Shown one piece after another: positions 1 through 64,000 of a DNA stretch of 64,000 nucleotides. Under the pieces are notes generated by a model. The model did not search any database and had not been told where the DNA came from. It saw nothing but the letters and a program-made list of their open reading frames with translations. Within the stretch, counting starts at the first letter, position 1. Each line of letters begins with the position of its first letter. The stretch is from Pontimicrobium aquaticum (GTDB lineage Bacteria > Bacteroidota > Bacteroidia > Flavobacteriales > Flavobacteriaceae): positions 62,001-126,000 of the forward strand of contig NZ_SUPL01000002.1 in assembly GCF_005047595.1 (NCBI RefSeq). Direction: 5' to 3'. The translations under genes and the position numbers were made by a program.

Positions 1-186
1 TAATTTGTGCTTAAAAGAGATCACTAATAAATTCCCAGAATAAAAAATACTAGGTTTTGTAACATTGATTTTTATGATTCGTCTTTTAAGAGAAGTGCTT
101 AACTAAGAGCACAAAAAAAGAAACACAAACACAAAAAATACAGCTCTATTTATAGACTTGTAGAGGTATTATTTAAAATCAACAAA

Positions 187-1404
187 ATGAAACTACTAAG
201 AATTTCAATTACAGCACTTTTTATTATTTTTTTTCATTTAGGTGTAACTGCCCAAATGATACAAAAAAAGGAGCTTACAGAGAATAATCAGCTTTTAGGG
301 TTGGGAACGCAGCATATTTTAAAATCTGAAATTTTGCAGGAAGACCGTCCAATTATCATATCGTTGCCAAAATCGTATAACAATAACACAAATGATTACC
401 CTGTTCTATATCTTCTGGATGGACTTCAAAATATCAAACATCAAGTTGGTACAGTAGAGCTTTTAACAGAATCAGGAATTATCCCTCCAATGATCATTGT
501 TGCTGTTGAAAGTTTAGATAGAGCGAGAGATTTGACCCCTTCAAATGCTGGACAAAATGTTTATGGTGGAACTGGTACCTCAGGAATACCACAAAGTGGA
601 GGAGCTCCTATATTTCTTGATTTTTTAGAAAATGAATTGATTCCTTATGTAGAAACAAATTTTAGAACACATCCCTATTGTATTTTAGAAGGTCATTCGT
701 TTGGAGGGTTGTTTAGTATATATACACTTATGGAGAAACCAGACATTTTTGATGCCTATATTGTACAATCACCTGCTTTATGGTGGAATAAAGAAGAAAT
801 GACAGTAAAGGCTAAAGAATTTTTTAAATCAAACCCTAGCTTAGATAAGTCCATATATTTTGGAATTGGTGGAGGTGATGGCTGGGGAATGCGACAGGAA
901 TTAATAAGCTATGTCGATGTTATAAAACAAAACAATCTTAAAAATCTTCATTGGAAACATGAAGAAGTTGGAGATGAAGGCCATATGGATGCTCGGTTAT
1001 TGTTGAATTATCATGGGTTGAAATCTATTTTTACCGATCTACATTCTGAAGCTTTAGAGGAAAACTTTAGTGAAGAAACATTTCTAAATAGTGAACAGCG
1101 TTTAATAGATAAGTATGGTAAAAATACAAGAAGACCAGCAGAAGATTACTTAGAGGTATATGCAAAATTTTTGGAAGAAGAAAACAATTTAGGCGCTATC
1201 ACAGTACTTAAAAGAGCTTCAGAAGCATATCCGGAATATCCAATGATATTGAATAGTTTAGCTCAGTTATATGAAAAAACTGATCAAATAGACGAAGCCA
1301 TAGAGGCTTATGAATCAGGAATTGAGATTTCAAAAAAATTCAAATTAGGACAAGAGGAAGGGTATCGAAAAGAAATTGATAGGCTAAAAAGTAATAAAGG
1401 ATAA
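187..1404 (+). CDS. Exported putative esterase with C-terminal TPR segment
   Basis: A 405-residue alpha/beta hydrolase of the Fes/IroE/esterase-D type. Residues 1-22 form a signal peptide ending in TAQ. The nucleophile elbow GHSFGG (Ser171) and the late histidine in EGHMD (His266) are visible, so a serine-hydrolase triad is intact. The family cleaves carboxyl esters, including siderophore esters; the substrate here is unknown. The last ~80 residues look like one or two TPR units, ending in a helix with an AIEAYESGIEIS pattern, which suggests a protein contact. The gene stands alone and converges on the leu operon, with a shared terminator at 1425-1452. Fold is confident, substrate is not. Confidence 0.8.
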   Translation: MKLLRISITALFIIFFHLGVTAQMIQKKELTENNQLLGLGTQHILKSEILQEDRPIIISLPKSYNNNTNDYPVLYLLDGLQNIKHQVGTVELLTESGIIPPMIIVAVESLDRARDLTPSNAGQNVYGGTGTSGIPQSGGAPIFLDFLENELIPYVETNFRTHPYCILEGHSFGGLFSIYTLMEKPDIFDAYIVQSPALWWNKEEMTVKAKEFFKSNPSLDKSIYFGIGGGDGWGMRQELISYVDVIKQNNLKNLHWKHEEVGDEGHMDARLLLNYHGLKSIFTDLHSEALEENFSEETFLNSEQRLIDKYGKNTRRPAEDYLEVYAKFLEEENNLGAITVLKRASEAYPEYPMILNSLAQLYEKTDQIDEAIEAYESGIEISKKFKLGQEEGYRKEIDRLKSNKG

Positions 1405-1424
1405 TAAATGATCCTGTAAAATTG

Positions 1425-1452
1425 AAAAAGCACCTCATTGAGGTGCTTTTTT
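1425..1452. terminator. Bidirectional intrinsic terminator
   Basis: An A-tract (1425-1429), the stem GCACCTC (1430-1436), a 3-base loop, the stem GAGGTGC (1440-1446) and a T-tract (1447-1452). The symmetric A/T flanks let it serve both convergent genes, the esterase and leuB. Confidence 0.85.
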
Positions 1453-1469
1453 AATATAAAGAATTTACT

Positions 1470-2588
1470 TTATATGATGGTTGATTGCCCTAAATGTATG
1501 TTCGTAAAATTAAGGTTAGAATCGTTAGGATGTAAAATATAATCTTCAATAAAATCGCCTACTTTTTCTGTAGTCACGTTATCATGTTTCGTGTTAATGT
1601 CTTGTGTTGTAATATGTAATTTTAATGATTTTTCTACAGCTATTCGTATTAGGTTAGCTTCTGTGTGTAAATTAAAATGGTCTAATAACATCGCAGCAGA
1701 TAAAATAGACGCAATTGGATTGGCAATACCTTTGCCTTTAGCTTGTGGAAATGAGCCATGAATAGGCTCGAACATCGCATACTTATCTCCTACAGATGCC
1801 GAAGCCAATAAACCAATAGAGCCTCCAATAACACTAGCCTCATCGCTAATAATATCACCAAACATATTTTCGGTTAAAATCACATCAAACTGTTTTGGGT
1901 TTAATATCATTTGCATCGCAGCATTATCAACAAATAAGAAATCTAATTCTACATCTTTATAGTTTGTCGCAACTTCAGTGACCACTTTTCGCCATAAACG
2001 AGAACTTTCTAATACATTGGCTTTATCAACTAAAGTTACTTTATGTTTTCTGGATTGTGCCGCTTTAAAAGCTAAATGCGCAATACGTTCAATTTCTTCA
2101 CGAGAATATTCGCATAAATCGGATGCCACATTACCATCGTCGCTTAAATGTTTTTTTCCAAAATAAATACCTCCAGTGAGTTCACGATAGATGCTTATAT
2201 CTGTGCCTTTAATAATATGTTTTTTCAAAGGTGATTTGTCAATAAGCGTATCATAGGCTTTTACAGGGCGAATGTTTGCATAAAGTCCTAATGACTTACG
2301 TAAACGCAATAAGCCTTGTTCTGGGCGTACTTTTGCAGAAGGGTCGTTATCATATTTTGGGTCGCCAATAGCTCCAAATAAAATAGCATCTGTGGTTTCA
2401 CATACATCTAATGTTTCTTCTGGCAATGGATTTCCAGTTTGATCAATGGCGATGGCACCAACAGGAGCATAGGTAAAAGTAAAGGTATGGTCAAACTCCA
2501 TAGCGATAGCTTTCAAAGCTTTAATAGCTTGATTGGTAACCTCTGGTCCAATTCCATCTCCTGGTAAAACAGCAATATTAAGTCTCAT
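1470..2588 (-). CDS. leuB: 3-isopropylmalate dehydrogenase
   Basis: A 372-residue enzyme of the isocitrate/isopropylmalate dehydrogenase family. It oxidises and decarboxylates 3-isopropylmalate to the precursor of 2-oxoisocaproate using NAD+. Visible signatures are the N-terminal LPGDGIGPEV, the substrate-binding arginine region RLRKSLGLYANIRP, the metal/substrate motif in NMFGDIISDEAS and the cofactor motif EPIHGSFP. Length is normal. It is the last gene of the minus-strand leuA-leuC-leuD-leuB operon. Unlike the tight leuC-leuD junction, it is separated from leuD by ~190 bases of palindromic repeat, so its expression may be partly uncoupled. Confidence 0.97.
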   Translation of the reverse strand: MRLNIAVLPGDGIGPEVTNQAIKALKAIAMEFDHTFTFTYAPVGAIAIDQTGNPLPEETLDVCETTDAILFGAIGDPKYDNDPSAKVRPEQGLLRLRKSLGLYANIRPVKAYDTLIDKSPLKKHIIKGTDISIYRELTGGIYFGKKHLSDDGNVASDLCEYSREEIERIAHLAFKAAQSRKHKVTLVDKANVLESSRLWRKVVTEVATNYKDVELDFLFVDNAAMQMILNPKQFDVILTENMFGDIISDEASVIGGSIGLLASASVGDKYAMFEPIHGSFPQAKGKGIANPIASILSAAMLLDHFNLHTEANLIRIAVEKSLKLHITTQDINTKHDNVTTEKVGDFIEDYILHPNDSNLNFTNIHLGQSTII

Positions 2589-2593
2589 AGTAT

Positions 2594-2611
2594 TTCCTGC
2601 GAAAGCAGGAA
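2594..2611. repeat. Small GNRA-capped hairpin
   Basis: TTCCTGC (2594-2600), loop GAAA, then GCAGGAA (2605-2611), just upstream of leuB. It resembles the short GCGAAAGC-type palindromes scattered in many bacterial genomes. Confidence 0.6.
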
Positions 2612-2653
2612 TCTTATCCTACTTTCTATTATTTAATTTTTTGTTCTTTTTTT

Positions 2654-2775
2654 GGCGTTACCTTTCGTTTGCACTTCAGGTCGCGCTTTCCGTTTTATCT
2701 TTTTGTTTGTTCTCGATACTTGCTTTGCAAACTCGAACTGACAACAAAAAGGATGTCACTGCAATCGCTAACGCA
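2654..2775. repeat. Nested palindromic intergenic repeat between leuD and leuB
   Basis: The outer ends are inverted (GCGTTA at 2655-2660, TAACGC at 2769-2774). Inside lies a stem ATCTTTTTGTT (2697-2707) facing AACAAAAAGGAT (2743-2754), with one wobble. The loop of that stem contains, on the minus strand, a TGTCAGTTCGAG...GTATCGAGAA unit that matches one end of the inverted repeat at 18678-18799. It therefore looks like one dispersed element containing a second. The element resembles repeats I associate with flavobacterial genomes. I see no supported protein in it. Confidence 0.6.
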
Positions 2776-2779
2776 ATTA

Positions 2780-3367
2780 TCAGAAATGTTCAGCTTCAAA
2801 AGTTTCAATTTGTTCTTTCTTGCTCAATAAATAGTCTATATCATCATAACCATTTATCATACATGTTTTTTTGTAAGCATCTATATTAAAGGCTTCTGAA
2901 ACATCAGAATTTGAGATAGAAATGGTTTGATTTTTCAAATCAACCACAATTTGTGTTTCTGGTTTTGCTTCAACCGTTTCTAATAATATCTTTAAAAAGC
3001 CTTCAGAAATTTGAACAGGAAGTAAACCATTATTTAAGGCATTACCTTTAAAAATATCAGCAAAAAAGCTGGACACAATAACTTTAAATCCATAACCAAC
3101 TAAAGCCCAAGCTGCATGTTCGCGGCTTGAACCACATCCAAAATTATCTCCAGCAACTAAAATGCTTCCTGAATATTTAGGATTGTTTAAACTAAAATCC
3201 TTATTAATGTTTCCGTGTTTATCAAATCGCCAATCTCTAAACATATTGTCTCCAAACCCTTGCTTGTCAGTCGCTTTTAAAAAGCGTGCAGGAATGATTT
3301 GGTCTGTATCTACATTTTCAATGGCTAATGGAATAGCTCTCGATGTAAGTGTTGTGAATTTTTCCAT
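2780..3367 (-). CDS. leuD: 3-isopropylmalate dehydratase small subunit
   Basis: A 195-residue swivelling domain of the aconitase superfamily. With LeuC it isomerises 2-isopropylmalate to 3-isopropylmalate. Characteristic segments are [14 protein letters not shown] near the N-terminus and the substrate-specificity stretch [15 protein letters not shown] in the middle. Length is typical for bacterial LeuD. One base separates it from the upstream leuC stop, indicating translational coupling for a heterodimer. Its own stop codon lies immediately beside the palindromic element at 2654-2775. Confidence 0.97.
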
Positions 3368-3368
3368 A

Positions 3369-4772
3369 TTAAGCCAATTCTAAAGTTTCTATATCTTTTG
3401 TAACATCTACAATTTTTCCAGCAACTGCTGTAGCAGCAGCAACTAAAGGGCTTGCTAAAATGGTTCTTGAACCTTGTCCTTGTCGTCCTTCAAAATTTCT
3501 ATTGGATGTTGACACACAATATTCGCCTTGCGGAATTTTATCATCGTTCATGGCTAAACAAGCTGAACAACCTGGTTGGCGTAATTCAAATCCAGCATCT
3601 TCAAAAATGTCTTTTAAGCCTTCATTAATTATTTGAGCTTCTACTTGTTTACTTCCAGGTACTAACCAAGCTGTGACATTATCAGCTTTTTGTTTTCCTT
3701 TTATAAAGTTAGCAGCCACTCTAAAATCTTCAATTCTGGAGTTGGTACAACTGCCAATAAACACATAATTGATTGGCTTATCAATTAGTGATTCACCAGC
3801 TTCAAAATTCATGTATTCCAATGATTTTTTAAAGGATGCATTGTCGTCAACAGGAATGGTTTCAGAAATTTTAATTCCCATTCCAGGATTGGTTCCGTAA
3901 GTTACCATTGGCTCAATGTCTGCCGCATCAAAGTAATATTCCTTATCAAAAACAGCATCTTCATCAGTCGGTAAGGTTTTCCAATAGGCTACTTTTTTGT
4001 CAAATGCTTCACCTTTCGGTGAGAATTCTCGACCTTTTACATATTCGAAAGTGGTTTCATCAGGAGCTATCATTCCACCACGAGCTCCCATTTCAATACT
4101 CATATTACAAACAGTCATTCGGCCTTCCATACTCATGTTTTCAAAAACATCGCCTGCATATTCGCAAAAGTACCCTGTGCCTGAATTAGTGCCTAGCTTT
4201 GAAATGATATATAAAATTACATCCTTAGGTAATACACCATTTTTAAGCCTACCATTAACTGTAACTCTTAAACTTTTTGGTTTTGTAAGCAGTAAACATT
4301 GACTGGCAAAAACTTGTGCTACTTGACTGGTTCCAATGCCAAAGGCTATAGTCCCAAAAGCGCCATGTGTTGAGGTGTGACTGTCGCCACAAACCATGGT
4401 CATTCCTGGTTGAGTGATACCTAATTCTGGAGCCATCACATGTACAATACCATTATATTTATGGCCAAGTTCGTAAAGTGTAATTCCGTTTTTTTTGCAG
4501 TTTTCTGAAAGCTGTTCGAGTTGCTTTCTTGATAATTTGTCCTTAATAGATAAATCCTGATTTAAGGTTGGTGTATTATGGTCTGCAGTGGCCACAATTT
4601 TATTTGGTCTATAAATAGGAATTCCGCGAGCTTCTAATTCGTTGAACGCTTGGGGACTTGTGACTTCATGTATTAAATGTTTGTCTATATATAAAATTTG
4701 CGGCCCATTTTGAGCCGATTCGACGACATGAGCATCCCAAACTTTATCGAATAATGTTTTTTTAGTTGTCAT
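3369..4772 (-). CDS. leuC: 3-isopropylmalate dehydratase large subunit
   Basis: A 467-residue aconitase-type catalytic subunit holding a [4Fe-4S] cluster. The three cluster cysteines are visible: Cys342 in GSCTNSR, and Cys402 and Cys405 in [10 protein letters not shown]. The [13 protein letters not shown] segment (about residues 128-140) is also typical. It works with LeuD in the second step of leucine synthesis. It sits 83 bases downstream of leuA and one base upstream of leuD. Normal length with no missing key residue. Confidence 0.97.
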
Positions 4773-4855
4773 TTATTAATAATCAATTATCATTTAGCTT
4801 TCAAGCTGTAAATAAATTTGCCCTGTTATAAATCTACCAAAAGCCTATTATAGGC

Positions 4856-6031
4856 TCAAGTTGAAATTATTTGTTGGTAAACCTTACTGGTTTCTATAAT
4901 TTGATGAATATCGTTATCATTGATTTCTTTCTTTTTATCTGCAAAGGTTAAGAAATTTGCATATACTTCATCCAATTGTAACTTGGTTAGTTCATAACCA
5001 ACATTTTTTGCTCTATATGCTAAAGCTGCACGACCACTTCTAGCAGTCAATACAATGGCAGATTCTGTTACACCAACTTCTTTAGGGTCAATAATTTCAT
5101 AGGTTTCACGATTTTTAATCACACCATCTTGATGGATGCCAGAGCTATGTGCAAAAGCATTAGCACCAACGATAGCTTTGTTTGGTTGTGTGTAAATTCC
5201 CATACTATCTGATACTAATTGACTGATGCCATAAAGCATTTCCGTTTGAATATTAGTATCTAAATTAAGGTAAGGATGTTGTTTTAAAATCATCACAACT
5301 TCTTCTAAAGCTGTGTTCCCTGCACGTTCTCCAATACCATTTATGGTACATTCAATTTGACGTGCACCATTAATAACACCTTCAATGGAATTTGCAGTCG
5401 CTAAACCTAAATCGTTATGACAGTGACAAGACAAAATCGCTTTTTCAATGCCTTTTACATTCTCTTTTAAGTATTTGATTTTTGCACCATATTCATGTGG
5501 TAAGCAGTAGCCTGTTGTATCAGGAATATTTAATACGGTTGCACCTGCTTTTATAGCTGCTTCGCAAACACGAGCTAAATAATCATTGTCTGTACGTCCT
5601 GCATCTTCAGCGTAAAACTCAACATCTTCGACAAACGATTTTGCATAACTTACAGCTGCATAGGCGCGTTGAATGATGTCTTCTCTGTTGCTTTTAAATT
5701 TGTGAATGATATGAGAGTCAGATGTACCAATTCCAGTATGTATTCTTGGTTTTTTTGCATATTTCAAGGCTTCAGCGGCGACTTTTATATCATTTTCAAC
5801 TGAACGAGTTAAACCGCAAACTGTTGCATTTTTTACAGTTTTTGAAATTTCTTCAACCGATTTAAAATCACCTGGACTTGATACTGGAAAGCCAGCTTCT
5901 ATTATATCAACACCTAAAAAATCTAGCTGCTCTGCAATCACTACTTTTTGTTCAGTATTTAATTTACAGCCTGGAACTTGTTCGCCATCTCTGAGGGTTG
6001 TATCAAAAATTTGTACTTGAGAATTCGACAT
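4856..6031 (-). CDS. leuA: 2-isopropylmalate synthase, short form without regulatory domain
   Basis: A 391-residue HMGL-like TIM-barrel enzyme that condenses 2-oxoisovalerate with acetyl-CoA, the committed step of leucine synthesis. Visible are TTLRDGEQ (Arg14, Asp15), the metal-binding HCH pair (His203, His205) in SCHCHNDLG, and the GERAGN motif. It is ~120-170 residues shorter than enterobacterial LeuA and ends soon after the barrel and linker helices. The C-terminal LeuA dimer/leucine-feedback domain appears absent. Operon context (leuCDB follow) argues against homocitrate or citramalate synthase. First gene of the operon, divergent from the gene at 6182. Confidence 0.92.
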
Positions 6032-6181
6032 TTCTTAAAAATATATTTCCGTATTGTAATACGAATTTATATTTTGGATTATTCAAAGTATTATTTGACT
6101 ATCATTTAATTACGATGTTAAAGCAAGTATTATTGTGTTTAAAACACTAAAAAACAGCTATTTAAATAAATAAATTACACT

Positions 6182-7732
6182 ATGACTAAAGAGCAAAAAG
6201 ATAATCTATTTGTACTTGTAAAGTCGCTGTCAAAATCAGAGAAAAGACAGTTTAAGCTTTATGTTGGTCGTTTGGGTGTAAATGAAGATTCAAAATTCCT
6301 ACTATTATTTAACCTTTTAGATAAGATGGATGATTATGATGAACAGGTCATTTTAAAAAAGGGTATTGTTAAAAAACAACAACTTTCAAACTTAAAAGCG
6401 CATCTCTATAAACAAATATTAGTAAGCTTAAGGCTTAATCCGCTTCATCAAAATATTAGAGTTCAGATTCGTGAACAATTGGATTTTGCGACTATTTTGT
6501 ATCACAAAGGACTTTATAAACAAAGTTTAAAAATTCTTGATAAGGCAAAAACTTTAGCTTTAAATTACGAAGAAAAAAACATTGCATACGAGGTTCTTGA
6601 ACTCGAAAAAATTATTGAATCTCAATACATAACACGAAGTATCAGTAATCGCGCTGATGAGTTGACTATTCAGGCAAAGGAGCTAAATAGACAGAATTTG
6701 TTAGCGAGTAAACTCTCTAATTTATCGTTACAACTTTATGGATTGTTTCTTAAAACAGGCTATGTAAAAAATGACGAAGAATATAAACGTGTTACAAAAT
6801 ATTTTAACGCAAGATTGCCTAAATACGACATTAAAGAACTTGGTTTTAGGGAAAAACTGTGGTTGTATCAGTCGTATTTATGGTACAGTTTTTTAGTGCA
6901 AGATTTTTTGTCATGTTATAAATATTCAAGGAAATGGGTAGATTTATTTTACGAACAGCCAGAGATGATGAAGCTAAATCCAGTGTTTTTCTTAAGAGGA
7001 AATCAGTACTTGTTAGAAGCACTGTTTTTTATTAGACATCATAAAAAATTCAAAGAAGCCTTAAATAAATTGGAGGATATAACACAGGAAAAATGGTTTC
7101 CTAAGGACGATAATGTGCAAAGCTTAACTTTTTTATATGTGTATTCTAATAAGTTTAATTTGCATTTCATGGAAGGTACCTTTAAAGAGGGTTTGCCTTT
7201 GGTTGATGAGGTGTTAACTGGAATTAAAGAGCACAGAACTAGGATTGATGAGCATCACATAATGGTGTTTTATTACAAGATTGCTAGTTTGTATTTTGGA
7301 ATTGGTGAAAACAGAAAGTGCATTGAATTTTTAGATAAAATTATTAGTAATAAATCGCTTTCCATGCGAGAAGATTTATTGTGTTTTTCACGAGTTTTAA
7401 ATTTAGTAGCACATTATGAAGCTGGACTAGACTACAATTTGGATGCCTTAATTAGAAGTACATATAAGTTTTTAATACGTATGGAAGACTTGTATGAAGT
7501 GCAAAAGGAAATGATAAAATTCTTAAGAGTTTTAGGTGATATTTATCCGCATCAAATTAGAAGAGAGTTTATAAAACTTCATAGAAAATTAAAAACTTAT
7601 GAAGATCATCCATACGAAAGTCGTGCCTTTTTGTATTTAGATGTTATATCGTGGCTTGAAAGTAAAATAGAAAATAAATCGGTAGATTTAATAATTAGAG
7701 AAAAATTTAAAGCAAAAAATAAATTATTTTAA
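6182..7732 (+). CDS. Helical-repeat protein of unknown function
   Basis: A 516-residue, mostly helical protein rich in Lys, Leu and Tyr. It has no signal peptide and no membrane segment, so it is probably cytoplasmic. The N-terminus (about residues 1-85) is a charged helical region with a KSLSKSEKRQFK stretch, followed by degenerate TPR-like helix pairs. I recognise it as a conserved Bacteroidota hypothetical but can assign no reaction. It is transcribed away from leuA and ends before the riboswitch of the methionine operon. Scaffold or regulatory roles are possible but unsupported. Confidence 0.6.
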   Translation: MTKEQKDNLFVLVKSLSKSEKRQFKLYVGRLGVNEDSKFLLLFNLLDKMDDYDEQVILKKGIVKKQQLSNLKAHLYKQILVSLRLNPLHQNIRVQIREQLDFATILYHKGLYKQSLKILDKAKTLALNYEEKNIAYEVLELEKIIESQYITRSISNRADELTIQAKELNRQNLLASKLSNLSLQLYGLFLKTGYVKNDEEYKRVTKYFNARLPKYDIKELGFREKLWLYQSYLWYSFLVQDFLSCYKYSRKWVDLFYEQPEMMKLNPVFFLRGNQYLLEALFFIRHHKKFKEALNKLEDITQEKWFPKDDNVQSLTFLYVYSNKFNLHFMEGTFKEGLPLVDEVLTGIKEHRTRIDEHHIMVFYYKIASLYFGIGENRKCIEFLDKIISNKSLSMREDLLCFSRVLNLVAHYEAGLDYNLDALIRSTYKFLIRMEDLYEVQKEMIKFLRVLGDIYPHQIRREFIKLHRKLKTYEDHPYESRAFLYLDVISWLESKIENKSVDLIIREKFKAKNKLF

Positions 7733-7749
7733 ACTTTACCGAAAAAAAT

Positions 7750-7781
7750 TTGGTTATTAAATAATTCTTTCTGAATATTTG
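7750..7781 (+). promoter_or_regulatory. Likely promoter of the SAM-riboswitch methionine operon
   Basis: TTG at 7750-7752, a 21-base spacer, then AATATTTG at 7774-7781. This fits the Bacteroidota housekeeping pattern TTG-N17-23-TAnnTTTG with one mismatch. It lies ~30 bases before the riboswitch aptamer. Confidence 0.5.
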
Positions 7782-7812
7782 CGCTCACAAAGTTCAAAAA
7801 CTTACTGAAATG

Positions 7813-7930
7813 TTATCAAGAAAGGTGGAGGGAATAGACCCTGTGAAACCTTAGCAACCCTTTAGTAATAAAGAAGGTGCTAAATTCTACCTAAAAAAGC
7901 GATTCATTTATCGTGGATTTGGATAGATAA
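7813..7930 (+). promoter_or_regulatory. SAM-I (S-box) riboswitch
   Basis: The aptamer reads TTATCAAGAAAGGTGGAGGGA, then GACCCTGTGAAACCTTAGCAACC, then AAGGTGCTAAATTCTACC and a closing GATAA. P1 is TTATC (7813-7817) with GATAA (7926-7930). The AAGAAAGGTGGAGGGA kink-turn strand, the GAAACC core and the GGTGCTAAATTC strand are all canonical SAM-I consensus. It precedes metY and a full methionine pathway, as expected for SAM repression. The rest of 7733-8054 holds the promoter upstream and two hairpins downstream; no gene is seen there. Confidence 0.95.
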
Positions 7931-7935
7931 CTCAA

Positions 7936-8015
7936 ACGTAATTACTCATCTGTAATTACGTAATTTCTTATAACATTTTTCTATTAAGTACGCTTCAAAA
8001 TGAAGCTTATTTGAC
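7936..8015 (+). promoter_or_regulatory. Putative expression-platform hairpins of the SAM riboswitch
   Basis: Hairpin A: ACGTAATTAC (7936-7945), loop TCATCT, GTAATTACGT (7952-7961), 10 bp. Hairpin B: GCTTCA (7992-7997), loop AAA, TGAAGC (8001-8006), followed only loosely by T-rich sequence. Neither has a clean uridine run, so whether control is by termination or another mechanism cannot be decided from sequence. Confidence 0.4.
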
Positions 8016-8054
8016 TTTTTGGTTTAATTATTTATTAACTCAAAAATTAGAAAG

Positions 8055-9353
8055 ATGAGTACACAAAAATTTGCAACAAAAGCGTTGCACGCAGGACACG
8101 ATGTTAGTCAAAATGGAGGAACAAGAGCAGTTCCTATTTATCAATCAACAGCGTATGTTTTTAATGATTCAGACCATGCTGCTAATTTATTTGCATTAGC
8201 AGAACCAGGAAACATTTACACGCGAATCAACAATCCAACAAACGACATTTTAGAGCAACGTTTGGCAGCTTTAGAAGGTGGAATTGCAGCAGTTGTAACT
8301 GCTTCGGGAACATCTGCAATTGCTACATCTTTACTAACGCTTTTAAAAGCAGGTGACCATATTGTAGCTTCAAGCAGTTTGTATGGTGGAACTTACAATT
8401 TGTTAAGTGTCACTTTACCAAGACATGGTATTACAACCACATTTGTCAACCCTTCTAATCCTGAAAACTTTAATAAAGCAGCTCAGGAAAACACGAGAGC
8501 ATTTTTTATTGAGTCTCTTGGAAACCCTAAATTAGATGTACTGGATATTGAGGCTATTTCTAAAGAGGCAAGAGCATATAAAGTGCCATTAATTGTTGAT
8601 AATACAGTAGCAACGCCTTATTTATTAAATCCTATAGAGTATGGAGCTAACATCGTTATACATTCGTTGACTAAGTATATAAATGGAAACGGAACAGCGC
8701 TTGGAGGTGTTATTATAGATGCTGGAACATTTGATTGGAGCAATGGTAAGTTTCCTGAATTTACAGAACCATCAGCTGGTTATCATGGTTTGGTCTACAG
8801 CGAAGCTTTAGAGGCTGCTGCTTTTATTGCTAAAGTTAGAATAGAAGGACTTCGTGATTATGGAGGAGCGTTAAGTCCGTTTAACGCCTTTCAAATCATT
8901 CAAGGATTAGAAACTCTAGAGTTGCGTATAAAAAAGCATAGTAGTAATGCTTTAAATCTTGCCAAATGGTTGCAGGAACAACCAGAAGTTAATTGGGTAA
9001 ACTATCCAGGTTTAGAAACTAGTAAGTATAAAGATTTAACAAGAAAGTATTTACCAAATGGACAAAGTGGTATTGTAACCTTTGGAGTTCATGGTGGTTA
9101 TGAGGCAGCTAAAACAATTGCAGATAAGACTGAACTATTTTCTTTATTAGCAAACATTGGTGATACTAAATCTTTAATAATTCATCCTGCAAGTACAACA
9201 CACCAGCAGTTAAATGACGAAGCTCAAGAAGCTACAGGTGTTACTAAAGATCTCATTAGGCTGTCAGTTGGAATAGAAAATATTGAAGATTTAAAGGCTG
9301 ACTTAAAAGCAGCTTTTAAACTTATAAAAGAACCATCCAAAATTTTAGTTTAG
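8055..9353 (+). CDS. metY: O-acetylhomoserine sulfhydrylase
   Basis: A 432-residue Cys/Met-metabolism PLP enzyme that makes homocysteine from O-acetylhomoserine and sulfide. Starting as STQKFATKALHAGHD, it has the MetY-type length and the insertion typical of this subgroup after the lysine. The PLP lysine is Lys207 in HSLTKYINGNG. The N-terminal YTRINNPTND segment and C-terminal LIIHPASTTHQQL are family hallmarks. It is the first gene behind the SAM-I riboswitch and is followed by a terminator hairpin at 9361-9401, so part of the transcripts may stop after it. Confidence 0.93.
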   Translation: MSTQKFATKALHAGHDVSQNGGTRAVPIYQSTAYVFNDSDHAANLFALAEPGNIYTRINNPTNDILEQRLAALEGGIAAVVTASGTSAIATSLLTLLKAGDHIVASSSLYGGTYNLLSVTLPRHGITTTFVNPSNPENFNKAAQENTRAFFIESLGNPKLDVLDIEAISKEARAYKVPLIVDNTVATPYLLNPIEYGANIVIHSLTKYINGNGTALGGVIIDAGTFDWSNGKFPEFTEPSAGYHGLVYSEALEAAAFIAKVRIEGLRDYGGALSPFNAFQIIQGLETLELRIKKHSSNALNLAKWLQEQPEVNWVNYPGLETSKYKDLTRKYLPNGQSGIVTFGVHGGYEAAKTIADKTELFSLLANIGDTKSLIIHPASTTHQQLNDEAQEATGVTKDLIRLSVGIENIEDLKADLKAAFKLIKEPSKILV

Positions 9354-9360
9354 TTCTCTT

Positions 9361-9401
9361 GAACAGGTATGCTTATTTATTGAGTGTGCCTGTTCTTTTT
9401 T
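9361..9401 (+). terminator. Intrinsic terminator between metY and the MetX-AK-HSD fusion
   Basis: The stem GAACAGGTA (9361-9369) pairs with TGCCTGTTC (9387-9395), 9 bp with one wobble, followed by T6. Being inside an otherwise co-directional gene cluster, it probably lowers expression of the downstream genes rather than ending the operon completely. Confidence 0.7.
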
Positions 9402-9418
9402 AACATTAAACCAGACCA

Positions 9419-12400
9419 ATGAGTGCATTAAAATTTTTGGAAATAGCAAGCTATGTTACAAGTGCAGGTTATAAAAGTGATATAAAACTTTCATACGAGG
9501 TATTTGGTAAGTCACTTGGTAGTGCGCCTGTAGTATTAGTAAATCATGCTTTAACAGGTAATAGTAATGTTGCAGGAGAAAATGGTTGGTGGAAAGATTT
9601 AATTGGTGAAGAAAAAGCTATAGATACAAATACGTACTCTGTTTTATCTTTTAACATACCAGGAAATGGTTACGACGGTTTTGTTATAGATAGTTATAAA
9701 GACTTTGAAGCTAGAGATATTGCAAATATTTTTTTAAAAGGATTAAAGCTTTTAAAAATAGATAGGCTATTTGCAATTATAGGAGGTTCATTAGGAGGTG
9801 GAATAGCTTGGGAAATGGCAGTTCTTAACCCAAAAATAACTGAGTATTTAATTCCAGTTGCAACCGATTGGAAATCTACCGATTGGCTAATTGCAAACTG
9901 TCAGATTCAAGAACAATTTTTATTAAACTCAACTAATCCGGTTCATGATGCTAGGATGCACGCTATGTTATGCTACAGGACGCCAGAATCATTTAAAGAA
10001 CGATTCCAACGTTCTAAAAATGAAGCATTGGAAATTTTTAATGTAGAAAGTTGGTTGCTACATCATGGAAATAAATTGCAAGAGCGATTCCAACTCTCTG
10101 CTTACAAATTGATGAATCAATTATTAAAAACCATAGATGTTACAAAAGGCAGAGAAGATAATTTTAAAGTATTGGACACTATCGAAGCTAAAATTCACAT
10201 TATAGGTGTTGATTCTGATATGTTTTTTACTGCTGAAGAGAATAGAGACACACATAAGCAGTTGGCTTTAACACATCCTAATGTCACTTACAACGAAATT
10301 AATTCGGTACACGGTCATGATGCCTTTTTAATTGAGTATAAGCAATTGGAAAAAATAATAAAAAGAATCTTTAAACCAGATTCAAAAGAAAAACAAATGA
10401 AAGTATTAAAATTTGGAGGAAAATCTTTAGCAAATGGTAAGGGTTTAGAAAAGGTTGTATCCATAATTGAAAATAAAGTAAAACAAGGAGAGCATATAGC
10501 AGTAGTTGTATCTGCAAGAGGAAATGCCACCGATGAGCTTGAGGCAATTCTAAATAAAGCTGTTAAAAATCAAACTTATAAAGAACAGTTAGAAGCTTTT
10601 AAAGAATACCAATCTAGCATCGCAACTAACATAAATTTTTCGAAAGAATTTTCAACTTTAGATAAACTGTTAGAAGGGGTTAATTTGTTAAAAGATTATA
10701 GCAACAAAACAAGAGATGAACTTTTAGCCCAAGGAGAACTTTTATCAATTAAATTATTGGAAACCTTATTAAAAGAGCGAGGTATTAATGCCAAGGCCAC
10801 TGATGCAAGAACACTCATTAAAACAGATGAAAATTTTGGTGAAGCACAACCACTAATGAAACTGTCTAAAGAAAATGTTTTAAGGCATTTTGAAAAATAT
10901 AATGGGAACACAGTTAACATTATTACAGGATTTATAGCTTCTAATGTAAAAAATGAAACTACCACTTTGGGAAGAAATGGTAGTAATTATACAGCTTCTT
11001 TATTAGCTAATTATTTAGATGCCGAAGAGTTACAAAACTATACGCATGTAAATGGCATTTATACTGCCAATCCTGATTTAGTGCCAGATGCAAAAAAAAT
11101 AGATGAATTATCTTTTAGTGAAGCTAATGAATTAGCAAATTTTGGAACAACCATTTTACACGCTAAAACCATAATTCCTTTAATAGAAAAGAATATTTCT
11201 CTTAGAATTTTAAACACGTTTAACCCAGATGATAAAGGGACATTAATTACTTCCCGAACAAATTCAAAAGGGATTAAATCACTTTCGGTTATAGATAATG
11301 TAGCTTTAATAAACTTAGAAGGTCGTGGTTTATTAGGGAAGGCTGGAGTTGATGCTAGAATTTTTAGAGCCTTGAGTTATTATAATATTAGTGTAAGTAT
11401 CATTTCTCAAGGTTCTTCCGAAAGAGGTATAGGTTTAGTAATAGATGCTAATAAAGCTTCAAAAGCCGTTATTGCTTTAGAAAGAGAGTTCGAAAACGAC
11501 TTTTATTCAAAAGATGTAAATAAGATTGAGATTATTGACAATGTTTCGGTAATATCAATAATTGGCCAGGACTTAAGTACATTTCATAAACCATTTAATG
11601 CATTAATAAAAAACCAAGTTGTACCATTACTATTTAACAATACAGTTACAGGTAAGAATGTGAGTTTGGTAGTTAGAAATAACCAATTACATAAAGCTCT
11701 AAATGCTATTCATGGTGAAATTTTTGGTGTCTCTAAAAAAATAAATCTAGCCATTTTTGGTCATGGATTGGTTGGTGGTACATTAATTAATCAAATAATA
11801 TCTTCAGCAAGTGACATAGAAAAACGTAAAGGTGTTAAACTCAATATTTTTGCAATAGCTAACTCCAAAAGTGTGTTGCTTAATTCTAGAAGTGTAAATA
11901 GTAACTGGAAACAAGAGTTGGAAGCCAAAGGAAAGGATTATACAATAGGAGAAATAATTGCTTACGCTAATGACAACCATTTAGAAAATTTAATAGCTGT
12001 CGATAATACTTCTAGTAAAGAGTTTGTACAACAATACACGAAGCTAGTAGATCATGGATTCGATTTAGTGTCTTCTAACAAAATAGCAAATACTATTGAG
12101 TTAGAATTTTATCATAAACTTAGAGAGCACTTAGCAAAACATCAAAAACGTTATTTATACGAAACCAATGTTGGCGCAGGTTTACCACTTATCGATACCA
12201 TTAAGCTATTACACTTGTCAGGTGAAAATATTACTCGAATAAGGGGTGTGTTTTCAGGGTCATTAAGTTATTTGTTTAACAATTTTTCTAATGAAGAACG
12301 ACCATTTTCTGAAGTACTTCAGGAAGCAGTTGATAAAGGATTTACTGAACCAGATCCAAGAGAAGATTTATGTGGAAACGATGTGGCTAGAAAACTGTTG

Positions 12401-12820
12401 ATTCTAGCACGCGAATTAGACTTACAAAACGAAATTGAAGATGTGAAAATTCAAAACCTTATTCCGGAATCATTACGAACTATTGAAGCCTCAGAGTTTT
12501 TAAATTCTTTTGAAAAGATGAATAGCGAATATCAATCAATTAAAGAACAGCAAAAACCAAATCATGTATTACGATACATTGGGGATTTACATGGAAACTT
12601 AGCAGGTGAAAACGGAGCAAAGTTAGATGTTAAATTAGTTTCAGTTCCTCAAAGTTCACCATTAGGAGCTCTAAAGGGTTCAGATTCAATATTCGAGATA
12701 TATACAGAATCTTATGGAGAACAGCCATTAGTAATTCAAGGAGCAGGAGCAGGAGCACAGGTTACAGCACGAGGTGTATTTGGAGATATTTTAAGATTAG
12801 TAGAAAAAACTATTAAGTAA
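9419..12820 (+). CDS. Triple fusion: homoserine O-acetyltransferase-like / aspartokinase / homoserine dehydrogenase
   Basis: 1133 residues. Residues 1-~322 are a MetX-type alpha/beta hydrolase with nucleophile elbow GGSLGG (Ser124), an acid in VDSDMFF (Asp265 or Asp267) and His300 in GHDAF. At Met327 an aspartokinase begins (KFGGKS, residues 331-336), with ACT-like segments around 625-770. Homoserine dehydrogenase follows, with nucleotide motif GHGLVGG (781-787), YETNVGAGLP, and SGSLSYLF. The protein would make homoserine and O-acetylhomoserine for MetY. The kinase part departs from consensus: KFGGTS reads KFGGKS, SDY reads SNY (Asn523) and TDV reads THV (His543), so its catalysis is doubtful. 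Four bases separate it from the metZ-like gene. The internal ATG at 10397 looks like an ancestral start. Confidence 0.9.
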   Translation: MSALKFLEIASYVTSAGYKSDIKLSYEVFGKSLGSAPVVLVNHALTGNSNVAGENGWWKDLIGEEKAIDTNTYSVLSFNIPGNGYDGFVIDSYKDFEARDIANIFLKGLKLLKIDRLFAIIGGSLGGGIAWEMAVLNPKITEYLIPVATDWKSTDWLIANCQIQEQFLLNSTNPVHDARMHAMLCYRTPESFKERFQRSKNEALEIFNVESWLLHHGNKLQERFQLSAYKLMNQLLKTIDVTKGREDNFKVLDTIEAKIHIIGVDSDMFFTAEENRDTHKQLALTHPNVTYNEINSVHGHDAFLIEYKQLEKIIKRIFKPDSKEKQMKVLKFGGKSLANGKGLEKVVSIIENKVKQGEHIAVVVSARGNATDELEAILNKAVKNQTYKEQLEAFKEYQSSIATNINFSKEFSTLDKLLEGVNLLKDYSNKTRDELLAQGELLSIKLLETLLKERGINAKATDARTLIKTDENFGEAQPLMKLSKENVLRHFEKYNGNTVNIITGFIASNVKNETTTLGRNGSNYTASLLANYLDAEELQNYTHVNGIYTANPDLVPDAKKIDELSFSEANELANFGTTILHAKTIIPLIEKNISLRILNTFNPDDKGTLITSRTNSKGIKSLSVIDNVALINLEGRGLLGKAGVDARIFRALSYYNISVSIISQGSSERGIGLVIDANKASKAVIALEREFENDFYSKDVNKIEIIDNVSVISIIGQDLSTFHKPFNALIKNQVVPLLFNNTVTGKNVSLVVRNNQLHKALNAIHGEIFGVSKKINLAIFGHGLVGGTLINQIISSASDIEKRKGVKLNIFAIANSKSVLLNSRSVNSNWKQELEAKGKDYTIGEIIAYANDNHLENLIAVDNTSSKEFVQQYTKLVDHGFDLVSSNKIANTIELEFYHKLREHLAKHQKRYLYETNVGAGLPLIDTIKLLHLSGENITRIRGVFSGSLSYLFNNFSNEERPFSEVLQEAVDKGFTEPDPREDLCGNDVARKLLILARELDLQNEIEDVKIQNLIPESLRTIEASEFLNSFEKMNSEYQSIKEQQKPNHVLRYIGDLHGNLAGENGAKLDVKLVSVPQSSPLGALKGSDSIFEIYTESYGEQPLVIQGAGAGAQVTARGVFGDILRLVEKTIK

Positions 12821-12824
12821 AGCT

Positions 12825-13991
12825 ATGAGTAACTACGGTAAAGAAACACTATCTATTAGAACACAAATAGAACGATCGCAATTTTTAGAGCATTCAAGTC
12901 CTTTATACTTGTCATCAAGTTTTGTGTTTGAAAACGCCGAAGATATGCGAGCGTCTTTTGCAGAAGAAAAACAGCGAAATATCTACAGTAGGTTCTCAAA
13001 CCCTAACACCTCTGAGTTTGTAGATAAAGTATGTAAAATGGAAGGAGCTGAAGATGGATGCGCTTTTGCTACAGGAATGGCAGCAGTGTACTCTACATTG
13101 GCAGCACTTTTGGAAAGCGGAGATCACATCGTATCTGCACAATCTGTATTTGGTTCTACACATACATTGTTTACCAAATATTTTCCAAAATGGAATATTA
13201 CCACAAGCTATTTTAAAGTTGATGAAATTAATACATTAGAAAGTCTTATAACTCCAAACACTAAAATACTATATGCTGAATCACCAACCAACCCAGCAGT
13301 AGATATTTTAGATTTGGAGTTTTTAGGAAATATTGCTAAAAAGCATAACTTAATTTTAGTAATAGATAATTGTTTTGCAACACCTTATTTACAACAGCCT
13401 ATAAAATTTGGAGCAGATATTGTGATACACTCAGCCACAAAATTAATGGATGGGCAAGGTCGCGTATTAGGTGGCGTAGCAGTAGGGAAAGTCGATTTAA
13501 TTAGAGACATTTATTTGTTTTCAAGAAATACAGGGCCTGCATTATCACCATTCAACGCCTGGACATTATCTAAAAGTTTAGAAACCTTGGCTGTACGTGT
13601 CGATAGACACTGTGAAAACGCTTTAAAAGTTGCTCAGTTTCTTGAAAGTCACGATAAAGTGAATTGGGTTAAATATCCATTTTTAAAATCGCATCCGCAA
13701 TACCATATAGCAAAAAAGCAGATGAGTCAAGGAGGTAGTATTGTGGCGTTTGAAATAAAAGGAGGTATTGAATCAGGACGTAACTTTTTAAATACGATTA
13801 AGATGTGTTCACTATCAGCAAACTTAGGAGATACACGGACTATTGTGACGCATCCAGCTTCAACCACACATAGCAAATTAAGTAGGACAGATAGGCTTGA
13901 AGTAAGTATTACTGATGGATTGGTACGTGTATCTGTTGGATTAGAGAATGTAGAAGATATTATTAACGATTTAAATCAGGCATTAAAATAA
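12825..13991 (+). CDS. metZ: O-succinylhomoserine sulfhydrylase-like trans-sulfuration enzyme (MetZ-like)
   Basis: A 388-residue PLP enzyme of the Cys/Met family. The PLP lysine is Lys206 in HSATKLMDGQGR. The DGQGR stretch, SVFGST and DNCFATPYLQQP are closest to MetZ sulfhydrylases among members I know. Cystathionine gamma-synthase or gamma-lyase activity cannot be excluded. With metY in the same operon the cell has two related enzymes for sulfur insertion; they may differ in acyl-homoserine or sulfur donor. Its stop overlaps the next start by one base, which implies coupled translation with metH part 1. Confidence 0.8.
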   Translation: MSNYGKETLSIRTQIERSQFLEHSSPLYLSSSFVFENAEDMRASFAEEKQRNIYSRFSNPNTSEFVDKVCKMEGAEDGCAFATGMAAVYSTLAALLESGDHIVSAQSVFGSTHTLFTKYFPKWNITTSYFKVDEINTLESLITPNTKILYAESPTNPAVDILDLEFLGNIAKKHNLILVIDNCFATPYLQQPIKFGADIVIHSATKLMDGQGRVLGGVAVGKVDLIRDIYLFSRNTGPALSPFNAWTLSKSLETLAVRVDRHCENALKVAQFLESHDKVNWVKYPFLKSHPQYHIAKKQMSQGGSIVAFEIKGGIESGRNFLNTIKMCSLSANLGDTRTIVTHPASTTHSKLSRTDRLEVSITDGLVRVSVGLENVEDIINDLNQALK

Positions 13992-14992
13992 TGAGTGACA
14001 TAAAAAAAGAAATAGAAAAGCGAATCTTAGTCCTAGATGGTGCCATGGGAACCATGCTGCAACAGTATAATTTCACAGAAGAAGATTTTCGTGGAGGGCG
14101 TTTTAAAGAGTATCCTTCGCCTTTAAAAGGAAATAACGATTTGTTGTCCATTACACAACCACAGGCGATTGCAGATGTTCATAGAAAGTATTTTGAAGCT
14201 GGAGCAGATATTGTTGAAACCAATACCTTTTCTGGAACTTCAATTGCTATGGCAGATTATAACATGGAACATTTGGTGTATGAACTCAACTATGAGTCAG
14301 CTAAAATTGCAAAAAAAATTGCTGAAGAATTTACTATCAAAAACCCTAATAAACCTAGATTTGTAGCAGGAAGTATTGGTCCAACAAACAGAACTGCAAG
14401 TCTGTCTCCAGATGTAAACAGACCTGAATATCGCGCTATTACTTTTGAAGAGTTAAGAGTCGCTTATAAAGAACAAGTAGAAGCTTTAATTGATGGAGGA
14501 GTAGATGTGCTTTTGGTGGAGACTATTTTTGATACACTTAACGCTAAAGCTGCATTATTTGCCATTGAAGAGGTTAAGGAAGAACGACAAATTGATATAC
14601 CAATCATGGTTTCTGGAACCATTACTGATGCGTCTGGTAGAACCTTATCTGGACAAACTGTCGAAGCTTTTTTGGCATCAATTTCTCATGTGCCACTATT
14701 AAGTGTTGGATTTAATTGTGCGCTTGGTGCAGAACAGTTAAAGCCATATTTACAGCGTTTATCAAATACAACAGATTTTCATACTTCTGCGCATCCTAAT
14801 GCTGGATTGCCAAACGCTTTTGGTGAATACGACCAAACTCCAGAACAAATGCAGCAGCTTATTGAAGACTATCTTCAAGATGGATTAATAAATATTATAG
14901 GTGGTTGCTGTGGTACAAGTCCAGCGCACATTAAGGCTATTGAAGAAGTAGCTAGAAATTATAAACCAAGAGAAATTACATTGAACGTATAA
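13991..14992 (+). CDS. metH: Methionine synthase, homocysteine-binding part (split MetH, N-terminal)
   Basis: A 333-residue homocysteine S-methyltransferase barrel corresponding to the first module of cobalamin-dependent MetH. The zinc ligands are visible: Cys243 in FNCALG, and Cys306 and Cys307 in GGCCGT. The start [10 protein letters not shown] is typical. It lacks folate, cobalamin and reactivation modules, which are encoded by the next gene overlapping at ATG/TAA (14992). Together the two chains total 1225 residues, about the size of single-chain E. coli MetH, so the enzyme most likely works as a two-subunit complex. Confidence 0.93.
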
Positions 14993-17670
14993 TGAGTGAG
15001 ATAAAATTAAAATATTTAACCTTATCAGGATTAGAGCCTCTTGTGGTTACTCCAGAAAGTAACTTCATAAATGTGGGAGAACGTACCAATGTTACAGGAT
15101 CTAGAAAGTTTCTACGCTTAATAAAAGAAGAAAAATATAATGAAGCCTTAGATGTTGCAAGGCATCAGGTAGAAGGAGGTGCTCAAATTCTAGATGTAAA
15201 CATGGATGAAGGCATGCTAGATGGTGTTGATGCCATGACCACGTTTTTAAACCTTATTGCTTCCGAACCTGATATTGCTCGAATCCCAATTATGATAGAC
15301 AGTTCCAAATGGGAAATCATTGAAGCAGGACTTCAAGTAGTGCAAGGGAAATGCGTCGTGAATTCTATTAGTTTAAAAGAAGGAGAAGCAGAATTTATTC
15401 GTCAGGCAAAACTAGTAAAGCGTTATGGAGCTGCTGTGATTGTGATGGCTTTTGATGAAGAAGGACAAGCAGATACTTATGAACGAAGAATTGAAATTTG
15501 TGAACGCTCTTATAACATATTGGTTAATGTTGTCAAGTTTCCGCCGCAAGATATTATTTTCGATCCTAATATTTTTCCAGTAGCAACAGGAATGGAAGAG
15601 CATCGCAAAAACGCGCTGGATTTTTTCTATGCTACAAGATGGATTCGAGAAAACTTACCTTATGCAAATGTATCTGGAGGAGTGAGTAATGTGTCATTCT
15701 CTTTTAGAGGTAATAATACCGTTCGTGAAGCTATGCATTCATCATTCTTATTTCATGCTATAAAAAATGGTATGAATCTAGGAATTGTCAATCCGACAAT
15801 GTTAGAGGTTTATGATGAAATTGATAAAGAATTATTAGAGTGTGTTGAAGATGTATTGTTTGACAGACGTGATGATGCGACTGAACGATTGTTAGATTTT
15901 GCAGAAACTGTAAAAGGTCAGAAAAAAGAAACCACAGAGCAAATTTTAGAGTGGAGAAATGATGCTTTACAAGACAGGATTACTCATGCATTAGTAAAAG
16001 GAATTGATGCTTTTATCATTGAAGATGTAGAAGAAGCGCGTTTAGTTTCAGAGAAACCGATTGAAGTCATCGAAGGTCATTTAATGATTGGAATGAATGT
16101 CGTTGGAGATTTGTTCGGAAGCGGAAAAATGTTCTTACCTCAAGTAGTAAAATCTGCTCGTGTCATGAAAAAAGCAGTCGCTTATTTGCAACCATTTATT
16201 GAGGCTGAAAAAGACGGTAAACAAGAATTTTCTGGTAAGATTTTAATGGCAACTGTAAAAGGCGATGTGCATGATATTGGCAAAAATATAGTGAGTGTTG
16301 TATTGGGTTGTAATAACTATGAAATAGTCGATTTAGGCGTCATGGTACCACCAGAAAAAATCATTGAAACAGCTATCAAAGAGAAAGTAGATATTATTGG
16401 TTTAAGCGGACTAATCACACCTTCACTTGATGAGATGGCCTATGTTTCCAAAGAAATGGAAAAGAAAAATCTAAATATTCCATTAATTATTGGAGGAGCT
16501 ACCACGTCAAGGGCTCATACTTCTGTTAAAATTGCTCCGAATTATAGTGATACAGTAGTACACATTAATGATGCCTCTAGAGCTGTAACTGTTGTTGGAA
16601 ACTTACTTCAAAAGGATAATAATATATACAAAGAACAGATTAGGGAAGAATATGATAAGTTCCGTGAGCAATTTTTGAAAAGAGGAAGAAAAAAGGAATT
16701 CTTATCTATCGAAGAGGCGCAAAAAAATAAATTCAAAATCGATTGGAATTCAACTGAAATAGTAGAGCCAAAGCAATTAGGAATTCAAATTCTTGAAGAT
16801 TTCAACATTACATTATTAGAAGATTATATTGATTGGTCTCCATTTTTCAGAAGTTGGGATTTACATGGCAAGTATCCTCAAATTTTAAAAGATGAGGTAG
16901 TTGGAAATCAAGCGTTAGAATTATTCAAAGATGCGCAAGAGTTGTTGAAACGAATATTTGATGAAAAGCTACTTAAAGCTAAAGCTGTTTTTGGATTGTT
17001 TCCAGCCAACACAATTAATGATGATGATGTAGAATTATACAATAAATTTGGAAATATTGAATCTACATTCCTAACCCTTCGTCAACAATCAAGAAAAGCA
17101 GAAGGAAAGCCAAACATTGCTTTAGCAGATTTTATAGCTCCAAAAGAATCTGGTAAACAAGACTATATAGGCGCATTTTGTGTATCGACTGGTTTTGGAA
17201 CTGAAAAACTTGCCAAAGAGTTTGAAGAAAATCATGACGATTATAATGCCATTATGATAAAAGCATTGGCTGATCGTTTAGCAGAAGCTTTCGCAGAATA
17301 TTTACATAAAGAAGTAAGAACAAAATATTGGAGTTATGCATCAAATGAAAATTTATCTAATGAAGAGTTGATTAAAGAGCATTATAAAGGTATTCGTCCT
17401 GCTCCAGGATATCCAGCTTGTCCAGATCATTTAGAAAAACAGACAATTTGGAAACTGTTAAATGTAAAAGAAAACATTGGTGTTGAGCTCACAGATAGTT
17501 TGGCAATGTGGCCAGCAGCTAGTGTAAGTGGTTATTATTTTGGAAATCCTGAAGTTCGATATTTTGGCTTAGGAAAAATAACCGAAGACCAAGTAAAGAA
17601 TTATGCAAGGCGTAGAGGCATTTCTACAGAAGAAGCAAAGAAATGGTTGAACCCCAACATAGCAGATTAA
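14992..17670 (+). CDS. metH: Methionine synthase, folate/cobalamin/reactivation part (split MetH, C-terminal)
   Basis: 892 residues carrying, in order, the pterin-binding barrel ([16 protein letters not shown] near the start; [11 protein letters not shown]), the helical cobalamin cap, the B12-binding fold with DVHDIG (His427 as the lower cobalt ligand) and [13 protein letters not shown], and the AdoMet reactivation domain with RPAPGYP (residues 802-808). It moves methyl from methyltetrahydrofolate via cobalamin to the homocysteine bound by the partner at 13991. Cobalamin is therefore needed. One-base stop/start overlap with the upstream half. metF follows after 4 bases. Confidence 0.95.
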
Positions 17671-17674
17671 AAAC

Positions 17675-18631
17675 ATGAAAGTAACAGAGCATTTAAAGAA
17701 AGCAAATGGAAACACACAGTTTTCATTCGAGATATTACCACCTTTAAAAGGGCAACACATTCAATCTATATTTAATAATATTGACCCTTTAATGGAATTT
17801 AATCCACCATTTATTGATGTGACTTACCATCGTGAGGAATATGTTTACAAAGAACTTGAGAATGGTTTACTAAAAAAACAAGTGGTAAAAAAACGCCCTG
17901 GAACGGTTGGTATTTGCGCTGCAATTCAGAATAAATATTCAGTAGATGCGATTCCACATATTTTGTGTGGAGGTTTTACCAAAGAAGACACAGAGAACTT
18001 TTTAATCGACTTAGATTTTTTGGGCATTGATAATGTCATGGCTTTGCGCGGAGATGCAGTGAAAACAGAAACGTATTTTAAAGCAGAAAAAGAAGGGCAT
18101 AATTATGCTAGTGAACTAGTAACTCAAATTCAAGAATTAAATCGAGGTAATTATTTAGATGAAGAATTACTTAATTCTTCAGCGACAAATTTTTGTGTCG
18201 GTGTGGCAGCTTACCCTGAAAAACACATGGAAGCGCCAAGTTTAGATAGTGATATTCATTTCTTGAAAAAAAAGATAAGAAATGGTGCTGAGTATATTGT
18301 TACACAAATGTTTTTCGATAATCAAAAGTATTTCGACTTTGTTGAAAAATGTAGAAAAGAAAATATTACAGTCCCAATTATTCCAGGATTAAAACCTATC
18401 TCAACCAAGAAGCAACTTAATTTAATTCCACATAGGTTCCATGTAGATTTACCAGAAGAACTTATTATTGAAGTAGTTAAATGCAAAGATAATACACAAG
18501 TAAAGCAAATAGGGATTGAATGGTGTATTAAGCAATCTAAAGAACTTAAAAAAGCTGGAATTCCTGTATTGCATTATTATTCTATGGGGAAAAGTGACAA
18601 CATAAAAAGCATTGCTTCGCAAGTGTTTTAG
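17675..18631 (+). CDS. metF: 5,10-methylenetetrahydrofolate reductase
   Basis: A 318-residue flavin-dependent TIM-barrel enzyme that supplies 5-methyltetrahydrofolate to MetH. Visible hallmarks are FSFEILPP at the N-terminus, FIDVTYH, NVMALRGD, and the ITQMFFD-like VTQMFFDNQKYFDF with IPGLKPI. Length is close to E. coli MetF (about 20 residues longer). It is the last gene of the SAM-riboswitch cluster, 4 bases after metH. Downstream lies an inverted-repeat element rather than an obvious strong terminator. Confidence 0.96.
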   Translation: MKVTEHLKKANGNTQFSFEILPPLKGQHIQSIFNNIDPLMEFNPPFIDVTYHREEYVYKELENGLLKKQVVKKRPGTVGICAAIQNKYSVDAIPHILCGGFTKEDTENFLIDLDFLGIDNVMALRGDAVKTETYFKAEKEGHNYASELVTQIQELNRGNYLDEELLNSSATNFCVGVAAYPEKHMEAPSLDSDIHFLKKKIRNGAEYIVTQMFFDNQKYFDFVEKCRKENITVPIIPGLKPISTKKQLNLIPHRFHVDLPEELIIEVVKCKDNTQVKQIGIEWCIKQSKELKKAGIPVLHYYSMGKSDNIKSIASQVF

Positions 18632-18677
18632 GGTTTTTATTAATTTGTGGTGTATTTAAATCTAAAAACAATATCAA

Positions 18678-18799
18678 TGTCAGTTCGAGTGATTTTGAGG
18701 AACGAAAAATCGTATCGAGAACTAATTAACAAACTAAAAGTTTTATTCTCGATACAAATTTTTACTCTTTTTCAATCGTAAAATTCACTCGAATTGACA
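18678..18799. repeat. MITE-like imperfect inverted repeat
   Basis: The ends TGTCAGTTCGAGTGATTTT (18678-18696) and its inverted partner ending CACTCGAATTGACA (to 18799) match at about 17 of 19 positions. An inner inverted pair is GTATCGAGAA (18712-18721) against TTCTCGATAC (18746-18755). A related end is embedded at 2710-2742. It fills most of the 18632-18852 gap; no coding capacity is seen. Confidence 0.65.
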
Positions 18800-18852
18800 A
18801 AATTCATTAAAACACCTAGCGAGTATTTATTTACCTATATTTACTGACAATT

Positions 18853-19953
18853 ATGAGAGCAAAACTGTTTCTACTTTTTGTTGGTTTTTCAATTTTTAGC
18901 TTTTCTCAAGAGAAAAAAACATCTACTTTTTCCAGTATTGACGTCAACTATTTTAAAGGAAATATTGCACTTCATAACGATGATATTCTTCATCTAATTA
19001 CAGGACATCCAGAAGGTGTCATCATCAGTTGGAATAAAAAAACATTTGGGTTCAATACTTGGGAACAACGCTATAATTACCCAGATTATGGAGTATCATT
19101 CAGTTATCAAAATTTAAAAAATGAGGTGCTCGGTAATAATTATGCGCTTTATGGTCATTACAATTTCTATTTTCTAAATCGGAATTTAATGGTTCGAATC
19201 GGTCAAGGGTTAGCCTATACGACCAATCCTTATGATAAAGAAACAAATCACAAAAACATAGCCTTTGGAACTAAGTTAATGAGTAGTACCTATGCGATGA
19301 TTAACTATAAAAAGGAACGTATTTTTGATAATTTCGGATTTCAAGCTGGTTTATCGCTTATTCATTATTCTAACGCCAATGTAAAAGCACCAAATACAAG
19401 CATTAATTCATTAACTCTAAGTGCTGGAATTACTTATAATTTTGATGATGAAGACCCAGAATATCAATACGATTTAAGTGACGATACAAAATTTACACAG
19501 CCAATAAAATACAATGTTGTTTTTAGAAGTGGCGTCAATGAAAGTGATGTGCTTGGAAGCGGTCAGTTTCCTTTTTATATTGTCTCTGCTTATGTAGATA
19601 AACGTTTGAACAGAAAAAGTGCCATCCAATTTGGAGTAGATGCTTTTTTTTCTAGGTTTTTAAAGGAGCTAATTTATTATGAATCTATTGCCTTTCCAAA
19701 TAGAAATATTGACCCAGATACAGACTATAAGCGCTTAGGAGTGTTTGTTGGTCATGAGTTGTTTATTAATAAATTATCCATTGAAACACAACTTGGATAT
19801 TATGCTTATTATCCTCACGATTTTGAAGGTAGAGTGTATCAACGTATAGGTGCAAAACGCTATTTTGGAGATAAGTGGTTTGTTGCAGTTACCTTAAAAT
19901 CGCATGCTGCAAAGGCTGAAGCTGTTGAACTAGGAATTGGAATTCGATTATAA
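18853..19953 (+). CDS. PagL-like lipid A deacylase/acyloxyacyl hydrolase family outer-membrane protein
   Basis: 366 residues with a cleaved signal peptide (residues 1-18, ending FSQ) and alternating hydrophobic/aromatic strands of a small beta-barrel. The HYSN motif (His171, Ser173) followed by AN..APN matches the His/Ser active-site strand of PagL 3-O-deacylases. The protein ends in a hydrophobic strand LGIGIRL, typical for barrel insertion. It is longer than PagL, so an extra C-terminal part (about residues 215-366) is unexplained. Predicted role: trimming of lipid A acyl chains at the outer membrane. Enzymatic assignment rests on motif and architecture only. Confidence 0.7.
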   Translation: MRAKLFLLFVGFSIFSFSQEKKTSTFSSIDVNYFKGNIALHNDDILHLITGHPEGVIISWNKKTFGFNTWEQRYNYPDYGVSFSYQNLKNEVLGNNYALYGHYNFYFLNRNLMVRIGQGLAYTTNPYDKETNHKNIAFGTKLMSSTYAMINYKKERIFDNFGFQAGLSLIHYSNANVKAPNTSINSLTLSAGITYNFDDEDPEYQYDLSDDTKFTQPIKYNVVFRSGVNESDVLGSGQFPFYIVSAYVDKRLNRKSAIQFGVDAFFSRFLKELIYYESIAFPNRNIDPDTDYKRLGVFVGHELFINKLSIETQLGYYAYYPHDFEGRVYQRIGAKRYFGDKWFVAVTLKSHAAKAEAVELGIGIRL

Positions 19954-19990
19954 AGTTGGAAGGATGAAGACCAAAGAACATAAAAAAAAC

Positions 19991-20052
19991 TCCTTTCCTA
20001 ATTTAGGGAAGGTGGGTTTATTCCGAAAAAACGGAATAAAGACGGAAGGGTT
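19991..20052 (+). repeat. Two-hairpin dispersed element, copy 1
   Basis: Hairpin I: CCTTTCCTA/TAGGGAAGG with loop ATT. Linker: TGGG. Hairpin II: TTTATTCCG/CGGAATAAA, loop AAAAA-like. Tail: GACGGAAGGGT. Copy 2 at 43126-43189 keeps the linker and tail, while hairpin II has a different sequence that still pairs perfectly. A further hairpin TTTCCTT/AAGGAAA (20059-20076) lies between this copy and the next start codon. Confidence 0.7.
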
Positions 20053-20082
20053 ATAAGATTTCCTTTTACAAGGAAAGTAAAT

Positions 20083-20829
20083 ATGAAAAAAATAATATAC
20101 ACACTAAGTTTAATGTTCGTTTTTGCTTGCAACAGCGAAGATGCTTCCGATTGTTTTCAAACCGAAGGGCACCTTGTGCAACAAGAAATTGTTGTAAACC
20201 CTTTTGAAAACATCTTGGTGAATCGTGATATTGAATTAATTATAAAAGAAGGTTTAGATTACGAAGTAATCGTAGAAACAGGAAAAAACCTTTTAAATGA
20301 TGTTGAAGCAATAGTGGTTGGGAATGAGTTGCAACTAACAGATAATAACGGTTGTAATTACGTAAGGAGCTATGGTATTACCAAAGTATATGTTACTGCA
20401 CCAAATATTAAAGAAATTAGAAACTCTTCGCAATACGAAATATCATCAAACGGGATATTAACCTATCCCGACTTAACACTCATTTCTGAAGATTTTAATG
20501 CTCCTGGAAGTTTTACCGTTGGTGATTTTAGATTGCAAGTAAACAATGATAAATTAACAGTTGTGTCCAACAATATTTCATCATTTTATATCTCTGGAAA
20601 TGTCAATAATTTGTTTGTAGGTTTTTATGCAGGCGCTGGACGTTTTGAAGGCGAGAACTTAGTCGCTCAAAATGTGGATGTATTTCATAGAGGCAGCAAC
20701 GATATGATTGTAAATCCGCAAATATCTCTTACAGGGATTTTAAATGGTACAGGGAATTTAATTTCGGTAAATCAACCTCCAATAGTAGATGTGGAAACAC
20801 CTTATATTGGTCAGCTTATTTTTAATTAG
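20083..20829 (+). CDS. DUF2807 (auto-transporter adhesin head GIN-like) lipoprotein
   Basis: 248 residues. The N-terminus is a lipoprotein signal with the lipidation cysteine Cys16 (VFACNS). The remainder is a repetitive right-handed beta structure with periodic Asn/Val turns, characteristic of the DUF2807 head-GIN domain common in Bacteroidota envelope proteins. No catalytic motif is visible. The start codon lies 30 bases after the two-hairpin element. It converges on, and overlaps by 8 bases, the minus-strand XRE gene. Function is unknown; a surface structural or adhesive role is inference. Confidence 0.75.
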   Translation: MKKIIYTLSLMFVFACNSEDASDCFQTEGHLVQQEIVVNPFENILVNRDIELIIKEGLDYEVIVETGKNLLNDVEAIVVGNELQLTDNNGCNYVRSYGITKVYVTAPNIKEIRNSSQYEISSNGILTYPDLTLISEDFNAPGSFTVGDFRLQVNNDKLTVVSNNISSFYISGNVNNLFVGFYAGAGRFEGENLVAQNVDVFHRGSNDMIVNPQISLTGILNGTGNLISVNQPPIVDVETPYIGQLIFN

Positions 20830-21394
20830 AAGTCTTAATTAAATGGTTTCCATAGTAAAGGACACTTAAGGCGATTATTAGGCAAGGAAACAAACCTGAA
20901 AATAACCCAACTTGTAAACCGGTTAAAAACCCTCTCATAAAAAACGCTGCAAGAATATAAAATATAAATCCACTACCAAATTTCAAGAGGCGCTCAATAT
21001 TATTCATTTTTTGAGTCTTGTAAACAATAAAAAACGGAAGTAAAAAGCTTAAAAGAAAAGCACAAATCTTGCTGTTTAAGTTTGCTCCTGTATCTAAAGT
21101 TGAATAACCAAAAATCTCCATTAGAGCAATATTTAAAAGAACAAGAAAACCCCCATTAATTATTAAACTAGCGATTGAAGTTTGTTTGCTAGAGCTATTT
21201 TGAAGTTTAAACGTGATAACATCTAGTTCTAAAGCATTACAAATAAGATTTAATGTTTGACCACGAGGAGTGTTCTCGTCGTTTTCAATACGTTGTATCG
21301 TTCTAAGATTAACTTTGCTTAGTTCAGATAATTCTTCTTGGGTTAATTGCTTTGTTTTTCGAGCCTCTTTAATTTTTTCTCCTAATGATTTCAT
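20822..21394 (-). CDS. XRE-family regulator with four C-terminal membrane segments
   Basis: 190 residues. Residues ~5-60 form a Cro/C1-type helix-turn-helix (LTQEELSELSKVNLRTIQR). After a short linker come four hydrophobic stretches (about residues 73-92, 105-123, 134-152 and 160-180), so the DNA-binding head is held at the inner membrane. This architecture occurs in many Bacteroidota and Firmicutes regulators of unknown stimulus. It is monocistronic, and its 3' end overlaps the DUF2807 gene. No toxin partner is adjacent, so an antitoxin role is not supported. Confidence 0.8.
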   Translation of the reverse strand: MKSLGEKIKEARKTKQLTQEELSELSKVNLRTIQRIENDENTPRGQTLNLICNALELDVITFKLQNSSSKQTSIASLIINGGFLVLLNIALMEIFGYSTLDTGANLNSKICAFLLSFLLPFFIVYKTQKMNNIERLLKFGSGFIFYILAAFFMRGFLTGLQVGLFSGLFPCLIIALSVLYYGNHLIKTSN

Positions 21395-21502
21395 TTAAAT
21401 AAATGTTTCTTTAAAATTAAAAAATTAAATGGTTTTTGATAACGGTATTTGAACGACATTTTTACGGCATTTATGAAATGTCGTAAATTTTCAGTACTGA
21501 AA

Positions 21503-22390
21503 TCAATTAGTTAATATAATATCATTTGTTGAACTTTTGACAAAGATGAATGACAATCCAAAATTAAAAAATTCAAAGTTGTTTATTTTTTCATAAACAA
21601 TATTGAAACCTACTTTATCTTCAAGTAAAAACCCTTTTATAAAACCTAAATAATTAAAATAGTCTGAGTAATAACCAAATTGAAATCCATAATAAATATT
21701 TGGATGAATTTTTTGGAGCCCAATTGATGTTCCAAAGTTATTTTGTTTGTTGAATTTTTGATGACCAATTTTTAATACTAAAGCTATATTGCTAAATCTT
21801 AAATAAGTAGAACCAATAAGGCTGAGGTCTCTGTAAAATAAATGTTTAGAGTATAAGTTTTTTTGAGAAAACTCAATTGAAGCTATGTTTAAGTGTCGAT
21901 TTGGATAATTTAGTGAGAGATTTGTTTTAAAAGTATAATCATTTTTAAAATTAGTTTGACCACTTAATTTATATAAAAAATCTGTTCTTAATTCTTCAAA
22001 ATGTGCTAATGGTTGAATATCAATACCATTACTCATTGAAGCACCAAAGATTGAATTAGGCGAATCGTAGATAAGTCCTATATCCAAGAATTTAGTTTCA
22101 GTAGAAAACTCTTCAAGCAGTATTTCAATATTTTTATTGATTCCAACTTTATAATCTAAATTTTGCATTCCAATCGCTGAAAAAGTTAAAATATCTAAAG
22201 AATTAGGGATAGTTATTTTGAAATAGCCATCGAAATTAGTTTCAGTGTTTATTTGAGTTCCTTTAATAGTTACTCTAACACCAGGAAGAGGTGTTTTACT
22301 AATATCTCTAACAATTCCAGAATATTCTTTAGATTGACTATGCAGGACAACACTGAGTAGAAATAATATTAAAAGTAAAGATTTTTTCAT
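21503..22390 (-). CDS. Exported protein with carboxypeptidase-like regulatory domain
   Basis: 295 residues. A signal peptide (1-20) is followed by a CarboxypepD_reg-like beta-sandwich (about residues 22-92) with the typical sequence SGIVRDISKTPLPGVRVTIKG, the N-terminal domain often found on TonB receptors. The remaining ~200 residues alternate polar and aromatic residues like a small outer-membrane beta-barrel but lack a plug domain. It is far too short for a TonB receptor. The role is unknown; it may be a small envelope barrel. It lies 85 bases downstream of gldA on the same strand. Confidence 0.6.
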   Translation of the reverse strand: MKKSLLLILFLLSVVLHSQSKEYSGIVRDISKTPLPGVRVTIKGTQINTETNFDGYFKITIPNSLDILTFSAIGMQNLDYKVGINKNIEILLEEFSTETKFLDIGLIYDSPNSIFGASMSNGIDIQPLAHFEELRTDFLYKLSGQTNFKNDYTFKTNLSLNYPNRHLNIASIEFSQKNLYSKHLFYRDLSLIGSTYLRFSNIALVLKIGHQKFNKQNNFGTSIGLQKIHPNIYYGFQFGYYSDYFNYLGFIKGFLLEDKVGFNIVYEKINNFEFFNFGLSFIFVKSSTNDIILTN

Positions 22391-22475
22391 TTAAAGATTG
22401 TTGAATACTATGCCAAGATAATTACTCATTGATTTATCGAAAAACTATAATGAGTGAAACTATATTTTGAGTTAG

Positions 22476-23369
22476 TTAACTCGTCAACTCCCTAAATAAA
22501 CTCTCCAAACTCGCACTTTTTTGGTTTAATTGTAGAATTTTTAAATCGTTATCATGTGCAAAATCAAATACGTAAGAGCGCATATCTTCAGTAGAATCAA
22601 AGGTTATTTCATACATAAAATCATAAAGATTTTCAATTTTAACAACTTTAGGCATACTCTTTAAAAAAGCTTCTTCAACTCTATAATCAAAAGCCACAAC
22701 AATCACTTGTTGCGAGCCTTCTCTAAGTTCTTTTAAGGTTTTATCAGCAACAATTTCACCTTTATTTATAATAATCACACGATCGCACATAGCTTCAACC
22801 TCTTGCATAATATGAGTCGATAAAAACACGGTTTTTTCTTTACCAATGGTTTTTATAAGGTTTCTAATATCTGCCAATTGGTTTGGGTCTAATCCTGTGG
22901 TTGGTTCATCAAGAATCAATACATCAGGATTGTGCAATAAGGCATTTGCTAATCCAACACGTTGACGATACCCTTTAGAAAGCTGTCCAATGGTTTTATG
23001 TGCTTCAGGTGTTAAGCCAGTAAGCTCTATAACTTCCGCAATTCTCTCTTTAGAGACATTGTATATTTTTGCATTAAACGCTAAATATTCTTTTACATAC
23101 ATGTCTAAGTACAAAGGGTTGTGTTCTGGCAAATACCCAACACTTTGCTGTACTTTTTTGGTTTCGGTAGTCACATCAAAATCATTAACCTTGGCAGCTC
23201 CTATAGTAGCATCAATGTAGGTGGTTAATATTTTCATCATGGTCGATTTTCCAGCACCATTAGGTCCTAAAAATCCAACCACTTCAGGTTTTTTAACTTC
23301 AAAACTTACATTATTAAGTGCTTTTTGGGTTCCGTAAATCTTTGTGAGTTGCTCTACTTTTATTGACAT
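22476..23369 (-). CDS. gldA: Gliding motility ABC transporter ATP-binding protein
   Basis: 297 residues. Walker A is GPNGAGKST (35-43), the ABC signature is LSKGYRQ and Walker B is LILDEP, followed by TTGLDP. The sequence and length fit GldA, the ATPase that pairs with GldF/GldG and is needed for gliding in Flavobacterium. gldF and gldG are not adjacent here, so assignment relies on sequence resemblance; a general ABC-2 type export ATPase is the alternative. The presence of gldB and gldC at 48071 supports a gliding-lineage host. It diverges from the aromatic amino acid operon leader. Confidence 0.75.
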   Translation of the reverse strand: MSIKVEQLTKIYGTQKALNNVSFEVKKPEVVGFLGPNGAGKSTMMKILTTYIDATIGAAKVNDFDVTTETKKVQQSVGYLPEHNPLYLDMYVKEYLAFNAKIYNVSKERIAEVIELTGLTPEAHKTIGQLSKGYRQRVGLANALLHNPDVLILDEPTTGLDPNQLADIRNLIKTIGKEKTVFLSTHIMQEVEAMCDRVIIINKGEIVADKTLKELREGSQQVIVVAFDYRVEEAFLKSMPKVVKIENLYDFMYEITFDSTEDMRSYVFDFAHDNDLKILQLNQKSASLESLFRELTS

Positions 23370-23447
23370 GCAAAAAATATTTAATCAAAAATAAACATTA
23401 AATAAACTTTATTTTAGGTAAAACACCTAAAAAAATGCTTTAGTATT

Positions 23448-23475
23448 TTGATTTTTGAAAATAATAGTTACTTTA
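23448..23475 (+). promoter_or_regulatory. Candidate promoter of the aromatic leader
   Basis: TTG at 23448-23450, a 17-base spacer, then TTACTTTA at 23468-23475, an imperfect match to TAnnTTTG. Transcription starting ~7 bases later would give a short 5' end just before the leader peptide at 23496. Confidence 0.35.
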
Positions 23476-23495
23476 GCCCAATCAATTAGGATATA

Positions 23496-23570
23496 ATGAC
23501 ATCAAACTTTGCATATTATAACTGGTTTTATTTCTTTTTTAGCAAAAGAAACGAGACGTTATATGTGTAA
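23496..23570 (+). CDS. Aromatic amino acid leader peptide (attenuator peptide)
   Basis: A 24-codon reading frame: ATG 23496, TAA 23568-23570. Read directly, the peptide starts MTSNFAYYNWFYFFFSK and ends RNETLYV. Ten of 24 residues are aromatic (Phe5, Tyr7, Tyr8, Trp10, Phe11, Tyr12, Phe13-15, Tyr23), with Phe11-Phe15 consecutive. This is the hallmark of pheL/trpL-type leader peptides, in which ribosome stalling senses charged tRNA. It sits 56 bases before pheA, directly upstream of an intrinsic terminator (23594-23622) and of segments able to form an alternative pairing. Too short for routine gene finders. Confidence 0.85.
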   Translation: MTSNFAYYNWFYFFFSKRNETLYV

Positions 23571-23622
23571 TTTATAGATATAAATTTAAATGTAAGTCTC
23601 GATGAAAATCGGGACTTTTTTT
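23531..23622 (+). promoter_or_regulatory. Transcription attenuator of the phe/tyr operon
   Basis: Terminator 3:4: AAGTCTCGAT (23594-23603), loop GAAA, ATCGGGACTT (23608-23617), 10 bp with one wobble, then a T-run to 23622. Antiterminator 2:3: CGAGAC (23552-23557) can pair with GTCTCG (23596-23601), destroying the terminator. Upstream hairpin: TTTCTTTT (23531-23538) with AAAAGAAA (23544-23551). A ribosome stalled at the Phe/Tyr codons leaves 23552-23557 free (read-through); one reaching the stop at 23568 covers it (termination). Geometry matches classical attenuation; the mechanism itself is inference. Confidence 0.8.
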
Positions 23623-23626
23623 ATAT

Positions 23627-24454
23627 ATGATTAAATCAGTAGCCATACAAGGAGTAAAAGGATCGAACCATTATATTGTGTCACAACAATATTTTAATAA
23701 TGGTGTGTCGGTTATGGAATGCTTAACTTTTGATGAGGTTGTAAACAACTTAATTACTAAAAAGTGTGATGCAGCTATTATGGCAATAGAAAACTCAATT
23801 GCAGGCTCTATTATTCCAAATTATGCCTTAATTGATGGTCAAAATTTACATATAGTAGGAGAGCAATATTTAGATATTCAACATAATTTAATGGCACTTT
23901 CTGGACAATCTATTAATGATATCACTGAGGTATATTCGCATCCAATGGCTTTGCTACAGTGTAAAGAATTTTTTAAGAAGCATCCTCATATTAAATTGGT
24001 TGAAGATAAAGATACAGCCGAAGTTGCACAGCGTATTCAAAAGGGTCAATTAAGAAATATTGGAGCTATCGCCACCGAAATGGCAGCCGATATTTTTGAA
24101 GTTGAAATTTTAGCTAAGAGCATTCAAACCATAAAGCACAACGAAACCCGATTTGTTATTGTAAAGCGCACAAATTCTGAAATACCTGAAAATCAAATAA
24201 ATAAAGCATCTTTGAAGTTTGAGTTAGACCATAAACGAGGTAGTTTAGCAACTATTTTAAATGTAATGAGTGATTGTAAATTAAATTTAACTAAAATACA
24301 GTCTTTACCTAAAATAGAAACACCTTGGAAGTATGCATTTTTTGTGGATGTTACTTTTGATGAATATGAAGATTACACAAAAGCGAAATCAATTATGAAT
24401 ATTATGGCACAAGACTTTAAAGTGCTTGGAGAATATACAAATGCAAAGTTATGA
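23627..24454 (+). CDS. pheA: Prephenate dehydratase
   Basis: 275 residues: a periplasmic-binding-like dehydratase domain (about 1-180) containing IENSIAGSI and the catalytic TRFVIVKR stretch, followed by an ACT regulatory domain (about 195-275; GSLATILNVMSDCKLNLTKIQSLP). It converts prephenate to phenylpyruvate. No chorismate mutase domain is present; that activity is fused to the DAHP synthase three genes downstream. First structural gene after the leader peptide and attenuator; its start is 4 bases after the terminator T-run. It overlaps the next gene by 4 bases (ATGA), indicating coupling. Confidence 0.96.
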   Translation: MIKSVAIQGVKGSNHYIVSQQYFNNGVSVMECLTFDEVVNNLITKKCDAAIMAIENSIAGSIIPNYALIDGQNLHIVGEQYLDIQHNLMALSGQSINDITEVYSHPMALLQCKEFFKKHPHIKLVEDKDTAEVAQRIQKGQLRNIGAIATEMAADIFEVEILAKSIQTIKHNETRFVIVKRTNSEIPENQINKASLKFELDHKRGSLATILNVMSDCKLNLTKIQSLPKIETPWKYAFFVDVTFDEYEDYTKAKSIMNIMAQDFKVLGEYTNAKL

Positions 24455-25596
24455 TTGAAGGAGCCAAGAGATTGCATACAGTTGAAGAATACTATTTCTC
24501 CAAAAAATTGCGAGAAGTAAGCATGCTAAAAGCAGCAGGGAAACCAATTATTAATTTAGGCATTGGAAGTCCAGATTTGCAGCCACCACAAAAAGTAGTA
24601 ACTGCATTGATTGAAGGATTGCAAGATGCAAATGCTCATAAATATCAAAGCTATCAAGGTTTGCCTGAATTACGGGAAGCCATGGCAGAATTTTACCGCG
24701 AACAGTTTCAGGTGCATTTAAGTCCAATGACCGAGATTTTACCTCTCATGGGAAGTAAGGAAGGTATTATGCATATTTCTATGGCTTATCTTAATGAAGG
24801 CGATGAGGTATTAATTCCTAATCCTGGATATCCAACCTATCAATCGGTTACCAAATTATTAGGTGCTAAACCTATACTTTATGAGTTGGATGAAGCCAAT
24901 AATTGGATGCCTGATATCATGGCTTTAGAAAAGCAGGATTTAAGTAAAGTTAAGCTAATGTGGATAAGTTATCCGCATATGCCAACAGGTGCGCAAGCTA
25001 ATTATAAGGTATTTGAAGAGTTAGTAGATTTTGCAAAAAGAAATAATATACTGCTAGTAAATGATAACCCATACAGCTTTATTTTAACCGATGCTCCAAG
25101 AAGTATTTTAAAAGTCAACGGTGCAAAAGAGGTGTGCATTGAATTAAATTCTTTGAGTAAAACCTTTAATATGGCTGGATGGCGTGTAGGAATGGTGTTA
25201 GGTGATGGTAAGCATATCAATAACATTTTAAAAGTAAAAAGTAATATGGATTCTGGTATGTTTTATGGAATCCAAAAAGGAGCTATTGAAGCGTTACGTT
25301 GCTCAAAATTATGGTATTTAAGCTTAAATAGTGTGTATGAACAACGTCGAGCATTGGTATGGAAATTGGCCGAGGCTTTAAACTGTACTTATGATAAGAA
25401 TGCTTCGGGATTATTTGTTTGGGCAAAGTTACCGCCCTACACAAAGGCAGAAGAATTTATAGATGTGTTATTAAAAAACAATCACTTATTTGTAGCTCCA
25501 GGAACCATTTTTGGAAGTCAGGGAGAAGGTTACATTCGATTTTCTTTATGCGCATCAACTGAAGATATACAAGAAGCAATAACTAGAGTATTATGA
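24451..25596 (+). CDS. Class I/II aminotransferase of the aromatic operon
   Basis: A 381-residue PLP fold-type I aminotransferase. The PLP lysine is Lys237 in LNSLSKTFNMAGWR; NDNPYSF (residues 204-210) and the C-terminal arginine in GYIRFSL are also present. It overlaps pheA and tyrA by 4 bases on each side, so it very likely transaminates phenylpyruvate and 4-hydroxyphenylpyruvate (or prephenate), giving Phe and Tyr. Sequence alone also allows an aspartate or LL-diaminopimelate type aminotransferase; the operon makes the aromatic role most likely. Confidence 0.85.
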   Translation: MIEGAKRLHTVEEYYFSKKLREVSMLKAAGKPIINLGIGSPDLQPPQKVVTALIEGLQDANAHKYQSYQGLPELREAMAEFYREQFQVHLSPMTEILPLMGSKEGIMHISMAYLNEGDEVLIPNPGYPTYQSVTKLLGAKPILYELDEANNWMPDIMALEKQDLSKVKLMWISYPHMPTGAQANYKVFEELVDFAKRNNILLVNDNPYSFILTDAPRSILKVNGAKEVCIELNSLSKTFNMAGWRVGMVLGDGKHINNILKVKSNMDSGMFYGIQKGAIEALRCSKLWYLSLNSVYEQRRALVWKLAEALNCTYDKNASGLFVWAKLPPYTKAEEFIDVLLKNNHLFVAPGTIFGSQGEGYIRFSLCASTEDIQEAITRVL

Positions 25597-26444
25597 AAAA
25601 CATATATATCATAGGAGTTGGATTAATAGGCGGAAGTTTAGCATTAGATATTAAGAATTTAGATGCAACAACCACTATTTATGGAATCGATAAGAGTGAT
25701 GAGCATTTAGATATTGCTTTAGAGAATGGTATTATAGACCGCAAAGCAACTATTGAAGATATTAAAAATGCCGATTTGGTTATTGTGGCTATTCCTGTAG
25801 ACGTAACGGTTAAAGAATTGCCGAAGTTGTTAGATATGGTGTCTGATGACACCTTAATTGTGGATGTTGGCTCAACTAAAGAAGATATTTGTTCAGCTGT
25901 AGAAAATCATCCTAAGCGTAGAAATTTTTTAGCAATGCATCCAATAGCTGGGACGGAGTTTTCTGGTCCAAATGCAGCTATTTTGGGATTGTATAATGGA
26001 AAGACCAATATTATTTGTGAAGTGGAAGAAACTGCTTTTAAGCTTCAGGAAAAAGCGTTAAAACTATTTTCAGATATTGGGATGCGCATGCGTTATATGA
26101 AGCCAAAAGCACATGATAAACATATAGCTTATATGTCGCATTTATCACATATTAGTTCATTTATGCTGGGGAAAACAGTTATTGATAAGGAAAAAAATGA
26201 ACGTGATATTTTCGATATGGCAGGCAGTGGATTTGAGTCAACTGTTCGACTAGCTAAAAGTTCACCAGAAATGTGGACACCAATTTTCGAACAAAATAAA
26301 ACCAATGTCATTGAAACCTTAGAAGAATACATCAATAATCTAACGCAATTTAAAGAATTAATGCAGCGCGATGATTTTGAAGCTATTTACAACGAAATGA
26401 AAAATACGAATTACATAAAACAAATTCTTAACGGAATTGCATAA
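25593..26444 (+). CDS. tyrA: Prephenate dehydrogenase
   Basis: 283 residues with an N-terminal Rossmann motif GVGLIGGSLA (from about residue 8) and the dehydrogenase region with HPIAGTE and the substrate-binding stretch HDKHIAYMSHLSH. It oxidatively decarboxylates prephenate to 4-hydroxyphenylpyruvate. No ACT or chorismate mutase domain is seen; the length fits the stand-alone form. A 4-base overlap with the aminotransferase and a 9-base gap to the DAHP synthase place it firmly in the attenuated operon. Confidence 0.95.
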   Translation: MKNIYIIGVGLIGGSLALDIKNLDATTTIYGIDKSDEHLDIALENGIIDRKATIEDIKNADLVIVAIPVDVTVKELPKLLDMVSDDTLIVDVGSTKEDICSAVENHPKRRNFLAMHPIAGTEFSGPNAAILGLYNGKTNIICEVEETAFKLQEKALKLFSDIGMRMRYMKPKAHDKHIAYMSHLSHISSFMLGKTVIDKEKNERDIFDMAGSGFESTVRLAKSSPEMWTPIFEQNKTNVIETLEEYINNLTQFKELMQRDDFEAIYNEMKNTNYIKQILNGIA

Positions 26445-26453
26445 AAACAAGTT

Positions 26454-27539
26454 ATGGAAAACAAAAAAGAACTTAGAACATGGTTAGATAATTTTGGGTT
26501 AGATCATCCATTAGTAATTGCTGGACCATGTAGTGCCGAAACCGAAGAACAAGTATTAACTATAGCACATCAACTAAAAGATAGTGATGCTACTGTTTTG
26601 CGTGCAGGAATTTGGAAGCCCAGAACGCGTCCAGGTAATTTTGAAGGTGTAGGTGCTTTAGGCTTAAAATGGATGCAAAAGGCTAAAGAAGAAACAGGAT
26701 TACTTACTGCTACCGAAGTTGCTAATGCAAACCATGTAGATTTAGCGTTACAACATGATATTGATATTTTATGGATTGGAGCGAGATCTACGGTTAGTCC
26801 GTTTATCGTACAAGAAATTGCCGAAGCACTTAAAGGAACAGATAAACCTGTATTAATTAAAAATCCTGTAAATCCAGATTTAGCACTTTGGCTAGGTGCT
26901 GTAGAGCGTTTTTACACCGCTGATGTTAAGAATTTAGGGGTGATTCACAGAGGGTTTTCAACTTATGAAAAAACGAGATACCGTAATAATCCAGAGTGGC
27001 AATTACCAATCGATTTACAAAATAAATTCCCAGATTTACCATTAATATTAGACCCTTCGCATATTGCAGGAAGACGTGATATTATTTTCGATTTATGCCA
27101 GACAGGGTTGGATTTAAATTTTGATGGATTAATGGTAGAAACACATCACAATCCAGATAAAGCTTGGAGTGATGCTGCACAGCAAATTACGCCTTCTGAT
27201 TTGATTCAGTATATGGAAGATTTGAAGATTAGAAAAGAAACCTCTGCTGAAGCTGAATTTAAAAATAGCATTAACACGTTGCGTACTCAAATAGATGTAA
27301 TAGACCATCAATTAATAGAGGTGTTAGGTAAGCGTATGAAAGTATCAGATGCCATAGGTAATCTTAAAAAAGCGAATAACGTAGCAGTATTACAATCTAA
27401 ACGATGGAACGAGATTTTAGGTAAAATGATATTAGAAGGTGAGCAACATAAATTAAGTGAAGAGTTTGTATTGAGAATGTTTAAAGCCATTCACCAAGAA
27501 TCGATTAATCATCAAGAAAAGATATTTAAACAACAATAA
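26454..27539 (+). CDS. Bifunctional DAHP synthase / chorismate mutase
   Basis: 361 residues. Residues ~1-262 form a class I-beta (KDPS-like) DAHP synthase, with AGPCSAETEEQ, RAGIWKPRTRPGNFEG and the metal/substrate segments LDPSHIAGRR and VETHHNPDKAWSDA. Residues ~268-361 are an AroQ chorismate mutase (INTLRTQIDVIDHQLIEVLGKRMK). The mutase is at the C-terminus, opposite to the Bacillus arrangement. The chain controls both the entry step to the shikimate pathway and the chorismate branch point, and the mutase domain may carry prephenate feedback. Last gene of the operon, followed by a strong terminator. Confidence 0.95.
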   Translation: MENKKELRTWLDNFGLDHPLVIAGPCSAETEEQVLTIAHQLKDSDATVLRAGIWKPRTRPGNFEGVGALGLKWMQKAKEETGLLTATEVANANHVDLALQHDIDILWIGARSTVSPFIVQEIAEALKGTDKPVLIKNPVNPDLALWLGAVERFYTADVKNLGVIHRGFSTYEKTRYRNNPEWQLPIDLQNKFPDLPLILDPSHIAGRRDIIFDLCQTGLDLNFDGLMVETHHNPDKAWSDAAQQITPSDLIQYMEDLKIRKETSAEAEFKNSINTLRTQIDVIDHQLIEVLGKRMKVSDAIGNLKKANNVAVLQSKRWNEILGKMILEGEQHKLSEEFVLRMFKAIHQESINHQEKIFKQQ

Positions 27540-27540
27540 T

Positions 27541-27567
27541 AAAAAAGGTGCCAATGGCGCCTTTTTT
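27541..27567. terminator. Bidirectional intrinsic terminator
   Basis: A6, the stem GGTGCC (27547-27552), loop AAT, GGCGCC (27556-27561) with one wobble pair, then T6. It serves the aromatic operon and the convergent minus-strand gene, whose stop codon lies in the T-tract. Confidence 0.85.
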
Positions 27568-28015
27568 AATTAGTTCTTTTAAAAATATATCTGGTTATAA
27601 AAATACCATTGCCATCACCTTTACCTGAGTCGCTTTCAACAGCACTTGTAACAAAAGCTAATTCCCAACCTTCACTAATCATAGAATTGATTTTAGAAGA
27701 AATTACAGCATCGTTAGCAGCAATATTTTGAAAACGGATGCCTCCAAGGTTAAAAAAGTTTAAAAGTTTAGTTTCTTCAAAATCTTTAACACGAATATCT
27801 TTTCTTTTAGATTTGTTTCTAGTGTTATCATCTTCTGTTTGCTCAGACGTAAATTCTTTATAATCTCTATCTTCTTCTGTAGAAATCAGCCTAGATCTAC
27901 CTAAGCCAGCAGGAACAATAGACTCTACACTAGTAATTACTTTATACTCTACTTGTGCATTAATTTCGATGCAAACAAAAAATAAAAGAGCTATTAATAC
28001 TGGAATTTTTTTCAT
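27566..28015 (-). CDS. Small exported protein, DUF4177-like
   Basis: 149 residues. A signal peptide (1-20, ending INAQ) is followed by a small alpha/beta protein with the pattern EYKVITSVES near the N-terminus and INSMISEGWELAFVTS with a terminal FITRYIFKR, resembling DUF4177-type proteins in which a conserved Gly-Trp-Glu-Leu precedes a strand. The middle (about residues 45-80) is highly charged and probably disordered. No function is known. Single gene between the aromatic operon and rsgA. Confidence 0.55.
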   Translation of the reverse strand: MKKIPVLIALLFFVCIEINAQVEYKVITSVESIVPAGLGRSRLISTEEDRDYKEFTSEQTEDDNTRNKSKRKDIRVKDFEETKLLNFFNLGGIRFQNIAANDAVISSKINSMISEGWELAFVTSAVESDSGKGDGNGIFITRYIFKRTN

Positions 28016-28101
28016 TTTTTAATATTTTTAATTTATATGATTCTAAGATAAGACTTTCTTTATATAAAATTGTTACTTTGTAATTCAGTTTAATTTAATT
28101 A

Positions 28102-29052
28102 ATGACAGGACTCGTTTATAAATCTACAGGAAGTTGGTACACCGTTAAAACCCTTAATGGAAAATTTTATGAATGTAGAATTAAGGGGAAATTTCGTTTA
28201 AAAGGCATAAAAAGTACTAACCCAATTGCCGTTGGTGATTATGTGGAGTTTGAGTTAGAAACCAAAAACAACCAAGAAACAGGTGTTATAAACCGTATTC
28301 AGGATCGAAAAAATTATATTGTTAGAAAATCGGTAAACCTATCAAAGCAAACACACATTATTGCGAGTAACATTGATCAAGTGTTCCTATTAGTGACCAT
28401 TAACAATCCACCAACCTTTACAACTTTTATAGATAGGTTTTTAATAACCGCAGAAGCATATTCAATAAAAGCGGTGTTATTATTCAATAAAATTGACACC
28501 TATGACGAGGAAACGCTTTTAGAAGTAAAATATTTAGCAGCATTATATAGAAAAATAGGGTATGAGTGCATAGGTATTTCGGCTAAAACAGGCAAAAACA
28601 TAGACAAGGTTAAAGTGTTAATGAAGGATAAGGTGAGCATGTTTACTGGCCATTCTGGAGTTGGAAAATCTACATTAATTAATGCCATTGAACCTGGATT
28701 GGATTTAAAAACTAAAGAAATTTCTGAACAACACCAGCAAGGACAACATACTACTACCTTTGCCGAAATGTTTGACTTAAGCTTTGATGCTAAAATAATT
28801 GATACACCAGGGATAAAAGGTTTTGGAGTTGTAGATATGGATAAGGAAGAAGTTGGTGACTATTTTCCTGAATTTTTCGAATTAAAACAACATTGTAAGT
28901 TTAATAATTGTTTACATATTCATGAACCAAATTGTGCTGTTAAGGAAGCATTGGATAATGATGAAATAGCGTATTCAAGATACAGAAGCTATCTACAAAT
29001 TCTAGAAGGTGAAGACGAACATTTTAGAACCGATAATTTTGGCAAGGAATAA
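28102..29052 (+). CDS. rsgA: Ribosome small subunit-dependent GTPase A
   Basis: 316 residues with an N-terminal OB fold, a circularly permuted GTPase and a C-terminal zinc knuckle. The G motifs occur in permuted order: NKID (129-132), GHSGVGKS (183-190), then DTPG (234-237). Zinc ligands are Cys265, Cys270, His272 or His274, and Cys278. It matures the 30S ribosomal subunit. Its stop is directly followed by dtd with no gap, so the two are co-translated. Confidence 0.97.
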   Translation: MTGLVYKSTGSWYTVKTLNGKFYECRIKGKFRLKGIKSTNPIAVGDYVEFELETKNNQETGVINRIQDRKNYIVRKSVNLSKQTHIIASNIDQVFLLVTINNPPTFTTFIDRFLITAEAYSIKAVLLFNKIDTYDEETLLEVKYLAALYRKIGYECIGISAKTGKNIDKVKVLMKDKVSMFTGHSGVGKSTLINAIEPGLDLKTKEISEQHQQGQHTTTFAEMFDLSFDAKIIDTPGIKGFGVVDMDKEEVGDYFPEFFELKQHCKFNNCLHIHEPNCAVKEALDNDEIAYSRYRSYLQILEGEDEHFRTDNFGKE

Positions 29053-29505
29053 ATGAAAGCAGTAATACAACGCGTTACTAAAGCAAGTGTCACTACTGGT
29101 AGAGTAAAAGTGGCATCCATTAATGATGGCTTATTAATATTACTTGGAATTATTAATGAAGATACTCAAGAAGATATTACATGGTTAAGTAATAAAATTG
29201 CTAATCTAAGAGTTTTTGGAGATGACCAAGGTGTTATGAATAAATCTATCTTAGATATTAATGGCGATGCTATTGTAGTAAGCCAATTTACACTACACGC
29301 AAACACAAAAAAGGGTAACAGACCAAGTTACATTAAAGCAGCAAAACCAGATGTGGCTATTCCATTATACGAACAGTTTGTATCACAACTTGAAAGCGAT
29401 TTAGGTAAAAGAGTGCAAACTGGTGAGTTTGGAGCCGATATGAAAGTAGAATTAATTAACGATGGACCTGTAACCATAATTATTGACACCAAACAAAAAG
29501 GGTAA
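29053..29505 (+). CDS. dtd: D-aminoacyl-tRNA deacylase
   Basis: 150 residues of the DTD fold. It hydrolyses D-aminoacyl-tRNA (and Gly-tRNA-Ala), protecting translation. The Ser-Gln motif SQFTLHA and the Gly-cisPro-type DGPVT motif near the C-terminus are both present. The N-terminus MKAVIQRVTKASV is typical. It begins one base after the rsgA stop. The downstream neighbours are DUF3857 paralogs. Confidence 0.97.
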   Translation: MKAVIQRVTKASVTTGRVKVASINDGLLILLGIINEDTQEDITWLSNKIANLRVFGDDQGVMNKSILDINGDAIVVSQFTLHANTKKGNRPSYIKAAKPDVAIPLYEQFVSQLESDLGKRVQTGEFGADMKVELINDGPVTIIIDTKQKG

Positions 29506-29654
29506 AAGCATCAATAAGCTTGGATTTTAACTATATTTTTAGTAGGATTTATACTTCAAAAATTAAAAAAAATTATATATTAGCATCACATTGCAGTTGT
29601 CATTTGATAAGTCCCCTAAGACTACAAAATTAGTTTTTTATTAAATCTACTTAT

Positions 29655-31565
29655 ATGAATTATAAAAATATAGTAGGCGTTTTTTTGGTGTTTACTACCT
29701 TTAATGTTCTGTCGCAGAACAATTCGCTTGCTGTGACTGAAATTCCAGAAGAGCTTAAAAAAAGTGCAAATGCGGTAATTAGAAGTTATGATGTTACTGT
29801 AGATTTAAGCTCAGTAAATAAGATGATTGTAAATACTAAGCGTATAATTACTGTGCTTAATAAAGAGGGAAATAAAAGTATTCGTGCATATGAACGCTAC
29901 GATAATAATTCTAAAATCAGAGATATAAGGGCTATTGTTTATGATAGATTTGGAAAAGAAATTAAAAAGATAAAGAAGAATGATTTTAAAGATGTTAGTG
30001 ATGTTGATGTACAGACTTTATACTCTGATAGTAGGGTAAAATATCTAGATTATACACCTATTGCATATCCTTATACTGTTGAGTATATTAGTGAAACTGT
30101 AAACGGTACTACAGGATACTTACCTCGGTACTTGCCAATTAATAGTTATTTTTTAAGCGTAGAAAAAAGTTCTTATACATTAAATTATGCATCAAATCTA
30201 AATATTAGAGTTCAAGAGAAAAACACAGAAAATATTGGTTTGATAAGAGAAGAATCTTCAGGAATAATTAATTATAAAACCAATAGTATTAATGCTATTA
30301 AACCAGAATCGCACAGTTCACCATTAGAGAACATTATTCCTAAAATTTTATTTGCTTCAAACGAATTCTATTATGAAGGTGTACCAGCAAAAGCTGAAAA
30401 CTGGAATGAGTTGGGTGATTGGATTTATCAACGTTTGCTAAAGGATGTTAACGATTTGCCTACAAGTACAATAGCACATGTTAAAAAACTAGTACAGAAC
30501 GAAAGCGATGATATTGCTAAAGCAAGAAAAATCTATCAATATGTTCAAGATAAAACTAGATATATAAGCGTACAGGTAGGTATTGGAGGATGGAAGCCTT
30601 TTAATGCATCAGATGTAGACAGGTTAGGCTATGGAGATTGTAAGGGGCTAACTAATTATACTATGGCTTTATTGGAAGCAGTTGGAGTTAAAGCAAACTA
30701 TGCATTAGTCCACTCTGGGAGTTCTCAGCAGAGTTTCGATGAGAATTTTGCAATAATGCAAGGAAATCATGTTATTCTAAATATACCTTTAGAAAATGAT
30801 GAAAATATATGGCTAGAGTGTACTAGCCAAAAATCACCTTTTGGCTTCATAGGATCTTTTACAGATAATAGGAATGTTTTAGTAGTATCACCAGAAGGAG
30901 GAGAAATAAAGCGTACAAAAAAGTATAATATTGGAGAAAATAGGCAAACCATTAGCGGTGAATGCAATATCGATTCTAATGGAAACATTAAGATAGACGC
31001 TACTGTTCTTTCAGAAGGCATACAATACGATGATAAATATTACTTAGAAAGCTTGGAGGAAAGAGATTTGGAGAAACATTATAAAGAAAGGTGGAGTTAT
31101 ATAAATAATATTTCCATTAGCAAAATGGAAATTATAAATGATAAGGAACAAATCAAATTTAAAGAAATCATCTCTTTTAGTGCGTCAAATTATTTGAATA
31201 TTGTAGAAGACAAAATGTTACTTAACCTTAATGTATTGAATCGAAATACATATATCCCAGATAGATATAGAAATAGAAAGTTACCACTTGTAATAAGAAG
31301 AGGGTTTAAAGATTTTGATGAAGTAAAAATTTCTATACCTAAAGGCTATAAAGTAGAATCAATACCAAATGATAAGATTATTGAAACCAAATTTGGGAAT
31401 TATAAAATGAGTTTAAAGATTAATGGAGAAACCACATTAATTTACAAAAGAGAATTTACTCTAAATGATGGTGAATTTCCAAAAGAAGATTACTCAGATT
31501 TTAGAGCATTTTACAGAAATGTATCTAAAAGTGATAGCGCTAAATTAATACTAGTTAAAAAATAA
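29655..31565 (+). CDS. DUF3857 / transglutaminase-like exported protein, paralog 1
   Basis: 636 residues: a signal peptide (1-20), a DUF3857 beta-rich domain (about 45-230), a transglutaminase-like domain (about 260-400), and a C-terminal beta domain. The catalytic Cys is present in YGDCKGL (Cys329) and His in GNHVIL (His372); the third position reads Glu388 instead of the usual Asp (WLECTS). It is thus the only one of three adjacent paralogs that could still be a Cys protease or transglutaminase. Predicted periplasmic. Function of the family is unknown. Five bases separate it from paralog 2. Confidence 0.8.
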   Translation: MNYKNIVGVFLVFTTFNVLSQNNSLAVTEIPEELKKSANAVIRSYDVTVDLSSVNKMIVNTKRIITVLNKEGNKSIRAYERYDNNSKIRDIRAIVYDRFGKEIKKIKKNDFKDVSDVDVQTLYSDSRVKYLDYTPIAYPYTVEYISETVNGTTGYLPRYLPINSYFLSVEKSSYTLNYASNLNIRVQEKNTENIGLIREESSGIINYKTNSINAIKPESHSSPLENIIPKILFASNEFYYEGVPAKAENWNELGDWIYQRLLKDVNDLPTSTIAHVKKLVQNESDDIAKARKIYQYVQDKTRYISVQVGIGGWKPFNASDVDRLGYGDCKGLTNYTMALLEAVGVKANYALVHSGSSQQSFDENFAIMQGNHVILNIPLENDENIWLECTSQKSPFGFIGSFTDNRNVLVVSPEGGEIKRTKKYNIGENRQTISGECNIDSNGNIKIDATVLSEGIQYDDKYYLESLEERDLEKHYKERWSYINNISISKMEIINDKEQIKFKEIISFSASNYLNIVEDKMLLNLNVLNRNTYIPDRYRNRKLPLVIRRGFKDFDEVKISIPKGYKVESIPNDKIIETKFGNYKMSLKINGETTLIYKREFTLNDGEFPKEDYSDFRAFYRNVSKSDSAKLILVKK

Positions 31566-31570
31566 AGAAA

Positions 31571-33584
31571 ATGAAAGAAATTATATTGCTATTGTTTTTA
31601 AGCATTAACATAACCACATATTCTCAAGACTATAAATTTGGTAAAGTATCGAAAGATGAATTGCAAGAAAAGTTTAACCCTCTAGATTCATCTGCAAATG
31701 CAACCTATTTGTATAAGTATAGAAAAACTCATTTTGAGTATAGGAAAGATGATGGGTTTGTTTTAGTAACTGATATTCATGAAAGGTTAAAAATTTATAA
31801 CCAAGAAGGGTTTTCATATGCAACAAATTCGGTTTTAGCTTATAAAAATGGAGGAATAAAAGAAAAGGTAACTGGCTTAAAAGCATATACCTATAATTTA
31901 GTTAACAATAAAATAGAAGAGGATAAGCTTAAAAAAGATGCGATTTTTGATACTGAAATATCCAAATTTAGAGATGAAGTGAAATTTACCATGCCCAATA
32001 TTAAAATTGGGTCGATTATAGAATACAAGTATAAAATTGTGTCTCCATTTGCAACTAATGTAGATGAATTTGTGTTTCAACATGATATTCCAGTTAAAAA
32101 AATTGAAGCAAGGTTTGAGGCACCAGAATATTATAAATTTAAGTTAAATGCTAAGGGATTTTTAAATATTGTGCCTGAACAAGAAACTAGTCAAGATAAA
32201 ATTGAATTTACAACTAAGATACGACCTAAAGCAGGAATTGCTAGTAATAAAACATCAAGTTATAGTACCTCAAGAGTTGAATTCACTAAGCATATCTGGA
32301 AATATAATTTGTCCAACATTCCTGCATTAAAAAGCGAGCCGTTTGTTAATAACATAAATAATTATCGTTCATCTGTAAAGTATGAGTTGTCTTATACTCA
32401 GTTTCCAAATACTTCTATGGAATATTACTCTACTACTTGGGAAGATGTTGTTAAGACCATTTATGAAAGTGAGGATTTTGGTCGCGAACTTGAAAAATCT
32501 AACTATTATAAAGATGACATAGATAAGCTTTTAGCAAATAATTCTAATCCTCAGGAAATAATTGGACTAATCTATAATTATGTAAAAACTCAAGTTAAAT
32601 GGAATGGGTATTATAGTAAGTACACTAATAAAGGCGTGAGAAAAGCATATAACGATCAAGTTGGTAATGTTGCAGAGATAAACTTAATGTTAACATCTAT
32701 GTTACGATATGCAGGTGTTAACTCAAATCCTGTTTTAGTGAGTACAAGACAAAATGGAATTCCCTTATTCCCAACTAGGGAAGGCTATAACTATGTTATT
32801 TCTTGTGTAGAAGTTCCAAAAGGGGGTCATATTATTGGACGCAACGGGTAAGTATAGTTCACCAAATATATTGCCTTTTAGAACATTAAATTGGGAAGGT
32901 AGGATTATAAGAGAAAATGGAAGCTCTGCTTTAATTAATCTATACCCTAAAGAAAAATCAAAAAAAACGGTTTCAATGATGGTAGAGTTTGATGTAAATG
33001 GAAATATTAGGGGTACTATAAGAACTTTAAAGACTGCCTATAGAGCTATGGGTTATAGAGAATCTTATATAGAAACCAATAAAGAGCAATTCTTAGATGA
33101 TTTGGAAAACGATTATAATGGTATGTTAGTTTCAAATTTTGAGGTAAAGAATGACTTGGACCTCTCTAAGCCTATAATGGAGACTTATAACTTTGTTTTG
33201 GAAAGTCAAGCTGATGTTATTGGAGATGAAATGTATATTTCACCACTATTTTTTTTATCAACTATGGAAAACCCTTTTAAGCTAGAGAAAAGAGATTTTC
33301 CTGTTGATTTCGGATATCCGTATTTAGATAAATTTATGGTAAACATCAATATCCCTCAAGAATATTTAGTAGAATCAATGCCGAAACCAAAAATGATTAA
33401 ATTACCAGATAATTTAGGGACATTTAAGTACGAAATTGCAGAAAACAATGCTAAAATCCAATTAGTAGTAGAATCAGAAATTAATGAAGCTGTTATTTCA
33501 GCTTCTTATTATGAAGCATTAAAAGAATATTTTAAGCAAATGATTGAAAAAGAAAATGAAAAAATTGTATTAAAAAAAATATAA
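31571..33584 (+). pseudogene. DUF3857 / transglutaminase-like protein, paralog 2, interrupted by a frameshift
   Basis: Two reading frames, 31571-32851 and one resuming near 32826, together align end to end with paralog 3 at 33611 (662 residues). The break is in an A4G5 run at 32818-32826. Removing one G joins VEVPKG to VILLDATGKYS, matching VILLDATDKFS in paralog 3. A signal peptide and DUF3857 domain are intact in the first part, and the transglutaminase-like domain spans the break. As in paralog 3, the Cys motif reads GNVAEI and the His motif YNYV, so it would be non-catalytic even if restored. It could be a sequencing error, recent decay or slippage. Confidence 0.8.
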
Positions 33585-33610
33585 AAACAATCAATAAAGT
33601 ATCAGCTAAA

Positions 33611-35599
33611 ATGAAAAAACTATTCTCTTTATTATTTCTAGTGATATGTTTCTCAGTCAAATCTCAAAATTACAATTATGGGAAAATATCAAAAGAAGAT
33701 TTTTCTACACCAATAGATTCTGAAGACGATGCCGTTATTTTATACAAGAATAGAAAAACAAATTTTGATTATAATGCAAGCGATGGCTGGGTAGTAGTTA
33801 CAAAAATTCATCAACGAATAAAAATCAATTCCAAAAGTGGACTGGGTTGGGGAACACATAGTCGTTTATTATTGAAGTCTGGAGAGAATGAGGAAGAAGA
33901 AATGGTTGATATTAAAGGAGCTACTTATAATCTTACTGGAGGGAAAATAGAAAAAACAAAGCTAAAGAACAATGGTATTTTTGAAGAAGATTTAAATAAA
34001 TATAGAAACAAAGTAAGCTTAACAATGCCAAATGTTAAAGAGGGTAGTGTAATTGAATATCAATATACAATTAGATCTCCTTTTTGGAATATAAAAAGGG
34101 TTGATTTGCAGTATGATATACCAATTAAAAAGGCCGAAGTAAAAATTAATATTCCAGAGTACTTTATTTATAATAGATTTCAAAAAGGGTATCATCCTTT
34201 AGAATTAACTCAAACTACAAGTAATAGGAAAATACAGTACGTCTGGAGAGAAACAACAGGAGTAATTGCAACTGAAAGAAGAGAAAGCGAACTAGATTTT
34301 AAGGAAACAAGATACCTCATTTTAGCCAACAATATACCTTCAATGAAAAATGAGAAATATGTTAACAATATAAACAATTACAGAACTTCTTTTTTATTTG
34401 AATTAGCCCAGTATCGCCGACCAAACTCAATATTTAAGAATTACTCTTTAACTTGGGATGATGTTGTGAATACTATTTATAGAAGCGATTACTTTGGAGC
34501 TGAACTGAAAAAAACAGGGTATTACAAGGATGATATTGACGCAATTATTAGTGCTAACTCAAGCTTAGACAATAGAGTATATAATATTTATAATTTTGTT
34601 AAATCTAAAGTTAAATGGAATGGATATTATGGAAAACATGTTGATCAAGGAGTAAGAAAAGCTTACAAAGAACAAACAGGAAATGTAGCCGAAATTAATT
34701 TGATGCTAACATCGATGCTTAAGTATGCAGGATTAAATGCAAACCCAGTTTTAATAAGTACAAGAAGTAATGGTATCCCTTTGTTTCCAACCTTAAATGG
34801 CTATAATTATGTGGTAGCTGGTGTGGAAGGAGAAAATGGTGTGATATTATTAGATGCTACTGATAAGTTTAGCTCTCCAGATATATTACCATTTAGAGCT
34901 CTTAATTGGGAAGGGAGACTAGTTAGAGAAGATGGAAGTTCAAGTTTAATAAATTTATATCCAGAGCAAGCATCAAAAAGCACTATATCAATGATGGTAA
35001 AATTAAATGCTAATGGAGATATTGAAGGCTCATATAGAAAGGTTGTTACAAATCATGATGCAATGTTATATAGAGAGAACTATGTTAATATGAACAAAGA
35101 TCAATATTTAGAAGATTTAGAAAATAGTTTTACTGACCTTGTAGTTTCTGATTTTCAAGTAAAGAATGACAAAGACCTATCTAAACCAGTGATGGAATCA
35201 TATAGTTTTAATTTAGAAAATCAATTAGACAATCTTGGAGGTCAAATATTTATAACCCCTTTGTTTTTCTTAGCAGAGAAAGAAAATCCGTTTAAATTAG
35301 AGCAAAGAGAATATCCAATTGATTTTGGTTACCCATCAGAAAAGAAATACCGTATAAATATAAGCTTGCCAGAAGGATATGATGTAGAGTCCATGCCAGA
35401 ATCAGTAGCGTTTACTTTGCCTGAAAATATTGGAAGTTTTAAGTATATTATATCAAGAAACGGGAGTACTATTCAAGTATTGGTTGATTTTGCTATAAAT
35501 CAACCAATAATTTCAGCAGAATATTATAGCACTATAAAAGACTTATTTAAACAAATTATTGATAAAGAAAACGAACAAATTATCCTTAAAAAAATGTAA
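33611..35599 (+). CDS. DUF3857 / pseudo-transglutaminase exported protein, paralog 3
   Basis: 662 residues with signal peptide (1-18, ending VKS), DUF3857 domain, transglutaminase-like domain and C-terminal beta domain, co-linear with paralog 2. Compared with paralog 1, the catalytic Cys is replaced (GNVAEI, Val359 at the Cys position) and the His by Tyr400 (GYNYV); Asp415 in LLDAT is kept. The fold is therefore probably retained for binding rather than catalysis. Predicted periplasmic or outer-surface. Ligand unknown. It is followed after 2 bases by the mazG-like gene, so it belongs to the same transcription unit. Confidence 0.8.
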   Translation: MKKLFSLLFLVICFSVKSQNYNYGKISKEDFSTPIDSEDDAVILYKNRKTNFDYNASDGWVVVTKIHQRIKINSKSGLGWGTHSRLLLKSGENEEEEMVDIKGATYNLTGGKIEKTKLKNNGIFEEDLNKYRNKVSLTMPNVKEGSVIEYQYTIRSPFWNIKRVDLQYDIPIKKAEVKINIPEYFIYNRFQKGYHPLELTQTTSNRKIQYVWRETTGVIATERRESELDFKETRYLILANNIPSMKNEKYVNNINNYRTSFLFELAQYRRPNSIFKNYSLTWDDVVNTIYRSDYFGAELKKTGYYKDDIDAIISANSSLDNRVYNIYNFVKSKVKWNGYYGKHVDQGVRKAYKEQTGNVAEINLMLTSMLKYAGLNANPVLISTRSNGIPLFPTLNGYNYVVAGVEGENGVILLDATDKFSSPDILPFRALNWEGRLVREDGSSSLINLYPEQASKSTISMMVKLNANGDIEGSYRKVVTNHDAMLYRENYVNMNKDQYLEDLENSFTDLVVSDFQVKNDKDLSKPVMESYSFNLENQLDNLGGQIFITPLFFLAEKENPFKLEQREYPIDFGYPSEKKYRINISLPEGYDVESMPESVAFTLPENIGSFKYIISRNGSTIQVLVDFAINQPIISAEYYSTIKDLFKQIIDKENEQIILKKM

Positions 35600-35601
35600 T
35601 C

Positions 35602-35928
35602 ATGAACATCCAAAACGCACAAAAGGAAGTAGATAATTGGATTAAAACTCACGGTGTTCGTTATTTTAACGAGTTAACCAATATGGCACAACTTACCGAA
35701 GAGGTTGGTGAAGTGGCACGCATTATTGCTAGACGTTATGGTGAGCAAAGCGAAAAAGAAAGCGATAAAACCAAAGATTTAGGTGAAGAGTTGGCAGATG
35801 TTATGTTTGTAGTACTTTGTTTGGCAAATCAAACAGGTGTAAATCTTCAAGAAGCGTTCGATAAAAAATTAGATTTAAAAACAAAAAGAGATCACGATAG
35901 GCACCATAATAACGAAAAGTTAAAGTAA
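35602..35928 (+). CDS. MazG-like nucleotide pyrophosphohydrolase
   Basis: 108 residues, all helical, with the metal-binding pattern EEVGEVARII followed by GEELADVMFVVLCLA, i.e. the EExxE and ExxD signatures of the MazG/all-alpha NTP pyrophosphohydrolase family. It likely hydrolyses a non-canonical (d)NTP to the monophosphate. Length fits the single-domain form. It sits between the DUF3857 cluster and aroA, in tight spacing with both. Confidence 0.88.
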   Translation: MNIQNAQKEVDNWIKTHGVRYFNELTNMAQLTEEVGEVARIIARRYGEQSEKESDKTKDLGEELADVMFVVLCLANQTGVNLQEAFDKKLDLKTKRDHDRHHNNEKLK

Positions 35929-35958
35929 CTTTGTAAAGCTCTAAAACGAGTTGTTATT

Positions 35959-37185
35959 ATGAATATTAGCCTAAAAAAGTCTTCAATAGCAAAAGAATCT
36001 TCAATTAAAATCACTGGCTCTAAAAGTGAGTCAAATCGTTTATTGCTGTTACAAGCGCTTTACCCAAGTATAAAAATATTGAATGTGTCTAATTCTGATG
36101 ATTCAATACTAATGCAAAAAGCATTAAAGAGTACTTCTAGCACAATTGATATTCATCATGCAGGCACTGCAATGCGATTTCTTACTGCCTACTTTTCGTT
36201 ACAACAAGATAGAGAAGTCGTATTAACAGGCTCGGCTAGAATGCATGAACGACCAATTAAAATTCTTGTCGATGCCCTTAAAGATTTGGGTGCAGATATT
36301 TCGTATTTAAAAAACGAAGGGTTTCCTCCTCTAAGCATACAAGGAAAAACATTAAGCAAGTATAAAGTAACTTTAGCTGCTAATGTAAGCAGTCAATATA
36401 TTTCAGCATTACTGCTTGTTGCTCCTAAACTAGAAAAAGGATTAGCGCTAAATTTAGAGGGTAAAATTACTTCTGTGCCATATATACAAATGACGCTTAA
36501 CTTGTTAGAGCAAATAGGTGTTGAGACATCTTTTAGAGATAATGTAATTATAATTAAGCCAAAGACCCACAACCCAGAACCCAAAACCTTGGTGGTTGAA
36601 TCCGATTGGTCATCGGCATCCTATTTTTACAGCATTGTAGCTTTAAGTACTTTAGGAACTAAAATTACGTTATCATCGTACAAAAAAAATAGCTTGCAAG
36701 GAGATGCTGTTTTAAGTACTATTTATAAACAATTTGGAGTAGAAACAACATATCAAGAAACTTCAATTACACTTACAAAAACAAGTAATCAAGTAGGCGA
36801 TTTTAAGTACAATCTGTCAAATGCTCCAGATATTGCACAAACCATTACAGTTACTTGTCTAGGGTTAGGAATTGCGTGTCATTTAACAGGCTTACATACC
36901 TTAAAAATAAAAGAAACCGATAGGTTAGTTGCTCTAAAAAACGAAATAGAAAAATTTGGAACGGAAGTGTCCATTACAAACAATTCGCTTACCATCTCCA
37001 AAATCAATCCTTTTACAAATAATGTTTATGTAAAAACATATCATGATCATAGAATGGCTATGGCTTTTGCGCCATTAGCACTTAAGGTAGATTTTAATAT
37101 TTTGGAAGCTGATGTAGTGTCCAAATCGTATCCAGATTTTTGGAACGATTTACAGAATATTGGTTTTAAGTTCTCCAATTTATAA
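35959..37185 (+). CDS. aroA: 3-phosphoshikimate 1-carboxyvinyltransferase (EPSP synthase)
   Basis: 408 residues. It transfers enolpyruvate from PEP to shikimate-3-phosphate, the sixth shikimate step. Visible are the N-terminal KSESNRLL phosphate-binding stretch, GTAMRFLTAY, the basic RMHERPI loop, and the C-terminal DHRMAMAF. It is slightly shorter than E. coli AroA (427) but complete. A TAACTTTG -7-like box lies over the end of the preceding gene (35926-35933), so it may have its own promoter. It feeds the aromatic branch encoded at 23627-27539 but is not under that attenuator. Confidence 0.95.
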   Translation: MNISLKKSSIAKESSIKITGSKSESNRLLLLQALYPSIKILNVSNSDDSILMQKALKSTSSTIDIHHAGTAMRFLTAYFSLQQDREVVLTGSARMHERPIKILVDALKDLGADISYLKNEGFPPLSIQGKTLSKYKVTLAANVSSQYISALLLVAPKLEKGLALNLEGKITSVPYIQMTLNLLEQIGVETSFRDNVIIIKPKTHNPEPKTLVVESDWSSASYFYSIVALSTLGTKITLSSYKKNSLQGDAVLSTIYKQFGVETTYQETSITLTKTSNQVGDFKYNLSNAPDIAQTITVTCLGLGIACHLTGLHTLKIKETDRLVALKNEIEKFGTEVSITNNSLTISKINPFTNNVYVKTYHDHRMAMAFAPLALKVDFNILEADVVSKSYPDFWNDLQNIGFKFSNL

Positions 37186-37202
37186 AATAACCGTTCAAAT
37201 AC

Positions 37203-37234
37203 TTGACAACGCCTATATTGAGATTGTATATTTG
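37203..37234 (+). promoter_or_regulatory. Bacteroidota-type promoter upstream of queA
   Basis: TTG (37203-37205), a 21-base spacer and TATATTTG (37227-37234): a full match to TTG-N17-23-TAnnTTTG. It starts 27 bases before the queA ATG. Confidence 0.75.
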
Positions 37235-37260
37235 CAACTTTCAAAAAAATAAACACTTAT

Positions 37261-38310
37261 ATGAAATTATCACATTTTAACTTCGATCTTCCAGAAGAAT
37301 TACTTGCAGAATACCCTTCAGAACATCGTGACGAAGCACGATTAATGGTATTAAATCGCAAAGATCAAACAATAGAACACAAACTATTTAAAGATTTAAT
37401 CGATTATTTTGAGGAAGATGATGTGATGATTTTAAATAACACCAAAGTATTTCCTGCTAGATTATTTGGTAACAAAGAAAAAACAGGTGCAAGGATAGAG
37501 GTGTTTTTATTAAGAGAACTAAACCCTGAACAACGTCTTTGGGATGTGTTAGTAGATCCTGCCAGAAAAATACGTATCGGTAATAAGCTATATTTTGGAG
37601 AAGACGAAACATTGGTAGCCGAGGTTATAGATAATACAACCTCTAGAGGTAGAACGTTGCGTTTTCTTTACGACGGTTCTTATGGTGAATTTAGAAGAAA
37701 ATTAACCGAGCTTGGTCAAACACCACTTCCAAAATATATAAAAAGAGAAGTTGAACCAGAAGATGAGGATCGTTACCAAACTATTTATGCAAAAAATGAA
37801 GGTGCTGTGGCAGCGCCTACTGCTGGATTACACTTCTCAAAACACTTATTAAAGCGTTTAGAAATTAAAGGAGTTAATTTTGCTGAAGTAACATTACATG
37901 TAGGTTTAGGAACGTTTAACCCTGTTGAGGTTGAAGATTTGTCTAAACATAAAATGGATAGCGAAGAAATTTCAATTAATAAAATTGCTACCGATACTAT
38001 AAATTCAGCGTTAAAAGAAAAAAGACGCATCTGTGCTGTAGGTACTACAGTAATGAGAGCTGTTGAAAGTTCTGTGTCATCAAGCGGTACATTAAATGAA
38101 TTTACTGGATGGACTAATAAGTTTATATTCCCTCCTTACGACTTTAGTATTGCTAATTGTATGGTTACTAATTTTCATACGCCAAAGTCGACATTGTTAA
38201 TGATGGTTTCTGCATTTGCAGGTCACGATTTTGTAAAACGTGCTTACGACGAAGCTATTAAAGAAGGTTACAAATTTTACAGTTATGGCGATGCCATGTT
38301 AATCATATAA
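37261..38310 (+). CDS. queA: S-adenosylmethionine:tRNA ribosyltransferase-isomerase
   Basis: 349 residues. It transfers and isomerises the ribosyl group of SAM onto 7-aminomethyl-7-deazaguanine in tRNA, giving epoxyqueuosine. Family features are [12 protein letters not shown] at the N-terminus, [14 protein letters not shown], and the C-terminal [18 protein letters not shown]. Length is normal. A good promoter precedes it and an intrinsic terminator follows, so it is probably a single-gene unit. Confidence 0.97.
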
Positions 38311-38320
38311 ATTTAAAATG

Positions 38321-38345
38321 AGCCTCGTTTTTCGAGGCTTTTTTG
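38321..38345 (+). terminator. Intrinsic terminator after queA
   Basis: The perfect 7-bp stem AGCCTCG (38321-38327)/CGAGGCT (38333-38339) with loop TTTTT, followed by T5. The terminator runs into the upstream in-frame TTG of rlmN, which argues for the ATG at 38352 as the real rlmN start. Confidence 0.88.
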
Positions 38346-38351
38346 TCTCTA

Positions 38352-39392
38352 ATGACACATACTAAAAAAGACATACGAAGGTTAACAAAAGAAGAACTTC
38401 GAGCATTTTTTGTAGAACAAGGCGATAAAGCCTTTAGAGGAAATCAAGTCTATGAATGGCTTTGGCAAAAATCGGTTCATAACTTTGAAGATATGACCAA
38501 TATTTCAAAGCAAACCAGAGACATGTTGGAAGCTAACTTTGTAATTAATCATGTTAAAGTTGATAGTATGCAGCGAAGTAGCGATGGTACTATTAAAAAT
38601 GCTGTGAAACTGCACGACGGATTAATTGTTGAGTCAGTTTTAATACCTGCTAAAAATAGAACAACAGCTTGTGTATCCTCTCAAGTGGGTTGTAGTTTAG
38701 ATTGTAAATTTTGTGCAACTGCACGTTTAAAGCGCATGCGAAATTTAAATCCAGACGAAATTTTCGATCAAGTGGTAGCTATTGATAAAGAGAGCAGGTT
38801 ATATCATAACAGACCATTATCGAACATTGTATTTATGGGAATGGGAGAACCACTCATGAATTATAATAACGTGCTTAAAGCTATTGATAAAATTACATCA
38901 TCAGAAGGATTAGGGATGTCGCCTAAGCGTATTGTGGTATCTACTTCAGGAGTGCCAAAAATGATTAAAAAAATGGCAGATGACGAAGTGAAATTTAAAC
39001 TGGCTGTATCACTACATTCTGCTAGAGATTCAGTTCGTACGTCAATTATGCCTTTTAATAAAACATTCCCATTAGCCGATTTAAGAGAAGCGTTAGAATA
39101 TTGGTATGCTAAAACCAAAAACCGAATTACTTATGAGTATGTAGTTTGGAAAGGTGTTAATGACACTAAGCAAGACGTCGATGCATTGATAAAATTCTGC
39201 AAATTTGCACCTAGTAAAGTCAATTTGATTGAATACAACCCTATTGATAATGGCGAATTTCAACAAGCAGATAACGAAGCTATTAATATGTATGTGTCTA
39301 TGTTAGAGCGCAATAATATTACAGTAACAGTTAGGCGCTCCAGAGGGAAGGATATTGATGCGGCTTGTGGTCAATTAGCAAATAAATCTTGA
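38352..39392 (+). CDS. rlmN: Dual-specificity 23S rRNA/tRNA adenine C2-methyltransferase
   Basis: 346 residues from the ATG at 38352; the in-frame TTG nine bases earlier lies in the queA terminator and is rejected. This is a radical SAM enzyme that methylates A2503 of 23S rRNA. The cluster motif CxxxCxxC is Cys114-Cys118-Cys121 (GCSLDCKFCA). The second-site Cys is Cys339 near the C-terminus (DAACGQ). GMGEPLMNY is also visible. All key residues are present. Confidence 0.96.
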   Translation: MTHTKKDIRRLTKEELRAFFVEQGDKAFRGNQVYEWLWQKSVHNFEDMTNISKQTRDMLEANFVINHVKVDSMQRSSDGTIKNAVKLHDGLIVESVLIPAKNRTTACVSSQVGCSLDCKFCATARLKRMRNLNPDEIFDQVVAIDKESRLYHNRPLSNIVFMGMGEPLMNYNNVLKAIDKITSSEGLGMSPKRIVVSTSGVPKMIKKMADDEVKFKLAVSLHSARDSVRTSIMPFNKTFPLADLREALEYWYAKTKNRITYEYVVWKGVNDTKQDVDALIKFCKFAPSKVNLIEYNPIDNGEFQQADNEAINMYVSMLERNNITVTVRRSRGKDIDAACGQLANKS

Positions 39393-39427
39393 TTATATTT
39401 GGCTAAAATGTATCTTTAATCCAGTTA

Positions 39428-40405
39428 ATGAAAATAGTAGAGCAAATAAAGCAACCTATAGATTATGAAATGGAACTGTTTGAGCAAAAGTTCCGATTAT
39501 CTATGTCTAGTAAAGTGGCTCTGCTTAATAGGATTACACACTACATAGTCAATAGAAAAGGAAAGCAAATGCGACCAATGTTTGTGTTTCTGGTTTCTAA
39601 AATGCTTAATAATGGTGAGGTTTGCGAACGTACCTATCGAGGTGCTTCTGTAATCGAATTAATTCACACAGCAACTTTGGTACATGACGATGTGGTGGAC
39701 GATAGTAATCGTCGTCGCGGATTCTTTTCAATTAATGCGCTTTGGAAAAACAAAATTGCTGTGTTAATTGGCGATTATTTACTGTCGAAAGGATTATTGC
39801 TTTCTATAGATAATAATGATTTTGATTTATTGAAAATTATTTCAGTAGCGGTTCGTGAGATGAGCGAAGGCGAACTCCTGCAAATAGAAAAAGCACGAAA
39901 GCTGGATATCACCGAAGAGGTGTATTACGAAATCATTCGCCAAAAAACGGCAACCCTTATTGCAGCCTGCTGTAGTTTAGGAGCTGCGTCGGTAAAACCA
40001 AACTCCCCAGAGGTTAACACGATGCATAAGTTTGGCGAACTTATAGGGATGGCATTTCAAATTAAGGACGACTTGTTTGATTATGGCGATACTAAAATAG
40101 GTAAACCCACAGGAATTGATATTAAGGAGCAAAAAATGACCTTACCGTTAATTCATGTGTTAAACAACTGCTCAAAAAAAGACCATGATTGGTTAATCAA
40201 TTCCATAAAAAATCATAACAAGGATCAAAAACGCGTTAAAGAAGTGATTGCTTTTGTAAAAAATAATGGAGGATTGGACTATGCAGTCACTAAAATGAAA
40301 GCATTTCAAAACGAGGCATTGCAAATACTGCAAGACTATCCAGAGTCTCCTTATAAAAATTCACTTGAACTCATGGTGAATTATGTGATTGATAGGAAGA
40401 AATAA
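39428..40405 (+). CDS. Long-chain polyprenyl diphosphate synthase
   Basis: 325 residues, all-alpha trans-prenyltransferase. The first aspartate-rich motif is HDDVVDD (residues 86-92) and the second is QIKDDLFDYG (Asp214, Asp215, Asp218). It elongates farnesyl or geranylgeranyl diphosphate, most likely for menaquinone side chains. Small residues five and six positions ahead of the first motif (Thr81, Ala82) suggest a long product; exact chain length cannot be read. It ends before a stretch of dispersed repeat. Confidence 0.9.
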   Translation: MKIVEQIKQPIDYEMELFEQKFRLSMSSKVALLNRITHYIVNRKGKQMRPMFVFLVSKMLNNGEVCERTYRGASVIELIHTATLVHDDVVDDSNRRRGFFSINALWKNKIAVLIGDYLLSKGLLLSIDNNDFDLLKIISVAVREMSEGELLQIEKARKLDITEEVYYEIIRQKTATLIAACCSLGAASVKPNSPEVNTMHKFGELIGMAFQIKDDLFDYGDTKIGKPTGIDIKEQKMTLPLIHVLNNCSKKDHDWLINSIKNHNKDQKRVKEVIAFVKNNGGLDYAVTKMKAFQNEALQILQDYPESPYKNSLELMVNYVIDRKK

Positions 40406-40435
40406 TATACCAAAGAATTTATAGAATCAAGTGAG

Positions 40436-40503
40436 TGTCATTTCGACAGAGTGAAGAATGCAATATACTGAGCACAGTCGAAGTGAGAGACGAGAAATCT
40501 TTT
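40436..40503. repeat. Dispersed palindromic repeat
   Basis: It begins TGTCATTTCGACAGAGTGAAG and ends with an inner palindrome ACTGAGCACAGT, then CGAAGTGAGAGACGAGAAATCT. The TCATTTCGAC...GAAGTGAG...GAAATCT pattern is of a kind I associate with flavobacterial intergenic repeats. It occupies most of the gap between the prenyltransferase and the HARE-HTH gene. Confidence 0.55.
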
Positions 40504-40601
40504 AGTATAGATGCTTCACAAAAGAAATCTTTAATTTTATAATGAGGTTTCGTTTAACCTTTTGTGTTAGTAGCACTTAGTAGCTATGGATCTTGTGCAC
40601 T

Positions 40602-41573
40602 TTATTCTACACAGTTTTTTTCTTCTTCGTATGGTATATTCTTGGTTTTACAATATTTTTCAATTTCCGAATCTGCCTTAAAATAATCATCGCAGAATTC
40701 TTCAAATTCTTTTCTTGTTCCTTTTACATATTTTTCAGGAGCAATTAGCATAGTTTCTGTTTGACTAATGAACTTTTCAAATTCCGTATTTATCTCACAC
40801 AATTTATCCATTGTCTTAAAATCAAGCTCTTTAAATTTTGGCTGAAACAACACCTTGCTTTCATAAGGATTTCCACTTAATTCAATTATTCCAATCCCAA
40901 AAGATTGATTCAGACGTTCCATTTCATCCATTAAATTCCTACTTATTTCAAATGCTACCAAATACCCATAATTCGCCCAACTTGAATTCGATACTGCTTG
41001 GAAAAAGCATTTTTTTAATTCGTAATCTGATTTTATCTCTCTTTTTAATTCGTATGAAATTAAGTCAAAGGCATCAGCTTTATTTATAACTTTTAACAGT
41101 GCATTACTTGATTTATTTTTCAAATTTAGAAAGTTTATACCTATCATATCAGGATGAATCCATTTCTGATGGTCGTCTTTACTATTTGATGATTTTTCGT
41201 GAAATATTGTTTTCGAATTAATATTTTGACTCTTTAAATAACTACTTAAAAGTTTATGTAAATCTCTTTCTTGGTATTTTTTCGATGTTTCTTTTTTTGA
41301 AGTAGATTCTTTAGCAACAACTTCAGATAGATTTAATTCATCTTCATACTTTGATAAGTAATATTCAAAACCTTTTTTACCTTTTACCCTTTTTACTCTA
41401 GAATCATTTTGTCTTATAAAATGACCTAATTGAGCACCAATTGTATCGGAAGGAGTTTTTGCATTTGTCCAATCAATATAACCTTTTGTGTCAATCATTT
41501 TAAGAACTTCCAAATAGGTAAATGATCCTTTATTGTCCTCCAATACTTTTAAAATTGCTTCTTTTATTGTCAT
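40602..41573 (-). CDS. HARE-HTH protein with PD-(D/E)XK-like domain (HrgA/COG2958-like)
   Basis: 323 residues. Residues ~1-75 form a HARE-HTH winged helix (KEAILKVLEDNKGSFTYLEV; ending GKKGFEYYL), followed by a charged linker (80-105). The C-terminal part has HPDMIGI (Asp142) and YELKRE (Glu175, Lys177), spaced like a PD-(D/E)XK nuclease core. The family resembles HrgA of Helicobacter/Campylobacter, which is linked to restriction loci. No methyltransferase or specificity subunit is nearby, so it is an orphan. It is flanked by a repeat and faces the sigma gene divergently. Likely accessory DNA-acting gene; activity is inferred only. Confidence 0.65.
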   Translation of the reverse strand: MTIKEAILKVLEDNKGSFTYLEVLKMIDTKGYIDWTNAKTPSDTIGAQLGHFIRQNDSRVKRVKGKKGFEYYLSKYEDELNLSEVVAKESTSKKETSKKYQERDLHKLLSSYLKSQNINSKTIFHEKSSNSKDDHQKWIHPDMIGINFLNLKNKSSNALLKVINKADAFDLISYELKREIKSDYELKKCFFQAVSNSSWANYGYLVAFEISRNLMDEMERLNQSFGIGIIELSGNPYESKVLFQPKFKELDFKTMDKLCEINTEFEKFISQTETMLIAPEKYVKGTRKEFEEFCDDYFKADSEIEKYCKTKNIPYEEEKNCVE

Positions 41574-41769
41574 TTATTTGATTGTATAGATTATGATGAT
41601 ATGCAACGTTTCAATTTTTATATCATTCACCAACAAATTTAATGATTTTTCTCACAAAATCAATGTTTTACAGCTGCGAATAGTTTCTTTAAATTGCGCT
41701 TTTAAAAATTATTTTTAATCACATACAACCATTGGCATTAGTATTGCGTCTATATAGATAGAAGATTAA

Positions 41770-42351
41770 ATGAAGGATCCATTGAAAGTCATTCAACTGC
41801 ATAAAAACGAAGCACAGCTTATAAAAAAAGCACGACAACACAGTCGTGAGGCTCAACACATGTTGTACCAATGGCATGCGCCAAAAATGCTAAGTGTGTG
41901 TCGCTATTATATAAACGATGTGCATCATGCCGAGGAGGTTATGCTCAACGGGTTTTTTAAAGTCTTTACAAAGTTGAAAAGTTTTAATGGCACAGGCAGT
42001 TTTGAAGGTTGGATACGACGCATTATGGTCAACGAAGCCATTTCGTTTTTGCGCTCAAAAAAACAACTGGAATTTAGTACAGATGATGTTGTATTTCCAG
42101 AAACAGCTACCAATAACATTAAAACCAATATGGACGTTGCCGAAATACAACAGCTCATAGATAAGCTTCCTGAAGGGTATAGAATGGTGTTTGTAATGTA
42201 TGCCATTGAAGGGTATAAACACAGTGAAATAGCAACCATGCTAGGCATAAGCGAAGGGACTTCTAAATCGCAGTTATTTAAAGCACGACAGCTTTTACAA
42301 CAACAACTAACAAAACAAAACACAATTAATTATGGCACCAATGAAATATGA
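41770..42351 (+). CDS. RNA polymerase sigma-70 family (ECF-like) factor
   Basis: 193 residues with sigma region 2 (about residues 25-95; HAEEVMLNGFFKVFTKL and GSFEGWIRRIMVNEAISFLR) and region 4 (about 130-180; LPEGYRMVFVMYAIEGYKHSEIATMLGISEGTSKSQLFKAR). No region 1 or 3, so ECF type. Its 3' end overlaps by 20 bases a gene for a single-pass membrane protein that is the likely anti-sigma factor. An envelope gene follows. It probably activates a stress or envelope regulon; target unknown. Confidence 0.9.
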   Translation: MKDPLKVIQLHKNEAQLIKKARQHSREAQHMLYQWHAPKMLSVCRYYINDVHHAEEVMLNGFFKVFTKLKSFNGTGSFEGWIRRIMVNEAISFLRSKKQLEFSTDDVVFPETATNNIKTNMDVAEIQQLIDKLPEGYRMVFVMYAIEGYKHSEIATMLGISEGTSKSQLFKARQLLQQQLTKQNTINYGTNEI

Positions 42352-43117
42352 AGAACAGATGAAAGATACTATGGAGCAGCGTACCATACAACCAAGTGCT
42401 GATTCATGGCAAAAGCTAAGTAAACGGCTTGATGCCGAAGCACCAAGAAAAAACCGAAAAGGTTTTTGGTATTTGGGTATAGCCGCAAGTATTATAGGTG
42501 TTTTGCTAATTGCCAATATGTTCAATAAGGATACTGTCAATAGGATAGAACCTATAATTGTAGATACCGAGACTAAGGAGGCTATTAAAGGAATAGATTC
42601 TAAAAATGGTATTAAAGCTGATGTAAACACACCATCTTTTAACGAAGCAGAAATTATCACAACAAATAACACTCAAAATAAGCCTGATAATAAGGCAAAA
42701 ACGAAACAGCAATCTGTGACACAACAAAAGATAAAAAAAGAGCAACATAAGTTAGTGCCTAATAGAACCGAAAAAGAAATTATAGCAGATAACATACAGC
42801 AGCCTCAAAAAGAAGCACCTAAAGCAATATTAAGTCTTGAAGAACAAAAAGCACAAGAAGTAGTAGCTCAAATTCAAACCATGCAAAAAACGAAAGAAGT
42901 AACAGACGCTGAAATAGATGCTTTACTAAGTACTGCACAAAGAGACATTGCCTTTAAAAGATTGTACAACGAAAATTCTAAAACTATAGACGCAAATGCT
43001 TTGTTATTAAGTGTCGAAGATGAGATAGAGGTACAATCGTTTAGAGCACGCGTCTTTGAAATGTTAAAAACGGGATATAACGAAGTAAAAACAGTCGTAG
43101 CCGAAAGAAATAATTAA
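42332..43117 (+). CDS. Single-pass membrane protein, putative anti-sigma factor
   Basis: 261 residues. The N-terminal cytoplasmic stretch (1-43; SADSWQKLSKRLDAEAP) is followed by one membrane helix (about 45-63) and a long charged periplasmic part rich in Lys, Gln and Glu, including a likely coiled coil around residues 165-215. The overlap with the sigma gene and this topology are typical of Bacteroidota anti-sigma partners, though no classical ZAS motif is seen. A second in-frame ATG at 42341 is an equally possible start. The gene ends just before copy 2 of the two-hairpin element. Confidence 0.65.
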   Translation: MAPMKYEEQMKDTMEQRTIQPSADSWQKLSKRLDAEAPRKNRKGFWYLGIAASIIGVLLIANMFNKDTVNRIEPIIVDTETKEAIKGIDSKNGIKADVNTPSFNEAEIITTNNTQNKPDNKAKTKQQSVTQQKIKKEQHKLVPNRTEKEIIADNIQQPQKEAPKAILSLEEQKAQEVVAQIQTMQKTKEVTDAEIDALLSTAQRDIAFKRLYNENSKTIDANALLLSVEDEIEVQSFRARVFEMLKTGYNEVKTVVAERNN

Positions 43118-43125
43118 CAAAATAA

Positions 43126-43189
43126 TCCTTCCCTTGTTAAGGGAAGGTGGATTTAATTTCAAGTCAAAAGAAATTAAAGACGGAAGGGT
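43126..43189 (+). repeat. Two-hairpin dispersed element, copy 2
   Basis: Hairpin I: CCTTCCCTT/AAGGGAAGG, loop GTT, 9 perfect pairs. Hairpin II: TTTAATTTC (43152-43160)/GAAATTAAA (43170-43178), 9 perfect pairs. Tail: GACGGAAGGGT. Compared with copy 1, hairpin II differs at four positions on each side and stays fully paired. The element ends 47 bases before the next start codon. Confidence 0.7.
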
Positions 43190-43236
43190 AAAATCATCAA
43201 TTAAACATAAATCAAATCAATAAAAAACGAACAGTT

Positions 43237-44313
43237 ATGAAAACAATTACTAAATACCTTTTAGTGTTTATACTAAGCTTTAGTGTGCAACTAATGTATG
43301 CTCAAGAAAAAGCTACAAAAGAGGAAAGCATGGAAATGCTTATAAAGTTCAAAAAAACAGTTGAAGAAGAAGAACGAGAAGCATTAAAAAGTAAAGTAGA
43401 AGCGATTAATCAACGCTTGGACAGAGGAGATATTACCCAAGCTGAAGCAGAACGTCTAAAAAAAGAAGCAGCCGAAAAGCACGCATTAAATATTGAAAAC
43501 CGAATAGCCATTATCGATAACAAAATAGAGTTGTTAAAACGAAATGGCTACTTGTCTAAAGAACCATTAGAAGACAACGACGGTTTAATATTTAGAATAG
43601 GAAGTGGCGATGACAATAGCGACGATTTTATTTATTTTGGTAAAAGACGCCACGACAAACCAAGAAGATATGACAGGCGTACTTCTAGCGATTTGGTTTT
43701 AGCTTTTGGTTTAAACAATGCTATTGTTGAAGGAGAAAACTTTGATGATACACCCTACAAAATTGGAGGATCTCGCTTCTTCGAAATAGGTTGGGCTTGG
43801 AAAACTCGAGTGTTTCAAAACTCAAATTTTTTAAGAATTAAGTATGGTTACTCGTTTCAAATAAACGGATTAAAACCAAAAGACAATAGGTACTTTGTTC
43901 AAAATGGAGAGGAAACTGCATTAGAAGAATTCTCAACAGAATTAAAAAAATCAAAACTATCCATTACGAATTTGGTATTTCCTGTGCATTTTGAATTTGG
44001 ACCTTCAAGACGTATCGATAGAGAAAATTATTTTAGATATACTACTCGAAATCAATTTAAAATAGGAATTGGTGGTTATGCAGGATTTAATATTGGTACA
44101 AGACAGAAATTAAAATACTCAGTAGATGGCGAAAAAGTAAAGGACAAAATGAAAAAAAGTTTTAATGCAACTAGCCTTGTGTATGGTTTAAGTGGTTACA
44201 TTGCTTTTGACGATACTGCATTATATGTTAAGTACGATTTGTCGCCAATATTTAAAGACCAAGCAGTAAAACAAAATAATATCTCGCTTGGTGTGAGATT
44301 CGATATGGATTAA
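43237..44313 (+). CDS. Envelope protein with N-terminal coiled coil and beta-barrel-like C-terminus
   Basis: 358 residues. A signal peptide (1-22, ending MYAQ) is followed by a strongly charged helical segment (about 28-105; EEEEREALKSKVEAINQRL) predicted to form a coiled coil, and then ~220 residues of alternating aromatic/polar strands ending LGVRFDMD, compatible with an outer-membrane barrel. It follows the sigma/anti-sigma pair and may be their target or sensor. Not recognised as a named family. The two-hairpin element lies just upstream of the start. Confidence 0.6.
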   Translation: MKTITKYLLVFILSFSVQLMYAQEKATKEESMEMLIKFKKTVEEEEREALKSKVEAINQRLDRGDITQAEAERLKKEAAEKHALNIENRIAIIDNKIELLKRNGYLSKEPLEDNDGLIFRIGSGDDNSDDFIYFGKRRHDKPRRYDRRTSSDLVLAFGLNNAIVEGENFDDTPYKIGGSRFFEIGWAWKTRVFQNSNFLRIKYGYSFQINGLKPKDNRYFVQNGEETALEEFSTELKKSKLSITNLVFPVHFEFGPSRRIDRENYFRYTTRNQFKIGIGGYAGFNIGTRQKLKYSVDGEKVKDKMKKSFNATSLVYGLSGYIAFDDTALYVKYDLSPIFKDQAVKQNNISLGVRFDMD

Positions 44314-44343
44314 TAAAAGAGTTATTGCTTACTTGTTTTTATT

Positions 44344-44380
44344 AAAAGGGTTTAGAAATAGTCATCTGAATCCTTTTTTT
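44344..44380 (+). terminator. Intrinsic terminator after the sigma-factor cluster
   Basis: AAAAGGGTT (44344-44352) pairs with AATCCTTTT (44369-44377), 9 bp with one wobble, followed by T-rich sequence to 44380. It lies between the envelope gene and dnaG. Confidence 0.7.
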
Positions 44381-44457
44381 GTTTATAAATTAAAAATCTA
44401 AGGTTTTAAAAAACAGTTGTATTATATTACATTTACAATCTTGTTTATTTCGCTAAG

Positions 44458-46413
44458 ATGATATCAAAATCCACCATTGATAAAGTGTTTGAAACTGCTC
44501 GTGTAGAGGAGGTTATTGGTGATTTTGTGAATCTAAAAAAATCTGGAAGTAATTTCAAGGGCTTAAGCCCTTTTAGTGAAGAGCGTTCACCAAGTTTTAT
44601 GGTATCTCCTGTAAAACAAATTTGGAAAGATTTTTCGAGTGGAAAAGGCGGTACCGTAGTGTCTTTTTTAATGGAGCACGAACATTTTACTTATCCTGAA
44701 GCCATTAAATATTTGGCAAAAAAGTATAATATTGAAATAGATGAAACCGAACAAACCAACGAGCAAAAGGAAGAAGCAAGCGAACGAGAAAGTATGTATT
44801 TGGTAAGTGAATTTGCAAATACTTACTTTCAAAATATTATGCATAAAACAGATTTTGGTAAATCTATTGGTCTAAGCTACTTTAAGGAGCGTGGTTTTAC
44901 CGATGAGATTATTAAAAAATTTCAACTTGGTTATGCGTTAGATGAATGGCAAGCCTTTACCGACGAGGCCATAAAAAAAGGCTATCAGCTTAAATATTTA
45001 GAAAAAACAGGACTAACCATTGTAAAAGGTGAAAAACAATTCGACCGATTTAAAGGACGTGTCATGTTTCCAATACACAGTATGTCTGGTCGTGTATTGG
45101 GTTTTGGTGGTCGAATTTTAGGCACTAATAAAAAAGCAGCAAAATACTTAAACTCACCAGAAAGTGATATTTACCATAAGAGTAAAGTGTTGTATGGTAT
45201 TTATTATGCAAAGCAAAGTATTGCTAAAGAAGATAATTGTTATTTGGTAGAGGGTTATACTGATGTTATTCAATTTTACCAAAAGGGTATTACTAATGTA
45301 GTGTCATCGTCAGGAACTGCATTAACGCCAGAACAAATACGGTTGATTAACCGTCTTACAAAAAACATTACGGTTTTATTTGATGGTGATGCTGCAGGTA
45401 TTAGAGCTTCGTTAAGAGGAATAGATTTAATTCTGGAGCAAGGCATGAATGTTAAGGTGTGTACCTTTCCAGATGGCGAAGACCCAGATAGTTTTGCAAA
45501 AAAACACAGCTACGAAGAGCTAGCGGAATATCTTAAAACCAACGCTAAAGATTTTATTGCTTATAAAGCATCTTTATTGATGGAAGAGGTGCAGAACGAC
45601 CCAGTTAAGAAAGCAGCATTGATTAGAGATATGGTAACCAGTATTTCTAAAATACCTGACCGTATTCAAAAAGAAATTTACGTACAGGAATGTGCGAGAA
45701 TTATGGATATTAGTGAAGATGTGCTTTTTAGCACTTTGGCTCAAATGGGAAAAAAAGAGCTCCAGGAAGCTAATAAAACGTATAAAAAAGAACAAAAAGC
45801 ATTTGAGGTTGTTAAATCATCAGCACCTAGAAAAAAAGTTGATATTCAGTATGAATTAGAACGTAAAATTATTGAAGCATTACTTCTGTATGGAAATAAA
45901 ACAGAGCAGTTTGAAGACTTGGTTTTAAAAGAAAATAAACAAGGCGATTTAGAGTTAGAGCCAGTAGTTCATGAAGCTAAGGTATTTGAAAAGATTTATT
46001 TAGACTTACAAGAAGATGAGATGGAATTCTCTAATGAAAATTTTAGAGAATTGTATTATGTGCTTATTGATACTTTAAATCAGGATCCTGATTTTGCTTT
46101 AGAAAGTTTTGTAAATAAAGTAGAACCACATATAGCCAACGAAATCACGCATATTTTAATGAATGACGAACGCTATAATTTACATGACTGGGAACGTAAA
46201 AATATTTTCCCAAAATCTAAAACACATAGTGTTGGGCAATTAGTAAGCGAAACTATTTTAAGCCTACGTTGTTATTTAATAGATAAGAAAGTAACTGACT
46301 TTAAACACGAAACCATAGAGAATCCTTCAAGTTCTAAAACAATTTTAGAAGATGTTATGAATTACTCTAACTTAAAAATGTTACTTTCCAGAAAATTAAA
46401 TCGCGTACTTTAA
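44458..46413 (+). CDS. dnaG: DNA primase with degenerate N-terminal zinc-ribbon
   Basis: 651 residues. It synthesises RNA primers for replication. The TOPRIM core is intact: VEGYTDVI (Glu motif) and LFDGDAAG (DxD-type motif), as is the RNA-polymerase domain with GFGGRIL. The N-terminal CHC2 domain keeps its fold sequence (GLSPFSEERSPSFMVSP...GKGGTVVSFLMEHE), but all four zinc ligands are replaced: Ser37, Ser40, Asp58 and Ser61 stand where Cys, His, Cys and Cys are expected. No nearby paralog compensates. Its stop overlaps the convergent response-regulator stop. Confidence 0.93.
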   Translation: MISKSTIDKVFETARVEEVIGDFVNLKKSGSNFKGLSPFSEERSPSFMVSPVKQIWKDFSSGKGGTVVSFLMEHEHFTYPEAIKYLAKKYNIEIDETEQTNEQKEEASERESMYLVSEFANTYFQNIMHKTDFGKSIGLSYFKERGFTDEIIKKFQLGYALDEWQAFTDEAIKKGYQLKYLEKTGLTIVKGEKQFDRFKGRVMFPIHSMSGRVLGFGGRILGTNKKAAKYLNSPESDIYHKSKVLYGIYYAKQSIAKEDNCYLVEGYTDVIQFYQKGITNVVSSSGTALTPEQIRLINRLTKNITVLFDGDAAGIRASLRGIDLILEQGMNVKVCTFPDGEDPDSFAKKHSYEELAEYLKTNAKDFIAYKASLLMEEVQNDPVKKAALIRDMVTSISKIPDRIQKEIYVQECARIMDISEDVLFSTLAQMGKKELQEANKTYKKEQKAFEVVKSSAPRKKVDIQYELERKIIEALLLYGNKTEQFEDLVLKENKQGDLELEPVVHEAKVFEKIYLDLQEDEMEFSNENFRELYYVLIDTLNQDPDFALESFVNKVEPHIANEITHILMNDERYNLHDWERKNIFPKSKTHSVGQLVSETILSLRCYLIDKKVTDFKHETIENPSSSKTILEDVMNYSNLKMLLSRKLNRVL

Positions 46414-47039
46414 CCCAATTCCAGATGCCTAGCTTGATTAACTAAATCAACTAAATTAGTAACATTTAGTTTTTTCATTAACCTTGCTTTGTAAGTACTT
46501 ACCGTTTTTTCGTTAATATCTAGCTCTAAAGCAATCTCTTTATTACGTCTTCCAGAGGATAAAAGTTTTAAAACTTCAACCTCGCGAGTCGATAATTTCT
46601 TGTAAAGCTTGCTTGGTTTATTACCACGTTCGTCAAAAGCCAAACGTTGCGCTAGATTATTACTAATGTAAATACCACCATTATATACTTTTAAAATAGC
46701 ATCTTTAATGGTTTGTGTACTTACTGTTTTAGTTAAGTACCCAGAAGCACCAGCTTTAATGGTGCTAACAGCATAAATTTCTTCTGGATGAATACTGAAC
46801 ATAATAACTTTTACGTCACTATACTCTTTTTTTAATGTTCTTAGAGCTGTAATTCCATTAAGCTCTGGTAAGTCAATTTCAGAAAGAACCACATCTACAT
46901 CGTGGTTTCCAACAAAATCAAATAATTCTTTTCCAGTAGTAACACTGCCTACTACTTGGATATCTTTCGAACTATCAAAAAGCATTTTTAAGCCAGTTCT
47001 AATGATAGGATGATGATCTGCAACCAATACCTTAATCAT
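46410..47039 (-). CDS. NarL/FixJ-type response regulator with Glu at the phospho-acceptor site
   Basis: 209 residues: a receiver domain (1-~120) and a LuxR-type HTH (about 145-205; LSTREVEVLKLLSSGRRNKEIALEL). The phospho-acceptor position, four residues before Pro58 in LSEIDLP, is Glu54 rather than Asp, and the acidic pocket reads ADHHP instead of DDHP. The conserved Ser and Lys (SIHPEE, YLTKT) remain. Such a Glu can mimic phosphorylation, so the protein may be constitutively active or respond differently. No histidine kinase is adjacent. Target genes unknown. Confidence 0.85.
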   Translation of the reverse strand: MIKVLVADHHPIIRTGLKMLFDSSKDIQVVGSVTTGKELFDFVGNHDVDVVLSEIDLPELNGITALRTLKKEYSDVKVIMFSIHPEEIYAVSTIKAGASGYLTKTVSTQTIKDAILKVYNGGIYISNNLAQRLAFDERGNKPSKLYKKLSTREVEVLKLLSSGRRNKEIALELDINEKTVSTYKARLMKKLNVTNLVDLVNQARHLELG

Positions 47040-47174
47040 GATTAGCGTTTTTATAAATTAGTAATTAGGGAACACAAACTTAAGCAAAGTTATTTTAACA
47101 GTATAGATGGAGAATTATAAAGTTACAAAAAAAAAGCTGTAAACACTTCATTTTTAATACTATTTTTCGCTCAA

Positions 47175-47963
47175 CTACCTTAAGTTTTGTGGGATTTCGC
47201 ATATAGGAATAGGAATCATTTTATGCTTATTAGCGGTATTATAGCGTTTAAAAATTGTAAACACCTCTTTGTTTCGTCCTTTAAAATCATCAACAGTTCT
47301 TCCTTCACTATTCATTTTCATTGCCCATTCTAATTCATCATAATTAGCACCAATTTGGTCTTCGTCATTTCTGGCATCACCAAATAAACCATCACTTGGA
47401 GCAGCTTTCATAATAGACTCAGGAACCTTTAAATAGTCTCCTAATTGATAGACTTCAGATTTTACTAAATCGGCAATCGGACTTAAATCTACACCACCAT
47501 CACCATATTTTGTGTAGAACCCAACTCCAAAATCTTCCACTTTATTTCCTGTTCCAGCTACTAATAAACCTAACAAACCAGCATGATAGTAAAGCGTCGT
47601 CATTCGTAATCTAGCTCTCGTGTTTGCTAATGCCATATCTACAGTGGCTTGGTCTCCATTAAGTGATACTTCGGTTTTAAACTCTTCAAAAACAGGTGTT
47701 AAATCAACTTTAATATCTGTTACGTTTTGATATCGTTGCTTTAATTGCACAATGTGTTCTTGTCCCCTGCTTACATGACTTTGAGCTTGGTGTATAGGCA
47801 TTTCAACACACAAAACCTTCAAACCAGTTTCTGCACAAAGCGTTGAGGTTACGGCAGAATCAATACCACCAGAGATACCTATAACAAACCCGTTAACTTT
47901 TGCATTTTCAGCATAATTTTTAAGCCATTGTACAATATGTTGTGCTACTTTTTCAGTGTTCAT
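47175..47963 (-). CDS. nadE: NAD+ synthase, ammonia-dependent
   Basis: 262 residues of the adenine-nucleotide alpha-hydrolase fold. It amidates nicotinate adenine dinucleotide to NAD+. The PP-loop SGGIDSAV (from Ser31) is present, together with GTGNKVEDFGVGFYTKYGDGG and the C-terminal HKMIPIPI. No glutaminase domain, so it uses free ammonia. It is divergent from gldB; promoters for both must lie within the 107-base gap. Confidence 0.95.
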   Translation of the reverse strand: MNTEKVAQHIVQWLKNYAENAKVNGFVIGISGGIDSAVTSTLCAETGLKVLCVEMPIHQAQSHVSRGQEHIVQLKQRYQNVTDIKVDLTPVFEEFKTEVSLNGDQATVDMALANTRARLRMTTLYYHAGLLGLLVAGTGNKVEDFGVGFYTKYGDGGVDLSPIADLVKSEVYQLGDYLKVPESIMKAAPSDGLFGDARNDEDQIGANYDELEWAMKMNSEGRTVDDFKGRNKEVFTIFKRYNTANKHKMIPIPICEIPQNLR

Positions 47964-48070
47964 TTGCTAAGGTTTTTTGTATAAAGAATAGTACCTTTGT
48001 CGAACAAAAATAAACCAATACAATAATTAATAAAAATTAATGTCGTTTTAGTTTAATATCCTAAAGTCTT

Positions 48071-49030
48071 ATGAATAGATTCTATAGTATTTTACTTATT
48101 GCAAGTGTTTTTATGTCATGTAATAGTGAGTCGAAACTTAAAAAAGAAATAGCTGCTATTGATGTAGATGTAACCATTGAAAGGTTTGATAGATTATTTG
48201 CTAATGCTAACGAGACTTCATTACCAGAATTAAAGCAAGCATATCCTTTTATGTTTTCTAAGCGCTATAATGATTCGGTTTGGATTAATAGAATTAACGA
48301 TACGTTACAACAACAATTAAACAATGAGGTTGATAAAATTCATGGTGATTTTAAAGATACTGAAGATGATATTTATAGTTTTTATCAACATTTAAAATAC
48401 TACTTTAAAGAGTTTAGAACGCCAAGAATAATTACTGTTACTAGTGATGTTGATTACAGAAATAAAGTGATTGTAACAGACTCTATAGCACTTATTGCTT
48501 TAGATACGTATTTAGGTGCAAGTCATGATTTTTATTACGATATATACGATTACATTAAGTTGAATATGGATAAAGACCAAATAGTTCCAGATTTAGCTTT
48601 TAGCTATGCCGAAAATTATATTTTTCAACCACAGCGAAAAACGTTATTAGACGAAATGATTTATTTTGGAAAGACGCTTTACTTTAAAGATGTAATGTTA
48701 CCAGATACACCTGACGAAATAAAAATTGGTTATACCAAAGATCAATTAGATTGGGCAACGATTAACGAAGAAAACATTTGGCAGCATTTTGTAGAAAACG
48801 AAATGCTGTTTAGTACCGATAGTAAATTGCCTTCAAGATTTATTAATCCAGCACCATTTTCAAAGTTTAATTTAGAATTGGATGGCGAGTCTCCAGGACG
48901 ATTAGGACAATATATAGGTTGGCAAATAGTAAGAGCGTATGCCGACAGAAGTGATGCTTCACTAAAAGAAATTTTAAACATGAGTGCCGAAGACATTTTT
49001 AATAACGCAAAATACAAACCACGTAAATAA
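48071..49030 (+). CDS. gldB: Gliding motility lipoprotein GldB
   Basis: 319 residues with lipidation Cys17 (VFMSCNSE). It matches GldB, an essential gliding-motility lipoprotein of Flavobacterium, in length, order and sequence (EIAAIDVDVTIERFDRLFA; GQYIGWQIVRAY near the C-terminus). GldB is exposed in the periplasm or at the envelope; its biochemical role is unsettled. A TACCTTTG -7-like box is at 47992-47999. Its stop overlaps the start of gldC by one base, the usual gldB-gldC arrangement. Confidence 0.92.
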   Translation: MNRFYSILLIASVFMSCNSESKLKKEIAAIDVDVTIERFDRLFANANETSLPELKQAYPFMFSKRYNDSVWINRINDTLQQQLNNEVDKIHGDFKDTEDDIYSFYQHLKYYFKEFRTPRIITVTSDVDYRNKVIVTDSIALIALDTYLGASHDFYYDIYDYIKLNMDKDQIVPDLAFSYAENYIFQPQRKTLLDEMIYFGKTLYFKDVMLPDTPDEIKIGYTKDQLDWATINEENIWQHFVENEMLFSTDSKLPSRFINPAPFSKFNLELDGESPGRLGQYIGWQIVRAYADRSDASLKEILNMSAEDIFNNAKYKPRK

Positions 49031-49365
49031 TGGCAAATACACATACATCAAAAATTGAGTTAAATGTAGAATTGGATGAGAACAGAATCCCTGAAAAACT
49101 CTCTTGGACAGCACAAGATGGAGGCATTAGCAACGAAGAAGCAAAAGCCATGTTGCTCTCGGTTTGGGATAACAAAGCCAAAGAAACACTTCGTATTGAT
49201 TTGTGGACCAAGGATATGCCTGTTGATGAAATGAAACAGTTTTTTCATCAGACCTTAGTAGCGATGAGCGATACCTTTAATCGTGCTACGCAAGACGAAA
49301 AAATGACAGCAACTATGAAAGATTTTTGTGATTATTTTGCAGAAAAGTTGGAGTTGAAGAAATAA
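49030..49365 (+). CDS. gldC: Gliding motility protein GldC
   Basis: 111 residues, soluble, with no signal. The sequence ELDENRIPEKLSWTAQDGG and the C-terminal FCDYFAEKLEL fit GldC, a small cytoplasmic protein encoded with GldB that increases gliding efficiency in Flavobacterium johnsoniae. It overlaps the gldB stop by one base. No catalytic residues are evident. Confidence 0.92.
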   Translation: MANTHTSKIELNVELDENRIPEKLSWTAQDGGISNEEAKAMLLSVWDNKAKETLRIDLWTKDMPVDEMKQFFHQTLVAMSDTFNRATQDEKMTATMKDFCDYFAEKLELKK

Positions 49366-49389
49366 TTGTTTTTTATTTAAACATTGTAT

Positions 49390-49872
49390 ATGAAATTTTT
49401 TAGATCACCTCTTTCTGTACTATTAATTATTCTTTCATTAAGTTGTTCAACTAATAATCTTGATGAGGATACAAATACGATTATTGGAAATTGGAAGCTT
49501 ATATCTTTGAAACTAGAACATGAGTATGATTTCAATAATGATGACATTTATTCAAACGATTTATTTGATGAAAGTGATTGTTGGCGAAATACAATTTTAA
49601 TTTTTAATGAAGATGGCACTGGTATTCTAAATAGTGGTTATACATTTAGCATAACTGCTAGCGGATATTTTGCGTGTTATGAGATAGATTCAACAGTATT
49701 TGATTGGACTCAAGAAGATGATATTATAATAGTTGATTTTGGAAATCTTAGATCAAGATATGCTATACAAGGCAAGCAGTTAACTACTGTTACTCCAATG
49801 AACGAAATAGCTGAAATGATTATTGGACCAAACGAAACAGATAATCTAACTTCTGTATATATTAAACAATGA
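49390..49872 (+). CDS. Lipocalin-like lipoprotein
   Basis: 160 residues from the ATG at 49390; an in-frame TTG six bases earlier is a less likely start. The signal peptide ends at lipidation Cys19 (LSLSCSTNN). The rest resembles Bacteroidota lipocalin-like domains: IIGNWKLISL at the start of the barrel, LIFNEDGTG in the middle, and a late IQGKQLTTV strand. No ligand can be named. It lies 24 bases after gldC on the same strand and may be co-transcribed, but no gliding role is known. Confidence 0.7.
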   Translation: MKFFRSPLSVLLIILSLSCSTNNLDEDTNTIIGNWKLISLKLEHEYDFNNDDIYSNDLFDESDCWRNTILIFNEDGTGILNSGYTFSITASGYFACYEIDSTVFDWTQEDDIIIVDFGNLRSRYAIQGKQLTTVTPMNEIAEMIIGPNETDNLTSVYIKQ

Positions 49873-49886
49873 AAATTATTTAATAA

Positions 49887-51437
49887 TTAATTAGGGAGTA
49901 AAACTTTACCACTTAATTCAGTTGCTAAATTTTCATTATCCCTTACCAATTTTCCGTTTACTAAAACCTTTTCAAATCCTTTAGACAGTTGGTGCGGATT
50001 CACATAATTGGCAGGTGCTTTTACATTTTTTGGGTCGAAAATAACGATATCAGCTTTATAGCCTTTTTTTAAAAGCCCTCGGTCTTTTAAATGTAAGATA
50101 TCAGCAGCATACCCAGTCATTTTTTGTACAGCTTTCTCAAGAGTTAATAGACTATCTTTAACCACATACGTTTCTATAATTTTAGCAAACGTTCCATGAC
50201 CACGAGGATGGTGTCCTGTTTTGCTTCCATCAGAACAAATACCAACTAAATCATCTTGTAATAATGTTTCTTGTAGTTCTTTATCCATAACAAAATACGC
50301 ACCAGAAGACCCTTGAGGGCCAACATCTTCAATTAAAAACTTTTCAAAAGGTTTGTTTTGTTCTTTTGCTGCTTTGGCCAAAGTTTTTCCTGTATAAGGA
50401 GCAGAACCCAATAAAGTTGCTTCGGGACCATTACGTAAGTTTACTTTATTTCTAATAAAACTTTCAAGTTCTTCTCTTCGCTCACGTTTTGCTACCTCAA
50501 ATTGTTGAGGGGTTTTAGACCAATCTGGAAACACAATAGATATTCCCGTATAACTTGCCATATAAGGGTACAAATCGGCAGTAAGTTTTACACCTGAGTC
50601 TCTTATGTGTTTAATAGTATCTAAAATTTGATGAGCGCGTTCTTTCCCTTTTCCATAAACCGATTTTAAATGCGCAATATGCACACGAGCGTACTCGCCT
50701 TGAGCCGCTAACTCTTTAATGGATTTGATTACTGCTTCATCATCTTCATTGCGCATGTGGCTCATAATTATTTTGTCTTGTTCACCTACTACTTTAGCTA
50801 AGGCAATTAGTTCACTTTCTTTGGCAAATAATCCAGGTGTGTATTCCAAACCTGTAGAAAGACCATAAGTGTATTTTAGTTGTTCTTGTAAAAGATTTTT
50901 TAAGCTGTCTAGTTCAGTAGATGTAATGTCTATTTTATTGCCAATTCCAGAAAGTCTTCGCAAAGTGCCATGACCTACAAATTCAATTATATTAACACCT
51001 AAATTTTGTTTGTCAACGTCGTCTAAATAGGGTTTTAAGTCTTTAGTACTAACACTAGAACCATCTTGTCCCAAAACAATAGTGGTGACTCCCATTGCTA
51101 AAAAATTCTCAAAATCTGGCGTTTTTAGAGGATTACCATGTGCATGTAAATCAATAAATCCAGGACTTACAAATTTGCCTTTGGCATCAATAGTTTTTCC
51201 AATGTTTACTTCAGGATTTGTTAGATTTCCTATGTAAGCAATGGTGTCATTATTTATATAGATATTGGCTTTGTAAGCTTCTTTGTCAGTACCATCTAAA
51301 ACTTTACCGTTAATAATAGCAATGTCCACTGAGGTAATATTTGGTTCAGGATTTGTGATTGTTTTAGTTTCGTTACATGAAGATATAAGTATGGTTAGAA
51401 ATGCAAATTGGGTAGTTTTTTTTAAAAAAGTAAACAT
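49887..51437 (-). CDS. N-acyl-D-amino-acid deacylase-like lipoprotein
   Basis: 516 residues. The signal peptide has lipidation Cys21 (LISSCNET). The mature part is a composite-domain amidohydrolase with HAH (His98, His100) in GFIDLHAHG, SHMRNEDD, HIAHLKS, and the DGSKTGHHPRGHG loop characteristic of D-aminoacylases. It likely removes acyl groups from N-acyl-D-amino acids or related dipeptides in the periplasm. It is divergent from the class V PLP enzyme at 51537 with a 99-base gap, so the two may be co-regulated. Confidence 0.85.
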   Translation of the reverse strand: MFTFLKKTTQFAFLTILISSCNETKTITNPEPNITSVDIAIINGKVLDGTDKEAYKANIYINNDTIAYIGNLTNPEVNIGKTIDAKGKFVSPGFIDLHAHGNPLKTPDFENFLAMGVTTIVLGQDGSSVSTKDLKPYLDDVDKQNLGVNIIEFVGHGTLRRLSGIGNKIDITSTELDSLKNLLQEQLKYTYGLSTGLEYTPGLFAKESELIALAKVVGEQDKIIMSHMRNEDDEAVIKSIKELAAQGEYARVHIAHLKSVYGKGKERAHQILDTIKHIRDSGVKLTADLYPYMASYTGISIVFPDWSKTPQQFEVAKRERREELESFIRNKVNLRNGPEATLLGSAPYTGKTLAKAAKEQNKPFEKFLIEDVGPQGSSGAYFVMDKELQETLLQDDLVGICSDGSKTGHHPRGHGTFAKIIETYVVKDSLLTLEKAVQKMTGYAADILHLKDRGLLKKGYKADIVIFDPKNVKAPANYVNPHQLSKGFEKVLVNGKLVRDNENLATELSGKVLLPN

Positions 51438-51486
51438 AGCTTTTATCCTTGATTAAAATTGGTGAGAGCTAATTTATAAATATACT

Positions 51487-51519
51487 TTGACAAATCATTT
51501 TAGTTTTTAAGTATCTTTA
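51487..51519 (+). promoter_or_regulatory. Likely promoter of the class V aminotransferase-like gene
   Basis: TTG (51487-51489), a 22-base spacer, then TATCTTTA (51512-51519): one mismatch to the TTG-N17-23-TAnnTTTG pattern. The start codon is 18 bases further on. Confidence 0.5.
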
Positions 51520-51536
51520 AGGAAATATCAACCACA

Positions 51537-52799
51537 ATGAAAAAAAGAGATTTCCTTAAAAAAATTTCGCTAGCTACATTAGCAACACCTTTGTATGGAA
51601 GTGTTTTACATTCCTGTCTTGAAGAAGCATCCTCTGCATCTGCTGCAGAGTTATCATCAAATGAAGATTTTTGGTTAAAAGTTAGAGGTGATTATAAGCT
51701 AAAACCAGAATATATAAACTTAGAGAGTGGTTATTACAATATTATTCCCACACCTACACTTAATGCACTTCATGAGCACATTAATAGGGTAAATTATCAA
51801 GGATCTTATTATATGCGAACTGAACAATGGGATAACAAAAAGCGTATGGCAGAAAAGTTGGCAAATTTACTTGGTAGTACAGCTAAAAATGTAATTATTA
51901 CTAGAAATACCACAGAATCTTTAGACATGGTTATTAAAGGTTTAGATTGGAAAGAAGGCGATGAAGCAGTCTATGCAGATCAAGATTATGGTGCTATGAA
52001 AATTATGTTTGAACAAGTGTCAAGACGATATGACACTGTTAATAAAGTTGTTTCTATACCTAATCATCCAAAATCTGATGAAGAAATAGTAGAGCTCTAT
52101 GCTAATGCTATTACGCCCAAGACCAAGTTACTTATGGTATGCCATATGATAAATATTACAGGACATATTCTACCTATTAAAAAGATTTGCCAGATGGCTC
52201 ATCGAAAAGGTGTGCAAGTAATGGTTGATGGCGCACATTGCGTAGGACATTTTAAATTTAATATTGAAGATTTAGAGTGCGATTATTACGGTTCGAGCTT
52301 GCATAAATGGTTAGCAGTTCCGCTTGGTACAGGAATGTTATATGTTAAAGATGAACATATTGATACGCTTTGGCCAATCTTTGCAGATCACAATAAAGAG
52401 CCTGGAAATATTGTAAAACTTAACCATACAGGAACGCATCCAGTGTATCATGATTTAAGTATTGAAAATGCTATTGATTATTACAATATGCTTGGAGCGG
52501 ATCGTAAAGAAGAACGATTGCGTTATTTACAGGAATATTGGACCTCAAAAGTTAGAGATTACAAAGATATTGTCGTTAACACACCTAATGATTCTAGGAG
52601 AGCTTGTGGTATTGCTAACGTTGGAATTAAATCTATAAAACCATCCGAATTAGCAAAACGTTTAATGGATGAATACAAAGTATTTACTGTTGCTATTGAT
52701 TATGCCAATGTTAAAGGATGTAGAATTACACCCAATGTATTTACTACAACTAAAGAATTAGATGTATTTGTAGCAGCATTAAGGGAAATGGCAAGTTAA
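51537..52799 (+). CDS. Exported class V aminotransferase / isopenicillin-epimerase-like PLP enzyme
   Basis: 420 residues. The N-terminus KKRDFLKKISLATLATPLYG is Tat/Sec-like with a possible lipidation Cys27 (LHSC). The body is a fold-type I, class V PLP enzyme: VDGAHCVG (Asp231, His234) and the Schiff-base lysine Lys257 in SSLHKWL. Family members include isopenicillin N epimerase-like, cysteine desulfurase and kynureninase-like proteins; the substrate is unknown. A PLP enzyme carrying an export signal is unusual. It ends directly against the rodA stop. Confidence 0.8.
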   Translation: MKKRDFLKKISLATLATPLYGSVLHSCLEEASSASAAELSSNEDFWLKVRGDYKLKPEYINLESGYYNIIPTPTLNALHEHINRVNYQGSYYMRTEQWDNKKRMAEKLANLLGSTAKNVIITRNTTESLDMVIKGLDWKEGDEAVYADQDYGAMKIMFEQVSRRYDTVNKVVSIPNHPKSDEEIVELYANAITPKTKLLMVCHMINITGHILPIKKICQMAHRKGVQVMVDGAHCVGHFKFNIEDLECDYYGSSLHKWLAVPLGTGMLYVKDEHIDTLWPIFADHNKEPGNIVKLNHTGTHPVYHDLSIENAIDYYNMLGADRKEERLRYLQEYWTSKVRDYKDIVVNTPNDSRRACGIANVGIKSIKPSELAKRLMDEYKVFTVAIDYANVKGCRITPNVFTTTKELDVFVAALREMAS

Positions 52800-54080
52800 T
52801 TACCACTCATTAATTCTATTTGAATCTAATTTGATAAACACAAAAAGTAATATTGTAAAACCCCAAAGACCAGAGCCTCCATAACTAAAAAAAGGTAATG
52901 GAATCCCTATGGTTGGAATGAGTCCCATAACCATACCTATGTTTATCATAAAATGTAGAAATAATATTGACGCAACGCTATACCCATAAATGCGACTAAA
53001 TTGCGACTTTTGTAACTCAGCGAGATGTAAAATTCTAATGAGAAGTAATACAAATAAAATAACGACAAAACTGCTTCCTAAAAACCCCCATTCTTCACCC
53101 ACTGTGCTAAAAATATAATCGGTATGCTGTTCAGGTACAAATTTCCCAATAGTACGTGTGCCTTCCATAAATCCTTTTCCAGTAACACCACCAGAGCTTA
53201 TAGCCTTTTCAGATTCATTTAAATTGTATAAAATGGTACGTTTCATTTGTTCCAATTTTTCAGGATCTTTTTCTAAACGTAGCCATAGACTAATTCTATC
53301 TTGTTGATGTGACTGTAAGATGTTATTGTAAAAAAGATGAACACCCAAACTAAAAATAATACAAGCCACCGTAATGAATATTGGTTGTAGAATATTCCCT
53401 CTTTTCTTTTTTAAGAAAAAGTGATGCCCAAAAATTAAAACGGCAATTATAATTGCAGTAATTAATACCGAAAACTTTAATGCAGAAACAGATAATAAAA
53501 TAATACTTAAAAGCAATAGTAAATATATTTGCGGAATGCCTTCGCGGTAAAATACAAAAAAGAACGCAGCATAAACAATAGTACTCCCTGCATCATTTTG
53601 TAGTAAAATTAAAAACGCAGGAACAAAGATAATTAAGGCCGTTTTTAATTGGTCTTTAACGTTTTTAATATTTGTTTGTAAATCACTTATGTATTTAGCA
53701 ACAGCTAAGGCTGTGGCAAATTTAGCAAACTCACTAGGCTGTATAGTAAAGCCACCAATACCATACCATGAGGTTGCACCATTTACAGTTTTACCAAATA
53801 GAAAAAGCCCAATTAAGGACAGCATTGAAACTAGGTAAATAATGCTGGCAAAACGTTCAAAAAACTTAGCTTCTATGCTTAATACTAGAATTATTAAAAC
53901 AAAAGTAAATAAAATAAAAACCATTTGTTTGCCGTAAGGCTGGCTCATATCTAGATATGAAGTTATCTCTCCGGAAGATGACGCAGACACAATATTTAGC
54001 CATCCAAATCCAACTAGAAGCAAGAAGAGAATAATCGTTATCCAGTCGAATTTAAAATTTCGAGTTCTATTTAAACTCAT
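52800..54080 (-). CDS. rodA: Rod shape-determining glycosyltransferase RodA
   Basis: 426 residues, about ten membrane helices, of the SEDS family. It polymerises lipid II into glycan strands with PBP2. Recognisable are the WYGIGGFTIQPSEFAK loop, the GKGFMEGTRT periplasmic segment, and the C-terminal PTIGIPLPFFSYGGSG. Its start overlaps the mrdA stop by 4 bases, so the two partners are coupled. Last gene of the elongation operon; convergent with the gene at 51537 with zero spacing. Confidence 0.96.
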   Translation of the reverse strand: MSLNRTRNFKFDWITIILFLLLVGFGWLNIVSASSSGEITSYLDMSQPYGKQMVFILFTFVLIILVLSIEAKFFERFASIIYLVSMLSLIGLFLFGKTVNGATSWYGIGGFTIQPSEFAKFATALAVAKYISDLQTNIKNVKDQLKTALIIFVPAFLILLQNDAGSTIVYAAFFFVFYREGIPQIYLLLLLSIILLSVSALKFSVLITAIIIAVLIFGHHFFLKKKRGNILQPIFITVACIIFSLGVHLFYNNILQSHQQDRISLWLRLEKDPEKLEQMKRTILYNLNESEKAISSGGVTGKGFMEGTRTIGKFVPEQHTDYIFSTVGEEWGFLGSSFVVILFVLLLIRILHLAELQKSQFSRIYGYSVASILFLHFMINIGMVMGLIPTIGIPLPFFSYGGSGLWGFTILLFVFIKLDSNRINEW

Positions 54081-56020
54081 TGTAAGTCGGTTTGGGTTAT
54101 GTCGTTTTCAGCTTTCTTTCGACGTTCATATTCTTCCACTGTCATTAACCCTGAATTTGCATTTATTTTAAATGGTTTTCCAGAAGTAGGTTTGTCATAT
54201 TCATGCTCTAAGGTATAACTCATTACCCATCGTTCTAAATCGGTACGTGTAATGTTGCCTTTAAGGTATTTTTCAATCATTAAGCTAGCAATTCGTCCTG
54301 CAAAACGAGCGCCAAAATAGCCATTTTCAACTAGGATGGCTAAAGCAATTTTAGGATTCTCTTTTGGTGCAAATGCCACAAATATGGAGTGGTCGGTTAA
54401 TTGTGTTTTTACACCATCAATAATCGTGAAATTTTCGGCAGTACCAGTTTTTCCACAAATCTCAATGTCTGGCACTTGCAAAAAATGTGCTGTTCCATCA
54501 GGTTTATCGTAAACATCAAACAACCCTTGTATTACAGGTTCAAAATGTTGCTTATCTATAGTTGTTTCGTGTTTAGTGGTATATTTTTTATCAATAGGCT
54601 GTCCTTCTATAGATTTAATAATGTGTGGTGTGTAATAGTAGCCTCTATTGGCAATGGCAGCCATCATGTTGGCTAATTGTATAGGTGTTACTAAAACTTC
54701 GCCTTGTCCAATAGAGTTTGATATGTTTGTAGTGGCACGCCATCTAAAATCTGGGTACATTCTATCATAATAGGCACCATCTGGAATGTTTCCTTTTTTT
54801 CCAATAGTGAGATCGTACCCTAAATAATCTCCTAATCCAAAACTTTTTATATGACTACTCCAAACATCCATAGCATGAGAAGCATCATCATATTTGTCAA
54901 TAGTTTTTCTGTATAACGTAGCAAAATAAGAGTTGCAAGATTCTGAAATACCATTAAAAATATTTCTGGTGCCTGTTCCGCAATGACAACCCATAGATCT
55001 TCTGCCACCATAGTTATAAGCTCCAGTACATCTAACTGTAAACCTTTCGTCAACCACATTTTCTTGAAGCGCAGTAAGTGCTACTAAAGCTTTAAAAGGA
55101 GATCCTGGTTCGTGCATTCTTAATAAGCCTTTGTCGATTAAAGGTAAGTGGATAGAGTCGTTGTAAAGTTTCGTGTAATTACGTGAACGTTCGCGCCCAA
55201 CCAATAAATTGGGATTGTAGGATGGTGCAGACACTAAGCTTAAAATTTCGCCACTACTAGGCTCAATGGCAACAATACCTCCAACTTTATTTTGCATTAA
55301 TAGCTCACCATATGCCTGTAATTCGGCATCAATAGATACCGTTATATCTTTTCCTGGCGTTGGTATAATATCTTCTTTTCCATCTTGGAAAGGACCAATG
55401 TCTCTATTAAACCTATCTTTTTGAATATACTTTATACCCTTTTCGCCACGTAATTCTTTTTCGTATGATGTTTCAATACCTTGTTTTCCAATAAGGTCAC
55501 CCATTTGGTAGTATGGATCCTTATCGATTTCTCCTTGATTGACTTCGGCAATATAACCTAACACATTGGCACCAATGGTAGTTTGATAATCTCTTAGTGA
55601 ACGTTTTTGAATATAAAACCCTTTGTATTTCCACATCTTTTCTTGAAGAACAGCATAATCCTTTTTAGATAATTGAGGAACAAAAGGTGATGGTAATCTT
55701 GGTGAATACGTGTAAGCTCGGTCGTATTTCTTTATAAAATCTTCTTTAGTAATTTTTAATAAAGAACAAAACTCTAAAGTGTCTAAAGACTCAACTTCTC
55801 TTGGAATGACCATAACATCATACGATGGTTGGTTGGCAACTAATAGTTTGCCATTTCTATCATAAACATATCCTCTTTTAGGATAATAAAATACTTTTCT
55901 AATAGCATTATCATCTTTAAAGTCATAGGTTTTACTTGTATAGACTTGTAAATAAAATAGTCTAGCAATAAAAGTAAGTCCTACTAAAACAATTATAGAT
56001 AATAGTAACAGTTTTCTCAT
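54077..56020 (-). CDS. mrdA: Penicillin-binding protein 2 (elongasome transpeptidase)
   Basis: 647 residues with one N-terminal membrane anchor, a PBP dimerisation domain (about 45-210) and a transpeptidase domain. Active-site motifs are SPFK (Ser307, Lys310), SCN (Ser361, Asn363) and KTG (524-526). A CxC pair (Cys345, Cys347) plus Cys331 lies between the first two motifs. It cross-links peptidoglycan during rod growth with RodA. A 4-base overlap joins it to both mreD and rodA. Confidence 0.95.
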   Translation of the reverse strand: MRKLLLLSIIVLVGLTFIARLFYLQVYTSKTYDFKDDNAIRKVFYYPKRGYVYDRNGKLLVANQPSYDVMVIPREVESLDTLEFCSLLKITKEDFIKKYDRAYTYSPRLPSPFVPQLSKKDYAVLQEKMWKYKGFYIQKRSLRDYQTTIGANVLGYIAEVNQGEIDKDPYYQMGDLIGKQGIETSYEKELRGEKGIKYIQKDRFNRDIGPFQDGKEDIIPTPGKDITVSIDAELQAYGELLMQNKVGGIVAIEPSSGEILSLVSAPSYNPNLLVGRERSRNYTKLYNDSIHLPLIDKGLLRMHEPGSPFKALVALTALQENVVDERFTVRCTGAYNYGGRRSMGCHCGTGTRNIFNGISESCNSYFATLYRKTIDKYDDASHAMDVWSSHIKSFGLGDYLGYDLTIGKKGNIPDGAYYDRMYPDFRWRATTNISNSIGQGEVLVTPIQLANMMAAIANRGYYYTPHIIKSIEGQPIDKKYTTKHETTIDKQHFEPVIQGLFDVYDKPDGTAHFLQVPDIEICGKTGTAENFTIIDGVKTQLTDHSIFVAFAPKENPKIALAILVENGYFGARFAGRIASLMIEKYLKGNITRTDLERWVMSYTLEHEYDKPTSGKPFKINANSGLMTVEEYERRKKAENDITQTDLQ

Positions 56021-56523
56021 TTAGATTTTCTGCTAAATAAAATGGTTATTAATAAACAAAGTATCAAAGTAAAGATACTAGAGAATAACGACTTTTTTAA
56101 GATTAAAATTATTTTTGAGCTGTTAAAAATTTCTAAGCTAAATAAAATGAAATGATGTATAAGAATGATAATTAAAAAATAGGTAAGTCTTTGCCCAAAT
56201 TCGGTATTACTGAATTTAATAGTTTGGTGTTCGTAAATTGCACCAAATGAAAATTTTAAAAGTACAGGACGTATGTAGGCAATTGTAACACTAGCAGCTG
56301 AATGAATACCTCCAGAATCTGAAAATAAATCAACACTTAAACCCAATAAAAAGGCTAGGAAAATAAATAATAGTCTGTTGTTTTTAATAGGAAATAGCAT
56401 AATAAACAATATATAGACATACGGATTTATATAACCTAAAAAATTTATATGATTAAGCACTAATGCTTGAACCAAAACCAATGCTATAAAGCGTACTATA
56501 TTTGTGGTTATAGCATTATTCAT
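56017..56523 (-). CDS. mreD: Rod shape-determining protein MreD
   Basis: 168 residues and about five membrane helices. Sequence is poorly conserved, as usual for MreD, but GLSVDLFSDSGGIHSAAS and position between mreC and mrdA identify it. It helps anchor the MreB-MreC-RodA-PBP2 complex in the inner membrane. It overlaps mreC by 8 bases and mrdA by 4. Confidence 0.9.
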   Translation of the reverse strand: MNNAITTNIVRFIALVLVQALVLNHINFLGYINPYVYILFIMLFPIKNNRLLFIFLAFLLGLSVDLFSDSGGIHSAASVTIAYIRPVLLKFSFGAIYEHQTIKFSNTEFGQRLTYFLIIILIHHFILFSLEIFNSSKIILILKKSLFSSIFTLILCLLITILFSRKSK

Positions 56524-57337
56524 TTAGGTTGTTTAAGTTTGATATTTCTTCAGCATCTAAATTCTCAATAATATACACATGACCAATGTCTGTCATATCA
56601 TTAAATAAGGCAACATCAATTTCAAAGTAGTTTTCAGTTTCATCTAAATTAAAAGAGGCTATGGTTCCTATTGGAATACCCTTAGGAAAAATGGTTGATA
56701 AACCACCAGTTATAATGGTGTCTCCAGCTACAAATGTTGCTTGCTTGGGTAAATCGGTTAATTGTACAATGTAAGGCGATTTACCATTCCACATTAAAGT
56801 TCCAAAATGATTAGATTTTTTTAATTGCGCATTTACTTTAGTACTTGCGTTTAAAATAGATCGTACTCTTCCGTAGTTTTTAGAAACTTTATCTATAACA
56901 CCCACGATACCTTTTGAGGTAATTACGCCAAATTCTACTTTAATGCTGTCTTTTTTTCCTTTGTTGATGGTTAAGTAATTGTTAGTGAGTGAGTAACTGT
57001 TTTTGAAAACCTGAGCTGGAGTATATTTGTACTTTCTATCGGTGGATGACGAATCTATGTAAGACTCTCTTAATGTACCAGTTTCAGTATTCATTAAAAT
57101 AGATTTGAGTCGGTTATTTTCCTCAAGTAGTATTTCGTTCTCCTTTTTTAAACCAAAATAACCACTTATGTTATTTACAGATTCGTAAACACCACCAGTT
57201 AAAAAGTTGGCAGAGTTAATAAATTTACTTCTATGGTAGGAGTGCGATTGAAACGTAAAAAATAACGACAGTGAAAACAGCAACAAGAACAAAAGAAATG
57301 TTTTGTTTCTAATGATAAAATTAATAATCTGTTGCAT
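56516..57337 (-). CDS. mreC: Rod shape-determining protein MreC
   Basis: 273 residues: one N-terminal membrane helix (about 12-28), a coiled coil (about 60-80; KKENEILLEENNRLKS) and a periplasmic beta-barrel domain with GVIGVIDKVSKNYGRV-type signature (here GIVGVIDKV). It links cytoplasmic MreB to PBP2. It lies 10 bases downstream of mreB and overlaps mreD. Normal length. Confidence 0.95.
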   Translation of the reverse strand: MQQIINFIIRNKTFLLFLLLFSLSLFFTFQSHSYHRSKFINSANFLTGGVYESVNNISGYFGLKKENEILLEENNRLKSILMNTETGTLRESYIDSSSTDRKYKYTPAQVFKNSYSLTNNYLTINKGKKDSIKVEFGVITSKGIVGVIDKVSKNYGRVRSILNASTKVNAQLKKSNHFGTLMWNGKSPYIVQLTDLPKQATFVAGDTIITGGLSTIFPKGIPIGTIASFNLDETENYFEIDVALFNDMTDIGHVYIIENLDAEEISNLNNLNE

Positions 57338-57347
57338 GAGTTATGCT

Positions 57348-58376
57348 CTATTTAATCAATACGCTTTTAAACTTAGGAAGGTTTTTAAGCACAATTCCAG
57401 TTCCGCGAACCACTGCTCTTAACGGATCTTCAGCAATATAGACAGGTAAATCGGTTTTTTGAGATAAACGTTTGTCTAAACCTCTAAGCATCGATCCTCC
57501 ACCAGCAAGATAAATTCCTGTATTGTAAATATCTGCTGCTAATTCTGGTGGTGTTTGAGATAGTGTTTCCATAACTGAATCTTCCACACGTAAAATAGAT
57601 TTATCTAGTGCTTTGGCTATTTCTCTGTAAGAAATATTAACCTGCTTAGGTTTTCCTGTTAGTAAATCACGCCCTTGAACACTCATTTCTTCTGGAGGTA
57701 ATTCTAGATCTTCAGTAGCAGCACCTATTTGTATTTTAATTTTTTCAGCAGTCCTATCACCAACATACAGGTTATGTTGTGTACGCATGTAGTAAATGAT
57801 GTCGTTTGTAAATACATCACCAGCAACTTTTACCGACTTGTCACAAACAATACCTCCTAAAGCAATCACAGCAATTTCGGTGGTACCACCACCTATATCA
57901 ACAATCATGTTTCCTTTGGGTTGCATAATATCGACACCAATACCAATAGCTGCAGCCATTGGCTCGTGTATTAAATAGACTTCTTTACCATTAACACGTT
58001 CACATGATTCTTTTACAGCGCGCATTTCTACTTCGGTAATTCCTGAAGGAATACAAACCACCATACGTAATGCAGGCGAGAACAATTTCTTTTTTAACGC
58101 AGGAATGTTTTTAATAAACATACTTATCATTTGCTCACTAGCATCAAAATCGGCAATAACACCATCTTTTAAAGGTCTAATGGTTTTAATGTTTTCGTGT
58201 GTTTTTCCTTGCATTAAGTTGGCTTCTTTACCAACGGCTATTATTTTTCCTGAAATGCGGTCTCTGGCGACTATTGATGGACTATCTACAACTACTTTGT
58301 CGTTATGAATTATAAGTGTGTTTGCTGTTCCTAAATCTATGGCTATTTCTTCGGTTAAGAAATCAAAAAATCCCAT
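57348..58376 (-). CDS. mreB: Rod shape-determining actin homolog MreB
   Basis: 342 residues of the actin/HSP70 ATPase fold. Phosphate-1 region IDLGTANTLI, phosphate-2 region VDIGGGTTEIAV and the adenosine motif LAGGGSMLRG are all present. It polymerises below the membrane and guides the elongasome. First gene of the mreBCD-mrdA-rodA set, 124 bases downstream of purH on the same strand. That gap has a TTG-N16-TACATTTA-like box on the minus strand, so mreB may also have its own promoter. Confidence 0.97.
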   Translation of the reverse strand: MGFFDFLTEEIAIDLGTANTLIIHNDKVVVDSPSIVARDRISGKIIAVGKEANLMQGKTHENIKTIRPLKDGVIADFDASEQMISMFIKNIPALKKKLFSPALRMVVCIPSGITEVEMRAVKESCERVNGKEVYLIHEPMAAAIGIGVDIMQPKGNMIVDIGGGTTEIAVIALGGIVCDKSVKVAGDVFTNDIIYYMRTQHNLYVGDRTAEKIKIQIGAATEDLELPPEEMSVQGRDLLTGKPKQVNISYREIAKALDKSILRVEDSVMETLSQTPPELAADIYNTGIYLAGGGSMLRGLDKRLSQKTDLPVYIAEDPLRAVVRGTGIVLKNLPKFKSVLIK

Positions 58377-58500
58377 ATGCTACTGTAAATTATCTGAGGG
58401 TCGTTAATATTAAATTCTGCTTGATTGTAAATGTACTAAAAATATACGTTACAAATTGGCAAACAGACTTCTAAAAAGCGACTTTATTTTTTTCTAAAAC

Positions 58501-60033
58501 CTAGTGCTTAAAATGTCTAGTTCCTGTCATAACCATTGCCATATTATTTTCATTGCAATAGTCAATGCTTAATTGATCCTTTATAGAGCCTCCAGGTTGA
58601 ATTACAGCAGTAATTCCTGCCTTGTTTGCAATTTCTACACAATCAGGAAATGGAAAAAATGCATCACTTGCCATCACAGCACCTTTTAAATCGAAATTAA
58701 ACGATTGTGCTTTGTGGATTGCTTGATTTAAAGCATCTACACGACTTGTTTGTCCTGTGCCACTTGCACATAACTGCTTGTTTTTTGCAAGCACAATAGT
58801 GTTAGACTTTGTATGCTTACATAATTTTGAAGCAAATAGTAAATCTTCAAGTTCACTTTCAGAAGGAGAATTATTTGTAGCTGTTGAAAGTATATCGCGT
58901 GAATCTGTAATGTTATCTCTTTCTTGTACTAAAGCACCATTTAAACAGGTTCTTACTGTTGTTTGTGGTAACTCAACATCTTTTTGAACTAAAAGAATCC
59001 TATTCTTTTTCCCTTTAAGAATGTCTAAAGCTTCAACCGAAAATGAAGGTGCAATCACTACTTCACAAAATAGTTTATGAATTTCGTTAGCTGTATCAGT
59101 ATCAATTTCTGAGTTGCTGATTAAAATGCCTCCAAAAGCCGACACAGGGTCTCCAGCTAAAGCATCAACATATGCTTGGTGAATGGTATCTCTTTGAGCT
59201 AAACCACAAGCGTTGTTGTGTTTTAAAATAGCAAACGTTGGCGCTTCTCCTTTAAATTCGTTCATTAAATTTACGGCAGCATCAACATCCAAAAGGTTGT
59301 TATAGCTTAATTCTTTGCCGTGAAGTTTATCGAACATCGCTTCAAAATCACCAAAGAAAAATCCTTTTTGATGCGGATTTTCACCATAACGCAACACTTG
59401 ACCTTTGGTTTCACTAATCTTTAATGTCGCGATTTCGTGGTTTTTATTGAAGTAATTGAAAATGGCAGAATCATAATGCGACGACACATTAAATGATTTT
59501 GCTGCAAAACGTTTTCTATCTGCTTCAGTGGTTGAACCATTGTTTTCTGAAATCAGATCCAAAAATTCTTGGTAATCATCTACTGAAGAGACACAAATAA
59601 CGTCGTTATAATTTTTGGCAGCAGCACGAATTAATGAAATGCCACCAATGTCAATTTTTTCAATGATATCCTGATTGCTTGCTCCTGAAGCTACTGTTTT
59701 TTCAAAAGGGTATAAATCTACAATCACACAATCAATTTGCGGAATATCAAACTCTACTAATTCTGCAACGTCTTGAGCATTGTCTTGACGATTTAAAATG
59801 CCACCAAATATTTTTGGATGCAAGGTTTTTACACGACCTCCTAGAATAGAAGGATATGAGGTAATATCTTCGGCAGGAACGACGTCGATACCCAAATCGT
59901 TAATGAATTTTTGAGTGCCACCGGTAGAATAAATAGTGACTCCTTGCTCGTTTAGTTTTTTTACAATTGGTGCTAAACCGTCTTTGCTAAAAACGGAAAT
60001 AAGTGCAGATTTAATGGTTTTGTTGTCGCTCAT
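58501..60033 (-). CDS. purH: Bifunctional AICAR formyltransferase / IMP cyclohydrolase
   Basis: 510 residues. Residues ~1-195 form the MGS-like IMP cyclohydrolase (LISVFSKDGLAPIVKKL; ILGGRVKTLHPKIFGG), the remainder the AICAR transformylase (LRYGENPHQKG; KHNNACGLA; GDPVSAFGG; DAFFPFPD). It carries out the last two steps of purine synthesis to IMP. Complete length. Upstream on the minus strand lies a 268-base gap with short hairpins and AT-rich repeats; no purine riboswitch was recognised there. Confidence 0.97.
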   Translation of the reverse strand: MSDNKTIKSALISVFSKDGLAPIVKKLNEQGVTIYSTGGTQKFINDLGIDVVPAEDITSYPSILGGRVKTLHPKIFGGILNRQDNAQDVAELVEFDIPQIDCVIVDLYPFEKTVASGASNQDIIEKIDIGGISLIRAAAKNYNDVICVSSVDDYQEFLDLISENNGSTTEADRKRFAAKSFNVSSHYDSAIFNYFNKNHEIATLKISETKGQVLRYGENPHQKGFFFGDFEAMFDKLHGKELSYNNLLDVDAAVNLMNEFKGEAPTFAILKHNNACGLAQRDTIHQAYVDALAGDPVSAFGGILISNSEIDTDTANEIHKLFCEVVIAPSFSVEALDILKGKKNRILLVQKDVELPQTTVRTCLNGALVQERDNITDSRDILSTATNNSPSESELEDLLFASKLCKHTKSNTIVLAKNKQLCASGTGQTSRVDALNQAIHKAQSFNFDLKGAVMASDAFFPFPDCVEIANKAGITAVIQPGGSIKDQLSIDYCNENNMAMVMTGTRHFKH

Positions 60034-60050
60034 TTTAGTGTGTTGTGTTT

Positions 60051-60107
60051 GATTCCCATCTTCACGGGAATGACAGTTTTAAGGTTTTTCAATGCATAGC
60101 ATTGAAA
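60051..60107. repeat. Two short palindromes upstream of purH
   Basis: Palindrome 1: ATTCCC (60052-60057)...GGGAAT, in the setting GATTCCCATCTTCACGGGAATGACA. Palindrome 2: TTTCAATGC (60087-60095), loop ATA, GCATTGAAA (60099-60107), 9 bp. The rest of the 60034-60301 gap is AT-rich with AAATTCCAA-like words on both strands; no gene is seen. Confidence 0.55.
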
Positions 60108-60301
60108 GGGTTGTTTACGAATGCAAAAGTAGCAATTAAAAGCAAAAATGAATGCGAAGATGCTATTGAAAATGAGTTGTTTTTTTAACTAAATAGGGAA
60201 GTTGTTAACAACATTATTAAATTCCAAAAATCAATACCCAAATTCTTTGAAATTTGAAAAACGTGTTTTTTTGGAATTTGAAATTTAGAGATTGGGATTT
60301 G

Positions 60302-60757
60302 TTAAAGTATCTCTGATACTTTAGCACACACAAACTCTAAAAGGCGCTCATCGGCTTCGGTAAATGGGTCAGGAGTATTAGAGTCTATATCTATTTGTCC
60401 AATATTTTCACCATTCACAAAAATAGGAATCACTATTTCGGCTTTCACAGTAATGCTACAGGCAATATAATTATCTTGAGCAGCAACGTCTGGCACTACA
60501 AAATTTTGGTTACTCACAGCTACTTGACCGCAAATACCTTTCCCAAACGGAATGATTGTATGGTCTGTTGGCTCACCAACATAAGGTCCAAGTTTTAACT
60601 CTTCTTTGTCGCCATTTTTAAAATAAAACCCAACCCAATTGTAGTAATTAATATTAGATTCCAACAACTTACAGATGCTGTACAGCCGATTTTCAATAGT
60701 TTCATTGGTGTTTGAAACAATTTCGGTTATTTTTGGTTCGAGAGCCTTTAGTTCCAT
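60302..60757 (-). CDS. GAF-domain protein, free methionine-(R)-sulfoxide reductase-like
   Basis: 151 residues, a single GAF domain similar to E. coli YebR/MsrC: WVGFYFK, IPFGKGICGQVAV, a YIAC segment and PIFVNGENIGQIDIDS. Two of the three reductase cysteines are present (Cys76 in GICG, Cys100 in YIACS); the third, ten residues before the first, is His66. It probably reduces free Met-R-sulfoxide with altered disulfide exchange, but an inactive or signalling GAF protein is possible. Single gene, divergent from xrtF. Confidence 0.75.
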   Translation of the reverse strand: MELKALEPKITEIVSNTNETIENRLYSICKLLESNINYYNWVGFYFKNGDKEELKLGPYVGEPTDHTIIPFGKGICGQVAVSNQNFVVPDVAAQDNYIACSITVKAEIVIPIFVNGENIGQIDIDSNTPDPFTEADERLLEFVCAKVSEIL

Positions 60758-60797
60758 GTTATAATTTTTTGTAAAAGTATTTAAAAATCAAATCAAT

Positions 60798-61349
60798 TTG
60801 CAAGCACTTTTTGCTAAATATAAGTCGGTTATAAAATTTATCCTAACGTTTGTGTTAGTGTATGCTGTTTTATCTGTTGCTTACAAGTTGTATTTGGATT
60901 ATTCGGATAGCTCAATATATTATCCAGATTATATTACAAATCTCACTGCAAAGCAAAGTGAGTCATTATTGGATTCCTTTGGGTATGACACTTCAGTTGA
61001 AGCACATACTGACGAGCCTTCTATGAAATTAATTATTAATGGTAAGTATGTAGCTAGGGTTATTGAGGGGTGTAATTCCATTAGTGTTATTATTCTGTTT
61101 GTATCGTTTGTAATAGCATTTGCAGGACGATTACAACCAACAATTATTTATTTATTGGCAGGAAGTGTATTGATTTATGCGGTTAATTTATTTAGAATAG
61201 TAATCCTTTCTATAGGATTGTTTCATTATCCTTGGCGACGCGATATTTTGCATAACATTATTTTTCCATTAATTATTTATGGTATGGTGTTTTTACTTTG
61301 GATGGTTTGGGTTAATCGTTTTGCTACTTTAAAGAAGCAAGATGCATAA
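60798..61349 (+). CDS. xrtF: Exosortase family protein XrtF
   Basis: 183 residues with four to five membrane helices. The exosortase triad is visible: Cys92 in IEGCNSIS, Arg133 in NLFRIV and His152 in LHNIIFPL. No ATG lies upstream in frame; TTG at 60798 gives the expected length and precedes the first helix, so it is taken as start. XrtF is a flavobacterial exosortase predicted to process C-terminal sorting signals, but its substrates are unclear. It overlaps its partner gene by 8 bases. Confidence 0.9.
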   Translation: MQALFAKYKSVIKFILTFVLVYAVLSVAYKLYLDYSDSSIYYPDYITNLTAKQSESLLDSFGYDTSVEAHTDEPSMKLIINGKYVARVIEGCNSISVIILFVSFVIAFAGRLQPTIIYLLAGSVLIYAVNLFRIVILSIGLFHYPWRRDILHNIIFPLIIYGMVFLLWMVWVNRFATLKKQDA

Positions 61350-61770
61350 GTGGGTTAAATACATAGTTGTTTTTGGCTTAATAATGCTGTTAGCTTTAAT
61401 AAGATATTTTGAAGATTTTTTGTTTTACGATCCTTATTTACAATTTTTTGAAAATGACTATTTATATATTGATTCACCTCGCAGAGAGACTTTAAAACTC
61501 ACCCTTTTTACAACATTTAGGTATGTGTTAAATACCGTTGTTTCGTTAGGTATTCTATATGCTATTTTTAAAGATAAAAGCGTTATTGAATTTGCGATTT
61601 TAATCTATGTATTTGCCTATGTTTTTCTATTAGCTGCATTTTTATATTTTGTTATAAACCCAAATCAGGAAGATTATTACTTATTTTTTAATATTCGCAG
61701 GTTTTTAATTCAACCTTTAATTTTAGTGGTACTATTACCAGCGTTTTATTACAATAAAATAAGACGTTAA
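61342..61770 (+). CDS. Exosortase F system-associated membrane protein
   Basis: 142 residues, about four membrane helices, with a charged FYDPYLQFFENDYLY loop after the first. It overlaps xrtF by 8 bases; this pair is the standard flavobacterial arrangement, and the size fits the exosortase F-associated family. Role unknown, presumably assisting XrtF in the inner membrane. It starts with ATG inside the xrtF stop region. Confidence 0.85.
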   Translation: MHKWVKYIVVFGLIMLLALIRYFEDFLFYDPYLQFFENDYLYIDSPRRETLKLTLFTTFRYVLNTVVSLGILYAIFKDKSVIEFAILIYVFAYVFLLAAFLYFVINPNQEDYYLFFNIRRFLIQPLILVVLLPAFYYNKIRR

Positions 61771-61824
61771 TGTTTTATGAAAATCAGAACTTGTATTTAG
61801 GTTTTTATATCTTTGCTTACGGTT

Positions 61825-62232
61825 ATGAAGATTAAAAAAATATTTCATAAAGTTTTTTCAATTGGTTTAGCACTTATTGTGCTGTGCTCAACTATATCAT
61901 TCAAGGTTGAAAAACACTTTTGTGGCGATGCTTTAATTGATGTGGCTATTTTTACTGATGCTGAAGATTGTTGTGAAGTTGTTGCAGGCAATAACGTTAC
62001 AAAAAAACCTTGCTGCAAAGATGAAATCACAGTTATTGAAGGTCAAAATGAACTGATTGTAAAAACCTTTGATGATTACGATTTTGAACACCAGATTTTC
62101 ATTACCTCATTTATTTATTCATATAACAACTTTTTTAGAGGATTATCAAAACAGATAATTCCTTATAAAAACTACTCACCACCAAACTTGATTATAGATA
62201 TGCAAACTATAAATCAAGTATTTATAATTTGA
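61825..62232 (+). CDS. HYC_CC_PP family small cysteine-rich exported protein
   Basis: 135 residues from the ATG at 61825. An in-frame TTG at 61813 falls inside a TATCTTTG promoter-like -7 box (61808-61815) and is rejected. A signal/anchor segment is followed by the family's signature order: HFCGD, DCC, KPCCKDE and a late YSPP. The paired cysteines suggest metal or redox chemistry. Such proteins are typically encoded directly before a TonB-dependent receptor, as here (next start at 62329). Copper or another metal as cargo is inference only. Confidence 0.8.
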   Translation: MKIKKIFHKVFSIGLALIVLCSTISFKVEKHFCGDALIDVAIFTDAEDCCEVVAGNNVTKKPCCKDEITVIEGQNELIVKTFDDYDFEHQIFITSFIYSYNNFFRGLSKQIIPYKNYSPPNLIIDMQTINQVFII

Positions 62233-62328
62233 TATTTTTTAATAGATAATTGTCATATTCATGATAATATTTTAGTGCATTAAAAACAATGCAAAAACTC
62301 AAAATCTAAACTGTTAAAAAATAAATTT

Positions 62329-64000
62329 TTGAAACGTATTTTATATATACTGTTTCTATTGCCTATACTAATATTTTCTCAAGAAGAACTTAAAGGTGTG
62401 ATTTTAGAAGCAAACGAAAAAAATGAGCAAATACCGTTATCAGGGGCCAATGTATATTGGTTAAATACGACCGTTGGTGATGTTACAGGTATTGATGGAG
62501 CATTTAGTATTCCATATAAAAAAGAGTACCAAAAATTAGTAATTAGTTATGTTGGTTTTACTACAGATACAGTTACTGTTACAAGTAACAAAAGGTTAAA
62601 ACATTGGTTAAAACCAGCAGCAAATTTAGACGAAATTACTGTTAAAGGAAGAAATAAAGCAACAGCTACATCTTATTTAGCATCGCAAAACGTAATTAAC
62701 GTTAGTAGTGACGAATTGTTAAAAGCCGCATGTTGTAACCTGTCTGAAAGCTTTGAAACCAATCCATCTATTGACGTAAATTTCGCCGATGCTGTATCTG
62801 GTACTCGACAAATTAAAATGCTAGGGTTAACAAACCCATATATTTTAATCACAACCGAAAACGTACCTTCAATACGAGGCGCGTCTCAAGCCTATGGCTT
62901 AAGTTTTATTCCAGGTACTTGGGTGGAAAGTATTCAAATAGCCAAAGGAGCAGGAAGTGTCGTTAACGGTTTTGAAAGCATTGTTGGACAAATTAATGCT
63001 GAACTTAAAAAACCTTTAACAGACGATAAACTATTTGTCAATCTTTTTGCTGCTGGAAGTGAGCGAGTAGAACTCAATACACACTTAAATACTAAAGTTA
63101 GTGATAAATGGTCAACAGGATTATATCTTCATGGAAATACTCATAATAAAAAACATGATGTAAACGATGATGGTTTTTTAGATATGCCTTTATATCACCA
63201 AATAAATGTGATGAATCGTTGGCAGTATATAGATAATGAAAAAGGCTTTGTGAGTTTTTTAAATGTTAGATATCTAGATGATGAAAAACAATCTGGACAA
63301 GTCAATTTTAATTCTGAAACCGATAAGTTAACAACTAATGCTTGGGGAAGTGAAATTGATACAAGGCGAATTGATGTGTCTGGAAAGTTTGGTTATGTAA
63401 ACCCAGAAATTCCTTATCAAAAACTAGGAATGCAGTTGGCTTATAGTAACCATAAACAAGAGTCGTATTTCGGATTAAACGAGTACGATATAGAACACAA
63501 TAGATTTTATGCAAACGTGGTATATAACTCTATTATTAGTGATTCTAGGCATGTAGTAAAAACAGGGATTAGTTATGCTAATGATATTTATGATGAAGAT
63601 GTTGATGCTGATAGTTATGCGAGAAATGAAAACTCAGTGGGTGCGTTTTTTGAATATGCTTACGACAATTTAGAAGCTTTAAACCTCACAGTAGGAATAC
63701 GAATAGATCATAGTAATTTACTGGGAACATTTATAACGCCTCGTGTACATTTAAGATATACGCCTTGGGAAAAATCGGCGTTTAGAGCATCCTTTGGCAA
63801 AGGCAAACGAAGTGCTAATATTTTTGCTGAAAACCAAAAAATGTTTGCAACCTCTAGAACTATTAATCTAGTCGATACTGATGGTGAGATTTATGGTTTA
63901 ACTCCTGAAATTGCTTGGAATTATGGTGTGTCTTACCTACAAGGGTTTAATCTATTTGGACAAAAGGCAGATATAACGTTTGATTTTTATAGAACTGATT
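62329..64000 (+). CDS. TonB-dependent outer-membrane receptor (partial, runs off the window)
   Basis: 557 codons visible, cut by the window end. TTG at 62329 is the likely start: the frame is open from 62284, no ATG precedes, and the TTG opens a signal peptide (MKRILYILFLLPILIFSQ). Next is a CarboxypepD_reg-like domain (LKGVILEANEKNEQIPLSGA; SYVGF) up to ~residue 100, then a plug domain with LLKAACCNLSESFE, NPSIDV, DAVSGTRQIKMLGL and GAGSVVNGFESIVGQIN, then barrel strands. The CC pair in the plug echoes the preceding cysteine-rich protein. Probable metal or metal-complex importer. Confidence 0.88.
   Translation, partial: MKRILYILFLLPILIFSQEELKGVILEANEKNEQIPLSGANVYWLNTTVGDVTGIDGAFSIPYKKEYQKLVISYVGFTTDTVTVTSNKRLKHWLKPAANLDEITVKGRNKATATSYLASQNVINVSSDELLKAACCNLSESFETNPSIDVNFADAVSGTRQIKMLGLTNPYILITTENVPSIRGASQAYGLSFIPGTWVESIQIAKGAGSVVNGFESIVGQINAELKKPLTDDKLFVNLFAAGSERVELNTHLNTKVSDKWSTGLYLHGNTHNKKHDVNDDGFLDMPLYHQINVMNRWQYIDNEKGFVSFLNVRYLDDEKQSGQVNFNSETDKLTTNAWGSEIDTRRIDVSGKFGYVNPEIPYQKLGMQLAYSNHKQESYFGLNEYDIEHNRFYANVVYNSIISDSRHVVKTGISYANDIYDEDVDADSYARNENSVGAFFEYAYDNLEALNLTVGIRIDHSNLLGTFITPRVHLRYTPWEKSAFRASFGKGKRSANIFAENQKMFATSRTINLVDTDGEIYGLTPEIAWNYGVSYLQGFNLFGQKADITFDFYRTD

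Follow-up and report, generated by a model that had tools for sequence, protein, structure and literature searches.

A predicted ribosome-mediated attenuator with an aromatic-rich leader peptide upstream of the pheA operon in Pontimicrobium aquaticum and other Bacteroidia

Just upstream of pheA in P. aquaticum lies a short reading frame rich in aromatic codons, followed by a terminator hairpin; this arrangement raises the question of whether ribosomes translating the frame decide if the operon is transcribed. We analyzed a 64,000-nt stretch of this genome (the window; contig NZ_SUPL01000002.1, positions 62,001 to 126,000) together with related loci. We consider it highly probable that a ribosome-mediated transcription attenuator following the trpL/pheL logic controls the pheA-aminotransferase-tyrA-DAHP synthase operon. 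The initial annotation had proposed such a classical attenuator, and the proposal is supported by the anatomy of the leader, its conservation, covariation of the pairings, geometry, and operon content.

Leader peptide, hairpins, and operon in the window

The features of the locus are collected in Table 1. The sequence and its translation bear out the annotated 24-codon frame, which carries 10 aromatic codons and ends at 23570. The uninterrupted aromatic run within it, initially given as five residues, comprises six (W-F-Y-F-F-F), and its last codon lies 14 nt upstream of region 2. Of the short ATG ORFs that the two strands of the window contain, 788 in all, only this leader has at least 8/10 aromatics (the runner-up has 6), and no ORF with at least 8/10 aromatics arose in 3000 simulations of intergenic composition.

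Table 1. Leader elements and genes of the pheA operon, in window coordinates
Feature	Position	Strand	Details
Bacteroidota-type promoter, predicted	23447..23476	+	TTTG 23447-23450, 18-nt spacer, TACTTTAG 23469-23476
Leader peptide gene	23496..23570	+	24 codons, MTSNFAYYNWFYFFFSKRNETLYV, then stop; kept in relatives
1:2 protector/pause hairpin	23509..23570	+	Fold; above synonymous-codon controls in 60 loci
Control codons W-F-Y-F-F-F (codons 10-15)	23523..23540	+	Aromaticity kept across loci
2:3 antiterminator	23552..23601	+	Fold (-15.0 kcal/mol) and covariation
3:4 intrinsic terminator hairpin and T-run	23594..23622	+	Fold, family alignment, locus scan
pheA, prephenate dehydratase	23627..24454	+	PF00800
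Class I/II aminotransferase	24451..25596	+	PF00155
tyrA, prephenate dehydrogenase	25593..26444	+	PF02153/PF20463; NF006307 above cut-off
DAHP synthase fused to chorismate mutase	26454..27539	+	PF00793 and PF01817
Terminator-like hairpin, operon end	27540..27568	+	Closes the operon

All three classical pairings (1:2, 2:3, and 3:4) fold in the window sequence. The terminator consists of a stem-loop (23594-23617) with a GAAA loop and a T-run (23618-23622) that ends 4 nt before the pheA ATG (23627), as annotated, and its stem, initially described as a perfect 10-bp helix, has 10 pairs including one G.U. Its folding energy is -13.0 kcal/mol, and the hairpin folds much better than shuffled sequences (z about -4.9). 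Because the upstream gene (22476-23369) is on the opposite strand, this terminator cannot serve that gene. The 5' arm of the terminator is shared by an alternative pairing partner, region 2 (23552-23564), so that the two structures are mutually exclusive. The reported complementarity of CGAGAC (23552-23557) to 23596-23601 is present, and the antiterminator extends past these six pairs: 23559-23564 pairs with 23590-23595, and the full structure has 12 bp with one bulge and an inner 7-bp helix. The window fold also contains a 1:2 protector/pause hairpin with the control codons inside it; this hairpin is formed by an inner helix (23531-23538 with 23544-23551) and by pairing of the region 2 GAGAC with 23525-23529.

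The predicted promoter ends 19 nt before the leader ATG, and the same -33/-7 arrangement is found upstream of 64 of 115 leaders; shuffled sequences would give 0.15. The P. aquaticum genome encodes two PF00793 proteins, the second of which is a KDO8P synthase, and no type II DAHP synthase was found in it. The DAHP synthase of the operon is the only recognized one in the genome and is the entry enzyme for all three aromatic amino acids; shared control of this operon by Phe and Tyr, and perhaps Trp, therefore makes sense.

Conservation, spacing, and distribution of the element

Relatives do carry, upstream of pheA, the conserved aromatic-rich ATG frame that the initial annotation had named as the mark to look for: leader and terminator were scored automatically at 117 loci, which are related and hence not independent. 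Among 80 pheA loci from named genomes, nearly all have an aromatic-rich ORF upstream, the exceptions being two truncated contigs and the Gelidibacter locus L025.

Measured from the first base of the last aromatic codon, region 2 begins 10 to 16 nt, mostly 12 to 14 nt, downstream in 113 of the 117 loci (median search span, 50 nt). The stop codon floats over about 40 nt: relative to the start of region 2, it can lie as much as 30 nt downstream or 8 nt upstream. Given the general size of the ribosome footprint, the front of a ribosome whose A site holds the last aromatic codon would come to rest at about the edge of region 2, as control by stalling needs. The control codons are thus positioned where a stalled ribosome would free region 2 and an unstalled one would cover it.

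Selection on the run is visible at the codon level. In its last six codons we counted 333 changes relative to the window sequence, and 293 of them are synonymous or aromatic to aromatic (228 being exchanges among F, Y, and W), compared with 8 of 45 possible single-base changes; these figures are descriptive, the rows being related. Phe and Tyr codons occur in every scored leader, and Trp codons are optional, present in 74 of 117 leaders and in 10 of 30 leaders from a class-wide sample drawn nearly entirely from outside the family. Since positions in the run stay aromatic yet switch freely between Phe and Tyr codons, the suggestion of shared rather than single-amino-acid control holds for Phe and Tyr; its extension to Trp is the weaker part.

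Covariation of stems 2:3 and 3:4, which had likewise been named as a check, was evident in relatives. Because a MAFFT alignment shifted some region 2 rows by one column (e.g., in locus L057), we used the last aromatic codon alone to position a 20-nt stretch, and we permuted the terminator arms among loci. Region 2 scored 17.05 against its own terminator arm and 9.4 to 12.8 against the arms of other loci, and in a permutation of the arms of 30 class-wide loci, the observed sum was reached in 0 of 10,000 trials. The paired region 2 occurs in 31 distinct duplex types, and region 2 and the 3' arm of the terminator vary together (GAGAC, GAGGC, CGGGAC, GGGATT, GCCGGGACT, CAGGGA, GGCAGGA, and others). 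A cruder 6-bp count (108 of 117 loci versus 66.8 in the control) separates less sharply because A/U-rich arms pair by chance. Within stem 3:4, both sides change at five of nine pairs in the family alignment. For the 1:2 pairing, the mean was 0.75, compared with 0.65 in synonymous-codon controls (Wilcoxon P of about 8e-8, 60 related loci); this effect across loci is modest and lends the pairing weaker support than the window fold does.

Across the class, we sampled 296 Bacteroidia genomes, of which 90 have a recognizable pheA, and read 60 upstream regions. The element precedes pheA in 47 of these 60 regions (39 by automatic scoring and 8 by inspection), which span 16 GTDB family groups, and is absent from pheA in the other 13. 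In four of these 13 regions pheA is internal to its operon, and in three of the four (L142, L143, and L144) a leader (MLITAAIYFTFFYFYF...) and terminator lie instead upstream of the DAHP synthase gene. Relocation accounts for at least three of the 13, the wider region having been inspected in three of the four cases with an internal pheA. The element seems to be genuinely absent from four regions of family f13 and from a few more.

Outside the class but within the phylum, 17 of 20 pheA genes lack the element. The three exceptions (L184, L185, and L186) carry pheA genes most similar to the Bacteroidia type (42 to 45% identity), which suggests that pheA and its control may have been transferred together. 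Because only these most Bacteroidia-like of the outside genes carry the element, it seems tied to that pheA lineage and to travel with it.

At one locus, L178 (G352:C25:18500-20500), two complete attenuators lie in tandem upstream of pheA; both leaders, MNNLVSTFRFFGFFFFRKEGAMS and MNQNTQQNFSFFGFFFFKWKSEAVD, are rich in Phe and contain no Tyr.

Proposed mechanism and alternative readings

According to the attenuator model, plentiful Phe-tRNA and Tyr-tRNA would let the ribosome traverse the aromatic run, mask region 2, and end at the stop codon; with region 2 masked, 3:4 would pair and RNA polymerase would halt at about 23622. Scarcity of charged Phe- or Tyr-tRNA, or possibly Trp-tRNA, would stall the ribosome in codons 10 to 15 with its leading edge just short of region 2, so that 1:2 would be disrupted, 2:3 would pair, and the operon would be transcribed. 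In a leader that is not translated, 1:2 would form and termination would be the default. From this architecture we infer that the leader is translated, that ribosomes stall in it, and that the response runs in this direction; the operon is very probably turned on when the supply of charged Phe or Tyr tRNA falls short. Sensing of Phe- and Tyr-tRNA is the natural reading of the control codons. Trp may be sensed as well, given that the operon supplies its synthesis too, although a separate Trp-rich leader stands before trpE.

Could the frame instead encode a functional small peptide, perhaps a membrane peptide, with the hairpin serving as the terminator of its gene and pheA being transcribed by incidental read-through? 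The hydrophobic character of the peptide and its conservation within the family fit this reading, but outside the aromatic run the peptide drifts freely in sequence, length, and stop position, while the spacing to region 2 and the complementarity of regions 2 and 3 are maintained. The element also moves to the DAHP synthase gene when that gene heads the operon; relocation where pheA is internal counts for operon control. We regard the small-peptide explanation as extremely improbable. Translational attenuation, in which the hairpin would block the pheA start until a stalled ribosome opens it, could draw on the closeness of the T-run to the pheA ATG in the window. This reading is disfavored by the distance from terminator to pheA, which varies from 6 to 223 nt: a hairpin as far as 223 nt upstream cannot generally cover the start, and the T-run is retained in these relatives. 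We judge it very unlikely.

A different kind of terminator control, with an RNA-binding protein, a T-box, or a riboswitch as the sensor and the aromatic ORF as a secondary feature, is known from other attenuators, and the same window contains a SAM riboswitch. However, no Rfam sensor was found at the site, and the strong selection at the codon level and the footprint-like spacing speak for the ORF, leaving this reading hardly credible. Our Rfam scan of the pheA leader at two thresholds returned no family that fits: RF01859 (Phe_leader) reached 19.3 bits (E of 0.6), below its gathering cut-off of 55 bits, and neither RF01692 (Bacteroid-trp) nor a T-box family matched there.

Returning to the ribosome-mediated attenuator, we lean on balance toward a broader reading in which one attenuator type, ancestral to most Bacteroidia and moving with one pheA lineage, would join the charging of Phe- and Tyr-tRNA (facultatively Trp-tRNA) in a single read-through decision for the operon that holds the sole DAHP synthase. 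The element would then act as a shared sensor of aromatic starvation, doubled in tandem in at least one lineage.

Relation to known systems and to other amino acid leaders

In E. coli, pheL-pheA has a Phe-rich leader peptide, alternative 1:2, 2:3, and 3:4 hairpins, and a terminator upstream of pheA. The P. aquaticum element resembles this system (RF01859) in its leader peptide, its three hairpin pairings, and its terminator before pheA, and differs from it in mixing Phe with Tyr, and often Trp, in its four-gene operon with tyrA and DAHP synthase, and in its phylum and promoter type. The E. coli thrABC (Thr and Ile) and ilvGMEDA (Ile, Val, and Leu) leaders each sense several end-product tRNAs of a branched operon; here the set would be Phe and Tyr, with Trp optional. 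A comparative study by Lopatovskaya et al. in 2010 reportedly covered attenuation across bacteria. Bacteroid-trp (RF01692) is a closer neighbor, occurring in the same phylum and the same genome and likewise combining a leader, in this case Trp-rich, with a terminator, but it belongs to the trpE operon and uses other codons.

A transcriptome study of F. psychrophilum from 2021 reported strong clues for leader-peptide attenuation of amino acid operons and pointed to conserved 5' elements upstream of pheA and hisG (PMC9723704). The 5' element at pheA is described there as conserved in genera of the Flavobacteriaceae and without an Rfam hit, and it is very probably the element analyzed here; its main text gives neither the peptide nor the pairings nor a reach beyond the family (PMC9723704). 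In light of this study and of Bacteroid-trp in Rfam, the remark in the initial annotation that such systems are little described in Bacteroidota is roughly right, but such systems are not new there. We found no further earlier description of it in the open-access literature.

The element is a well-supported example of a known attenuator type that is not registered in Rfam, and it appears clean enough for a family of its own. New here are the spread of the element across Bacteroidia, its three-way covariation, the constant spacing from control codon to region 2, the relocation, and the exchange of Phe and Tyr codons. Its distribution indicates that attenuation of the classical, ribosome-mediated type is general in Bacteroidia and probably old. 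The fixed spacing amid drift offers a natural measure of the leading edge of the ribosome, in a phylum with unusual translation initiation, and dual-tRNA sensing can be tested directly thanks to the unrestricted exchange of Phe and Tyr codons.

Leaders rich in Trp, His, and Ile/Val, each with a terminator, also lie upstream of trpE, hisG, and ilvD, respectively, in the same genome. The one RF01692 match of the genome (58 bits; G000:C12:531526-531649, minus strand; L161/L163) lies directly upstream of trpE, where the leader MNSILNNTWWWNFRN is followed by a terminator. Upstream of hisG (L162; G000:C20 at ~93.9k, minus strand), the His-rich leader MNFIQLHHHHFHTCTQAS and the terminator after it form a probable his attenuator, and upstream of ilvD (L165; G000:C12 at ~46.8k, plus strand), the Ile/Val-rich leader MDYKMRYIANIIIIVIINSS and a terminator-like hairpin form a probable branched-chain attenuator. 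At locus L181, an ORF with Ile/Thr clusters (MNNFNQNTIIQRASSFRSILCFGITTTFITTLWGC; 2403-2510) upstream of a thrA-type gene (~2540) is a possible Thr/Ile leader. Elsewhere in the window, the SAM riboswitch (RF00162, 77.2 bits) occupies 7810-7933 on the plus strand, and a Flavo-1 RNA (RF01705, 53 bits), a motif of unknown function, occupies 2675-2779 on the minus strand.
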